Assembly (NCBI GenBank): GCA_021372535.1 | Contig: JAJFUH010000037.1 | Coordinates: forward strand, 1 to 43,631 | DNA: 43,631 nucleotides | Direction: 5' to 3' | From: a bacterium | Lineage (GTDB): Bacteria; Latescibacterota; Latescibacteria; Latescibacterales; Latescibacteraceae | Part shown: positions 1 to 43,631 of the stretch, in pieces | How the letters are laid out: every line of letters begins with the position of its first letter | Numbering within the stretch: the stretch's first letter is position 1 | Made by a program: the position numbers and the translations under genes | Notes under the pieces: generated by a model | What the model was told of the DNA's origin: nothing | Database searches by the model: none | The model's input: only the letters and a program-made list of their open reading frames with translations

Positions 1-2315
1 GTCGGGTAAATATGAGGGAACTGATACCTGCGTTCATTCAGGTATTTATCATAATAAAGATATGATTTTGTAAAGGGTCTGTATAATGACAGACGAATAT
101 TATTTTCTTCATAGTCTATGCGATGTCCTCTTTTAAGAAGATTTTTCAAACTTTCTGACCAGTTTAGTTTAGTATCGTCATATTCGACAAAATCATCTAT
201 AGTGACGTTTTTATCTTTTTCCTGCCATCGGAGAACATGATCGTTGTATGTATCGATGCAGCGCTTTATGTTAACGGCGAGTTTTTCGCGGTCGAAATTG
301 TACGCCCAGGTGTCACGTGTCGTTGCAACTCCACGCCCGTAGTTTTTGAAAATGGTTTCCGCTCCGGTATCGTCCGCCCGTTTTCCTTCCTTCGTCCCCA
401 TGGGGAGAAATCCTGCAAAATCATCATGCAGTTCCGAGGTCAGCCATGTGTGGTTTTTGTCGGGTGTTATGGTTTGCCATTCGAGATTGTTGTACGTTAT
501 TTTTTCGTCCAGATATTCGTATTTCCGCTCTTTACGCCAGAATTCATCGGTTCGTGAATAAAAGATTGCCGTCGGTTGACTTTTTATCGTTCTTTTAACC
601 AGAATGTTGATGCTTACGCCGACCTGTATCCCGAATACATTGTGAGTCGTGCCCGATAATTTCGGGTTTTTTCTGACATTACCACCCAGATCGATAATGT
701 AAATCGTGCTGAATTCCTTCTGTATGCTTTTCCTGAACCCGTCGAGCGCATACCCGTCGATGAAGCTGTTGTTGGACACGAACGCGACGATCCCCTCGCT
801 GCCGATGCGGTCGGAAGCCCAGCGGAACGCCTTGATGTACGCGTCCGAAAGGGCGTTTTTGTTTGTGGCCGACGAGTCCTTTGCATAGGTGTCCTTCACA
901 CGTTCGTCGACAATTTTGTACTTCCGGTTTTTGTTGTTGTCGTTCTCGTTGACCTGTTTGGCGTTGTAAGGCGGATTGCCGAGGATGACGAAAATGGACG
1001 CGCTTTTCTCGCGCTGTACCCGCTGAGTGTTCTGTTCGGTGAACAGCTCCGCCTGCTGCCCTTCCGCGAGCTCGAAGGTGTCCACGAGGCAGATGCCGTC
1101 GAAGGGCCGGTAATCCCCCGTGGCGGTGTAGTACTCGTGCTCGATGTTCATCGAGGCGATGTAGTAGGGCAGGAGCATGACCTCGTTACAGTGGAGCTCG
1201 TTGGCGTACTTGTACGGCAGCTCGGTTTTCCTGATCTTCCGCATGACATGGATGATGAAGTTCCCCGTGCCGACGAACGGGTCGAGGATATGGACGTCGC
1301 GGTCGGACAGGGAACGTCCGAATTCGCGGCTGAGGATGTCCTCGACCGAGTTGACGATGAAGTTCACCACGGGCTGCGGGGTGTACACGATACCGTGCGT
1401 GTCGGCTACTCTGACCGAGAATCCCTGGAAGAACTTTTCGTAGACGGTGTTGAGGAAATCCTGTTTCTGCGTGTAGTCCTCGATGGTAGCGGCGGTTCTT
1501 TCGATGGCGGCGTAGAAGGGATCGAGCGGCCTGAGGAAGTCGCCGCGGCTGAAGTGGTGCACGGTGAGGGCGCTGATGACCTTTTCGATCTCGGCGGCGA
1601 TGATGTTTTTCTGCACGAATTCGGGATTGTTGAAAATCTTCGAGAAAATGCGCGCGGTGAGGAGGTGCTGGATAAGCATTTCCTCGATGGCGGCGTCCGA
1701 CAGGTTCGGGTTGATCGACCGTTTGCACAAAAACGAAAAATTCGCGTATGCCGCGACGAATTCTCTGTTCGTCCGGCGTTCTTCCTCGATGAGCCCGAGC
1801 ACCGTCTCGGCAAGCTGGCGCACCATGACGCTGAACTCGTCCACCGCGGTGCGCCACTCCTCGATCTCGGGCCGCCGGTAGACGAAGAAGACCCGCAGCG
1901 CCTCGATGAGGTTTTCCGGGTCGTCGAGCGGCGAATCGAACACTTCCGTGCCGTTCTGGATGACAACCGCGCGCCCGGGCGCCTGAAAGATGATGTTCGT
2001 GCGGGGGTAGCCTTTTTTGAGCTTGAGCTCTATTTCACGGTCGAGGTCGTCCCCGGTGTCTTTCGCCTCCCAGTAGCCGTGCACGAGCCTGAAATCGTCC
2101 ACGAGGCCGCCGTCGGTGAAAATGTGGGAGCCGTTGCGCTCGACCTTGAATTCCTCGATGAGGGTGAGATGGTATGCGCGGGCGACATGGCGGAGCAGCT
2201 CGGCGAATGCGCTTCTGACCGCGCCTTCGTTCCCGAAGCCGAGCCTCGCATACGTTTCGAGCGCGGTGTAATAGTCCTTTACCGGCTTGTGGTGCGCCTT
2301 CAGAGGGAATGTCAT
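1..2315 (-). CDS. Type IIG/ISP-like restriction-modification enzyme (partial, 3' end beyond window)
   Basis: The frame is open from the ATG at 2315 to the left edge (771 codons) without a stop. Residues 66-90 carry a PD-(D/E)XK-like nuclease signature (D73/D74, then E83-A-K85). An adenine-methyltransferase core follows: a YTP motif near 311, SAM-binding motif I DPFVGTGNF at 345-353 and catalytic NPPY at 447-450. Near the C-terminal edge LYRPFTKSYLYYD and NERRYQFP are typical of the region after the methylase in type ISP/IIG enzymes, which helps DNA target recognition. Nuclease and methylase in one chain suggest a single-protein restriction system that cuts and methylates the same site. No helicase domain is seen between nuclease and methylase, which favours type IIG over true ISP. 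An in-frame TGA lies upstream and no other ATG precedes 2315; the Shine-Dalgarno match is weak. The C-terminus is not visible, so target domain and completeness are unknown. Confidence 0.88.
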   Translation of the reverse strand, partial: MTFPLKAHHKPVKDYYTALETYARLGFGNEGAVRSAFAELLRHVARAYHLTLIEEFKVERNGSHIFTDGGLVDDFRLVHGYWEAKDTGDDLDREIELKLKKGYPRTNIIFQAPGRAVVIQNGTEVFDSPLDDPENLIEALRVFFVYRRPEIEEWRTAVDEFSVMVRQLAETVLGLIEEERRTNREFVAAYANFSFLCKRSINPNLSDAAIEEMLIQHLLTARIFSKIFNNPEFVQKNIIAAEIEKVISALTVHHFSRGDFLRPLDPFYAAIERTAATIEDYTQKQDFLNTVYEKFFQGFSVRVADTHGIVYTPQPVVNFIVNSVEDILSREFGRSLSDRDVHILDPFVGTGNFIIHVMRKIRKTELPYKYANELHCNEVMLLPYYIASMNIEHEYYTATGDYRPFDGICLVDTFELAEGQQAELFTEQNTQRVQREKSASIFVILGNPPYNAKQVNENDNNKNRKYKIVDERVKDTYAKDSSATNKNALSDAYIKAFRWASDRIGSEGIVAFVSNNSFIDGYALDGFRKSIQKEFSTIYIIDLGGNVRKNPKLSGTTHNVFGIQVGVSINILVKRTIKSQPTAIFYSRTDEFWRKERKYEYLDEKITYNNLEWQTITPDKNHTWLTSELHDDFAGFLPMGTKEGKRADDTGAETIFKNYGRGVATTRDTWAYNFDREKLAVNIKRCIDTYNDHVLRWQEKDKNVTIDDFVEYDDTKLNWSESLKNLLKRGHRIDYEENNIRLSLYRPFTKSYLYYDKYLNERRYQFPHIYP

Positions 2316-2466
2316 GGCATCGGTTGTCCCGCGGAAACAGTGTTCATACCTGTACTCGTCACATAATATAGTATTGAGTGGTGCAGTTCAAGAAAAAAAT
2401 GCGACTCTTTCCCGTTCTGTTCTCAAAATGTAATTGAACGAGGATTTTAGCGGATTTGTTTTATTC

Positions 2467-2544
2467 GGTTATCCAGTTAAATCAGCTAACATGATCGATC
2501 CCCCTCGGCTTCGCCGTGTCCCCCTTATAAAAGAAAGGGGGAGC
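2467..2544 (+). repeat. Dispersed palindromic intergenic repeat, copy 1
   Basis: About 78 bp that recur in inverted orientation at 11446-11523 with roughly 11 mismatches. The unit holds two nested inverted repeats: CGGC-ttc-GCCG, and CCCCCTT...AAGGGGG. It lies in the gene-free stretch 2316-2640, which also holds GCCTTGT-type heptamers at about 2580-2640 and a GGATTTT-GCGGATTT motif at 2434-2457 that is shared with 3526-3566. Confidence 0.75.
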
Positions 2545-2577
2545 CGCTCCCTTATGCCTGTCTTTATCTTTTTCCCT

Positions 2578-2640
2578 TATGCCTTGTGCCTTGTGCCTGT
2601 CTTTAATGCCTTCTGCCTTATCACTTATGCCTGTCTTTTT
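2578..2640. repeat. GCCTTGT-type imperfect heptamer repeat
   Basis: Irregular runs of GCCTTGT, GCCTTCT, GCCTTAT and GCCTGTC. The same vocabulary occurs at 16141-16160, in reverse complement at 24118-24150, and at 38622-38637, always between genes. It runs up to the stop codon of the minus-strand membrane-protein gene. Function unknown. Confidence 0.55.
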
Positions 2641-3225
2641 TCACATGATGACGTTTTTGTAGAAACAGGCGCCGAGGCTGATCAAATTAAGAATAATCCA
2701 CAGGAGACGCAATCCCCTGAGTATATAACTGTTTATGACATTCCTGATATGGTCGAGGTCGGTGTGGAGGAGCTTATCGATCTCTTCGTCGGTGACTGTA
2801 ACTCCCGGATCGTGGAAGCGGGCTACCTCGCTGTCGCTCAATACATCGCGGCTCTGGTAGATTTTGAACTCGGTGAATGTTTGCTCGCCGCGGGGCAGCT
2901 CCTGTTCCGCCCGGACAATTTTACGGTGCCACCAGGTGACATCGTCCCCGCGGGCTGTGATGACCTTTTGAAACTTTGTCATGACGATAGTTGAGAAGAG
3001 GGTGAGGGATATGAGCAGCACTTCGAGGTAGAGGCATATCTCTTTCGATTCCGTCTCCAGTATCCGTGACAGCAGGAATGTACCGAGGACGAAGAACACC
3101 GACTGGATGGTCAGGTTTATCTGACGGTAGGTCTGGAGGAGCGATTCGAGGTTCCGCGAATGGGATGCGAGGTAATTGAGCGATACCGGCACAATGGCGC
3201 CTCCTTGCTGTGAATTGACAGTCAC
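2641..3225 (-). CDS. Hypothetical membrane protein
   Basis: A 194-residue protein I do not recognise. Two hydrophobic helices (about 38-58 and 66-84) sit in the N-terminal half, followed by a charged soluble region of about 85 residues with acidic stretches, and a third hydrophobic helix near 168-187 just before a short basic tail. The soluble part probably sits between the second and third membrane segments. It stands alone on the minus strand between the restriction enzyme and the LpoB operon, with dispersed repeats on both sides. The start may be the ATG at 3225 or a downstream GTG giving a product about 11 residues shorter. The layout recalls small SLATT/DUF-type membrane proteins, but that is only a resemblance. 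Confidence 0.6.
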   Translation of the reverse strand: MTVNSQQGGAIVPVSLNYLASHSRNLESLLQTYRQINLTIQSVFFVLGTFLLSRILETESKEICLYLEVLLISLTLFSTIVMTKFQKVITARGDDVTWWHRKIVRAEQELPRGEQTFTEFKIYQSRDVLSDSEVARFHDPGVTVTDEEIDKLLHTDLDHIRNVINSYILRGLRLLWIILNLISLGACFYKNVIM

Positions 3226-3525
3226 TGCCTGACAGGGGGAAGGGGTTCATGATTGCGGGAAGACTGCCCGATTCTTCCGGGATTTGCCTGTCACCGCACC
3301 ATACCGATAAGAAAATACCATCTCTTTCGGGAAAATGAAACAGTATTCCGGTCGAAGCAACTCCGAATCCGGCGAGGGAAAGAATATGTAAAAAAAAACC
3401 GTGGATTTTCCTGTTTTTTTTCTTCACTCTTATACAGTCAGCACATATATTCACATGGTACATGGTTGCAGAAAATCGCGGAATGATATACATTACAGTC
3501 ATCTCACTCGATCTATTCACAAGAT

Positions 3526-3566
3526 ATAATTGGACGCGGATTTTCGCGGATCGAACGGATTTTCGC
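3526..3566. repeat. Short direct repeat of GCGGATTTTCGCGGAT type
   Basis: The motif CGGATTTTCGCGGAT occurs twice in 40 bp here, and a related single copy lies at 2434-2457. Both loci are preceded by TAATTG-ACG. It sits in the gene-free stretch 3226-3750, which otherwise shows only A- and T-rich sequence and the Shine-Dalgarno site of the next gene. Confidence 0.5.
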
Positions 3567-3750
3567 GGATTTGGTCTTTATACTATTATTGAATATAAAC
3601 GGTTAATAGTTGCTAAATATAGTATAAAAAAATTCTTATATCTATTTGTGTCTTTGTGTTTTAGTGGTGGAATGTTTTCATGAATAATCCGGGCTCGCTG
3701 TTTGAACTATCCCTTTTTTCGGGAATATATCCCATACCATCGGAGGAACC

Positions 3751-4368
3751 ATGAAACGACTGATACCATGGTTTTCAGCCCTCGCCATTGTGCTGCTCTT
3801 CATGCCGGTTCTGTCCGGGTGCGGGTCTAAACCGAAAGTGACCCGTGTCGATAGCGGGAAAGTGACCGATTTGTCGGGGAAATGGAACGACACCGATTCG
3901 CGGCTTGTTTCGCAGAAGATGATCAAGGATATGCTCGATCGGCCCTGGCTCGCCGAATGGTTCGCCGGAAAACCCGACAATCCGGTTGTCATGGTCGGCA
4001 GGATCAAAAACAACACCACCGAACACATCAATGCCGGCGCGTTTACGGCGGATATCGAGCGCGAGCTGATAAACTCGGGTAAAATCTCCTTCGTTGCCGG
4101 CGCCGCCGACCGTGACGAAACCCGTAGAGAGCGGCTCGACCAGCTCCAGAACGCCTCCGACGATACGATCAAGGATTTCGGGAAGGAAATCGGCGCCGAT
4201 TTCATGCTCTTCGGGACCATCAGCACCTTTGTCGACGAGGTGGGCGGAGAGAAAGCGGTATCCTACCAGATAGACATGTACCTCGTGAATGTCGAAAAGA
4301 ATCTCAAGGTCTGGGCCGGGCAGGAAAAGATCAAAAAGCTTATCAACCGCAAGAAACTGAAGCTCTGA
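3751..4368 (+). CDS. lpoB: LpoB-type penicillin-binding-protein activator lipoprotein
   Basis: A 205-residue lipoprotein. The signal peptide ends in a lipobox LSGC with the lipidated cysteine at 24. The mature part has the family landmarks in order: DTDSRLVSQKMIKDML, NPVVMVGRIKNNTTEHINA, ERELINSGKISFVA, a helix rich in Arg/Glu, GKEIGADFMLFGTIST and NVEKNLKVWAGQEKIKKL. LpoB proteins are outer-membrane lipoproteins; in gammaproteobacteria they stimulate the peptidoglycan synthase PBP1b. In other phyla the same fold is annotated without proof of that role. The start has a strong GGAGG 7 bases upstream. A COG3014-like gene follows after 48 bases, an arrangement known from other genomes and consistent with one envelope operon. 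Confidence 0.9.
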   Translation: MKRLIPWFSALAIVLLFMPVLSGCGSKPKVTRVDSGKVTDLSGKWNDTDSRLVSQKMIKDMLDRPWLAEWFAGKPDNPVVMVGRIKNNTTEHINAGAFTADIERELINSGKISFVAGAADRDETRRERLDQLQNASDDTIKDFGKEIGADFMLFGTISTFVDEVGGEKAVSYQIDMYLVNVEKNLKVWAGQEKIKKLINRKKLKL

Positions 4369-4416
4369 TCCGGGAGAGAAGCCCAAGCATACTGCCCCCG
4401 TATCCGGAGTGATGTC

Positions 4417-6063
4417 ATGGCCCGCTCGGAGGGAAAACCGGTTACAGCGCGCATGCTCGCACCGGCAGGGGATTATGCCGGGAGTATACATCATCCCACA
4501 CAGGGTAAAAAACCAATGAACACATTCGGTTCATGGATACTCAAAGCGGTAAACCGGATCGGTCGTCTGCCGGGGTGTATCGTGTCTTCCGCAGTCACGG
4601 CGCTCGGATTCCGTGCACGTCATTCCTCGTCCGCACCCGCGCAGTTGTTCATCTGCGGTTCCCTCCTGTTTCTTCTCACCGATTTCGCTCCCGTGTGCTT
4701 CATGCAGAACAGAGAACCGCATCGTGAAACCGAAGGTCTCGAACAGGCGCTCCTGGTCAGGGACTACGACATGTTTATATCCGGAGTTTCAAAGAATCCC
4801 TGGTACAAATCCTCGAGAAACGAGCTGCTCCGCAATCTGGATTCCGGTATCGCCACGGTATACAAGGGCGATTACAGGGAGAGTACGAACAGGCTCATCA
4901 AGGTGGGAGACAAGGCGGAGGAATACTACACGAAAAGCGTCACCGCCAATGTCCTCTCGGTGCTTACCAACGACCTTGCTTTGCCCTATTACGGCGAGGA
5001 TTACGAGGTGACCTTTGCGGGAACAGCCGCATCGATGGCGTTTGCTGCCAATGGCGACATCGAGGGCGCCCTTGTCGAAAGCCGACGCAGCGAGCAGCGT
5101 CTCGGTGTCATATCGCAGGCTTACGAGGGAAAAAACAAGTACAGCGACGATGCGTTCGCCCATTACCTTGCCGGGATGCTCTTCGAGGCCTCCGGGAACT
5201 ACAACGATGCGGTGGTGTCCTACAAGCTCGCGTATAACGGTTATGGCGGACGGTTTTTCCCCGTGAGGCCCGCGTACCTGACAAAAGCGCTTGTCGGAGC
5301 GTCCCGTGCGGGAGGGATCGATCCCGGTTTCGGATTCCAGTCCCTTGCCGATTCCCTCGCTCAGGCGGACCCCGAAATTTCCATGAGGGCCGATCCTGAT
5401 TCTTCCGCCGCGTTCATCGGGAACAGCATGATTGTGGTTGCGTTTACCGGCAAGGGGCCGAAAAAGACCGAAACGGTGATCAGCGCCCATTTCACCGATA
5501 AAGGGGTCGATTACGTGGTAAAGGTTGCCTTACCCGAAATCAAGCGCCGGGCAAGCTCCATAGCCTCCGTGCAGCTTCGTATCGACGGCGGGGACCCATA
5601 CCCCATGGAGCTGGCGGCCGATTACAACCACATCGGTGAGAACGCCTTCAATGACAAACGCTCGTTCATTTACATGAAGACCATTGCCCGCGTTTCGGTG
5701 CGGTATCTTGCCATGCGCGAGGTGAAGGAGAAATCCCTCAAAAAACTCCGCGAGAAGTACGATAAAGCGGTGGAAGACAAAGGCAAGGACAGCGATGACG
5801 CAAAATCGCTCAAGTACCAGATCGATGCTCTCGAAATCGGCCTCGACCTTCTCGCCAACGAGCTCCTCGAACATGCCGACACACGGTGTTCGCTCGCCAT
5901 CCCCGGCAGTGTCTACATCGCCCGTGTCCCGGTGCTGCCCGACTCTCACACGGTACGGGTTGAGTATCTCGACCGTTCGGGGGGCATCCTCGACAAAGAG
6001 GAGCAGAGATTCCTCTCCGAGCCGGGAAACAATCCCCTCCGCGTATTTACCGCGCTGTTCTGA
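4417..6063 (+). CDS. COG3014-like tetratricopeptide-type envelope protein
   Basis: 548 residues. After a basic N-terminus there is one hydrophobic segment (about 68-90), probably an uncleaved or long signal anchor. From about 100 onward it is helical and TPR-like: the stretch with SVLTNDLALPYYGEDYE, GDIEGALVESRRSEQ and YLAGMLFEASGNYNDAVVSY matches the COG3014 family, which is uncharacterised but often neighbours LpoB-like genes. The C-terminal half is beta-rich, with a charged helix near 425-475. A role in envelope or peptidoglycan assembly alongside the upstream lipoprotein is inferred from context only. The ATG at 4417 has GGAG 7 bases upstream; an in-frame ATG at 4516 would give a more normal export signal and may be the true start. 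Confidence 0.75.
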   Translation: MARSEGKPVTARMLAPAGDYAGSIHHPTQGKKPMNTFGSWILKAVNRIGRLPGCIVSSAVTALGFRARHSSSAPAQLFICGSLLFLLTDFAPVCFMQNREPHRETEGLEQALLVRDYDMFISGVSKNPWYKSSRNELLRNLDSGIATVYKGDYRESTNRLIKVGDKAEEYYTKSVTANVLSVLTNDLALPYYGEDYEVTFAGTAASMAFAANGDIEGALVESRRSEQRLGVISQAYEGKNKYSDDAFAHYLAGMLFEASGNYNDAVVSYKLAYNGYGGRFFPVRPAYLTKALVGASRAGGIDPGFGFQSLADSLAQADPEISMRADPDSSAAFIGNSMIVVAFTGKGPKKTETVISAHFTDKGVDYVVKVALPEIKRRASSIASVQLRIDGGDPYPMELAADYNHIGENAFNDKRSFIYMKTIARVSVRYLAMREVKEKSLKKLREKYDKAVEDKGKDSDDAKSLKYQIDALEIGLDLLANELLEHADTRCSLAIPGSVYIARVPVLPDSHTVRVEYLDRSGGILDKEEQRFLSEPGNNPLRVFTALF

Positions 6064-6084
6064 GGGGGGAACAAATACCAAACA

Positions 6085-6435
6085 GTGTGGCGGCTGATGA
6101 ATATGTTAACGACGAATCATATTCATTGCAGTTTATTCATCGAAAACGATCAATACATAAGGGCAATTCATGAATTGCCCCTACAACAGAAACGACAAAC
6201 GATCAGAGATAGGAAAGTATATCGGCGAAACATGCTACTGCCCAAAATAATTGGGTATTTCAAAATGAATTCATCAAAACGTATAAATAAACAGCGGAAT
6301 GTGGAGGATTTGTTGGTTTGGCAAAGAAATTACTATGATCATATCATTCGGAACGATATAGACAGGGAAAATATTCGTAAATATATTATTTATAATCCAT
6401 TGAATTGGTCAAATGATGAAAATTTCCGAAGGTGA
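6085..6435 (+). pseudogene. 5'-truncated REP-associated tyrosine transposase (Y1/HUH) remnant
   Basis: The reading frame keeps a motif like the HUH site of Y1 transposases (TTNHIHCSLFI; H12 and H14) and the conserved C-terminal block of REP-associated transposases (LLPKIIGYFKMNSSKRIN, then VWQRNYYDHIIRN, then IRKYIIYNPLNW). The 60-80 residues normally found before the HUH motif are missing. The frame begins almost at the stop of the preceding gene with no convincing ATG or Shine-Dalgarno site. A perfect 20-bp palindrome lies inside it. Full-length relatives make single-strand cuts at REP hairpins; this copy is probably inactive. Confidence 0.75.
6161..6184. repeat. REP-like palindrome GGGCAATTCATGAATTGCCC
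   Basis: A perfect 20-bp palindrome (6161-6180) followed by CTAC, inside the transposase remnant, where it encodes RAIHELPL. Hairpins of this kind are the usual substrates of REP-associated transposases. A half-site with one mismatch (TAGGGGCAGTTCAT) lies near 20444-20457. Confidence 0.7.
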
Positions 6436-6444
6436 GGAGCATAC

Positions 6445-7560
6445 ATGAAACGATTGATGGCGATCGGAATGTTTGCCGTTCTGGCCTGCTGTGTGGTGAC
6501 GGAGCGTGCAGGCGCCCTCGAACGTCCGGGTGTGGAATACAAGATTTTCCAGTTCCCCCGGAACATGATACCGCGTATCGACGGCAAAACGGACGACTGG
6601 GACATGGTGCCGGACGATTATGCAATCGGAACCGGCGAGCTCATGGATACGGTGAACGGCAACAAACCCGATCCGAAAAACCTCGATATCAAAGTGAAGC
6701 TCGGCTGGGTGAAAGGGCTGGATCGACTGTACATCCTGTACGAGGCTTATGACGATTACTGGGATTTCAAGGATCCGGGCCTTACCGGCGACATCTTTGA
6801 GATCGTGGTGGATGCAGACCTTTCGGGCGGACCGCTGATCGCGAATTTCAGTGACGATCTCGATGTCAACACATGGGCGGGATATCTGTTCCATGGAGTC
6901 CATGCCCAGAACTACCATATCTTCACACCGGCGGAAGGGAAGAACTGGACGCTCGCATGGGGCTGCCAGCCCTGGATAGCGGACTTGCCGTGGGCCAATG
7001 CGGTGTATTCGTATAATTTCAAGCACGGGGAAAGCGGCAGGCTTGTGCTGGAATGCTGGATTACACCGTTCGATTACGCCGCCTACGAAGGGCCGTCACG
7101 CTCGGTCGTGTCCAAACTGGAGGAAAACAAGATTATCGGTTTCTCCTGGGCGATACTCGACCGGGATGATCCTTCCGTGAACCGTAAAGGGGCATTCTGG
7201 AACCTGTCGCACAATACGAGGGTGTACGGAGATGCCTCCGCGCTCGTCGCTTTCCGGCTCATGCCCCTCGAGGAGCGTTTCAAACCGGCCATTACGGCGG
7301 GCTGGTCGTTCACAGTTGTCGATCAGGATCGGCGGCTTGTCGCGTTCAAAGACGAATCAACCGGGAATATCCGTTCATGGCATTGGGATTTCGGCGACGG
7401 AACAGTATCGACGGAACAGCATCCCGTTCACCGGTACGAAGCGCCCGGTTCCTACCGTGACGGTAACACATACCCGTATTCCTATATCGTCGTCCTCACC
7501 GTCGAGGGGCCGGACGGTAAAGCCAGGATGTCGAAAATCTGGGATGTGGCAGTGAAATAA
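6445..7560 (+). CDS. Secreted CBM9-like and PKD domain protein
   Basis: 371 residues with a signal peptide (about 1-25, cleavage near AGALE). Residues about 30-275 resemble carbohydrate-binding module family 9/DOMON-like domains: PRIDGKTDDWDMVP, then DRLYILYEAYDDYWDF and GDIFEIVVDADLSGG. The C-terminal 75 residues are a PKD domain with the hallmark WHWDFGDGT and HRYEAPGSY. CBM9-like domains bind sugars or line secreted enzymes, and PKD domains mediate extracellular contacts, so a role in surface carbohydrate handling is likely. The gene converges with a GH42-like glycosidase 18 bases away, so the two are not co-transcribed. The start has GGAG 7 bases upstream. Confidence 0.8.
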   Translation: MKRLMAIGMFAVLACCVVTERAGALERPGVEYKIFQFPRNMIPRIDGKTDDWDMVPDDYAIGTGELMDTVNGNKPDPKNLDIKVKLGWVKGLDRLYILYEAYDDYWDFKDPGLTGDIFEIVVDADLSGGPLIANFSDDLDVNTWAGYLFHGVHAQNYHIFTPAEGKNWTLAWGCQPWIADLPWANAVYSYNFKHGESGRLVLECWITPFDYAAYEGPSRSVVSKLEENKIIGFSWAILDRDDPSVNRKGAFWNLSHNTRVYGDASALVAFRLMPLEERFKPAITAGWSFTVVDQDRRLVAFKDESTGNIRSWHWDFGDGTVSTEQHPVHRYEAPGSYRDGNTYPYSYIVVLTVEGPDGKARMSKIWDVAVK

Positions 7561-7578
7561 GCTCCTTTCACGGAAGGA

Positions 7579-9828
7579 TCAATGGCCCAGAGAACGCCAT
7601 TCCTTCTCGCTGCCCATGAAAAAGAGGGCGGTTTGCCGCGCGGGCAGGTCAAGTGTTACTGTTGTGGCCTGTTCCGCGACAACACGGTCGTTATAAACGT
7701 CGTACAGGTCGGTTTTCCGGGGGAGCCGCAGCGTTCGTTTCCCCGAACGTGGTGTATGTATGCCGATAAAGGATGCGTTGACATAGAGAATATCGTCGTT
7801 GAACGAATACAGGTGGACACCGGCTCTCACTGCGATGCCTCTGAGAAGGGATTCCGGCAGCAGGGGCGCAGAAGAAAAATATACCTCGACATTATCGATG
7901 GTTTTCATGATGAGCCCCGGCGCATCTGTGCCGTACATCGTGCCCAGTACATCAGCCGATGAGTCGTCGCCGATAACAAAGGGTCCCACACGGTTCGGTG
8001 TGCCGTACATGAGCTTTTCACGCACGCCCGGGAGAAAAGCCGCGCCTTCGTCATTCACTTCCACGAACAGCGGTCCCCTGTCGGGAAGCAGTTTCAGATT
8101 CAATCCCGTCAGCTCGATGCTTCCCGACGCATCGAGCGTACTGTTCACAAGTCCCGGCGCATAAACCCATACGATGGCCTTGGCGCCCCGTGAAGGAAGC
8201 TGCCTGATCGCCCGTTTCTGTTCTTCGGTCACCCGGAAGGCATTCAGAAAGACATACATCTTGTATGAGGGTGCGGCCGCCAGATCATCGAGAAGAATCC
8301 AGTCCGCCGGTGCGCCGATTCTGCCGACCGGGAGACGCTGATCCATGATGAGGGGACGGTAGAGATTACCTCCGAGCTCGATGTCCGCCAGGCTTTTTTC
8401 GTCCACGACAACGGCGATTTCACTGACCGATGTGCGGTCACACTGTACGCTTCGTTCGGCTATGTCGTTCAGCTTTTTTATCATCGCCATGGCTTCCGGC
8501 GAATCGAACCAGCCGCCGCCCATGTCGAACCACCAGCCAGCCGAGGCGTTCGTTATCTGGTTTGCGAGCTGACGGAGCTGCAGCATTTCGGTGGAGTGCA
8601 AATCGGGAGACCATCCCTCGATCTCGCTTTTCCCCGGTGTCAGATATGTTCTGTAATCGTTTTCATCCCACCACAGCTTGCCGTGCAGGGCAACCGACGT
8701 GAGGCAGCCCCTGTTCGTGCTGTATCCTGAACCCGCTTCCCTGAACTGGTATGCGGAAGGCGAAGTGATAAAATCGATATATGGACTCTGAAGCAAGTGG
8801 TGCGTTGCAATATACACCTTGTCAACCGCGCCGGTGACATACCCGTAAAATGCCCCCGTGAACGCCTGCCCGTCTGTCGCTTCTTTTACCACACGGCAGA
8901 AGTATTCGATGGTGTCGGCAACGATGAACGCTTCGAATTCATAGGTATCGATCACATTCTGGCTGTGCGCCGGATCGTAAAAGACATGCAGATCGGTATT
9001 CAGCTTGTCACGCTTTGATGCGATTTCCGCCGTTTCGAGCGTGACGGTTTTATTGTGCCATGCCGCACGAAGCGCTGCGTCGGTACCGTATTTTTCCTTG
9101 AGCCATTTACGGAACGCTTTCGTTTGCGGTATACTGTAATCGAGGAAATTATCCATGACCTTGTTGCTGAAAAACCATTCGTAATTCGGGTAATAGTACC
9201 ATTCGTCCGTACCGCCGGAAGCGAGGTGATATCCCACGACGCGGTGACCGTAGGGTTGACTTTTTATGTGTTCGATCATGCGCCGCAGACAGTATGCGGT
9301 ATCTTCGCGCCATATCTCCGATGCCCAGGAGGGGAGAGCCGTGCCTCCCGGATTCCGGCGAATCGGTTTCACCGTCGTTCCGTCATGATAGCGCATCAGC
9401 TCGTCGGGATGTTCGTCGTTCCACCAGGGAGGCGAAAAGAGATAAACCCTGGGGAAAATGAGCGCATCATGATTGGCGCGGTAGATAAAATTCATGATGG
9501 TGTCCATCTCGCTGAAATCGAACGAGTCTCTGCTGACCCAGACCGGTTTGGGCACACCCGGTATCTGATTCGCTGTCGTGAAGAAGGAGACGAAATTGAC
9601 GCCTGCCTTGCCGAAATCATTGAAAAACCGTTCCTGGGGGTTATAGGTCATATACGTCATGCCCGAATGCGGCACACCGTCGACGAATACCGTGGGGACG
9701 CCTTTGAAGGAGGCAATTGTCACAACCGGGCCGTTATTATTCCCGGTCTGAGCGATTGATGTTCCCATGAGATACGATGCCGCGAATACACATAATGCCG
9801 ATATCAAACACCATTTTCCGTTTTTCAT
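7579..9828 (-). CDS. Secreted beta-galactosidase-like glycoside hydrolase (GH42-type)
   Basis: 749 residues with an N-terminal signal peptide (cleavage near SIAQT, about residue 27). Residues about 60-470 look like a TIM barrel of the GH42/beta-galactosidase trimerisation superfamily: IFPRVYLFSPPWW, VVGYHLASGGTDEWYYY, AFRKWLKEKYGT with AALRAAWH, and later WWFDMGGGWFD. The KWLKEKYG-AALRAAW signature is typical of GH42 and related putative glycosidases. The second half holds a class I amidotransferase-like beta-galactosidase domain (IVWVYAPGLVN) and a final beta-sandwich ending in LPARQTALFFMG. I cannot assign the catalytic pair with certainty because the usual N-E motif is replaced by GTDEW. 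GGGAGAG precedes the ATG. Export and the facing CBM9/PKD gene suggest extracellular glycan use. Confidence 0.7.
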   Translation of the reverse strand: MKNGKWCLISALCVFAASYLMGTSIAQTGNNNGPVVTIASFKGVPTVFVDGVPHSGMTYMTYNPQERFFNDFGKAGVNFVSFFTTANQIPGVPKPVWVSRDSFDFSEMDTIMNFIYRANHDALIFPRVYLFSPPWWNDEHPDELMRYHDGTTVKPIRRNPGGTALPSWASEIWREDTAYCLRRMIEHIKSQPYGHRVVGYHLASGGTDEWYYYPNYEWFFSNKVMDNFLDYSIPQTKAFRKWLKEKYGTDAALRAAWHNKTVTLETAEIASKRDKLNTDLHVFYDPAHSQNVIDTYEFEAFIVADTIEYFCRVVKEATDGQAFTGAFYGYVTGAVDKVYIATHHLLQSPYIDFITSPSAYQFREAGSGYSTNRGCLTSVALHGKLWWDENDYRTYLTPGKSEIEGWSPDLHSTEMLQLRQLANQITNASAGWWFDMGGGWFDSPEAMAMIKKLNDIAERSVQCDRTSVSEIAVVVDEKSLADIELGGNLYRPLIMDQRLPVGRIGAPADWILLDDLAAAPSYKMYVFLNAFRVTEEQKRAIRQLPSRGAKAIVWVYAPGLVNSTLDASGSIELTGLNLKLLPDRGPLFVEVNDEGAAFLPGVREKLMYGTPNRVGPFVIGDDSSADVLGTMYGTDAPGLIMKTIDNVEVYFSSAPLLPESLLRGIAVRAGVHLYSFNDDILYVNASFIGIHTPRSGKRTLRLPRKTDLYDVYNDRVVAEQATTVTLDLPARQTALFFMGSEKEWRSLGH

Positions 9829-10071
9829 ACAGAGCTCTCCCGGACAGATTTTTTATAGTGAAAACTCAGATAGCTATGTTGAATCACAAAATAGAAATCC
9901 CATGTCCCGTATACAAGTGTTTTTCAGTTCGATGCGTCGGCCACAAACCGAAAAGTACAGAAATAACGGAATTTAATCAATTGAATTGATCGCAGTGTGA
10001 TGCGGAGTAAAAATAAGCCCATTCATGATGTCTTTACCTGTACCGGGGCAGATAATTAACGGAGTTGCAGC

Positions 10072-10154
10072 CCGCATCTTACCCTTTCAGGAGGACACGA
10101 AGTAAAGCATAGAGCCGTAGAGCTAAAGCGATGGAGGAATAATACCCCATGCGG
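10072..10154 (+). ncRNA. Weak candidate structured RNA (stem CCGCAT/ATGCGG)
   Basis: The outer arms CCGCAT (10072-10077) and ATGCGG (10149-10154) pair perfectly. They enclose AAAGCATAGAGCC and a downstream GATGG, spaced somewhat as in GEMM/c-di-GMP-I riboswitch cores, but the CAAACC box is absent. The nearest plus-strand gene is 1.7 kb away, so a riboswitch role has no context. The gene-free stretch 9829-10241 holds nothing else I can name. Confidence 0.2.
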
Positions 10155-10241
10155 TGCAGTTCATTGCAGAATTTAAATAAATGTATGGATTTCCTCGATG
10201 TTTGAGTCGGGGCTGTTCATAACTGAAATGCAGCTCAAACA

Positions 10242-10949
10242 TCAAATCCTCATGGATGCCAGCTCGAATATTTTTTCAAAAACCGGATACCGCGGGTCGG
10301 TTTGAGGAGTATTCGTCAGCAGCTCTCCGCACAGAGATGCAAGATTTCCCATCGTTTCGCGCTGTTGGAGAACGAGTCGCTCGAAATTTTTAACAGTCCG
10401 GAACATATATTCCATTTTCGTGTTGAAAAAAGTCATGATTCTCTGTTGGTTTTCATAGTCGATATGGCAATCGGTATTAAGAATTTCAAGCAGCCCGGCA
10501 TGGAACGACTTGTACAGGGGAATCATGTTTTCGGCGTTAATAAATGTCTGGCACGATCTGATAAAAGCGATTTTTTCCAGAAGATCCTTGATACTGAACG
10601 GCTTCATGATATAATCGACCGCCCCGAGCTGCAGGGCTTTTACAGCGCTGTCCGTGGATGCATATCCTGTCATGAGTATCACTTCCGTGGCGGGATTATG
10701 TTTTTTTGCATATGCTATGATTTCAATACCGCCCTCGTCATGTGACCGGTCGAGCGATGGCATATTTTTATCTGACAGGACAATATCGTAATCGTTGGTA
10801 TTTATCATGTCAAGCGCGGACGAAACAGCATCGGTACTGTCACATGCGTATCCGGCTCTCGTCAGTGCTTTATGAACCATTTTAAGCACTGGTTCCTCAT
10901 CATCTACAACCATAATATTTCCACACACGTTAACGAATCTCCTTCCCAT
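10242..10949 (-). CDS. Response regulator with receiver domain and unknown helical tail
   Basis: 235 residues. Residues 11-130 are a CheY-like receiver: acidic D16-D17-E18, phospho-acceptor D60 in IVLSDKNMPS, T94 in ILMTGYAS, and K116 in IMKPF. A DRSHDEGGIEI insert follows the phosphorylation site. The remaining 105 residues are helical with no DNA-binding or catalytic motif I recognise, so it probably acts by protein contact within a phosphorelay. A GGAAGGAG lies inside the first codons of the listed ORF and is well placed for a GTG start at 10928, which would remove 7 residues. No kinase is adjacent; a hybrid kinase lies 30 kb away. Confidence 0.85.
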   Translation of the reverse strand: MGRRFVNVCGNIMVVDDEEPVLKMVHKALTRAGYACDSTDAVSSALDMINTNDYDIVLSDKNMPSLDRSHDEGGIEIIAYAKKHNPATEVILMTGYASTDSAVKALQLGAVDYIMKPFSIKDLLEKIAFIRSCQTFINAENMIPLYKSFHAGLLEILNTDCHIDYENQQRIMTFFNTKMEYMFRTVKNFERLVLQQRETMGNLASLCGELLTNTPQTDPRYPVFEKIFELASMRI

Positions 10950-11445
10950 GATTATCGTGACATGTTTTCACAGGGAAATATTCATCAAACCATTTTATAC
11001 AGAACCATATATCCGGTTGCCGCGTCTGAAACAATATAAAGACTCAGCATGTAATCATATATTTGACGGCAAAAAGAATCGATTGGTTTATTTTTTGAAA
11101 AAGGAAGAAAGAAACAATCGCTCTTTCTCCCCTCAATCCTTCCTTTAAATTATTCATTTTGCATCAAGATAATATGAGCTATTAATGAGGAATTTGTTAA
11201 AAATTTTTACATAACGGTAATATAGAAATAATTATATCAAACTACAAACAGTTAATGAAAAATTGTTTTTTCCCCGGGGCCGACTTAAAAGGCTTGTGAA
11301 AAAAATACTTTTTCCGGTTATCCAGCTTGATAAGCATAAATAAACTTTTTTAAATAAGAATCGATGATTTTTTCCGATAATACGTGATCCCCCCTGCCTG
11401 CGGCATCCCTCCTTGTTAAGGGAAGAGCGGCTTTAGGGGCACTTT

Positions 11446-11523
11446 CATCCCCCTTTGTTTTATAAGGGGGAGACGGCGAAGCCGAGGGGGATTAATGATG
11501 TTAGCTGACTTAACCGGATTACC
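11446..11523 (-). repeat. Dispersed palindromic intergenic repeat, copy 2
   Basis: Inverted copy of the repeat at 2467-2544, keeping the CGGC-ttc-GCCG core and the CCCCCTT/AAGGGGG arms. It is preceded at 11391-11420 by a further C-rich/G-rich imperfect repeat. It is the only structure I see in the gene-free, AT-rich stretch 10950-11836, apart from the Shine-Dalgarno site of the ZIP gene. Confidence 0.75.
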
Positions 11524-11836
11524 GGATTACTTTTTCACAGCCCACATAATCCCGGGGGAGGATAGAGCGTTTTCGGTAACTTATCACGGACGATATACGA
11601 TGCAGGATATGATATGAGATTCAATAAACATCTGGGATTTACACTCCGAATGAATGATTTTAACAGGTAAATACCCTGTACTTCGATGATATTCACGGAA
11701 AACAACCCGATAGAGGGAAATTCCTTAGTCTGTTCCCGCTTTAAAGGCTTTTGTACCATATTCGGGTCGATTCTTTCCCGATACCGAGACAATGGCTGAA
11801 AAGGAACTAAGCTTTTTAGACCGCAAGGAGGAAACG

Positions 11837-12649
11837 ATGCTCGACTTCATGAAAGACCTGAATCCGGTTGTGCAGGCCCTTATCGGCACCGGATTCACCT
11901 ATGGAGTGACCGCCCTTGGCGCCGCGGTGGTGTTTGTTCGTCAGGAGCTGAGCCGGAAGATGCTCGATGGTTTCCTCGGATTTGCCGCCGGAGTGATGGT
12001 GGCGGCGAGCTACTGGTCGCTTCTTGCCCCGGCCATCGAGATGTCGGCTGAGCTCGATGTGCCCTCGTGGGTTCCCGCGCTTGTCGGGTTTCTCATGGGT
12101 GGGTTCTTCCTCTGGTCGGTTGACAAGATTATACCTCACCTTCATCTGGGATTTCCCACCGAAGAAGCCGAGGGACCGCGGACAACATGGCGCCGGAGCA
12201 TCCTGCTCGTTCTCGCCATTACGCTCCATAACATACCCGAGGGTCTTGCTGTCGGCGTGGCATTCGGCGCGGTCGCAGCGGGTATACCTTCAGCCACGCT
12301 CGGTGGAGCTATTGCGCTGGCGCTCGGAATCGGCATCCAGAATTTTCCCGAGGGTCTCGCTGTCTCGATTCCGCTCCGGCGCGAGGGGCTTTCGCAGTGG
12401 AAAAGCTTCTGGTACGGTCAGCTTTCCGGTGTTGTGGAGCCGGTCGCCGGTGTGCTCGGTGCGGCGCTCGTTTTTATCATGCGGCCCATTCTTCCTTATG
12501 CTCTTGCCTTCGCCGCCGGGGCGATGATTTTTGTCGTTGTCGAGGAAGTCGTCCCGGAATCCCAGCGAAACGGGAACACCGACTTCGCCACCATGGGCGC
12601 AATGTTCGGGTTTGCGGTGATGATGACGCTCGATGTCGCGCTGGGGTAG
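11837..12649 (+). CDS. ZIP-family divalent metal transporter
   Basis: 270 residues with about eight hydrophobic helices, the normal size for bacterial ZIP (GufA/ZupT-like) proteins in the inner membrane. The two signature helices are present: HNIPEGLAVGVAFG (fourth) and QNFPEGLAVSIPL (fifth), which supply metal ligands for zinc, iron or manganese import. A short HLHLG loop precedes them, in place of the longer His-rich loop seen in other members. The start at 11837 is chosen over the ORF start at 11792 because AAGGAGG ends 5 bases before it. Single gene, about 900 bases from its left neighbour. The exact metal cannot be told from sequence. Confidence 0.9.
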   Translation: MLDFMKDLNPVVQALIGTGFTYGVTALGAAVVFVRQELSRKMLDGFLGFAAGVMVAASYWSLLAPAIEMSAELDVPSWVPALVGFLMGGFFLWSVDKIIPHLHLGFPTEEAEGPRTTWRRSILLVLAITLHNIPEGLAVGVAFGAVAAGIPSATLGGAIALALGIGIQNFPEGLAVSIPLRREGLSQWKSFWYGQLSGVVEPVAGVLGAALVFIMRPILPYALAFAAGAMIFVVVEEVVPESQRNGNTDFATMGAMFGFAVMMTLDVALG

Positions 12650-12849
12650 ATTATGATGGTTATAACAGGATACACCGGAACAGATTACTGTTACAGTTGT
12701 ACAGTAAGGCGCTCTCCCGGGGCGCATGGTCGCACGGGGGCCTTTTTCCGAAACTCCTTGATTTTTTACCATGTTTCTCTATATTTATTTGCATGTAGTG
12801 TGACGGTCGATCATGAAATAATCGAGCATACATGAATCATGGAGGGACA

Positions 12850-13053
12850 ATGAGTCCGACGAGGCGTGATTTTATAAAGGATGCAGCGGTCATCGGAGCG
12901 GCAGCGGGAACAGGTCTCACTGCCCGTGACACAGTGGCGGAGAACGGCTATGGAGAAGGACCCGTGGATGAAAACACCCGGTGCCCGTATTTCGATCAAC
13001 CGCTGTTCTGCAAAGGAAAAAACGAGAACGGTAAGTATCTCTGCGAGGAATGA
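12850..13053 (+). CDS. Small Tat-signal cysteine peptide
   Basis: 67 residues. The N-terminus is a clear twin-arginine signal: SPTRRDFIKDAAVIGAAAG, followed by a small-residue stretch suited to signal peptidase. The mature part would be only about 35 residues and contains three cysteines: CPYFDQPLFC, then C near the end in KYLCEE. Tat export implies folding or cofactor loading before transport, so a small metal- or cofactor-binding peptide, or a small subunit of an exported enzyme, is possible; no family is recognised. GGAGG lies 4-5 bases upstream. A short hairpin (TTTCCCG...CGGGAA, 13056-13081) follows the stop codon. A TatC fragment lies at 23638 but no complete Tat translocase is in the window. 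Confidence 0.7.
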   Translation: MSPTRRDFIKDAAVIGAAAGTGLTARDTVAENGYGEGPVDENTRCPYFDQPLFCKGKNENGKYLCEE

Positions 13054-13169
13054 CTTTCCCGTAACCCGATTGATTCGGGAAGGTGAATTTGGCCCGAAAA
13101 TCAGTGCGCTACCCTGTATGTTTTACAAACCGTTTACAAACACAGGCAGTTTTCAGTATTGAGGTAACC

Positions 13170-14117
13170 ATGAAACAAACACTGGCAGTATGTACAATCA
13201 TAATGGTGCTCTGTATCGCTTTTACATCACAGGTTGAGGGTCAGGGGAGGAGGATAGTGCTTCTTCCGTTCTACGATGAGTCCGGTTACCGAGGACCGTG
13301 GAAGCTCACCTACGAAGTACCGACAATGCTCGGCGATATGCTTATGGATGAATATTACTATGTCGTTCCGATGGATACGGTGAAGGCGCTTATGGCTCCT
13401 CCGGCTAAAAAGGGCTTTTTCAGCCGGGTTTTCAGTATATTTTCCAACTCGAAGCAGAAGCAGAAGGTTTTAACCGACGGTGAGATAATATCCTTCGCCC
13501 GTCAACTTCAAACCGATTATGCCATAATCGGCGTTATAGACAAATTCACCTATAAACGTACCGGCGGGGGAGAGCCCATGATCGGCGGGTATAAGTCCTA
13601 TACCGCCACAGTGGCTGTTTCGCAGGTACGTGTTTTGAATGTTTCCAACGGCAAGGTTATCGCGACTGCTCGCGGCGAGGACGACAAGAACTCGCGGGGG
13701 CTCGGCCTCGAGCTGTTCGGCAAACCGAGAAGGCTCGACATGGAATTTATGTCGCTCGACAGCCTCGATTTTGGCTCCAAGCGTTTTCTCAACACCCTGC
13801 TGGGCCAGGCGGTCGTGGAAGCGCTCAACAATGCTCAGAAAGATATTAAAAACGCCATTACACAGCCTGACAACGCATGGTTCAAGGAAAAGAAATTCAA
13901 GATTCTCTCTATAGAAAACGGTGTTGTCACTATCAATGCAGGTTCGGCCGATGGCGTCAATTCGGGGGATCAGTTCAACGTATATGCCTCCGAATCTGAA
14001 ACCATGGTCGGAAAAATCAACCTGACAAGCGTCTGGTCGGACCATATCTCCAGAGCGGAAATTCTGGACGGCAAGGATGCTATCCGCCTGAACGATTATA
14101 TTCTCCCGAGCCGGTAA
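13170..14117 (+). CDS. Secreted CsgG/FlgT-like protein
   Basis: 315 residues with a signal peptide (about 1-25). The N-terminal domain begins GRRIVLLPFYDESGYRG and continues through a Rossmann-like alpha/beta pattern to DYAIIGVIDKF and SQVRVLNVSNGKVI, as in CsgG/LpoB/TolB-N-like domains. The C-terminal 80 residues (from about 235) resemble the FlgT C-terminal SH3-like fold: FKILSIENGVVTINAGSADGVNSGDQFNVY. The family includes curli secretion channels and flagellar outer-membrane accessory proteins; which of these applies is unknown. Start at 13170 because GAGGT precedes it and the signal peptide begins there; the longer frame upstream has no such support. A GC-rich hairpin 60 bases after the stop may terminate it. 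Confidence 0.75.
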   Translation: MKQTLAVCTIIMVLCIAFTSQVEGQGRRIVLLPFYDESGYRGPWKLTYEVPTMLGDMLMDEYYYVVPMDTVKALMAPPAKKGFFSRVFSIFSNSKQKQKVLTDGEIISFARQLQTDYAIIGVIDKFTYKRTGGGEPMIGGYKSYTATVAVSQVRVLNVSNGKVIATARGEDDKNSRGLGLELFGKPRRLDMEFMSLDSLDFGSKRFLNTLLGQAVVEALNNAQKDIKNAITQPDNAWFKEKKFKILSIENGVVTINAGSADGVNSGDQFNVYASESETMVGKINLTSVWSDHISRAEILDGKDAIRLNDYILPSR

Positions 14118-14177
14118 TAGCGATTCCGGGGAAACAATAACCGGCCCTGAAGCGAAAATGGATATGATTGATGATAA

Positions 14178-14210
14178 GGGGCGCGTGAAAAAGAAACTTT
14201 TTCACCGCCC
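14178..14210 (+). terminator. Strong hairpin after the CsgG/FlgT-like gene
   Basis: GTGAAAAAG pairs with CTTTTTCAC over 9 bp around an AAA loop. The stem extends 5 bp further (GGGCG with CGCCC) past one bulged C. It lies 61 bases after the stop codon. The following bases are TCTTCTCAT rather than a clean T run, so it may be a terminator or a REP-like hairpin. The rest of 14118-14611 shows nothing else I can name. Confidence 0.45.
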
Positions 14211-14611
14211 TCTTCTCATATTCGGGGAGAGGGATTCGTGAGAAAATTGTATAATATCTGCGTACAACGTTCAAAATGAGCATCTTTGTTTCAAAACAGA
14301 AACCGGAGAAGGCTTGGTAATTCCGGCTTGTTACCCGAATAATCATGTTTCATGTCCGTATCTGCCTGCGGACAAGAGAGATAGTGTTCCCGTCCCGGAC
14401 AGGGGATGTTTCGTGGCATGTATTTAGCTTTTCTACCACACCGGATACATGTGATACGATTGATACTTATTGCACAGGTGATTATATGATGATTCCGGAT
14501 ATTGCCATATCGTTCAGGGAGACCGGAGAAAAGGTGTCTTTTCCATACGCCCGGTGAAGGAATATTGTCTGTTCGCGCCCCGCATTCATGGCGGTTATAC
14601 CAGAGGAAACA

Positions 14612-15343
14612 ATGGAAAGAAAACGGAAAAAAACGGTAAAAGATTTACTGCAGGAAATCGAAGTACTCCGGAAACGCGTTGACGAGCTCGAACATGAAAA
14701 AAGCGAGTATACTGATATAAAACAGGATCTCCGGAATCAGGAAACACGCATGAAAAACCTGATTTATTTCTGCAAGGCCGGCTATTTTAAAATCGACCGT
14801 AACGGCCGTATAGAAAACGTCAATGAAGCCTGGGTGAGATTGCATCACTTCGTTTCGAGAAACGAGGTCATCGGGCTGCATATCATTGAAACGGTAGTGG
14901 AAATCGACATACCGGAGGCCGAGAAAATGATCGAACGCGTGATGGCGGGCGAACCGGTCGTGCATCACGAGTTCAGGAGACGGTGCGATGACGGTGCAGT
15001 GGGATATCATTCCCTGTGCGCCGTGCCCGTGGTCAGGAATGACATCGTTATAGGCATGGAGGGTCTGATTGTCGATACCACCGAGACGAGAAGGGCCGAA
15101 TATCAGCATATCAAACTCTTCTCCCAGCTCGACCAGGCTCTCGACCAGATCAACACCCTGAGCGGAATGATACCCATCTGCGCCTCATGTAAAAAAATCC
15201 GCGACGATCAGGGATACTGGAATCAGGTTGAAAAATACATCAGCGAGCACTCCCAGGCCGAATTTACACACAGTATCTGCCCCGACTGCCAGAGAATCCT
15301 CTATCCCGACCTTTTTACGGACAACACCACCGAAGAAACATGA
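14612..15343 (+). CDS. PAS-domain signalling protein with C-terminal Cys4 motif
   Basis: 243 residues. A charged coiled coil (about 1-45) leads into a PAS domain (about 50-165: KAGYFKIDRNGRIENVNEAW through VVRNDIVIGMEGLIVDTTETR). A short linker helix follows, then a compact domain MIPICASCKKIRDDQGYW...HSICPDC with cysteines at 190, 193, 223 and 226 that could bind zinc. That Cys4 module is common at the C-terminus of PAS proteins in deltaproteobacteria and related groups; its function is not established. No kinase, cyclase or DNA-binding output is present, so it probably signals by protein contact. Start at 14612 has GAGG 6 bases upstream. It is convergent with the 37-residue peptide pair. 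Confidence 0.85.
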   Translation: MERKRKKTVKDLLQEIEVLRKRVDELEHEKSEYTDIKQDLRNQETRMKNLIYFCKAGYFKIDRNGRIENVNEAWVRLHHFVSRNEVIGLHIIETVVEIDIPEAEKMIERVMAGEPVVHHEFRRRCDDGAVGYHSLCAVPVVRNDIVIGMEGLIVDTTETRRAEYQHIKLFSQLDQALDQINTLSGMIPICASCKKIRDDQGYWNQVEKYISEHSQAEFTHSICPDCQRILYPDLFTDNTTEET

Positions 15344-15406
15344 GAGAATATCCTGAGTTTTTTCTCAGTGATATTCCTTTCTCCATAATAAATTCTGTTT
15401 AAACAT

Positions 15407-15439
15407 AAAAAAAGACGTCTCCTTTTGAGGGGAGACGTC
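15407..15439 (-). terminator. Rho-independent terminator of the peptide pair
   Basis: Read on the minus strand: GACGTCTCC, an 8-base loop, GGAGACGTC, then seven Ts. The stem is a perfect 9 bp. It lies 27 bases after the stop of the second small peptide and shields the convergent PAS gene. Confidence 0.9.
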
Positions 15440-15465
15440 CTGGGTAGAGAAGTGGGGAATTGATA

Positions 15466-15579
15466 TTAGAAGAGAATTTTGGAGAATTGTGCTGCAAAGA
15501 ACTTCAAGAATACGACCGCGTAAATCAAACCGCTTACAGCTATTGTAAGATCGTAGTATTTATATGTCATATCGTTCAT
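15466..15579 (-). CDS. 37-residue membrane peptide B (MND...SKILF)
   Basis: A very short gene: 37 codons plus TAA. The start ATGAACGAT is preceded by GAGGTGAAATT, the same leader as its upstream partner. The product is MNDMTYKYYDLTIAVSG followed by a hydrophobic helix and the end SKILF, so it is a single-pass membrane peptide with a polar N-terminus. It shares 12 of 37 positions with peptide A without gaps, including MND, K7, A14, G17, Y20, F27 and the final SKI-F. The identical length, shared ends and identical ribosome site show a tandem duplication under selection. Transcribed from the promoter at 15748-15776 and ended by the terminator at 15407-15439. Could be a small regulator or subunit of a membrane complex, or a toxin-like peptide; no family recognised. 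Confidence 0.8.
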   Translation of the reverse strand: MNDMTYKYYDLTIAVSGLIYAVVFLKFFAAQFSKILF

Positions 15580-15596
15580 AATTTCACCTCATCCCG

Positions 15597-15710
15597 TTAG
15601 AATATGATTTTCGATATATGGTGCATCAGAAAGCCGCTCATTGCGATGTAGTACGTGATACCGCCGAGAGCCATGGCAGCATGTTTGATTTTTTCATTGT
15701 TATCGTTCAT
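15597..15710 (-). CDS. 37-residue membrane peptide A (MND...SKIIF)
   Basis: First gene of the pair: MNDNNEKIKHAAMALGG, then a hydrophobic helix with ITYYIAMSGFLM, HH, and SKIIF. It has a more polar, charged N-terminus than peptide B and two histidines just before the conserved end. GAGGTGAAATT precedes the ATG exactly as in peptide B; 17 bases separate its TAA from the next ATG. Too short for default gene finders, hence easily missed. The pairing suggests a hetero-oligomer or two variants of one peptide. The convergent PAS gene and the divergent two-gene membrane operon give no direct hint of function. Confidence 0.8.
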   Translation of the reverse strand: MNDNNEKIKHAAMALGGITYYIAMSGFLMHHISKIIF

Positions 15711-15747
15711 AATTTCACCTCATTGTTAAATGATCTATCGATCATGA

Positions 15748-15776
15748 TTATTATCGTCACCATTTATTTTCTGCAA
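15748..15776 (-). promoter_or_regulatory. Promoter of the 37-residue peptide pair
   Basis: On the minus strand TTGCAG (15776-15771), a 17-base spacer, and TAATAA (15753-15748), 38 bases before the first ATG. Close to the sigma70 consensus with ideal spacing. The -10 overlaps a TGATCGAT-rich stretch (ATGATCGATAGATCAT) that could bind a regulator. Confidence 0.6.
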
Positions 15777-15947
15777 GTGTATTAAGCAATATTTGTGCCA
15801 ATTTATTTTATCGTTCGCCGAAGCATGATTAAAACACATATAACCAATTGTATTTACACAATATATACAAAATATTCGGGCTGGCAGGAACAGTTGCCGG
15901 TTAAGACGGCGGCAATGAGATGATGAGACATCATTGCGATAACATCA

Positions 15948-15985
15948 ATATGATGAATCATATCATATTGTATATAAATATGATA
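15948..15985. repeat. AT-rich nested inverted repeats
   Basis: ATATGAT-ga-ATCATAT (15948-15963), immediately overlapping TATCATATT...AATATGATA (15961-15985, 9-bp arms, 7-base loop). TGAGAC and GTCTCA flank the group at about 15925 and 15991. It lies in the gene-free region 15711-16376 between divergently transcribed operons; a regulator-binding region is possible. Confidence 0.5.
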
Positions 15986-16281
15986 TTAACGTCTCACAAA
16001 TGATAACAATTGAGACGGGATGTGATACGGGTAGACCGCCCCGGTATGTCCTTCATTATTTTCAGACCCGTTCTTCCGCATTCCGGGCGGGTGATAACAG
16101 CGGATTTCAGGCACAGAACATACTGGAGAATCGGTTTTGCACTTATGCCTTGTGCCTGATCTTAACCTTTTATGAGATTCCCTGTAACTCGGGCTTGCCT
16201 TGCAAAACCTCTTTTATTACATTGATTCGTACGGCAGGTATTCGGGGAGTGGAAAACGAATATATATGACCGGGTGAGGAG

Positions 16282-16356
16282 CTTCTGTCCTAATGCCGTC
16301 CCCGTGGAGAAATTACCGGACGGGGTGCAGGCTGCGTCCGGGTTAGGATAAAGAAG
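16282..16356 (+). promoter_or_regulatory. Structured 5' leader with alternative hairpins
   Basis: Outer arms TCCTAA (16288-16293) and TTAGGA (16343-16348), extended by CTTCT and AGAAG, enclose two competing hairpins. CCCCGT (16300-16305) can pair with ACGGGG (16320-16325), or CCGGACG (16316-16322) can pair with CGTCCGG (16335-16341). The two share ACG, so both cannot form fully. It ends 21 bases before a GTG start whose GGAG is at 16368-16371. No known riboswitch class recognised. Confidence 0.5.
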
Positions 16357-16376
16357 GGTATAAAAACGGAGAACAG

Positions 16377-16625
16377 GTGAAAACCAGAGAAGTATTCTAT
16401 TTAACCGTTCTGTTTGTATTCGGATTTTTCATGTCCGAATTTTTCGTCGATCATCTTGTATTGTTCAGCCCTCTCCAGCGTTTTATTGCTCGAGTGGGAA
16501 TTCAGCTTGTTTTTTACGGGCTGATATACGTGTGGTTTGATTCACGCGATATTTCCAGACGGATTAACAGAATAGAGCAGGAAATTTCCGAAGAACATCC
16601 CGGAGATGGAGAAAATCAGCAGTAA
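16377..16625 (+). CDS. Small two-helix membrane protein
   Basis: 82 residues starting at GTG with GGAG 5 bases upstream. Two hydrophobic helices (about 5-20 and 38-53) are followed by a charged cytoplasmic tail with a short predicted coil (SRRINRIEQEISEE). No family recognised. It is directly followed after 23 bases by a second membrane protein, so the two form an operon downstream of the structured leader at 16282-16356. The low complexity of function clues means only membrane location can be claimed. Confidence 0.65.
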   Translation: MKTREVFYLTVLFVFGFFMSEFFVDHLVLFSPLQRFIARVGIQLVFYGLIYVWFDSRDISRRINRIEQEISEEHPGDGENQQ

Positions 16626-16648
16626 AAATGAATGGAAGGTGTAAAGAA

Positions 16649-17158
16649 ATGGAAACAACGGAATCCCATCAGCAGGAAAATCTCCCCCGTGAAACATTCA
16701 GGGAGCGTTTGAGCGAAAGAATGGAAAGTGCGGTCAGGACAAGGATATTCGCCTATCTTTTTATGATCAGCCTTCTCGTATATGTCCTCCTGAGCGGCTA
16801 TGTGCTTACCTTTTCAGGGTCTCTTTTTCTCGAAGCTGTCTATAAAGGCTGGTGGCGGCCCGATGCCACGGAATTTGAGACAACTTCCCTGCTCCTGGGT
16901 TACCTGTTCGGCTTTCCCAGCCTTTTAGGTCTTATTGGAGGAATAACGGTTCTTTCCACCCGTGTTCAAAGAATGTTCAGGTTCAAGGTGCTTTTTTTCA
17001 TTCCCTCGGTAGTCTGGACCATTCTCCTCGTTCTGGACATCGTCCGCCGTCCCATGCAGGACTGGTACCACTGGCTCTATCTTATACCGGCCATGCTTCT
17101 CAGCATATTTGTCCTGTTCAGCGTGGTTAAAAAGGTGCGCCTTCCCTATCTGACCTGA
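16649..17158 (+). CDS. Four-helix membrane protein of unknown function
   Basis: 169 residues. A hydrophilic, glutamate-rich N-terminus (about 1-30) precedes four hydrophobic helices near 32-52, 78-99, 111-130 and 139-158, ending with the basic VVKKVRLPYLT. The start at 16649 is preferred because GGAAGG lies 8 bases upstream; an in-frame ATG at 16628 is possible. It follows the 82-residue membrane gene, with a perfect terminator about 100 bases beyond its stop, so the operon is just these two genes. Not recognised as a known transporter or enzyme. Confidence 0.65.
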   Translation: METTESHQQENLPRETFRERLSERMESAVRTRIFAYLFMISLLVYVLLSGYVLTFSGSLFLEAVYKGWWRPDATEFETTSLLLGYLFGFPSLLGLIGGITVLSTRVQRMFRFKVLFFIPSVVWTILLVLDIVRRPMQDWYHWLYLIPAMLLSIFVLFSVVKKVRLPYLT

Positions 17159-17259
17159 TATCATTTTCCGCGCTGTCTTCAGGATAAAGAAATGCCGGAG
17201 GAACAGCGGGAAAGAATGACTTCATTCCACACACAGCCTATTAGTCGGTCAAGTCGACA

Positions 17260-17297
17260 GCGCCGGGATGAGTTTTAACTCATTTCGGCGCGTTTTT
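17260..17297 (+). terminator. Rho-independent terminator of the small membrane operon
   Basis: GCGCCG and ATGAG pair with CTCAT and CGGCGC around a TTTTAA loop, with a GG/TT internal step, followed by GTTTTT. It lies about 100 bases after the stop at 17158. The remainder of the gene-free stretch 17159-17605 shows only AT-rich sequence. Confidence 0.85.
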
Positions 17298-17605
17298 GTA
17301 GTGGTGAGGAGACCGGCGGATAATGTGATCATTTGGAACGGATTTTGCAAATATTATTTATTGATTTTGAAAGCATCATATTACATTGTCTTCAGTAATG
17401 TAGTGTGAAATCAAAGACATGGATAAAATAATGTAATCATTCGTTTCAAAAAATATCGCAATTTATAGTGACAAATAGTCATAGTATTCCGGCGCTCTGT
17501 CATATGGACAGCAGGTTGTGTCAAATCGGTACTTTTCACTTCCCGCAGGAGAAGGGATAACGGTATCGATACTCTTTTCTCAATAACCATAAACAGGAGT
17601 ATGGC

Positions 17606-18064
17606 ATGATGATTCATTCTCACATATCAGAGGTGCACACACCCCGTGAAAAGAAAGCACATCAGCCTTCTTTGATGACAGAGGGAAAAGAAACCATTCT
17701 TGTTGTCGAGGATGAAAAAAGCATATCGACGCTCATTGAAAAATTTCTCAAACATCAGGGTTACACGGTTCTATTGGCGTATGATGGTAACAGCGGTATT
17801 GATATCTTTTCGAAAAACGCTCACATGATTGATCTTGTCGTGCTTGATTTGACTTTGCCGGGAATCTTGGGAAAGACGGTGTTTGAAAAGATGCTCGCGA
17901 TAAAACCGGATGTAGCCGTTATCGTTATGTCAGGGTACTATTCTGAAGAAATACGCTCCGGTATTCTTTCGCGGGCGAAAGAATTCGTTGCCAAGCCATT
18001 CTCCATGCTGACATTGGAAGCATATATCAGATCGGTACTTGATAAAGCGGAACAATCGGTATGA
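17606..18064 (+). CDS. Single-domain response regulator (receiver only)
   Basis: 152 residues. After a 27-residue polar extension the whole protein is one receiver domain: E35-D36-E37 acidic pocket, phospho-acceptor D81 in LVVLDLTLPG, S109 in VIVMSGYYSEE, and K130 in FVAKPFS. No output domain exists. Its sequence style (ETILVVEDE, LDLTLPG) is close to the receiver fused to the hybrid kinase at 40010-43186, so it may accept phosphate from such a kinase in a multistep relay. AGGAG lies 7 bases before the ATG. A GCCCTGAA-ttaa-TTTCAGGGC hairpin follows the stop at about 18078-18097. Confidence 0.88.
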   Translation: MMIHSHISEVHTPREKKAHQPSLMTEGKETILVVEDEKSISTLIEKFLKHQGYTVLLAYDGNSGIDIFSKNAHMIDLVVLDLTLPGILGKTVFEKMLAIKPDVAVIVMSGYYSEEIRSGILSRAKEFVAKPFSMLTLEAYIRSVLDKAEQSV

Positions 18065-18170
18065 TGGCGTTCGCGTCGCCCTGAATTAATTTCAGGGCCT
18101 CTTGCACACTTTATCAATTCGATGAACGTAGCTTTTTATACATCTATCCCGCATATGACGTATAGTGACA

Positions 18171-18209
18171 AAAAAAAGCCGCATCCCCGAAACACAGGAT
18201 ACGGCTTTC
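18171..18209 (-). terminator. Rho-independent terminator of the CsgG/barrel cluster
   Basis: On the minus strand AAAGCCGTATCC pairs with GGATGCGGCTTT around a 10-11 base loop, followed by a run of Ts. It lies about 50 bases beyond the stop of the outer-membrane barrel gene. Confidence 0.85.
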
Positions 18210-18258
18210 ATCATAAGCTCACTCCGTGACTTCCTTCACGGCGGCTCCGCAGCGGCGT

Positions 18259-19527
18259 TTAAAATCTCGACTTCGCTCCGATGACAATCTCGGTCGAGGT
18301 ATAGTCGGTGACAAACAGGACTTTTTTCACCCCGCAGTTGATCATGAACGCGCGGCTGATATAGAAATCCCCGTACACCCCGATATCGAGCATGAACGGT
18401 TCGTCGATATCCACATCATTGCCGTCATAATCCGCGCTCATTTTATAGATTCCGAAAATATCGCCGGTTACCGCGAACAGTTCGCCGATCGGAATACCGC
18501 CCATGACGCCGACATTGGCGATATGTTCGGTGTACTTGCCCAGCTTGGCATACTGGTACATGCCGCCCCACGACACCATGGATTTCCCGAACTTGTTGAT
18601 TCCGGACACCATTGCTCCGACTCCGAGGCCGTCATCATCGCTCATGTCATTGTCGAGCAGGAGATAGTCGAATGTCATGCCAAGGCTGACCGATGAGGTT
18701 TCGGTTTCCTTGACCGTCTGCTTCCCGAACAGGCTGATATTGCTGTTGTTGAAACTTTTGCCGTGCTTGAACGAGAGGTTGTTCACATAGGCGTTGACAC
18801 CATACGACCGTGTCTGTTTGTCATTCGTACGGGCGTACCCGAGGTTGATGGTGAGGTTGTTGCCTTCGCTCCCGTTGAGCTTGAAGAATTCGTACTCCAC
18901 CGCGGAAGAAGCCTCGTTCGGTTTTGTTATTCCTTTTGCCTCGCGCTCCTTTTCAACTTTTACGGGCTCGACCTTTTCAGTAAAAACGGAATTCTGAAAT
19001 GTCCGGTACGACTGAGTTGTTACCGGATTCTGCCAGCCGGGTGACCACGCGACATCTTCCCCGGAAGAACCGCCTTCTCCTGAATGGAGATTGACTGTGA
19101 CGTATCCGGTGCGCTTCACCGAATAATCGTTGTTATCATTGATTCTGAGGTAGAAACTTCCTTTTTCGGGGAACCAGATCGTTGTTCCGCTGCCGATACA
19201 GTATACCGTAGTATTCTGATAGGAGCTCGATGGCATGAACATGAGGCAGAGCGAGTATTTCGGATACCCCGGCAGGAAAAAATCGCTTGTGGCCGTTTCG
19301 CCTATGCCATCCGGGCCACATGTGATACCCTCACGGGGTGACCATGTACCGGATGCGGAAAAGGTAACCGCGTCGCCGGCTTCAACATAACGGAGTTCCG
19401 GGTTTACCATCTGAAAATCGGCATAGATTTGCAGCGTCGCCGTTGCATGGGCATCATGAACTCCGAAGCCCGCGGCGAAAAGACAGGTTGCGAGCAGAAT
19501 TAATACAGCCGGTATCTTACGACTCAT
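18259..19527 (-). CDS. Outer-membrane beta-barrel with N-terminal sugar-binding-like domain
   Basis: 422 residues. A signal peptide (1-30) is followed by a beta-sandwich-like domain (about 31-148: AGDAVTFSASGTW, GPDGIGE, FYLRINDNND, GYVTVNLH), reminiscent of the LecA/PA-IL galactose-binding fold. A low-complexity linker (about 150-205) then leads to an amphipathic beta-strand region to the C-terminal phenylalanine (VIGAKSRF), typical of an outer-membrane barrel end. GGAGG ends 5 bases before the ATG at 19527. It is the last gene of a minus-strand cluster with two CsgG-like genes and a downstream terminator. The sugar-binding reading is by pattern only. It could be a porin, an adhesin, or a partner of the CsgG-like proteins. 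Confidence 0.7.
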   Translation of the reverse strand: MSRKIPAVLILLATCLFAAGFGVHDAHATATLQIYADFQMVNPELRYVEAGDAVTFSASGTWSPREGITCGPDGIGETATSDFFLPGYPKYSLCLMFMPSSSYQNTTVYCIGSGTTIWFPEKGSFYLRINDNNDYSVKRTGYVTVNLHSGEGGSSGEDVAWSPGWQNPVTTQSYRTFQNSVFTEKVEPVKVEKEREAKGITKPNEASSAVEYEFFKLNGSEGNNLTINLGYARTNDKQTRSYGVNAYVNNLSFKHGKSFNNSNISLFGKQTVKETETSSVSLGMTFDYLLLDNDMSDDDGLGVGAMVSGINKFGKSMVSWGGMYQYAKLGKYTEHIANVGVMGGIPIGELFAVTGDIFGIYKMSADYDGNDVDIDEPFMLDIGVYGDFYISRAFMINCGVKKVLFVTDYTSTEIVIGAKSRF

Positions 19528-19596
19528 GCGCACCTCCGTGAATAGTGTGTTTGTTGTGGTGTTTGTTTTTTCACCGTTTTTTCTCAGAATTAACCG

Positions 19597-20253
19597 TTAC
19601 TGTATTTTTTTGAAATCTTTCATTATATCGGCGACAGCTTCTCCGATTGCCTTCTTGGTCGCTGTCCCGATCGCTGTTTCATCGAACAGGACGCTGTCGT
19701 CGCGGACCTCGAAGAATGCGCTGTTTGCGGCTGTCTCAGCTTTTCCGGTGCCGGACTTTTTAATTGTTTTTCCGTTGCCAGTGTTCCTGAGAATTATCTC
19801 GATACGTATAATCGTTTCCGCTGTTCTCGACTGCAGAACACCGACCGACATCTTTGTCAGGGGTCTTCCGAAATAATAAACCCTGCCGTAAGCTACGTAT
19901 TGCGCACCAAGGAGTTTTGCTTCCTCGGCATCTTTGGTGACATCGTATTTATTATCGCCGGCAGCCCACATGCCCTGAGAAACGGCGCGGAGTTTCTCAC
20001 GTATCTCGGGCTTTTCCTCGATGACAGAGAAAGCGCCGACATCGAAAAACGCCTGGGTTATCAGGCTCCGGAGCCCGAATCCGATACGTTCGTCTTTCCA
20101 GTGTTCATCCTTGAGTTCGTTCAGCGAACCGAGGACGAGGAGAGCATTGTTTTCCGCCGCCGTGCATTCCCTGTACACTGAGATTCCCGCTGCCGGCAGG
20201 AGGATCAGTAATAAGAGAGGCGGTAATAATAAATGTTTCAGAATGTTAATCAT
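19597..20253 (-). CDS. CsgG-like secreted protein (second of pair)
   Basis: 218 residues from the ATG at 20253, which has GGGAG 7 bases upstream. A long hydrophobic signal (about 6-24) precedes LLVLGSLNELKDEHW, GLRSLITQAFFDVGAFSVIEE, EEAKLLGAQYVAYGRVYYFG, IIRIEIILRNTGNGKTIKKSGTGKAE, DETAIGTATKKAIGEAVADI. This is the order of elements in CsgG/curli-assembly-like domains: a beta strand, a helix, then GA-x-YV-x-G-x-V. A cysteine near residue 30 does not form a good lipobox. It lies between another CsgG-like gene (205 bases upstream, with repeats between) and the outer-membrane barrel gene (70 bases downstream), and is probably co-transcribed with the latter. Confidence 0.75.
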   Translation of the reverse strand: MINILKHLLLPPLLLLILLPAAGISVYRECTAAENNALLVLGSLNELKDEHWKDERIGFGLRSLITQAFFDVGAFSVIEEKPEIREKLRAVSQGMWAAGDNKYDVTKDAEEAKLLGAQYVAYGRVYYFGRPLTKMSVGVLQSRTAETIIRIEIILRNTGNGKTIKKSGTGKAETAANSAFFEVRDDSVLFDETAIGTATKKAIGEAVADIMKDFKKIQ

Positions 20254-20322
20254 GGTTTCTCCCTGTTTATCAAAAAGAACTCCTCGCAGCATCTCCAGCA
20301 CTTATGCCGATTCATCCCTGAA

Positions 20323-20402
20323 TCCCCTCACTGACCTTTAGAGAGAGGGGACAAGAAAAGATAATGATAATCTTTCCCCTCTATTGCACGCAAAAGAGGG
20401 GA
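20323..20402. repeat. Paired CCCCTC/GAGGGG hairpins
   Basis: Two short inverted repeats: TCCCCTCAC...GAGAGGGGA (about 20324-20351) and TCCCCTC...GAGGGGA (about 20376-20402). They separate the two CsgG-like genes. No T run follows on either strand, so they look like dispersed palindromes rather than terminators. Confidence 0.5.
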
Positions 20403-20457
20403 GCCGGGGGGTGAGTTTAAGTATTTTATTCCCCGATGCCAGCATAGGGGCAGTTCA

Positions 20458-21141
20458 TCACTTCAGCCGGTTGATCAACGAGATAATTGCCTCGTTCACC
20501 GCATCCTGGCTCGCAAGACCTACCGTTGTCTGGTCGAACTCGAGGTTCACGCTTGCCCATATTCCGACACCGGAGGTTTTGGCTTCCCCGGTCGCCGAAG
20601 CGGGAATATACTGCCCGGTCGCGACATCGACCATGCGTATCTGGACGCCGATGACCGTGGTGTCCATCTGTTTTGCCGCGACACCGACTATCTGTTCGCT
20701 GTGACTGACCCCGAAGTCGAACACCTCCGCATAGACGAGGTATTGGGGTGCTTTCAGGCTTCCCTGCTCGATGGCGGTCTCCTCGGTCACAATGCCGGCC
20801 GATGAGAGCTGCCACTGATCGAGCATCTTCTGGAGTATCTCCTCTTTTTCCTCGATAAATTCAAACCTGTTTGTCTGCCATAACCCGTCTACTATGCGGT
20901 TGCACAATCCCCATCCGACCCGTTTATCCGCCAGCTCGGGATACTTGCTCGCGACATCGGCGGGTATGCCGAACCTGACGACCTGGATACGTTTTTTCGG
21001 GCCGCTGTACGGGGGAAAGGTGAATCCTTTCTGTTTCAGTGTTTTTCTCGCCTGTGTCTCCGGGCCCTTCTCTGTCGAAACCGAGGCGCAGCCGGATATC
21101 AGGACAACCGCGATAAGGAGTGTTACCAGTGGAGCTCTCAT
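20458..21141 (-). CDS. CsgG-like outer-membrane lipoprotein (first of pair)
   Basis: 227 residues from the ATG at 21141. Signal peptide with lipobox LISGC, lipidated cysteine at 18. The mature part carries KRIQVVRFGIPADVASKYPELADKR, a helix to NRFEFIEEKEEIL, APQYLVYAEVFDFGV, and VIGVQIRMVDVATGQYIPASATGEAK, ending with a helix DAVNEAIISLINRLK. This is the CsgG/LpoB-like arrangement; CsgG forms the curli secretion pore in the outer membrane. No curli subunits (CsgA/B) or CsgE/F are seen, so a curli role is not claimed. The upstream ORF extension to 21294 lacks a signal and is unlikely to be translated. GGGAG lies about 9 bases before the ATG. First gene of the minus-strand cluster. Confidence 0.78.
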   Translation of the reverse strand: MRAPLVTLLIAVVLISGCASVSTEKGPETQARKTLKQKGFTFPPYSGPKKRIQVVRFGIPADVASKYPELADKRVGWGLCNRIVDGLWQTNRFEFIEEKEEILQKMLDQWQLSSAGIVTEETAIEQGSLKAPQYLVYAEVFDFGVSHSEQIVGVAAKQMDTTVIGVQIRMVDVATGQYIPASATGEAKTSGVGIWASVNLEFDQTTVGLASQDAVNEAIISLINRLK

Positions 21142-21576
21142 TGTTTTTATTCTCCCGGTGGTTAGGGGTGACCGAGGATTGTGCTGAACCGGTAGTTCGC
21201 CCTCTGTTGTGGAGATATTGTCAATGAAATATTCAGGAATTGATGAACCGGCGTTTTTCATGTATCTCATTGCAGCCGGTGTGCTTCTTTCCATCAGGAA
21301 AGAAAGTCTGTTGATGAGATTGTGCTATTATAACTAAAAATCCTCTCATGTCAAGTCAATTCAGTGTTCTGTGGTGAAGGCAGTGGGTAGGGAAAAGCGC
21401 CATGTTGACGGTATAATCTGCCCGCATCACGGCCGGCTGAAAAGTCGTAACAGGGGGTAATTGCCAGCCCTGATAAAAAACCTGCAATTCCCATATCAAA
21501 TCTGAAAATACTTTTAAAATATGTCATAACATGTTATTGTTCTAAGGTAACGCTTTAACAGAAAGGAAAAACCAGA

Positions 21577-23148
21577 ATGAATACAAACATACCTAAGAAT
21601 ATATTTTTCACTGCTATTATCTTTTTTTCCCTTTCGATATCGGTGTACACCTGCTGTGCTGCCGATGGTTTTGTGCCCGGGGCTGTCTTCAGAGAATACC
21701 GGTGGCACGGTCCATGGGCCAATGCAAGCAACTGGCAGCGAGTCACCGATCCCGATGCCACACATTCCGGCGCACAGGAATTTCTGCCAAATCCGGTCAA
21801 CAAAGTTATCTTTGATGATCTCGATGGTGCTGTCAGGATTGAGGTCTGTATTGAGGTGCTCCAGTGCCATGCGGGCACTCATAATAAACGGATACGGTTG
21901 AACGGGAACGAATGGCTCCGTATTCCCGAGGCAAACGCGATTCCGGGTGGAAATCCTGAATGTTACCAGACACTTACCTATCCTGTTGTCGAAATTCCAC
22001 TCTCTCATGTCCTTGAGGGCCTGAACACCTTCGAGCTTACAGCCGGAAATCAGATATGCTATAGTTTCGGGTGGGGACAGTTCATCATTTATGGTGTTAC
22101 CTTTCGCGTTTTCTATGATGATTCGAAACCGCACACCTCGGGCGAGATAACGGAGCCGGTTCCGGGGGCGACAATCGGGGAGAATCCGGTGATCGCCGTT
22201 TCATCACCCCATTCTGAAGACATAGTATCGGTCGATTTCATCGGGTACTACGAAGATTTCAACTTCAAGGGGGATAATATCTGGTGTCAGTGGCAGTATT
22301 CGTTAAAAAACGGTATACTCAATCATCACCTCGGAACCGCACGTTCAGCCCCGTTCGGCATCACCTGGGATACCGCCTGGATTCCCGATCAGGATCAGCC
22401 AATGAAAATCATGGCACGAATCATCGATAAAAACGGCATGCATGCCATAACACCCGCGGTCCAGAACATCCGCTTTGTGCGGAATGGCAGATCGGTTGTC
22501 CTGTACAAGCCGTCGAATGTGCCCAAACAATGGGTGAGCAGGGCAGGAAGTTATAAATTCTGCAGGGTGACCGTAACAGAGGATTTACAGAAGGCTCTCG
22601 ATGCAAAAATGATACTGGTCAACTGGGCAGGAACCTATGCGGAAAAAATAGGCATCAACAACCAGAAGATCGTGAGTTCAATCGGATTGAGCTACGACCG
22701 CAGTTACGATGAAATTTCCGTTCCTCTCGAGAACATCCTGCAGGGGGATAATACACTTTTCACCTATTCGGCAACAGACGGTCACGGGATAGAAGTCAAC
22801 TGGCCGGGGATTGTATTGAAAATCCGTTATAGTGAACCGGTCGGCGTAGGGGAAAACGAGCCGTTCTTCGAGAATGGCCATGCTGCTGCATTCCGCCTGC
22901 TGGGAAATACTCCGAATCCATTCAATTCCACGACAGTCATATGGTATGAACTCGTATCGAGACAAAAAGTCAGCCTCACTGTCTATGATATCCAGGGGAA
23001 AAAAGTTGCTCTCTTTGTCGACAGCGTGCAGCCGAAAGGGATACATACCTCATTTATCGATGGGGGAAACCTGCCGACAGGTCTCTATTTTTACAGGCTT
23101 CGTGCTGACAATGGCGAGAAAACCGGAAAGATGATGCTGATAAAATAG
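21577..23148 (+). CDS. Secreted protein with T9SS type A sorting domain
   Basis: 523 residues. Signal peptide (about 1-28, ending CCAADG). The body (about 30-420) is beta-rich, with a repeated theme: two segments (IRIEVCIEVLQCHAGTHNKR with LSHVLEGLNTFELTAG, and VTVTEDLQKALDAKMILV with LENILQGDNTLFTYSA) look like related sandwich domains of glycan-binding type. The last 85 residues are a T9SS/Por sorting domain: FRLLGNTPNPFNSTT, SLTVYDIQGKKV, LPTGLYFYRLRADNGEKTGKMMLIK. Such domains send proteins through type IX secretion to the cell surface, and imply that the rest of the genome encodes that system. AAGGA lies 9 bases upstream. No enzymatic motif recognised. Confidence 0.8.
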   Translation: MNTNIPKNIFFTAIIFFSLSISVYTCCAADGFVPGAVFREYRWHGPWANASNWQRVTDPDATHSGAQEFLPNPVNKVIFDDLDGAVRIEVCIEVLQCHAGTHNKRIRLNGNEWLRIPEANAIPGGNPECYQTLTYPVVEIPLSHVLEGLNTFELTAGNQICYSFGWGQFIIYGVTFRVFYDDSKPHTSGEITEPVPGATIGENPVIAVSSPHSEDIVSVDFIGYYEDFNFKGDNIWCQWQYSLKNGILNHHLGTARSAPFGITWDTAWIPDQDQPMKIMARIIDKNGMHAITPAVQNIRFVRNGRSVVLYKPSNVPKQWVSRAGSYKFCRVTVTEDLQKALDAKMILVNWAGTYAEKIGINNQKIVSSIGLSYDRSYDEISVPLENILQGDNTLFTYSATDGHGIEVNWPGIVLKIRYSEPVGVGENEPFFENGHAAAFRLLGNTPNPFNSTTVIWYELVSRQKVSLTVYDIQGKKVALFVDSVQPKGIHTSFIDGGNLPTGLYFYRLRADNGEKTGKMMLIK

Positions 23149-23295
23149 TGCCAATTGTATTTAGCTTATCTGGTGACCCCCTGCAATCCATATCGTGGTG
23201 TTGAGTAACATTCTGATTATAAATAGAATGTTATCAAAATCTTCTGAAAATTCATATTCCAGTAAAAATGGACAGTGAACGAAAGAAGCTTTTCA

Positions 23296-23410
23296 CGGGC
23301 TCCAAATCATTGTTCGGAGATGGAGACTTTCCTTCTCGCTGCGTTGTAAAGCAACGAGTTGGCGCGCAAAGGAAAGTATTATATCAAAGGTGTTCTGAAA
23401 AAAATGGAGG
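23296..23410 (+). repeat. 110-bp structured direct repeat, copy 1
   Basis: Homologous to 24221-24335 in the same orientation, 925 bp apart, flanking the TatC fragment. Each copy can fold into a hairpin: outer arms ACTTTCC/GGAAAGT, inner arms CGTTG (loop TAAAG) CAACG. In copy 2 the inner arms are CATTG/CAATG, a compensating change. The rest of 23149-23637 shows no gene. Confidence 0.75.
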
Positions 23411-23637
23411 GTTACCAAAGGGGTTAATAACCATTGATATACATTGAACAAGAAGTTATATTTGATTTTCAGTATTTTATTGTAGTGCATTTTCTGTTCA
23501 TATTAATAACATGGATTTTTATGTGAAGTTCTTGTATTTGTAATGCTGTTATCATTGAGCTGTATGGTATAGAAGCAGATAATAATTTTATATATGCTTA
23601 CGGTTATCTGCACCATCGAATACCTCGGAGGCTGTCC

Positions 23638-23880
23638 ATGAATATGCTCATGTTGCTTCTTATTCCTGTGATCGCATTTATTCTCGTTAAAAAAGGGATT
23701 ATTAAATACACATGGATGACAAAATATCGTAAATATTCTATTGTTCTAATATTTATTGTGGCTGCAATCTTTACACCTCCTGATCCAGCAAGCCAGATTA
23801 TTATGGCGATCCCGCTCTTACTTCTGTATGAAGTAAGTATTCTCGTCGTACGGATATCGGGGAAGAAAACACTTCTATGA
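23638..23880 (+). pseudogene. tatC: TatC C-terminal fragment
   Basis: 80 residues matching only the last third of TatC: IPVIAFILVKKGIIKYTW, KYRKYSIVLIFIVAAIFTPPDPASQIIMAIPLLLLYEVSILVVR is the usual region of the fourth to sixth membrane helices, with the hallmark FTPPDP-SQ. Full TatC is about 240-260 residues, so the first two-thirds, which hold the signal-recognition site, are missing. It nevertheless begins with an ATG that has GGAGG 6 bases upstream, so it may still be made as a short membrane protein. It is bracketed by the direct repeats at 23296 and 24221. Most likely a relic left after transfer or rearrangement. I see no TatA or TatB here. Confidence 0.75.
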
Positions 23881-24117
23881 TTAAGGTATGATCTTTATAA
23901 GGAATAGAAATACATAATATATATTTGGTTATAGATATATTTTTCAAGATTGCATCCTCTTTTGAAATAAGCCTCTCAGTGTGCATAATCGGCGATCCCC
24001 CAAAATCCACCCTGAAATGTATTGTAATACATTGATTATAGAAAAAATAAAAATCATAAAAGCTGATGAATTTATAAACCCGTTGAAAAGCATCACGGTC
24101 ACAACCGGTATTCGGAT

Positions 24118-24152
24118 AAAGACAGGCACAAGGCACAAGGCACAAGGCAGAA
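24118..24152. repeat. GCCTTGT-type heptamer repeat (reverse orientation)
   Basis: AAGACAGGCACAAGGCACAAGGCACAAGGCAGAAG: the reverse complement of the motif seen at 2578-2640, with three clean ACAAGGC units. Same family as the runs near 16141 and 38622. It is the only other feature in 23881-24469 besides the 110-bp repeat. Confidence 0.55.
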
Positions 24153-24220
24153 GTGACTCCCCGGCTCACCTCCGTATACAATAGTAACTCTAAAGATTAA
24201 AGAGGGAACACAAAGATGAT

Positions 24221-24335
24221 TCCCGAATCATTATTCGGGGATGGATACTTTTCTTCTCGCTGCATTGCAATGAGTGGGTGCGCAAAGGCAAGTATCATAT
24301 CAAATGTGTTCTGAAAACAATGGGGGATCGTCAGC
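24221..24335 (+). repeat. 110-bp structured direct repeat, copy 2
   Basis: Second copy of the element at 23296-23410, with outer arms GATACTT/AAGTATC and inner arms CATTG/CAATG. The flanking TTCTCGCTGC and GCGCAAAGG words are conserved. Differences between the copies tend to keep the hairpins paired. Confidence 0.75.
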
Positions 24336-24469
24336 TCTGATAAAAGACTTGCCAGAACAGGCAGTTTATAGCTAATTTATAAAGTATGTGTGCCGTGGCG
24401 GTATCGCTGCGTTATTATGTAAACCATATGTCGACGGAGTCTGTTCTTTTGATAAATAAAAAGGAATAT

Positions 24470-25636
24470 ATGCCGTATCTGACCCGCAGTATCACTCCGT
24501 TTCTGCTCCATGTTCTGGCGGGCGTGCTCGTTTTTGCGTTTCTTTCACCATATCATGCCGATGGCAAGCAGCGGATTGTGAGAATACTGGTCACATCTCC
24601 GCATATTGGCGATAACCAGTACCGGCCGATCGCCGATGTGTTTGCCGGTTCTATCATCCGTGAACTCAACCGTTTTGGCGGCCTTGAAATCGTCCCCCGA
24701 GAGGAATCGGAGCGTTATCTCAAGGGAAAGGGGCTCCCCGAATGGGTCAACAACCGTGACATGGCGCTCGAGATAGGGGAGGCGCTCAAAGCGGATATTG
24801 TTATCTACTCGAGTATCGGCCGTAATTATGATTCCTTTGTATACAGCATCGCTTTCCTCGAGGTGGACCGTGATATCATACAGCGGATTCTGCACGGTGC
24901 ATTCAGGGATTCCGATCCGCCTGAAACCATCGGCAAACAAATGAAGTACGAGATCAGCAAGATAACCATGTTCATACCGACGCCATCCGAGCTGTCCGAT
25001 CCGGGTTCCCTTGTCCGGACGGAAACGGTCGATCCTGATAAACTCCCGCCGAAGGTGCTCCTCGAAGAATATCCGAACATGGGACGTTATGGAGCCATGG
25101 AACAGCTCCTGGCATATTACAGGGTATTCCCCGGCGAGCTTGAATTCATAAAATTCGAAGAGGGACGGACAATTACCCGCCTCCAGCTGCGCGACGATAT
25201 GGATGAGGAACTCACGAAGCTTTTCGAGCGGTTCCGTTATTATGCCGATTTTGCGCTCCGGTACAACATGCAGGTTTATTTCATCAAAGACTGTTCGGTG
25301 AGGGCGGTCAATGTCCTCCTCGCCAACAAAATCCCCGTCCTGTACTCTCCCAACGGCGAGGGTTTGAGCGTTCTGGTCGGGTACGGCGGCCTGAGACCGG
25401 ACGGTTACAGTTATTTTTTCCCGTTCGGCAGCGATCCCTTCGAATCGTATGACTTCACCCACCGTCAGCGTGTCGCGGTCATGATCATTCTTCCCAAACC
25501 CGGCAGGAAAGGCGGTATTTCAAAGCAGTATCTCGAATCCGCCGTCGGGCGCTACCGTGATGAATGGAACAAGACCCCGACGCTCGTCGAGATCAAGGAA
25601 GGATTCCTTGACATCATCGCCACGGGCCTCGATTGA
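24470..25636 (+). CDS. Secreted protein with N-terminal LpoB/CsgG-like domain
   Basis: 388 residues from ATG 24470 (AAGGAA 5 bases upstream; an ATG at 24428 is possible). A signal peptide (about 5-30) precedes RIVRILVTSPHIGDNQYRP, ADVFAGSIIRELNRFGGLEIVPREESERYL, ALEIGEALKADIVIYSSIGR: the strand-helix-strand order of LpoB/CsgG/TolB-N-like domains. The second half (about 200-388) is unlike those families: IKFEEGRTITRLQLRDDMDEELTKLFERFRYYADF, MQVYFIKDCSVRAVNVLLANKIPVLYS and VGRYRDEWNKTPTLVEIKE. It has no motif I recognise. Standing alone between the TatC fragment and the subtilisin gene, it adds to the unusual number of such domains in this window. Confidence 0.65.
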   Translation: MPYLTRSITPFLLHVLAGVLVFAFLSPYHADGKQRIVRILVTSPHIGDNQYRPIADVFAGSIIRELNRFGGLEIVPREESERYLKGKGLPEWVNNRDMALEIGEALKADIVIYSSIGRNYDSFVYSIAFLEVDRDIIQRILHGAFRDSDPPETIGKQMKYEISKITMFIPTPSELSDPGSLVRTETVDPDKLPPKVLLEEYPNMGRYGAMEQLLAYYRVFPGELEFIKFEEGRTITRLQLRDDMDEELTKLFERFRYYADFALRYNMQVYFIKDCSVRAVNVLLANKIPVLYSPNGEGLSVLVGYGGLRPDGYSYFFPFGSDPFESYDFTHRQRVAVMIILPKPGRKGGISKQYLESAVGRYRDEWNKTPTLVEIKEGFLDIIATGLD

Positions 25637-25973
25637 GCGGGAAAACAGTTGTTTTATACATGATGGTGTATTGACTTTATACCCATTCTCATGACAACAC
25701 GGTTTACATGAAATAATGTATGCTTTATGTCAACCGGGATTATATATTTTCCATGAATTATTGAATATTGTCGAAGGCAAGACGGTATTTTGATGTTAAT
25801 AAATTAACAACAAAATGGTTTGTTGATCATAAAATGAAATATATGATCGACAAATTACCTGTAGTGCTCTTGGTCATCTTCATGGGTTATGTTCAATTTC
25901 CTCGTATTTTCATATACCGTTGTAAACCAGCGGAGGTTTTCCTCACGGTCATCCGTTCTCCGGGAGCAGCACC

Positions 25974-27650
25974 ATGGTATATGGGTTTTCCGTGCATACC
26001 TGCAGAGGAAAAGGGGCGGGCATAACTGGCCGTATTATTTTCATGCTGGCTTTAGTGCTCGTTCTCATCCTGCCATGCCGCGCGTTTCCTGAGCCTCTGT
26101 GGATTTTTTTCAGCGAAAGGCCCTCCCGGGGCATCGACGATCCGCTGCCGGCTGGCCTCATCGGCGAGATAGAGCGCACGGGCGCCCGTATCAGGACAGT
26201 CTCACGGTATTTCAATGCGGTTTCGGTTGACTGGGAGGGCGATAAGGGGACGCTGGAGCATCTCTCCGGTGTTGCTTCCGTCCGCCCGGTGCGTTCGATG
26301 GGGACGATTCAGCGCATTCCGGAAGAACATCGCCTCGAAAAAGCCGCATCAACCGCAAACCGCGGCCTCCATGTCCTCAATTACGGCATATCTCTCGAAC
26401 AGCTCGACATCCTCGGCATACCCGGTCTCCATGACCGCGGATACAGCGGTAATGGTGTTACCATCGGTGTCCTCGATACGGGCTTCGACATTGGTGATAC
26501 AGGGTGTCTCGGGGGTGTCCGTATAACTCATACGCGGAATTTTGTCAGGGGCGGGGAGGACGTAACCGGCGATGATCACGGCAGCAGGGTACTCGCGTGT
26601 CTCGGCGGAGTTCTGGACGGCGAGTATTACGGGGCAGCGTACGGTGCCGCCTTTGTGCTTGCGGTGACTGATAACCTGTTGACTGAACAGCGCGCCGATG
26701 AGGATCGCTGGGTTGCCGGAGTGGAATGGTGCGACAGCCTCGGCGTTGATATCGTTTCCTCGTCGCTTGTTTACAACATCTTTGATACTCCGGAAGAAAG
26801 CTATGCAAAATCCGATATGGACGGCCGGACTTCGCTGGTCGCCAGGGCTGCGGAGATCGCCTTCTCCCGCGGTATTCTCGTGGTGAATGCGGCCGGCAAC
26901 GAGGGCGGAAACTCATGGCATATCATCACCACCCCCGCCGATGCGGAGCATGTGCTTGCGGTCGGCGCGATCAGCTATCTCGACAGCAGCAATCCTGTCA
27001 TCAGCGTCTTTTCCTCACGGGGTCCCACGGCGGACGGCAGAATCAAACCCGACATCGTCGCGCCGGGAGTTTCCGTCCGCGTTCCCCAGATAGGGAGTAC
27101 CGGCTTTTATGTGTCGGTTAATGGCACTTCGTTCGCCACACCATTCATTTCCGGGCTGTGCGCCCTGTTGATGGAAGCCCATCCGGACTGGTCTATAACC
27201 GATATCGGACGGGCGCTCAAGTATTCCGCCATCGATCTCGGCGATCCGGGACCCGACAACAATTACGGCTGGGGGCTTCCCGATGCCGTTCAGGCGCTCA
27301 GCTATGTTCCTGCCGGTGTTTCCTCCGGCGAAGACCTGTCACATGGCACAGATGGGAACAACTCTACCCGTGCTGATACGAATCCCATTGTTTTTAAGCT
27401 AAGCCCTCCGTTCCCGAATCCGTTCAACGCCTCGGTAACCATACCGTTCACTGTCCTTTCCGCGACGCATGTATCGGTTACGGTTCATGATGTTACAGGC
27501 CGCAGTATTGCCACGATATGGGACAATCCGGCTTCACCGGGGATATACAGCGCTGTCTGGAACGGCGGGGACTGCGCTTCGGGCGTATACCTTGTCCGGG
27601 CATCGGCCGGAGCTGAAAACCTCACCAGAAAAATCCTTCTTGTGAAATAG
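25974..27650 (+). CDS. Secreted subtilisin-like serine protease with T9SS sorting domain
   Basis: 558 residues. Signal peptide (about 18-37) and a propeptide-like segment (about 40-120, PLWIFFSERP to TVSRYFNAVSV). The S8 catalytic domain holds the triad: D168 in IGVLDTGFD, H202 in DDHGSRVLA, S386 in VNGTSFATP, plus the oxyanion N309 in VNAAGNEGG. All family motifs are intact. The C-terminal 85 residues are a T9SS sorting domain: FKLSPPFPNPFNASVTI, VSVTVHDVTGRSIATI, ASGVYLVRASAGAENLTRKILLVK. The protein is therefore likely processed and surface-anchored or released through type IX secretion. GGGAG lies 7 bases before the ATG. Its substrate is unknown. The gene-free stretch 25637-25973 before it shows nothing else. 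Confidence 0.9.
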   Translation: MVYGFSVHTCRGKGAGITGRIIFMLALVLVLILPCRAFPEPLWIFFSERPSRGIDDPLPAGLIGEIERTGARIRTVSRYFNAVSVDWEGDKGTLEHLSGVASVRPVRSMGTIQRIPEEHRLEKAASTANRGLHVLNYGISLEQLDILGIPGLHDRGYSGNGVTIGVLDTGFDIGDTGCLGGVRITHTRNFVRGGEDVTGDDHGSRVLACLGGVLDGEYYGAAYGAAFVLAVTDNLLTEQRADEDRWVAGVEWCDSLGVDIVSSSLVYNIFDTPEESYAKSDMDGRTSLVARAAEIAFSRGILVVNAAGNEGGNSWHIITTPADAEHVLAVGAISYLDSSNPVISVFSSRGPTADGRIKPDIVAPGVSVRVPQIGSTGFYVSVNGTSFATPFISGLCALLMEAHPDWSITDIGRALKYSAIDLGDPGPDNNYGWGLPDAVQALSYVPAGVSSGEDLSHGTDGNNSTRADTNPIVFKLSPPFPNPFNASVTIPFTVLSATHVSVTVHDVTGRSIATIWDNPASPGIYSAVWNGGDCASGVYLVRASAGAENLTRKILLVK

Positions 27651-27778
27651 ACATACCTTTCCCGTACGACGATCCGGCAAAAAAGAGCGTATTTTCTATA
27701 ATACGGACCGGTGTATCACTTGTCTTGTGCCCCGCGGGCTCTTTGCAGCTTTTCATGCAAACGTGTAATAAATATTAC

Positions 27779-27807
27779 TTGACAAATGTATCATTATATG
27801 CTATAAT
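27779..27807 (+). promoter_or_regulatory. Perfect-consensus sigma70 promoter
   Basis: TTGACA (27779-27784), a 17-base spacer, TATAAT (27802-27807): an exact match to the canonical consensus with ideal spacing, 115 bases before the DprA-like start. A long leader is therefore expected; it shows no clear hairpin. Confidence 0.8.
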
Positions 27808-27922
27808 GTACATGCCGGTGGATTTGAAAAGCGAACTGGTAAGATGGAAATCGAAAAAATTGTATTTTTTATAGAAGTACTGGCAGTATAACACGGGGAT
27901 TTCGCTGCGATGGAGAACGGGA

Positions 27923-28786
27923 ATGTATGTGTTTGAACAACAGGTGTATTACGATAATCAAGCGGAAGATATGAACAACGGATATGGATACGATAATAAG
28001 CTCTATGGAAGGCTCGCTTCATATTACCTGTCCGGATGTGAGCATGAACGGATAGTTGCAACTCCATGCCGGGCACTCAGTTCGTATGAGGAGAAATGTG
28101 TGTCGCGTGATTTGCAGTTTTTAGAAAATATTTCAGGGGATATTATTATGGACGATGACTGTGAATATCCCGAAATTCTTAAGCGGTATCTCGGAAACAG
28201 CCATCCGGAAATCCTCTTCTACATGGGAGAGAAGGCCATTCTCCGACAGCCCATGATCATGATCTCCGGTTCCCGTGAGGCATCCGTGACCGGGCTTGAG
28301 ATTGCCCATGCATGCGGGAAACTGATAACTGCACGGGGATATGCGGTTGCCAGCGGGTATGCCCGGGGAGTTGACCGGGCCGCTCATCTTGGCGCACTCG
28401 AGGCGGGAGGGAATACACTCGCTGCGCTGCCCTATGGTTTTTCACGGTTCAGGCTGCACCATACCCTCGCGGAGGCATTCGATCCCGAGCGGTTCCTGGT
28501 CATGAGCGAGGTTCCGCCCGGTATCGGGTTCTCAGTCATGAGTGCCTTCAGGCGCAACAAGTACCTTGCGGCTCTCGCCGAAGCGGTCATCGTTATCGAG
28601 CCGGGCGAAAAAGGCGGAACATGGTTCTCGGCGGAACGGGCATCGCGAATGAAAAAGCCCCTTTTTTACTTTGAGGGCGACCGTCCCTATGTCATCGAAC
28701 GTATGATACCGCTCGGTGGAATCCGCCTGACAGTAAAAAACGGTATACCGGATATCGAACCGGTTTTTGAACAGTGCCGCAGGTGA
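27923..28786 (+). CDS. dprA: DprA/Smf-like DNA-processing protein
   Basis: 287 residues. The central Rossmann-like domain matches DprA: YPEILKRYLGNSHPEILFYMGE, then MIMISGSREASVTGLEIAHACGKLI, YAVASGYARGVDRAAHLGALEAGGNTLAALPYG, and SEVPPGIGFSVMSAFRRNKYLAALAEAVIVIEPGEKGGTWFSAERA. DprA binds single-stranded DNA during natural transformation and loads RecA. Compared with the usual family the GS/TR and SGLARGIDAAAH motifs are altered to GSR and SGYARGVDRAAH, and the N-terminal helix-hairpin-helix and C-terminal winged helix are absent; about 70 N-terminal residues are not family-like. A defence-associated or regulatory DprA-like paralogue is therefore possible. GGAG lies about 8 bases upstream. 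Driven by the strong promoter at 27779-27807. Confidence 0.8.
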   Translation: MYVFEQQVYYDNQAEDMNNGYGYDNKLYGRLASYYLSGCEHERIVATPCRALSSYEEKCVSRDLQFLENISGDIIMDDDCEYPEILKRYLGNSHPEILFYMGEKAILRQPMIMISGSREASVTGLEIAHACGKLITARGYAVASGYARGVDRAAHLGALEAGGNTLAALPYGFSRFRLHHTLAEAFDPERFLVMSEVPPGIGFSVMSAFRRNKYLAALAEAVIVIEPGEKGGTWFSAERASRMKKPLFYFEGDRPYVIERMIPLGGIRLTVKNGIPDIEPVFEQCRR

Positions 28787-28815
28787 ATGACACAACCCTG
28801 AAATACGCCGTGAGA

Positions 28816-28974
28816 TTATTTTTTATCTTCGGGGGTTGTTGTCATCATTTCCAGCACATCCTTCCCGCCGCGTATGATGACCCATATACCAATCGCGAAG
28901 AAGGTGAATGTACCGAGACCGTAAATTGCGAGCCATATATAAGTGTATTTCATTGCATCGGCATGAGACAGCAT
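28816..28974 (-). CDS. 52-residue membrane peptide coupled to the symporter
   Basis: MLSHADAMKY, then one hydrophobic helix (about 10-35: IWLAIYGLGTFTFFAIGIWVII), then a polar tail with RGGKDVLEMM and PEDKK. The ATG begins one base after the symporter's stop codon on the same strand (stop 28978-28976, ATG 28974-28972), a layout typical of translational coupling. Too short for default gene calling. Small single-pass subunits next to sodium:solute symporters are known in other bacteria, so a regulatory or stabilising subunit is the likely role; this one I cannot assign to a named family. Confidence 0.75.
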   Translation of the reverse strand: MLSHADAMKYTYIWLAIYGLGTFTFFAIGIWVIIRGGKDVLEMMTTTPEDKK

Positions 28975-28975
28975 A

Positions 28976-30478
28976 TTATTTGTCCCCCTTTTGATAATAG
29001 GGTGTCAGGTCTTTCGGCGGGCAGATTTTCTGGGTGAGAAGCGACCCGGCAATCATTCCGACCGCACCGAGACCGAACGAGAGAAATCCGGATATATTCG
29101 CATTGGCTATCCACTTGATTGCGGAGGGCAGTGACGCCTCGTAATTGGCAAGCAGCAGAAACGCCAGGGGAGAGAGAGCTCCGGTCACCAGTGAGGTATA
29201 GGCGCCGATATTATTAGCCTTTTTCCAGTACAGTCCGAATCCGACAGCGGAAATCGCCCCTGCGGTATACATGTTCCCCGTAATGTAAATGTACTTGAGC
29301 GAGGATGAGGGAATCTTGTAGAGCAGACCGAATACAAGGAGGAAAAGGCCGATCAGTCCCACCCAGATACGGGTGATGGTCATGATCGTTTTTTCCGAAA
29401 GCCGTTCTTTGGTGAGTGCCCAGATGACATCACGGGTGATAACCGACGCAAAGGCAAGAAGATACGCCGAATAGGTGGACATCGAAGCTGCGAGCATACC
29501 GGCTATAAGCAGCCCTATGACTCCGGTGGGGAGGACCATGCCGAGCATCCGGGGCATGGCCGCCATTGCTGCATCGCCTGTGAGACCCGGGAACATGGTG
29601 AATGCGATGATTCCCCACATCATGGGAATCATGGCCCGTCCGGCGAACGTAAGGCTCGAAATCTGGAATACCCGTTTTCCGGTTTCCGAGCTTTCAGCCG
29701 ATAACGCCCTCATGGTACCCGGCAGCCAGAGAGCAGCGGCTGCAAAATTGGTGATGAGCATCCAGACGATGAAAATCCATCCGAGATCCTGGTTGATAAA
29801 CGGATTGAAACCGCCCGAACCGAAATTGGACGCGATCGTATCGGCAATCTGGGGAATCGTTACGGAGCGGAATGCAAAAACCGTCGCAACCAGCATGCTC
29901 ACGGACAGTAAGGTAAATTGGAGATAATCGGTGACAACCACGCTCATCATGCCACCGAAAATCGTGTACATTCCTACGATGAGGAGCATAAAAACCATGA
30001 TGAGTGCGACCGCATTATCACCGAATCCCATTGCATGACTTAAAAAAACGCCGTCCAGCTTGAGAAAAACGCCCATGTTGAGCACACCGCCGACAAAAAG
30101 AACGAATCCGCCGAGAATACGGACAGAACGGGTGTAACGGATATCGTAGAATTCGGGAACGGTCATGACGCGGAGTCTGCGGAGTCCCTTGATGACAAAA
30201 CCGGTATAACCGACTGCAAAGTAAACGATAACCATGATGATACCGAGCACAAGGGCGGAAAAACCGTTACGGTAGCCGCCTTCGCCCATGTACATGATGG
30301 TTACTGTGCCAAGTTCGGTTGCAATCATCGTTGCGGTACAGGCGCCGAGCTTGAGTTTCCGTCCGGCGACGATGTATCCGGAAAGGTCTGAAACGAATCG
30401 CCTCGCATACAGACCCGCCCATATGGTAAACGAGAGATACAGAACGATGATGAACCAGTCAAGCAGTGTAAAATTCAT
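28976..30478 (-). CDS. Sodium:solute symporter (SSS family)
   Basis: 500 residues from the ATG at 30478, which has GGAGG 4-5 bases upstream; the longer ORF upstream is not supported. About 13 hydrophobic helices, as expected for SSS inner-membrane transporters. Family landmarks include the first helix LDWFIIVLYLSFTIWAGLYARRF, SGYIVAGRKLKLGACTATMIATELG, EFYDIRYTRSVRILGG, and the middle helix IAGMLAASMSTYSAYLLAFASVITRDV, which in the family holds the sodium-binding serines. It uses the sodium gradient to import a small organic solute; the substrate cannot be deduced. Followed without gap by the 52-residue peptide. No upstream promoter stands out. Confidence 0.9.
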   Translation of the reverse strand: MNFTLLDWFIIVLYLSFTIWAGLYARRFVSDLSGYIVAGRKLKLGACTATMIATELGTVTIMYMGEGGYRNGFSALVLGIIMVIVYFAVGYTGFVIKGLRRLRVMTVPEFYDIRYTRSVRILGGFVLFVGGVLNMGVFLKLDGVFLSHAMGFGDNAVALIMVFMLLIVGMYTIFGGMMSVVVTDYLQFTLLSVSMLVATVFAFRSVTIPQIADTIASNFGSGGFNPFINQDLGWIFIVWMLITNFAAAALWLPGTMRALSAESSETGKRVFQISSLTFAGRAMIPMMWGIIAFTMFPGLTGDAAMAAMPRMLGMVLPTGVIGLLIAGMLAASMSTYSAYLLAFASVITRDVIWALTKERLSEKTIMTITRIWVGLIGLFLLVFGLLYKIPSSSLKYIYITGNMYTAGAISAVGFGLYWKKANNIGAYTSLVTGALSPLAFLLLANYEASLPSAIKWIANANISGFLSFGLGAVGMIAGSLLTQKICPPKDLTPYYQKGDK

Positions 30479-30776
30479 CAATCCTCCATCTGAAAAGCTG
30501 AACAGTGAAACAGGGATTGTAGGGATTGTATTGTATTGAAGTTTAAATATGGTGCAGTATCGGGCAGGGAGCAAGAAAAAAGGCGGTGTATGAAGTAAAA
30601 ATAGTATGTCAGAAGACAGAAGGCAAAAAAAGAGAAAATATCGAGGTGTAAAGGGGATACGGCGCGAAACAAGAAATTCGCATAACATCTATTATGTAAA
30701 CTTATATGCCCGGTTCATGACTTCGACTCATGCATTTCTCCTTTTCTCCTCAATTATTACCATCACTGTCGTCTAT

Positions 30777-30983
30777 TTATATACTGTACTCTATTATCTC
30801 TTTGTCACTTTGACACTCTGTTACTCTGTCCCTGATATTTAACGCGGCAATAAGGTCTTTTTCAAGATATTCAACCGGCAGATCGCACGCAAGGCACAGA
30901 TCGATTTCCGATTCCAGCCAGGTTACATATTCATGGATTTCACGGTTGTTTAATTCCCTGCCACTCAATGATCGAACCCCCAT
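30777..30983 (-). CDS. Small hypothetical protein
   Basis: 68 residues from the ATG at 30983, which has a well-placed GGAGAG 8 bases upstream. The sequence is acidic and helical (NNREIHEYVTWLESEIDLCLACDLPVEYLEKDLIAALNIRDRVTE), with no membrane segment or known motif. The longer ORF to 31133 would run through a 15-bp inverted repeat and is less likely. It could be chance, but the Shine-Dalgarno match and regular helical pattern favour a real small gene. Confidence 0.4.
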   Translation of the reverse strand: MGVRSLSGRELNNREIHEYVTWLESEIDLCLACDLPVEYLEKDLIAALNIRDRVTECQSDKEIIEYSI

Positions 30984-31020
30984 TAATGACTCTCCGTTTC
31001 CTGAATACTCGTGAGTTTTG

Positions 31021-31098
31021 TACCGGCACCATCGTATCGTTCTCAGGTCACAATATTTTTTAGTTTTTGTCTGCCTGGTTTTAACGATGGTGCCGGTA
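31021..31098. repeat. 15-bp perfect inverted repeat pair
   Basis: TACCGGCACCATCGT (31021-31035) and ACGATGGTGCCGGTA (31084-31098) are exact complements, 48 bases apart. Together they span 78 bp in the gene-free region 30984-31343. They could be the ends of a tiny mobile element, a long hairpin, or paired operator half-sites. Confidence 0.7.
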
Positions 31099-31343
31099 AA
31101 CTCTAAGCCAATTGCTGCTTTATATACTCGCAAACATCATGCCATTATGAAACGAATTCCCGCCGGTAAGTGTATTAATATCATAACTGAATGATATACA
31201 ATGAGATACCGTATTAATGTATTCCGGATACACTGGATCGGTTATCCGGCATATTGGCAAAGTATCAGGAAATGAACGACAATATGACAATAATAAGTGT
31301 AATAATATACAGTATTATGGTGCGGATTCGATGCTGGATGGTT

Positions 31344-32183
31344 TCAGTCCATGAAAAGGCTCAGAATGGTCGAAAGCTCCTTTTTCATGTTCTGACGGGT
31401 AATGATTCGGTCGCAGTACCCGTGGTCGAAGAGATACTCGCTTTTCTGAAATCCTTCGGGGAGTTCGCATTTCATGGTTTCCATGATGATACGGGGACCG
31501 GTGAAACCTACGAATGCTTTCGGCTCGGCAAGGTGGACATCGCCAAGCATGGCGTATGAAGCGGTGACACCGCCGCTTGTGGGATTGGTGAGTATGACAA
31601 TATAAGGCAGCCGGGCCTCGGCAAGAAGACCGATGGCGGCGGAGGTTTTAGCCATCTGCATGAGGGCGGTCGTGCTCTCCTGCATGCGCGCGCCGCCGGA
31701 CTGGGTGATCATGATGAGGGGCAGTTTTTTATCGAGGGCATGATCCACGAGCCGTACGATTTTTTCACCCACCGCCGAGCTGAGGCTCCCGCCGATGAAC
31801 CGGAAGTCCATGATTCCGATTGCAGTCCTGCGCCCGTTGATCATTCCTGTGCCGGTAACAATGGCCGTATTCGACCCCGTTGTGCTCCGCGCTGTCTTGA
31901 TACGCTGGGCATATTTCTTCGTATCGACAAAACGGAGAAAATCCACATCGTGCAGGCTGGCATTGAGTTCGGTGAATGTACCTTTGTCGAAAATGAGACT
32001 GATATAGTCGACGGGCGCGATCCTGAAGTGATAATCGCATTTATCGCAGACCCAGAGATTTTCGATAAGCTTTTCGCGGAGCAGTATGGCGCCGCATTCT
32101 TCGCATTTTACCCAGATGCCGCCGGGAACCTCGCTGCGGTCACCTATATGAAAACTCTTTTTCATCGTCTCTAACCAGGACAT
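31344..32183 (-). CDS. accD: Acetyl-CoA carboxylase carboxyltransferase subunit beta
   Basis: 279 residues, normal size. The N-terminal zinc finger has C27, C30, C46 and C49 (CEEC, CDKC). The carboxyltransferase core shows GGSLSSAVGEKI, MITQSGGARMQES (about 158-170), TNPTSGGVTASYAMLGD, GFTGPRIIMETM and LPEGFQKSEYLFDHG, all diagnostic for AccD. With AccA it transfers carboxyl from biotin to acetyl-CoA, giving malonyl-CoA for fatty-acid synthesis. GGAG lies 8 bases upstream. It is the last gene of a minus-strand run after the AMIN-TPR-HTH gene (236 bases apart). accA and the usual folC neighbour are not in the window. Confidence 0.95.
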   Translation of the reverse strand: MSWLETMKKSFHIGDRSEVPGGIWVKCEECGAILLREKLIENLWVCDKCDYHFRIAPVDYISLIFDKGTFTELNASLHDVDFLRFVDTKKYAQRIKTARSTTGSNTAIVTGTGMINGRRTAIGIMDFRFIGGSLSSAVGEKIVRLVDHALDKKLPLIMITQSGGARMQESTTALMQMAKTSAAIGLLAEARLPYIVILTNPTSGGVTASYAMLGDVHLAEPKAFVGFTGPRIIMETMKCELPEGFQKSEYLFDHGYCDRIITRQNMKKELSTILSLFMD

Positions 32184-32419
32184 TTCTGCATCTCCTGTCA
32201 GATTATATAATAGTTACGGGGAAATGTACCATTTCCAGACAATATATTTCATCCTGCCTTTAATATACGATAAAATGAGAAAAAATACAGGTCAAAATCG
32301 TATAGAGATATAATATATTGTTTATGCTGTTGTTGGAATTATATTTGCATGTGTTTGAAAATGTTAAAAAAAAACCGTAAAAAAAAATGTGGTTCGTTGA
32401 ATCATGTGGAGGTATCGGG

Positions 32420-34147
32420 CTAATTGTTTTTACGGGTCTTACGCATATTTTTCATCGTGAGAGCCATGTTAACCTCACTCGTGGAAATTCCCAGTTTCCG
32501 GGCTATATCACGGGGAGATCCTCCCTCGGACCGGAGTTCGTAAATTGCATGGTTCAGCTGACTCGAATCCATGAAATCCTCTTCCTCGCTCGCTACTTCC
32601 TGAACAAGCTGATCCATGCGCCGCGCCCGCACCGCGACAATAAGCTCCACCTCGGTCTGAGTGAGATCGGCTGCCCTGGCTATCTCGGCAATGCCCCGTC
32701 CCTCTCTGTACATGCGTGTCACGAGCGCTTTAACTTCCTCTGTGATGGCATCGGACCTGCTCTCGAACGATGGCAGCCGCGCCGGGGCTTCATACGGTTC
32801 CTCGACTGGTTCCTCGGCCGGCGTTGCAGCAGGTTCGACCGGTTCGGCCTCTTTATGATCCGTTTCCCGTGGGGATTCCGAGACCATCTCGATTTCACTG
32901 GTTATTGAACGGTATTCCCGAAGAGCGGCTTCCTCGTTTTCCTCGAACTCCTCGCTTCTCCCGGCCCGCTCGTCCAGAAGACGTTCGATCTCCGCGGTGA
33001 AGGTAAGATCGATTTTCGACTTCGCCCGTCTGCGAATCCAGATCACTGCCCATGTTATCAATCCCAGAAGCAGTACTGCCGCGGCGAAAAGTCCATATAC
33101 GCCGTACCGCAGATCCTTATTGAAACGCGCTTCGAAATCCGCCGCGGGAGCGGTTCCCCCCTGCCCTGTTTCGCCAGCGCCTGCGACAGTTGTATCGGGA
33201 ACCGTGGTGACGGCGGTCGCCTGCGCCGATGCTGCGAGTGAGTCGGCATGGGTCTTGCGGGCCTCTCTGAGACGTTTTCCCTCGGCAAGTTCTTTTTCCC
33301 TTTCCTGTGCGAGCTGGAAACGGTATTCCTCGGGAAGCATGATCGATTCAACCGTTATCGTCTTTTTATCTTTGAGCGGTTCTACGGACGCGACAAACGT
33401 TCGCCAGTCCGCCAGCGCTTGGTTTGTTTTACCATTTTTAAGCCGCGTGTAAGCGAGAAGCCCGATAGCATCCGAGAAGGTCGATGAGTCACGCAATGCG
33501 GCCAGCAGGTTTTCTTCGGCGCGATCGTTCTGTTTTTTACGGAGCCGTATATGGGCTGCATAATAGTATGAAAGAGGGCTTTCCGGATTTCTGTTTACTT
33601 CGGCATTGAACTCGGTGAGCGCGTCATCCAGACGCCCGTTCGTGAAAAGCTCGATTCCCTTCGCAAGATGGCTGGCCGATACGGCGGGTGAGACGGCGGC
33701 GGTTGGAGTTTTTACCGCCGGTTCCGGGTTTCTGGCGCCGAACACCTCGATTCGGACTGCGGATGGCTTCGCATATGTATGGGAATATGAATATGAGCCG
33801 GTGAGACGAAACACTACTTCGATCATATCCCCGGCCTGACGGGCCGACCAGCCGGACAGTATTGAATTTGCGGGTAACTTTATCCGGTCGGTGGTTTCTT
33901 TGGAATATGTGGCGCCGGGAACACGCAGGATAAGCGAACGGCCCTCGTTCTCCGTTCGAAGGGTATAGGATATGGCGCTGTCGAATCCGACCTCGATGGT
34001 CACCTGCCCTTCGCGGGAATTGAAGGAAAGATTATTGAATGCTGCGGCTGAGCACAGTGAAACCGTTGCCAGCCACCACAGGAGGGCCAGACTCACAAAA
34101 AAGACGTTTTTGCGGCAGCCGGGAAATTCACGGGTGTTCATGATCAT
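32420..34147 (-). CDS. Membrane-spanning AMIN-TPR-HTH protein
   Basis: About 575 residues from ATG 34147 (34141 and 34219 are alternatives; none has a good Shine-Dalgarno site). Signal-type helix (about 13-35); AMIN-like beta domain (about 37-135: AFNNLSFNSREGQVTIEVGF to SAVRIEVFG) of the kind that binds peptidoglycan or envelope partners; TPR-like helices (about 160-250: LFTNGRLDDALTEFNAEVNRNPESPLSYYYAA); charged linker; single membrane helix (about 348-372); then a cytoplasmic tail with two helix-turn-helix-like units, RGIAEIARAADLTQTEVELIV (about 485-505) and GSPRDIARKLGISTSEVNMAL (about 545-565). The tail resembles DUF2802/DUF6115-type motifs. It could link envelope sensing to DNA binding, or use the HTH for protein contact. 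First-to-last gene order suggests an operon with the two small genes upstream. Confidence 0.75.
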   Translation of the reverse strand: MIMNTREFPGCRKNVFFVSLALLWWLATVSLCSAAAFNNLSFNSREGQVTIEVGFDSAISYTLRTENEGRSLILRVPGATYSKETTDRIKLPANSILSGWSARQAGDMIEVVFRLTGSYSYSHTYAKPSAVRIEVFGARNPEPAVKTPTAAVSPAVSASHLAKGIELFTNGRLDDALTEFNAEVNRNPESPLSYYYAAHIRLRKKQNDRAEENLLAALRDSSTFSDAIGLLAYTRLKNGKTNQALADWRTFVASVEPLKDKKTITVESIMLPEEYRFQLAQEREKELAEGKRLREARKTHADSLAASAQATAVTTVPDTTVAGAGETGQGGTAPAADFEARFNKDLRYGVYGLFAAAVLLLGLITWAVIWIRRRAKSKIDLTFTAEIERLLDERAGRSEEFEENEEAALREYRSITSEIEMVSESPRETDHKEAEPVEPAATPAEEPVEEPYEAPARLPSFESRSDAITEEVKALVTRMYREGRGIAEIARAADLTQTEVELIVAVRARRMDQLVQEVASEEEDFMDSSQLNHAIYELRSEGGSPRDIARKLGISTSEVNMALTMKNMRKTRKNN

Positions 34148-34344
34148 AGGAGCGGTGAACCGTTCCCCGGGATAATCTTTTTTTCCGCTTTTTTTATTCA
34201 CTGAATATACCATTTTCATGCATGGTGAACGATACCGTTTGTGGTTATTATTACACCGTCGATTAAACGGTGGCATCCGACCGTTTCATACCGTGGGCTG
34301 CCCGGTGATGAAATACCGGCAATAAGTTCGTCCAGTTCTATCGT

Positions 34345-34749
34345 TTATTTGTTGATTTTTTTATAGAGCATGTCAAGCTCTTTTTCCATGAGCTCCAGCC
34401 GTTCGTTCTGACGTTCAATTATCTCCTTGAGCATACCTATCTTCTGATCCCAGTTCAGCTGATTTTTTTCGAGGTTGAGAAAGCGGATCTCAAGGGGATG
34501 ATTTTTATTCACCCGGTCGATATTGATATCCGCGGGAACATGCTGTACGGGAAGAGGAACGTGTGGTTTTTCAGGACCCGGAAGAATATTCCCTTCAACC
34601 GGGGCAGTATCCTTCGCTTCCTGTTTTTCCGGGATTATCGGTTTATCCGGCGCTTTCGGTTTATTTGAAACGGGCGTCTTTTGAGGACTGACAAACTGGA
34701 AAGGATTATTAACCAGAGAATCAAGGTCCATGTTATCGGAATTGTTCAT
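34345..34749 (-). CDS. Proline-rich coiled-coil protein
   Basis: 134 residues from ATG 34749, with GGAGAG 7 bases upstream. The middle is low-complexity and proline/lysine-rich (KPKAPDKPIIPEKQE), the C-terminus a coiled coil (EIRFLNLEKNQLNWDQKIGML, IERQNERLELMEKELDMLYKKI). No signal or membrane segment, so probably cytoplasmic. It sits between the gene at 34806 and the AMIN-TPR-HTH gene, all in one direction with short gaps. A role in connecting these two proteins is plausible but only by context. Confidence 0.6.
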   Translation of the reverse strand: MNNSDNMDLDSLVNNPFQFVSPQKTPVSNKPKAPDKPIIPEKQEAKDTAPVEGNILPGPEKPHVPLPVQHVPADINIDRVNKNHPLEIRFLNLEKNQLNWDQKIGMLKEIIERQNERLELMEKELDMLYKKINK

Positions 34750-34805
34750 ATCAATTCTCTCCGGGTTAATTATTATTTCACCTGTGTTTCCGGACAGTGT
34801 ACAGG

Positions 34806-35528
34806 TCACAGTTTCTCAAGCAGATGAGCAATTTTCCGGGCATGTTCAATGCGTTTTACTTTCAGCTGTCCGGTTTCCGAAGCCTGGCCATTACTGCCCG
34901 GTGCATTACCGGAAAGAGAAGTTTCCTCTATCAGATCAAATTCCTCGGAAATATCTGAATTATCATTTTTGCCGGCATCAGGAGATGTTTTAAGGCCGTT
35001 TACGGTTTCTGCGGAACCTTTTTTTTGCGGAATAAAGGTTCCCATCTCCTCCCTGTGTGAATGCTTTTTCCACTTTGTTTTTGTTTTGGGACGTTTCCAC
35101 GCATATTTTAAATAAAGATACACGCTGAGAAACAATATCAGGCAGGAAAGCAGAATGGACAGGAAGTTACGCGACAGAACATACGTGTAGAATGTCGATT
35201 TTTTATTTTGTTCGACAACACGCTTGGTATCGGTCGCGGTCTGTGTTTTTTCCTCTTTGATCGTATCGACAACCGGTACGGCTTTTTTGTATTTATTTTC
35301 CTGTGCCTCTGCCGGTGAAGGTAACACGGCTGTTCCCCACAGTGCATTCATACGGCAGCCGTATCTGAGCAATACCGATGGAACGGTATGTGTCCCGATG
35401 GAAGCCGCATCGAGACGGGATGACAGTAATCCCCTGTGCGCGGATGAATCGAATGCTTCTCCGCCCTCTATAGCCAGTGCCGCGGCGAGACCGATGAGCA
35501 AAAAGCCGGTATACTGTCGAATATTCAT
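34806..35528 (-). CDS. Single-pass membrane protein with long acidic tail
   Basis: 240 residues. Signal peptide or anchor (about 5-25: YTGFLLIGLAAALAIEGGEAF), a periplasmic-type region to about 115 that includes a lone cysteine, then a membrane helix (about 120-142: FLSILLSCLILFLSVYLYLKYAW) and a basic stop-transfer run (KRPKTKTKWKK). The last 95 residues are polar with SEEFDLIEETSLS, ending VKRIEHARKIAHLLEKL. The topology parallels the neighbouring AMIN-TPR-HTH protein: outside domain, one helix, cytoplasmic tail. No family recognised. It is the first gene of the three-gene minus-strand group. Confidence 0.6.
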   Translation of the reverse strand: MNIRQYTGFLLIGLAAALAIEGGEAFDSSAHRGLLSSRLDAASIGTHTVPSVLLRYGCRMNALWGTAVLPSPAEAQENKYKKAVPVVDTIKEEKTQTATDTKRVVEQNKKSTFYTYVLSRNFLSILLSCLILFLSVYLYLKYAWKRPKTKTKWKKHSHREEMGTFIPQKKGSAETVNGLKTSPDAGKNDNSDISEEFDLIEETSLSGNAPGSNGQASETGQLKVKRIEHARKIAHLLEKL

Positions 35529-35720
35529 GGAATTACCCGCATCTGTCCGTTACCCGCAGAGGAATCGCTCTATACCTTGCAGATAGTATACTCAAGATAA
35601 CCGTTCCGCACAAGATTTAAAAGCCGTGAGAAAAAACACCACCGGCAGGCCATAAAAGGAGCCGGGCTGACAAGAGCCGGGGTGAAATGTCAGGTGGTAT
35701 ACCATGGCAGGGGGAGATGG

Positions 35721-36185
35721 CTATTTTCTAAGGGCCTTGGTCAATTCCGCTTTCAGAAGCTCGATAAGCATATTGGCGCGGGCAAGTTTTATTCCGAGGC
35801 TGTACACAAGGTTTTTGCTGATTTTATTATAAACTTCCGGATGTTCTTCGCCGAGCCGTTCCAGATGATTGATATTCAATACAACGATCCAGCTCTCCTC
35901 GCGGGCGACGGCAAGTGCTGTCCTCTTGATTGTGTTGATCATCGCCAGCTCGCCGAACGCCTCACCCTTCGAGACACGGTAGAGCGGGATTCCCTTGAGA
36001 GAAACGATATCGACGCTCCCTTCCACAAGCACATATACTTCCCTCGTTTGGTTGTCACGGTCGGTTATGACATCGCCTTTCTGAAAACACACTTTATTGA
36101 TTATTTTCATAATCTCCTGTAATTCCATGGGATTAAGGTCTTTGAAAAGATTTATTTTTTCAAGGCCCCAGACTGCCTTTGCCAT
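35721..36185 (-). CDS. Cyclic-nucleotide-binding domain protein
   Basis: 154 residues from ATG 36185, which has GGGAG 8 bases upstream; the longer frame is not supported. It is a single CAP-like domain: LFKDLNPMELQEIMKIINKVCFQKGDVITDRD, VYVLVEGSVDIVS, and the phosphate-binding cassette GEAFGELAMINTIKRTALAVA with the conserved FGE and an R-T pair. A helical tail of about 35 residues follows, with no winged-helix DNA-binding domain as in Crp. It may act as a cAMP- or c-di-GMP-type sensor in trans. It is separated by 190 bases from the membrane gene downstream and may be first in the same operon. Confidence 0.82.
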   Translation of the reverse strand: MAKAVWGLEKINLFKDLNPMELQEIMKIINKVCFQKGDVITDRDNQTREVYVLVEGSVDIVSLKGIPLYRVSKGEAFGELAMINTIKRTALAVAREESWIVVLNINHLERLGEEHPEVYNKISKNLVYSLGIKLARANMLIELLKAELTKALRK

Positions 36186-36429
36186 CGGATTGCTCCCTCT
36201 GACAGTATTTGAGTCAAAGATTACCCCGATGCGTACGTCGGGGTGAAACGAAAGACTACCCGGCCTCCCGGAACTCACGCTCTTTCTCCAGGCTTTCAAA
36301 GAGAGAGGGAGTTAAACAGCGGCGGGGATGAGTTTTTTATCCGCGATACCTCGCTGCCCTGCTCCGGAGGAATTACATACCAGATTTATTATAGCATCAA
36401 TTTGTCTGATAAACAAGCTGTTATATTAG

Positions 36430-36461
36430 TGCTCCGGCGATGACGTAAAATCACCGGAGCA
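36430..36461. terminator. Hairpin GCTCCGG...CCGGAGC
   Basis: TGCTCCGG and CCGGAGCA pair perfectly around a loop that also holds GAT/ATC pairs. It lies 37 bases past the stop of the minus-strand outer-membrane gene. On that strand the next bases are CTAATATAAC, so any terminator action is not of the T-run type. Confidence 0.5.
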
Positions 36462-36497
36462 ATTAATTACATGTTTATCGAATGGAATAACAGGTTG

Positions 36498-37025
36498 TCA
36501 GAAATACCAGTTAAATGAAAATCCCTCGACAACGCTGATTTTATTGCCAAACGTCGATATTATCGTAGTACCGTCATCTGAGTTGTCAATATCATCGCCG
36601 ATCAGCTTCAAGGCAATACCAAATCTTGTTGTAACGCTCAGATTTTTGATCAGGAAAATTTCCGGCTCCAGACCTGCGGCAAAGGTGAAATCGATCTGAG
36701 AGTCATCATCCTTGTCATAATTCCCGAAAACATCGAGCATCGCGCTGCCGAATCCGTTCAGATTTCCCCTTTCGTGTTCCCAGACGCTTTTAAAGACAGT
36801 CAGGCCGAGATAGACATCCGTTTTTGTCTCTGCCCTCTCATTCTTGGGAGAATCGAACATAATGCCTGCTGCGGCTCCGAAACCGAGACCGCTTGCTGTA
36901 ATTGCCCTGAAACTGATACCCTGGACATCGCCATCCCAGCCTATTGACCTTTTTGTCGGCGTTTCCCCGTAAGCAGCAGCGACCGTAAAAAGTGCGATCA
37001 ACCCAATAACCGGAATCTTTTTCAC
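36498..37025 (-). CDS. Small outer-membrane beta-barrel protein
   Basis: 175 residues from a GTG at 37025, placed 6 bases after AGGAGG; the ATG 4 bases earlier meets an immediate stop. Signal peptide (about 1-20: KKIPVIGLIALFTVAAAYG). The mature chain alternates in strands of about 10 residues (GISFRAITASGLGFGAAAGIMF, KTDVYLGLTVFKSVW, IDFTFAAGLEPEIFLI, LSVTTRFGIALKLIG) and ends in GFSFNWYF, a typical barrel terminus with an aromatic last residue. An eight-stranded barrel fits the size. Function unknown. Alone, between the cyclic-nucleotide gene and the gene-free region 37026-37649. Confidence 0.7.
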   Translation of the reverse strand: MKKIPVIGLIALFTVAAAYGETPTKRSIGWDGDVQGISFRAITASGLGFGAAAGIMFDSPKNERAETKTDVYLGLTVFKSVWEHERGNLNGFGSAMLDVFGNYDKDDDSQIDFTFAAGLEPEIFLIKNLSVTTRFGIALKLIGDDIDNSDDGTTIISTFGNKISVVEGFSFNWYF

Positions 37026-37226
37026 ATCGCGCCTCCTTTTTTCATGAAAAACCCGGACGATCACATCTAAAATCACCTCCGCTATATATTAATAAGACAT
37101 GCTTCTGAAAGACAAGGTTAAAAGGCATTGCGCCGATCCCTCATAGGGTATGTTAGTTATATATTATAATTGTATAACTATTTGTTATTCTGTCGCATAG
37201 AGTATCAGTTGCGCTAAAGAAAAGCA

Positions 37227-37256
37227 TTGACAAAATATCTCCCGACATTATATTAT
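37227..37256 (+). promoter_or_regulatory. Candidate promoter
   Basis: TTGACA (37227-37232) and TATTAT (37251-37256) with an 18-base spacer, about 390 bases before the outer-membrane gene at 37650. The distance makes the link uncertain. The rest of 37026-37649 holds only AT-rich sequence, with an AGTTATA...TATAACT inverted repeat near 37151-37174. Confidence 0.35.
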
Positions 37257-37649
37257 AGGTGATTATTGATAAAATAATAAGGATTCTGTTGTTCGATAAC
37301 TCGGAACAAGTGTGTTTTATAATTTCTGAGCCGTACATTCGAACATCGTTCCGGCTTTCCCGGTATAAACTGTCAGACGGTCTTTTTTAGAGGTATGGAA
37401 AGGAAAAATCCCTGAGATGTCAAGTCTTTTTTATATAAATCATGAGCTTACATTGTTTATTTTCTTATTTTACCATGGTTGTTCAAGGGTACTTCCTTGG
37501 TTTGTGAAGAATGACACCATTATTCCGTATAAGAAAGGAGGGAGGCTGTCGATAGAGTAATTCATAGTCTTATGGGAAAGATTATGTAGTGGAAAAGGTT
37601 GGTTGATTGATTTTTCACAATCATGTACTTTTTCAGACTGGGGATTATA

Positions 37650-38507
37650 ATGAAAAAACTATCGATCGTTATTCTGGCTCTTTTTGGTGTTTTTCTTTTA
37701 TCATCAACCGTGTTTGCCTGGGATGATCTCATCCGTTGCGAGTCCGGCGCCACAATAGCTGAGCCGGGAACCATGGCGGGAAATATCGGGATTCGGTATG
37801 GCTCCTCGAGCGATATGTATGACAAGGACAGCGAGAAACAGGAACTTGCCGATACCGGGACCGAAATCCGTATCCCTCTCTGGGCAGACTACGTCGTTAT
37901 GAACAATCTCAAGGCTTTTGCCATTGTTCCCATTGTCTCCATGAACAAATACCTCTCCGTTGACGGTAAAGACAACACCGGTATCGGCGATATCTGGCTC
38001 GGCGCCAAATATGCCGTGATGCCCGAGGGTCTCCTTACTGTCCGCGGCGCTCTCGATCTTCCTGTGGGAAGCGATGAAAAAGGCCTCGGGAACGCCGGAG
38101 GTTTCGGCATCGATATTGCCGCGCTGACCAGCAAAAAGATGGATAAAATAGGCCTCAGCGGAGGACTCGGCGTCCGCTGGAATGCTGAGGGTCCTGAAAA
38201 AGCTCTTATCACTAAATTCCAGCCCGGAATAGGCTTCTATCTTAACGGCATGGCATCCTATGCTGTCACCGAACAGATTCCTGCCTGGCTCAACCTGACC
38301 TATTTCAATCAGGGTGACGGCAAGTCTGATGGCAACGATGCTAAAGACACCACGGTGAACTGGCTCGAGATAGCTGTCGGAGCGGGATACAAAATTTCCG
38401 ACCAGCTCCATGCCATCGGTGAAATCGAGTACAAAGTCACGGGAACAAACACCCAGGCTGATTTCGGAATTTCCGTTGTGCTCGGTTACAGACTTCCGAT
38501 GAAATAA
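37650..38507 (+). CDS. Outer-membrane transporter-like beta-barrel
   Basis: 285 residues from ATG 37650. Signal peptide (about 1-23, ending STVFAWD). The chain is a succession of amphipathic strands: MAGNIGIRYGSSSDMYD, LWADYVVMNNLKAFAIVPI, GIGDIWLGAKYAVMPEGLLTVRGALDLPVG, ISVVLGYRLPMK at the end. GIGDIWLGAKY and the following strands are shared with the MetA/phenol-degradation-type outer-membrane families, whose members move hydrophobic substrates, but the name is only by similarity. GGGG lies 7 bases before the ATG. Strong terminator follows. Likely monocistronic. Confidence 0.72.
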   Translation: MKKLSIVILALFGVFLLSSTVFAWDDLIRCESGATIAEPGTMAGNIGIRYGSSSDMYDKDSEKQELADTGTEIRIPLWADYVVMNNLKAFAIVPIVSMNKYLSVDGKDNTGIGDIWLGAKYAVMPEGLLTVRGALDLPVGSDEKGLGNAGGFGIDIAALTSKKMDKIGLSGGLGVRWNAEGPEKALITKFQPGIGFYLNGMASYAVTEQIPAWLNLTYFNQGDGKSDGNDAKDTTVNWLEIAVGAGYKISDQLHAIGEIEYKVTGTNTQADFGISVVLGYRLPMK

Positions 38508-38528
38508 TATAAACGCATACTATTATAC

Positions 38529-38570
38529 TTTTAACAGGGCCCGAAAAGACATCGGACCCTGTTTTGTTTT
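38529..38570 (+). terminator. Rho-independent terminator
   Basis: AACAGGG-c-CCGA pairs with TCGG-a-CCCTGTT around an AAAGACA-type loop, followed by TTGTTTTTG. About 25 bases after the stop of the outer-membrane gene. Confidence 0.85.
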
Positions 38571-38662
38571 TGAATTACAAATGTTTTTGCTCTATACAAT
38601 CAAAGAAGGGGCCTGCTCCCCTTGTGCCTTCTGCCTCGTAATTACATCTCTCGCATAATACC

Positions 38663-38691
38663 TTGACTTAACTCTCGGAGAAAATTATATT
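38663..38691 (+). promoter_or_regulatory. Promoter of the methyltransferase-like gene
   Basis: TTGACT (38663-38668), a 17-base spacer, TATATT (38686-38691), 28 bases before the ATG at 38720. Near-consensus with ideal spacing. Confidence 0.7.
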
Positions 38692-38719
38692 TGTGCCATT
38701 CTGAAGGAAGAGATATCCG

Positions 38720-39247
38720 ATGAAGAACAAGAATACATTACGCATTCCCATCGGCTTTGCCGCCGGTGCGCTGTTTCTCTGGATAGCCGACCCGGAACCA
38801 CGGAGTTACGCCGCCGGTGCGCTGTTCATGATACTTGGTGAAGCGGTGCGGTTTATCAGCGCGGGAACCCTCATCAAATTCGAGGGAGTTACCCGGAACG
38901 GCATCTATGGCTTTACGCGGAATCCTCTCTATACAGGCTCTTTTCTGATCGGTGCCGGCGCCTGTATCATGAGCCGCAGCATCATATTCACCGTCCTCTT
39001 CCTCGCCCTCTTTCCGATAACTTATTTCCGTGTCATCAGACGGGAGGAATCCTATCTCGTGGGGCGGTACGGCGAAGAATACGAACGGTATCTCAGGGAG
39101 GTGCCCCGCTTCTGGTCCGGACGGCTCAATATCGGTGAAATACTCAGGGAAAGCTCACCGTTCCTTGCGGTAAAAAACCGGGAGCTCCGTGCCGTCTCCG
39201 GGGTGATTGCTGTCCTCGCCATCATGGCAGTCAAGATGTTTCTCTGA
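38720..39247 (+). CDS. Isoprenylcysteine/phospholipid methyltransferase-like membrane protein
   Basis: 175 residues with four or five hydrophobic helices. The signature of the ICMT/PEMT family is clear: GVTRNGIYGFTRNPLYTGSFLIGAGACI, then REESYLVGRYGEEYERYLREVPRFW, where the RNP-Y and EE residues form the SAM-binding site in solved relatives. Bacterial members methylate varied lipids or small hydrophobic molecules; the substrate is unknown here. AAGGAAGAG lies just upstream. The final helix ends at the C-terminus (VIAVLAIMAVKMFL). Monocistronic between a terminator and the convergent gene at 39333. Confidence 0.82.
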   Translation: MKNKNTLRIPIGFAAGALFLWIADPEPRSYAAGALFMILGEAVRFISAGTLIKFEGVTRNGIYGFTRNPLYTGSFLIGAGACIMSRSIIFTVLFLALFPITYFRVIRREESYLVGRYGEEYERYLREVPRFWSGRLNIGEILRESSPFLAVKNRELRAVSGVIAVLAIMAVKMFL

Positions 39248-39332
39248 GCCGGTATCCTTTCTGCACGGGCATCGTATTTTCCTCTGCGCGAAGCTTTTAC
39301 GGATACTCTTCTCCCCTTCTCCCTTACCTGTT

Positions 39333-39917
39333 CTATGTCGATGAGTTTGAAAAAACACCGTCGCTTACATCGTGCATATCCGGTCGCCCGGAATCGGTAA
39401 TCCTGATGAGATACTCCTTCGAGGGAATGTCCGGCACATCCCAGATGTACGAACCCGCCGGTCCGTCCGCCTCGGCCTCGATGAGCCGCCAGTTACGGCC
39501 GTTATTTGTGGAAAATTCAAGCCTGACTTTCTTAATGCCCACCGAAGTCCATCGAATGTGAATCTTCGAACCGGCGAAAATCGCTTCCCCGCCGTTGGGA
39601 TATTCGAGGTGCAGGTATACGGACGACAGTCCGGCTTCGATACGGGATTTCTTCCCCGCTTTTATTGATACCGTTAATGTGAGATTCTTATAGTCCGGGT
39701 GCGATACGGTCACAGGGAAGTTGATACCCTCCGGGATATGTTCTATCACGAAGCATCCGGCTCTGTCCGTTATGGCTGTGAGGATGTCGAGCCCCACGGG
39801 AACCGTGATGGTGGCTCCCGGCAGTATATGCTTTGTTGTATCGTCGGTTACCGTCCCGGAGAGAATACCGGCGCTCTCTTCGCTTATGACTGTTCCGGTG
39901 GAATGCGGGATGATCAT
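39333..39917 (-). CDS. Secreted carboxypeptidase-regulatory-like and beta-sandwich protein
   Basis: At least 194 residues. Residues about 15-95 are a carboxypeptidase-regulatory-like fold (AGILSGTVTDDTTKHILPGATITV, TDRAGCFVIEHIPEGINFPVTVSHPDYK). A second beta domain follows (LEYPNGGEAIFAGSKIHIRWTSVGIKKVRLEFSTNNGRNWRLIEA, then YIWDVPD), common in secreted FCB-group proteins. The ATG at 39917 leaves no signal peptide, but the open frame continues upstream through a signal-like stretch (TVIAAVVLIMIIP) to a CTG at 39983, placed 5 bases after a perfect AAGGAG. A non-ATG start is therefore likely. The stop of the upstream kinase lies only 27 bases before that CTG, so the two are probably co-transcribed. 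The 5' end is duplicated at 43343-43425. Confidence 0.7.
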   Translation of the reverse strand: MIIPHSTGTVISEESAGILSGTVTDDTTKHILPGATITVPVGLDILTAITDRAGCFVIEHIPEGINFPVTVSHPDYKNLTLTVSIKAGKKSRIEAGLSSVYLHLEYPNGGEAIFAGSKIHIRWTSVGIKKVRLEFSTNNGRNWRLIEAEADGPAGSYIWDVPDIPSKEYLIRITDSGRPDMHDVSDGVFSNSST

Positions 39918-39926
39918 GATCAGTAC

Positions 39927-40187
39927 GACTGCTGCGATTACTGTCGCTCGTGCGGAACGTATTGTGGCGTATCCTGTTATCAGAGGGACTCCTTGGTGCT
40001 TCGGGGCTGTTATGTATCGAGGACCGTTCTGACCGTACTGACCAGTTCCTTGATAGTGTAAGGTTTTGATACAAAACCCATCGCCTGCGTGTAGGTATGA
40101 ATTGTCTCGTCGCTCTGGCCGGAAGATATGATAATTTTTTTATTGCCGTTAATGGAAACCATTTCTTCGAGAAGCTCTTTACCTGAC
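39927..40187 (-). repeat. Kinase-unit duplication, copy 1 (left)
   Basis: The 3' end of the hybrid kinase (40010-40187) and the first 80 bases beyond it recur at 43343-43631. In the coding part only 1 of 178 bases differs, and that is silent; in the noncoding part about 10 of 83 differ, with a 28-base insertion in the right copy. Confidence 0.9.
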
Positions 40188-43186
40188 ATCCTGGGCATGG
40201 TGAGATCGAGGATAATCAGGTCGATCGAGTCGAGATACTTCTTGAACATTTCGAGCCCTTCAATGCCGTCACAGGCTGAAATTACCGTATATCCGTATAA
40301 TTTCAGGGCTTTCTGGGCCAGTTCCCGTACTGACTGTTCGTCCTCGACCACAAGAATCGTTTCGTTCCCTCCCATGATTCGGGCAGTCGTTTCAGTCTTT
40401 GATGTTTCTTCATGGTGGGCTTTCGGCAGGTAGAGATGAACGATGGTTCCCTTGCCCCGAGAAGACTCTATCTCCACGCAGCCGTTGTGGTTGCTGGTAA
40501 CAATATTGTACACCATGGCAAGCCCGAGCCCCTGTCCTCTCTGAGAGCTCTTATTTTTCGTCGTGAACAGCGGATCGAAAGCTCTTCGTTTAACATCATC
40601 GGTCATACCTGCTCCGTTGTCCTCGAACATGATGTGTATATACTCGCCCTCGGGCAGCCCGGTCTTGTCACGTTTCTTTGAACGATACCGGTCGGCGCTG
40701 ATTTTTATATAGTCGCCCTGACGGACTCCCCGTTCTTCAATGGCCTGAACGGCATTGGTTCCCAGATTGAGAAGCACCTGGTGCAGGGCATCGGCATTTC
40801 CGTGAATATAATACTGCCCCTGACTTATCTCGTTTTTCTTCTCGATGAGCCGGTCGGTGGTTCTCGAAAGAATATTGAACACTTCCTGAGCTACTTCACA
40901 TATATCGACAGAGGTTTTCTGGGAAACCGGGCTTTTTGACAGCGTTTGAATCTCCCTGATCAGGCTGGCTGCACGACTGCATGATTTCAGCGATTCGTCG
41001 ATGTAATTCTTCTGTGATTCTGTCAGGGATGCGGTGTCGAGTTTAAGCAGATCTATATATCCCATGATGCCGGCGAGCAGATTATTGAAATCGTGCGCGA
41101 TACCTCCCGCAAGCGTTCCCAGTGAATCGATGCGCTGACGTCTCTGGAGCTGCTCTTCGAGGAGTTTCCGCTCGGTAATATCCTGTATGAAGCCGGTGAC
41201 CTTTATCGGGGCGCCGTTTTCATCCCTCACCAGTTCCGCCAGAGAATGGACGATCACTGTCCTGCCGTCATCTTTTCGGCGAATCTCATATTCCAGGTCA
41301 TACACCCTGTTCTCTTTAATAAGATTTTCCAAGGCATTATGTACTTTCACAGCATTCAGAATACATGATTCAGTTTCTTCCAAAGACAGGTATTCGGTGG
41401 TTCGGGGTATTCCAAAAATTCTGAATGCCTCTTCGGAACCCCATATTTTATTTGTTGCGATATCGTATTCCCAGTTTCCCAGTTTGGCTGCTATCTGGGT
41501 TTTTTTGAGACGCTCTTCACTTTCACGCAGATCAGTTTCGGCTTTTCTGCGATCGGTGATATCGCGGTAATTACCCATAATTCCCTTGACATGGGGATTG
41601 TCCATCAGATTGACCCCTGTCAATTCAATGAATTTATATGATCCATCCTTGCAGAGATACCTGCACTGTAACGTTCTGGTCAATCCCGGCTCCCGGAGTA
41701 ATTCCAAAAACTGCTGTTTCACGTACTCCGTATCATTTGGGTGTATGACACTGAAACCGTCTGTTCCGATCAGTTCCTCGGGATCCCACCCGAAATGAAT
41801 ATATATATTGGGGCTTTTATACTGTATAATACCGTTTATGTCCATAATGACAATAACATCCGATATATTGGAAATCAACGTCCGGAATTTCTTTTCGCTT
41901 TCACGCAGGTCATTTTCTGCTTTTATTCTCTGGCCGATCATATGGTTTGCCGAATGGGCGAGCTGTTTGAATTCCTGAAAGTTGAGCTTGTTTTCGTCAA
42001 TTTCGATGGATTTTGTTGTGGCGGTAGCGAAAAATGTGAAAAAAACATCGAAGTGTTTCCGAACGGTGTTTGAAGATATTTTTGAAATAACAAAAATCAC
42101 CCCGATGAGCGCTACCATAATAAAAAGAATTTTATTGACATCGTTTTTGATCCGTACCAGCAGCTTGGATCGCTGGTTTGCTATAACCCCTTCTATATCA
42201 TCGACATAAACACCTGCGCCGAACATCCATTCCCAGTCCTTTATGCCCTTGACAAATGAAATTTTCGGAGAGAGTGTGCCGGTGGCCGGTTTGTTCCATA
42301 CATAATGAATATAATCGCCACTGGGATTCATTGCTGCTTTGCGTTCCTCCTGTATAACTTTAACACCGTTTGGGTCCTCCATCTCCCATATATTTACTCC
42401 GATGAGTTCTCTTTGTGTATCATTCATAAGGGTAATCCCATCGAAGCTGACAACAAAAATATAACCGTTATCGCCGAACCGTATTTTTGCGATCCTCTGT
42501 AAAACCTCTTTTTGGATGTCCTTCTCCACGTCATCCGGATATTCCCCGGTTCCGATAAAAAGGTTGAGGGGTTCAAAATGCTTTATATAGGTAATTTTAG
42601 GATAATCATTACCTTTTATATTCGGTTTCGTCCAGGTATACTGATAAAATCCTTCTCCTCTTGTCTCAACTATTTCTATCATGTCGCGGATAATATATTT
42701 TCCCTGCGTATCCTGCATATCGAGCAGGTTTCTGCCTTCCATTTCCGGTCTGTCGGCAAACAGCACTTCGGTTCCATTCATTGACGTGGCGAAATAATAT
42801 CCTCTGCCATCATTGAACCGTATAACGCGCAAAGTATCCTTGATCATTTTCACGATTTCTGCGTTCGTTTTTTTACCGGCATTTTCTTCATAGATATGAT
42901 TGGCAATACTGTGTGCTTCAAGAACCCGTTCCCGGATGGTTTCTTTGAGCCTGATTTCAGTCTGGGACCTCATATAGTCAATGTAATCCGAAACTTTATC
43001 GACTTCATTTTTAATTAATGATTTCTGAGTTTCAATATAATTTTGCCGCAACTTGTCCGATTCCTTCTTGAAGACTTTATATTCCTGTGAAATCCAGAAA
43101 TATCCAAGAATAACAATCGGGATAAATGTAACCAATACCATCTTAACCAGATTATTTTGGGCTATACTGTCGTTTTTATGCACCAC
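40010..43186 (-). CDS. Hybrid sensor histidine kinase (Cache, two PAS, HisKA, HATPase, receiver)
   Basis: About 1,059 residues from GTG 43186 (AAGG 8 bases upstream; a TTG at 43243 would add 19). Numbering with the TTG start: helix 32-50; periplasmic tandem Cache domains about 55-355 (IRFNDGRGYYFATSMNG, FGDNGYIFVVSFDG, DWEWMFGAGVYVDDIE); helix about 371-390; PAS domains about 450-565 and 575-692; HisKA with phosphorylated H717 (GGIAHDFNN); ATPase with N830, DNGAGM 875-880 and GQGLGLAM from 903; receiver with D1013 (LILDLTMPRMSG), S1041 and K1060. It would sense an extracellular small molecule and pass phosphate to its own receiver, then to a partner. No HPt or output domain is present. A second copy of its end lies upstream. 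The downstream gene at 39333 is close and co-directional. Confidence 0.93.
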   Translation of the reverse strand: MVHKNDSIAQNNLVKMVLVTFIPIVILGYFWISQEYKVFKKESDKLRQNYIETQKSLIKNEVDKVSDYIDYMRSQTEIRLKETIRERVLEAHSIANHIYEENAGKKTNAEIVKMIKDTLRVIRFNDGRGYYFATSMNGTEVLFADRPEMEGRNLLDMQDTQGKYIIRDMIEIVETRGEGFYQYTWTKPNIKGNDYPKITYIKHFEPLNLFIGTGEYPDDVEKDIQKEVLQRIAKIRFGDNGYIFVVSFDGITLMNDTQRELIGVNIWEMEDPNGVKVIQEERKAAMNPSGDYIHYVWNKPATGTLSPKISFVKGIKDWEWMFGAGVYVDDIEGVIANQRSKLLVRIKNDVNKILFIMVALIGVIFVISKISSNTVRKHFDVFFTFFATATTKSIEIDENKLNFQEFKQLAHSANHMIGQRIKAENDLRESEKKFRTLISNISDVIVIMDINGIIQYKSPNIYIHFGWDPEELIGTDGFSVIHPNDTEYVKQQFLELLREPGLTRTLQCRYLCKDGSYKFIELTGVNLMDNPHVKGIMGNYRDITDRRKAETDLRESEERLKKTQIAAKLGNWEYDIATNKIWGSEEAFRIFGIPRTTEYLSLEETESCILNAVKVHNALENLIKENRVYDLEYEIRRKDDGRTVIVHSLAELVRDENGAPIKVTGFIQDITERKLLEEQLQRRQRIDSLGTLAGGIAHDFNNLLAGIMGYIDLLKLDTASLTESQKNYIDESLKSCSRAASLIREIQTLSKSPVSQKTSVDICEVAQEVFNILSRTTDRLIEKKNEISQGQYYIHGNADALHQVLLNLGTNAVQAIEERGVRQGDYIKISADRYRSKKRDKTGLPEGEYIHIMFEDNGAGMTDDVKRRAFDPLFTTKNKSSQRGQGLGLAMVYNIVTSNHNGCVEIESSRGKGTIVHLYLPKAHHEETSKTETTARIMGGNETILVVEDEQSVRELAQKALKLYGYTVISACDGIEGLEMFKKYLDSIDLIILDLTMPRMSGKELLEEMVSINGNKKIIISSGQSDETIHTYTQAMGFVSKPYTIKELVSTVRTVLDT

Positions 43187-43342
43187 AGGTTCAACCTTTT
43201 CAATGAAGAAGCTCCCCAATCCGTACCCCGGATAAAACTGCAAAAAAAGTATTATGTAAACTGTTGCATCAAAGAGCCCAAAAATGATTTATAATGAAAT
43301 TACTTGAAAAATTCATTATCATATTGTTAATAATCAGCATAT

Positions 43343-43631
43343 GACTGCTGCGATTACTGTCGCTCGTATGGAATGTATTGTAGCGTATCCTGTTATCAGT
43401 AGAACTCCTCGGAGCTTCGGAGCTGTTTTTGTCATGCGGCCTGTTCGGGGCTGTTATGTATCGAGGACCGTTCTGACCGTACTGACCAGTTCCTTGATAG
43501 TGTAAGGTTTTGATACAAAACCCATCGCCTGTGTGTAGGTATGAATTGTCTCGTCGCTCTGGCCGGAAGATATGATAATTTTTTTATTGCCGTTAATGGA
43601 AACCATTTCTTCGAGAAGCTCTTTACCTGAC
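43343..43631 (-). repeat. Kinase-unit duplication, copy 2 (right)
   Basis: Matches 39927-40187 in the same orientation with a period of 3.42-3.44 kb, equal to one kinase gene plus its leader. The copy of the downstream gene's 5' end is cut at about 43343 and runs into a TGA. Confidence 0.9.
43454..43631 (-). CDS. Receiver-domain C-terminus of a second hybrid kinase (partial)
   Basis: The last 59 codons of a gene that enters from the right edge, ending TAA at 43454-43456. It encodes the end of a receiver domain (SGKELLEEMVSINGNKKIIISSG, GFVSKPYTIKELVSTV, LDT), identical in protein sequence to the end of the kinase at 40010. It lies upstream of, and in line with, that kinase, about 270 bases before its start. 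Most likely a full tandem paralogue; only this end is visible. Confidence 0.88.
   Translation of the reverse strand, partial: SGKELLEEMVSINGNKKIIISSGQSDETIHTYTQAMGFVSKPYTIKELVSTVRTVLDT

Follow-up and report, generated by a model that had tools for sequence, protein, structure and literature searches.

Genes and repeats at the locus

The window, by which we mean the whole stretch of DNA that was analysed, is the entire contig C37 (43631 bases) of a 5.35 Mb genome assembled in 236 contigs. Towards its right end it carries a hybrid histidine kinase gene (K1), the gene that follows it, and the 3' end of a second kinase copy (K2). A search of the genome with this locus led to another contig, C2 (19302 bases), which ends inside a related kinase. 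The features are:

40010..43183, minus strand: K1, a dCache_2 - PAS - PAS - HisKA - HATPase_c - REC hybrid histidine kinase (Pfam, motifs, start by alignment)
42191..43081, minus strand: sensor domain of K1 (dCache_2), with 78.5% of residues identical to the C2 kinase and a dS of 0.81
41144..41923, minus strand: the two PAS domains of K1 (dS 0.37-0.39 against the C2 kinase)
41146..41279, minus strand: stretch of K1 matching the last 134 bases of C2 (131/134 identical)
40188..41145, minus strand: HisKA, HATPase and start of REC in K1; the counterpart of these 958 bases is in neither contig
40010..40187, minus strand: receiver end of K1, found again at 43454-43631 but for one silent change
39333..39983, minus strand: intact downstream gene for a CarboxypepD_reg-like secreted protein, starting at ATG 39917 or, more likely, at CTG 39983 with a signal peptide
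43325..43350, no strand: duplication joint between downstream-gene sequence and kinase-upstream sequence homologous to that of C2, in short homology
43340..43453, minus strand: relic after K2, made up of the spacer and the beginning of the downstream gene, with a 28-base insertion beside a 12-base near-repeat; its frame stops at the joint
43454..43631, minus strand: 3' end of K2 as far as the contig reaches (58 codons plus stop), the rightmost 99 bases being identical to 40089-40187
40000-40187 and 43444-43631: direct repeat pair, 99% identical, spacing 3444
39924-40011 and 43340-43427: flank repeat pair, direct, 88% identical, spacing 3416

The open reading frame of K1 opens at TTG 43243; GTG 43183, which aligns with the first residues (MKHKNDS) of the C2 kinase, is most likely the true start as judged by this alignment. 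HisKA (PF00512), HATPase_c (PF02518) and a C-terminal receiver (PF00072) all score above the Pfam cut-off. The catalytic motifs were located as HDFNN (H717), the N and G boxes NLGTNA, DNGAGM and GQGLG, and, in the receiver, DLTMP at residue 1013 (D1013) and SKPYT. To judge from these motifs, K1 has the HisKA histidine, N and G boxes and receiver aspartate of a functional hybrid kinase. A stand-alone receiver protein encoded on the same contig (17606-18064) is 39% identical to the receiver region of K1 and is a candidate partner. Neither an Rfam nor a tRNA scan found anything in the window.

Overall, the stretch 39924-40187 recurs at 43340-43631. Its coding part shows a single silent difference per 178 bases, at site 40088/43532, and its flank shows substitutions at 11/86 aligned bases, to which the right copy adds a 28-base insertion; the contrast between coding part and flank gave p = 2.4e-5 in a Fisher test. 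The original prediction, of a kinase 3' end repeated at 3.44 kb with one silent change in 178 coding bases, agrees with these values. It was also right about the differences in the flank, although most of that sequence, there called noncoding, probably belongs to the 5' end of the downstream gene and encodes its signal peptide. The 28-base insertion (43404-43443) lies between 12-base near-identical direct repeats (TTCGGRGCTGTT), and replication slippage in one of the copies probably produced it.

The right end of C37 falls 99 bases past the last difference between the repeat copies. Since the window is an entire contig and these last 99 bases are indistinguishable from the first copy, this end is an assembly break. 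Copy identity at the receiver end was measured on 178 bases only, of which the last 99 are a sample biased towards identity, because contigs are expected to stop where copies become indistinguishable. The receiver end did not occur a third time in the genome bin.

The duplication joint

On the left side of the joint the CarboxypepD_reg-like gene is represented by its 5' end, and the intact copy of this gene follows the left kinase. On its right side lies kinase-upstream sequence that resembles the region upstream of the C2 kinase, TGATTATTAACAATATGATA being common to that region and to the window just right of the joint. The joint fuses the downstream end of the unit to its upstream end, as in a tandem duplication, and the three-way match is what a tandem duplication joined in short homology predicts. 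A joint had been placed near 43343; the likeness to the C2 upstream region on its right supports a position near 43340.

The start of the CarboxypepD_reg-like gene bears on how this region is read. CTG 39983 sits 5 bases behind AAGGAG and opens the in-frame reading (L)ITGYATIRSARATVIAAVVLIMIIPHSTG; between the kinase stop and ATG 39917 there is no in-frame ATG, GTG or TTG. The gene may start at this CTG, which would give it a good signal peptide. In the right copy the same frame meets a stop at the joint, and the right side alone is therefore a relic, just as a dead 5' piece of the downstream gene had been foreseen there.

The second kinase and contig C2

The last 2062 bases of C2 match window positions 41146-43207 with 83% DNA identity, and C2 ends inside its kinase in the orientation needed to continue C37 rightwards. 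The C2 kinase begins with MKHKNDS, and its reading frame (680 aa) runs off the end of the contig. It has dCache_2 and PAS domains as in K1, with 79% protein identity and a dN/dS of about 0.2, from which it follows that both sensors have been maintained. The 3' end of K2 adjoins K1 on C37, and we infer from position, orientation and similarity that C2 is the physical continuation of C37 and carries the 5' half of K2. The sequence expected to the right of the window was thus found, by way of this inferred join, and so were the divergent sensor domains that had been anticipated, the sensor half of C2 being 83% identical to K1 in DNA and 79% in protein.

About 958 bases of K2 (HisKA, HATPase and the receiver's first half) are absent from both C37 and C2; they are presumably near-identical to K1. 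A search of the genome for a connector holding these bases returned, for the end of C2, no match besides C2 itself and K1. One assembly k-mer of 99 behind both contig ends was considered and rejected, as it fits C37 but not C2: C2 runs on for only 7 bases after the last site at which it differs from K1, and a simple k-mer overlap would not account for this. The left end of C2 (L074:1-140) is a dispersed repeat present at no fewer than 35 places in the genome (at least 35), many of them at contig ends, and absent from the window.

Silent divergence along the kinase pair

Between K1 and the second copy, dS is 0.81 in dCache, 0.61 in the linker and 0.37-0.39 in the PAS domains (0.58 for the sensor), and at the output ends it is 0.08 (last 19 codons of C2) and 0.026 (receiver end). 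Degenerate codons were changed in 1/56 cases at the receiver end versus 130/519 in the sensor half (p = 6.6e-6); when the last 99 bases of C37 were left out, the counts were 0/24 versus 130/519 (p = 0.002). The run and trend tests, for which degenerate codons with the same amino acid in both copies were taken, showed that silent change falls along the gene (p = 5e-5) and that the longest run without silent change, 40 codons, is located at the C2 end (permutation p = 0.0009). Near-identity also covers the last ~45 codons before HisKA, and the 3' flank past the kinase stop differs between the copies by ~13%. The silent-identity tract thus exceeds chance and is bounded by the diverged sensor on one side and the diverged 3' flank on the other, both tract ends having been observed.

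The C89 paralogue (58% protein identity) was compared with the output region, and silent differences were present at 133/220 shared codons; silent sites of the output region are therefore free to change. The most diverged stretch of the pair is in PAS2, where residues 601-640 (41324-41443) show 47% protein identity over 40 residues and a dN of 0.40 between near-identical stretches. The cause could be diversifying selection, or else an exchange with another PAS domain.

Comparison with related genomes

Neither an orthologue of the dCache-PAS-PAS half nor an orthologous pair was found in 40 related genomes; a same-genus genome and the 39 others gave matches at the PAS or HisKA level only. A scan of genome contigs returned distant kinases only (≤34% identical). 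The kinase pair is lineage-specific in this sampling.

In two genomes of the same family (G001 and G002) a phage-tail-like block, not a kinase, comes after the CarboxypepD_reg-like gene, and in the window's own genome that block is on contig C20 (L076), away from the gene. In genomes of the same genus and of the same family, a phage-tail-like block (L068:5943-12999) adjoins the CarboxypepD_reg-like gene. Judged by gene order, the locus is variable between genomes and synteny is neutral on the link between C37 and C2.

Discussion

Taken together, these results are probably best explained by a tandem duplication, followed by divergence of the sensors and by gene conversion that homogenised the part of the gene running from the end of PAS2 through the receiver. 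The duplication would have produced head-to-tail hybrid histidine kinases (TM, dCache_2, TM, PAS, PAS, HisKA, HATPase, REC), its joint having formed at short homology between the kinase upstream region and the beginning of the CarboxypepD_reg-like gene downstream. The sensor halves would then have diverged under purifying selection, while gene conversion between the copies, probably repeated, would have kept that homogenised part nearly identical, as far as a comparison of two sequences can tell. As near-identity is also seen in the ~45 codons before HisKA, the tract is larger than the receiver, and probably covers the whole transmitter and receiver. The flank divergence of ~13%, set against a sensor dS of 0.58, implies either that conversion reached into the flank or that the parts have separate histories.

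The main rival to repeated conversion is a single event, in which an old, diverged sensor half was combined with one recent copy of the output half, through an exchange of domains or through recombination with a diverged allele, and no conversion continued afterwards. A sensor dS of 0.58 that far exceeds a flank divergence of ~0.14 is what parts of different age would give. Against this, silent change declines in a graded and patchy manner with identical runs at several places, not in a sharp step, and the C2 upstream region matches at the joint as well; we regard a single event as rather unlikely.

It is very unlikely that there is no second receiver end beside K1, and that the right end of C37 is an assembly artefact (a graph overlap with K1, a chimeric join or a mixture of strains). 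The genome is fragmented into 236 contigs, and the right copy stands at a contig end with its last 99 bases equal to K1; however, with 11 flank substitutions, a 28-base insertion and a silent change of its own it cannot simply reproduce the assembled K1, past the joint comes sequence shared with the upstream region of the C2 kinase, and C2 provides the expected second kinase. Purifying selection on the receiver and kinase core alone, without recombination, is hardly tenable and was rejected: output domains are in general better conserved than sensors, but here silent sites are identical too, although 60% of shared codons are silently changed relative to the C89 paralogue.

Of the two causes originally offered for the coding identity, gene conversion or strong selection on the receiver, the identity of silent sites (1/56 versus 130/519 changed) thus favours conversion and speaks against selection alone. 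The word "recent" suits the last conversion but not the duplication, given the sensor dS of 0.58.

As known for this family, signal binding by dCache would alter autophosphorylation of His717, from which phosphate would pass to Asp1013 and then to a phosphotransfer partner. With tandem duplication and gene conversion as the preferred explanation, the two kinases should read different or differently tuned periplasmic signals and deliver phosphate to the same partner or partners. The near-identical output halves, as read from sequence, suggest common partners and possibly mixed dimers.

The domain order and catalytic motifs of K1 are those of hybrid histidine kinases of the dCache-PAS-HisKA-HATPase-REC type, but here two such kinases stand in tandem and share an output half that seems homogenised. 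The same evolutionary pattern is described for Tlp2, Tlp3 and Tlp4 of Campylobacter jejuni, dCache receptors that are paralogous, have signalling domains identical to one another and differ in their sensors (~30% identity; PMC9769880). Both cases involve duplicated dCache receptors with diverged periplasmic sensors and signalling parts that are alike. The Tlp proteins are, however, chemoreceptors with dCache_1, whereas histidine kinases with dCache_2 are found here, and sensor identity is ~30% there as against 79% here; the available text of PMC9769880 does not attribute the identity to conversion. The rRNA operons of Escherichia coli are bacterial paralogues in concerted evolution by gene conversion (PMC8022953), and resemble the kinase pair in that recombination between copies of one genome keeps them alike; here homogenisation seems limited to one part of a multidomain gene, with the boundary near the sensor/transmitter border. 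No direct precedent for gene conversion between histidine-kinase paralogues was found in the open-access literature. The kinase pair is most likely a case of concerted evolution, in a pattern already known from the C. jejuni chemoreceptors.

A further idea, which we consider doubtful, is that the tandem pair acts as a sensor-diversification cassette, in which recombination restores the common transmitter-receiver and leaves the sensor halves free to diverge, the boundary at the sensor/transmitter border being held by selection. If this were true, the cell would gain new inputs without changed output specificity. Loci of this kind break assemblies, and a second copy split between contigs is readily missed. 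On the preferred explanation, the kinase pair illustrates clearly, on a small scale, how new sensors may arise without rewiring of the output, the sensing half drifting while recombination holds the signalling half in common.
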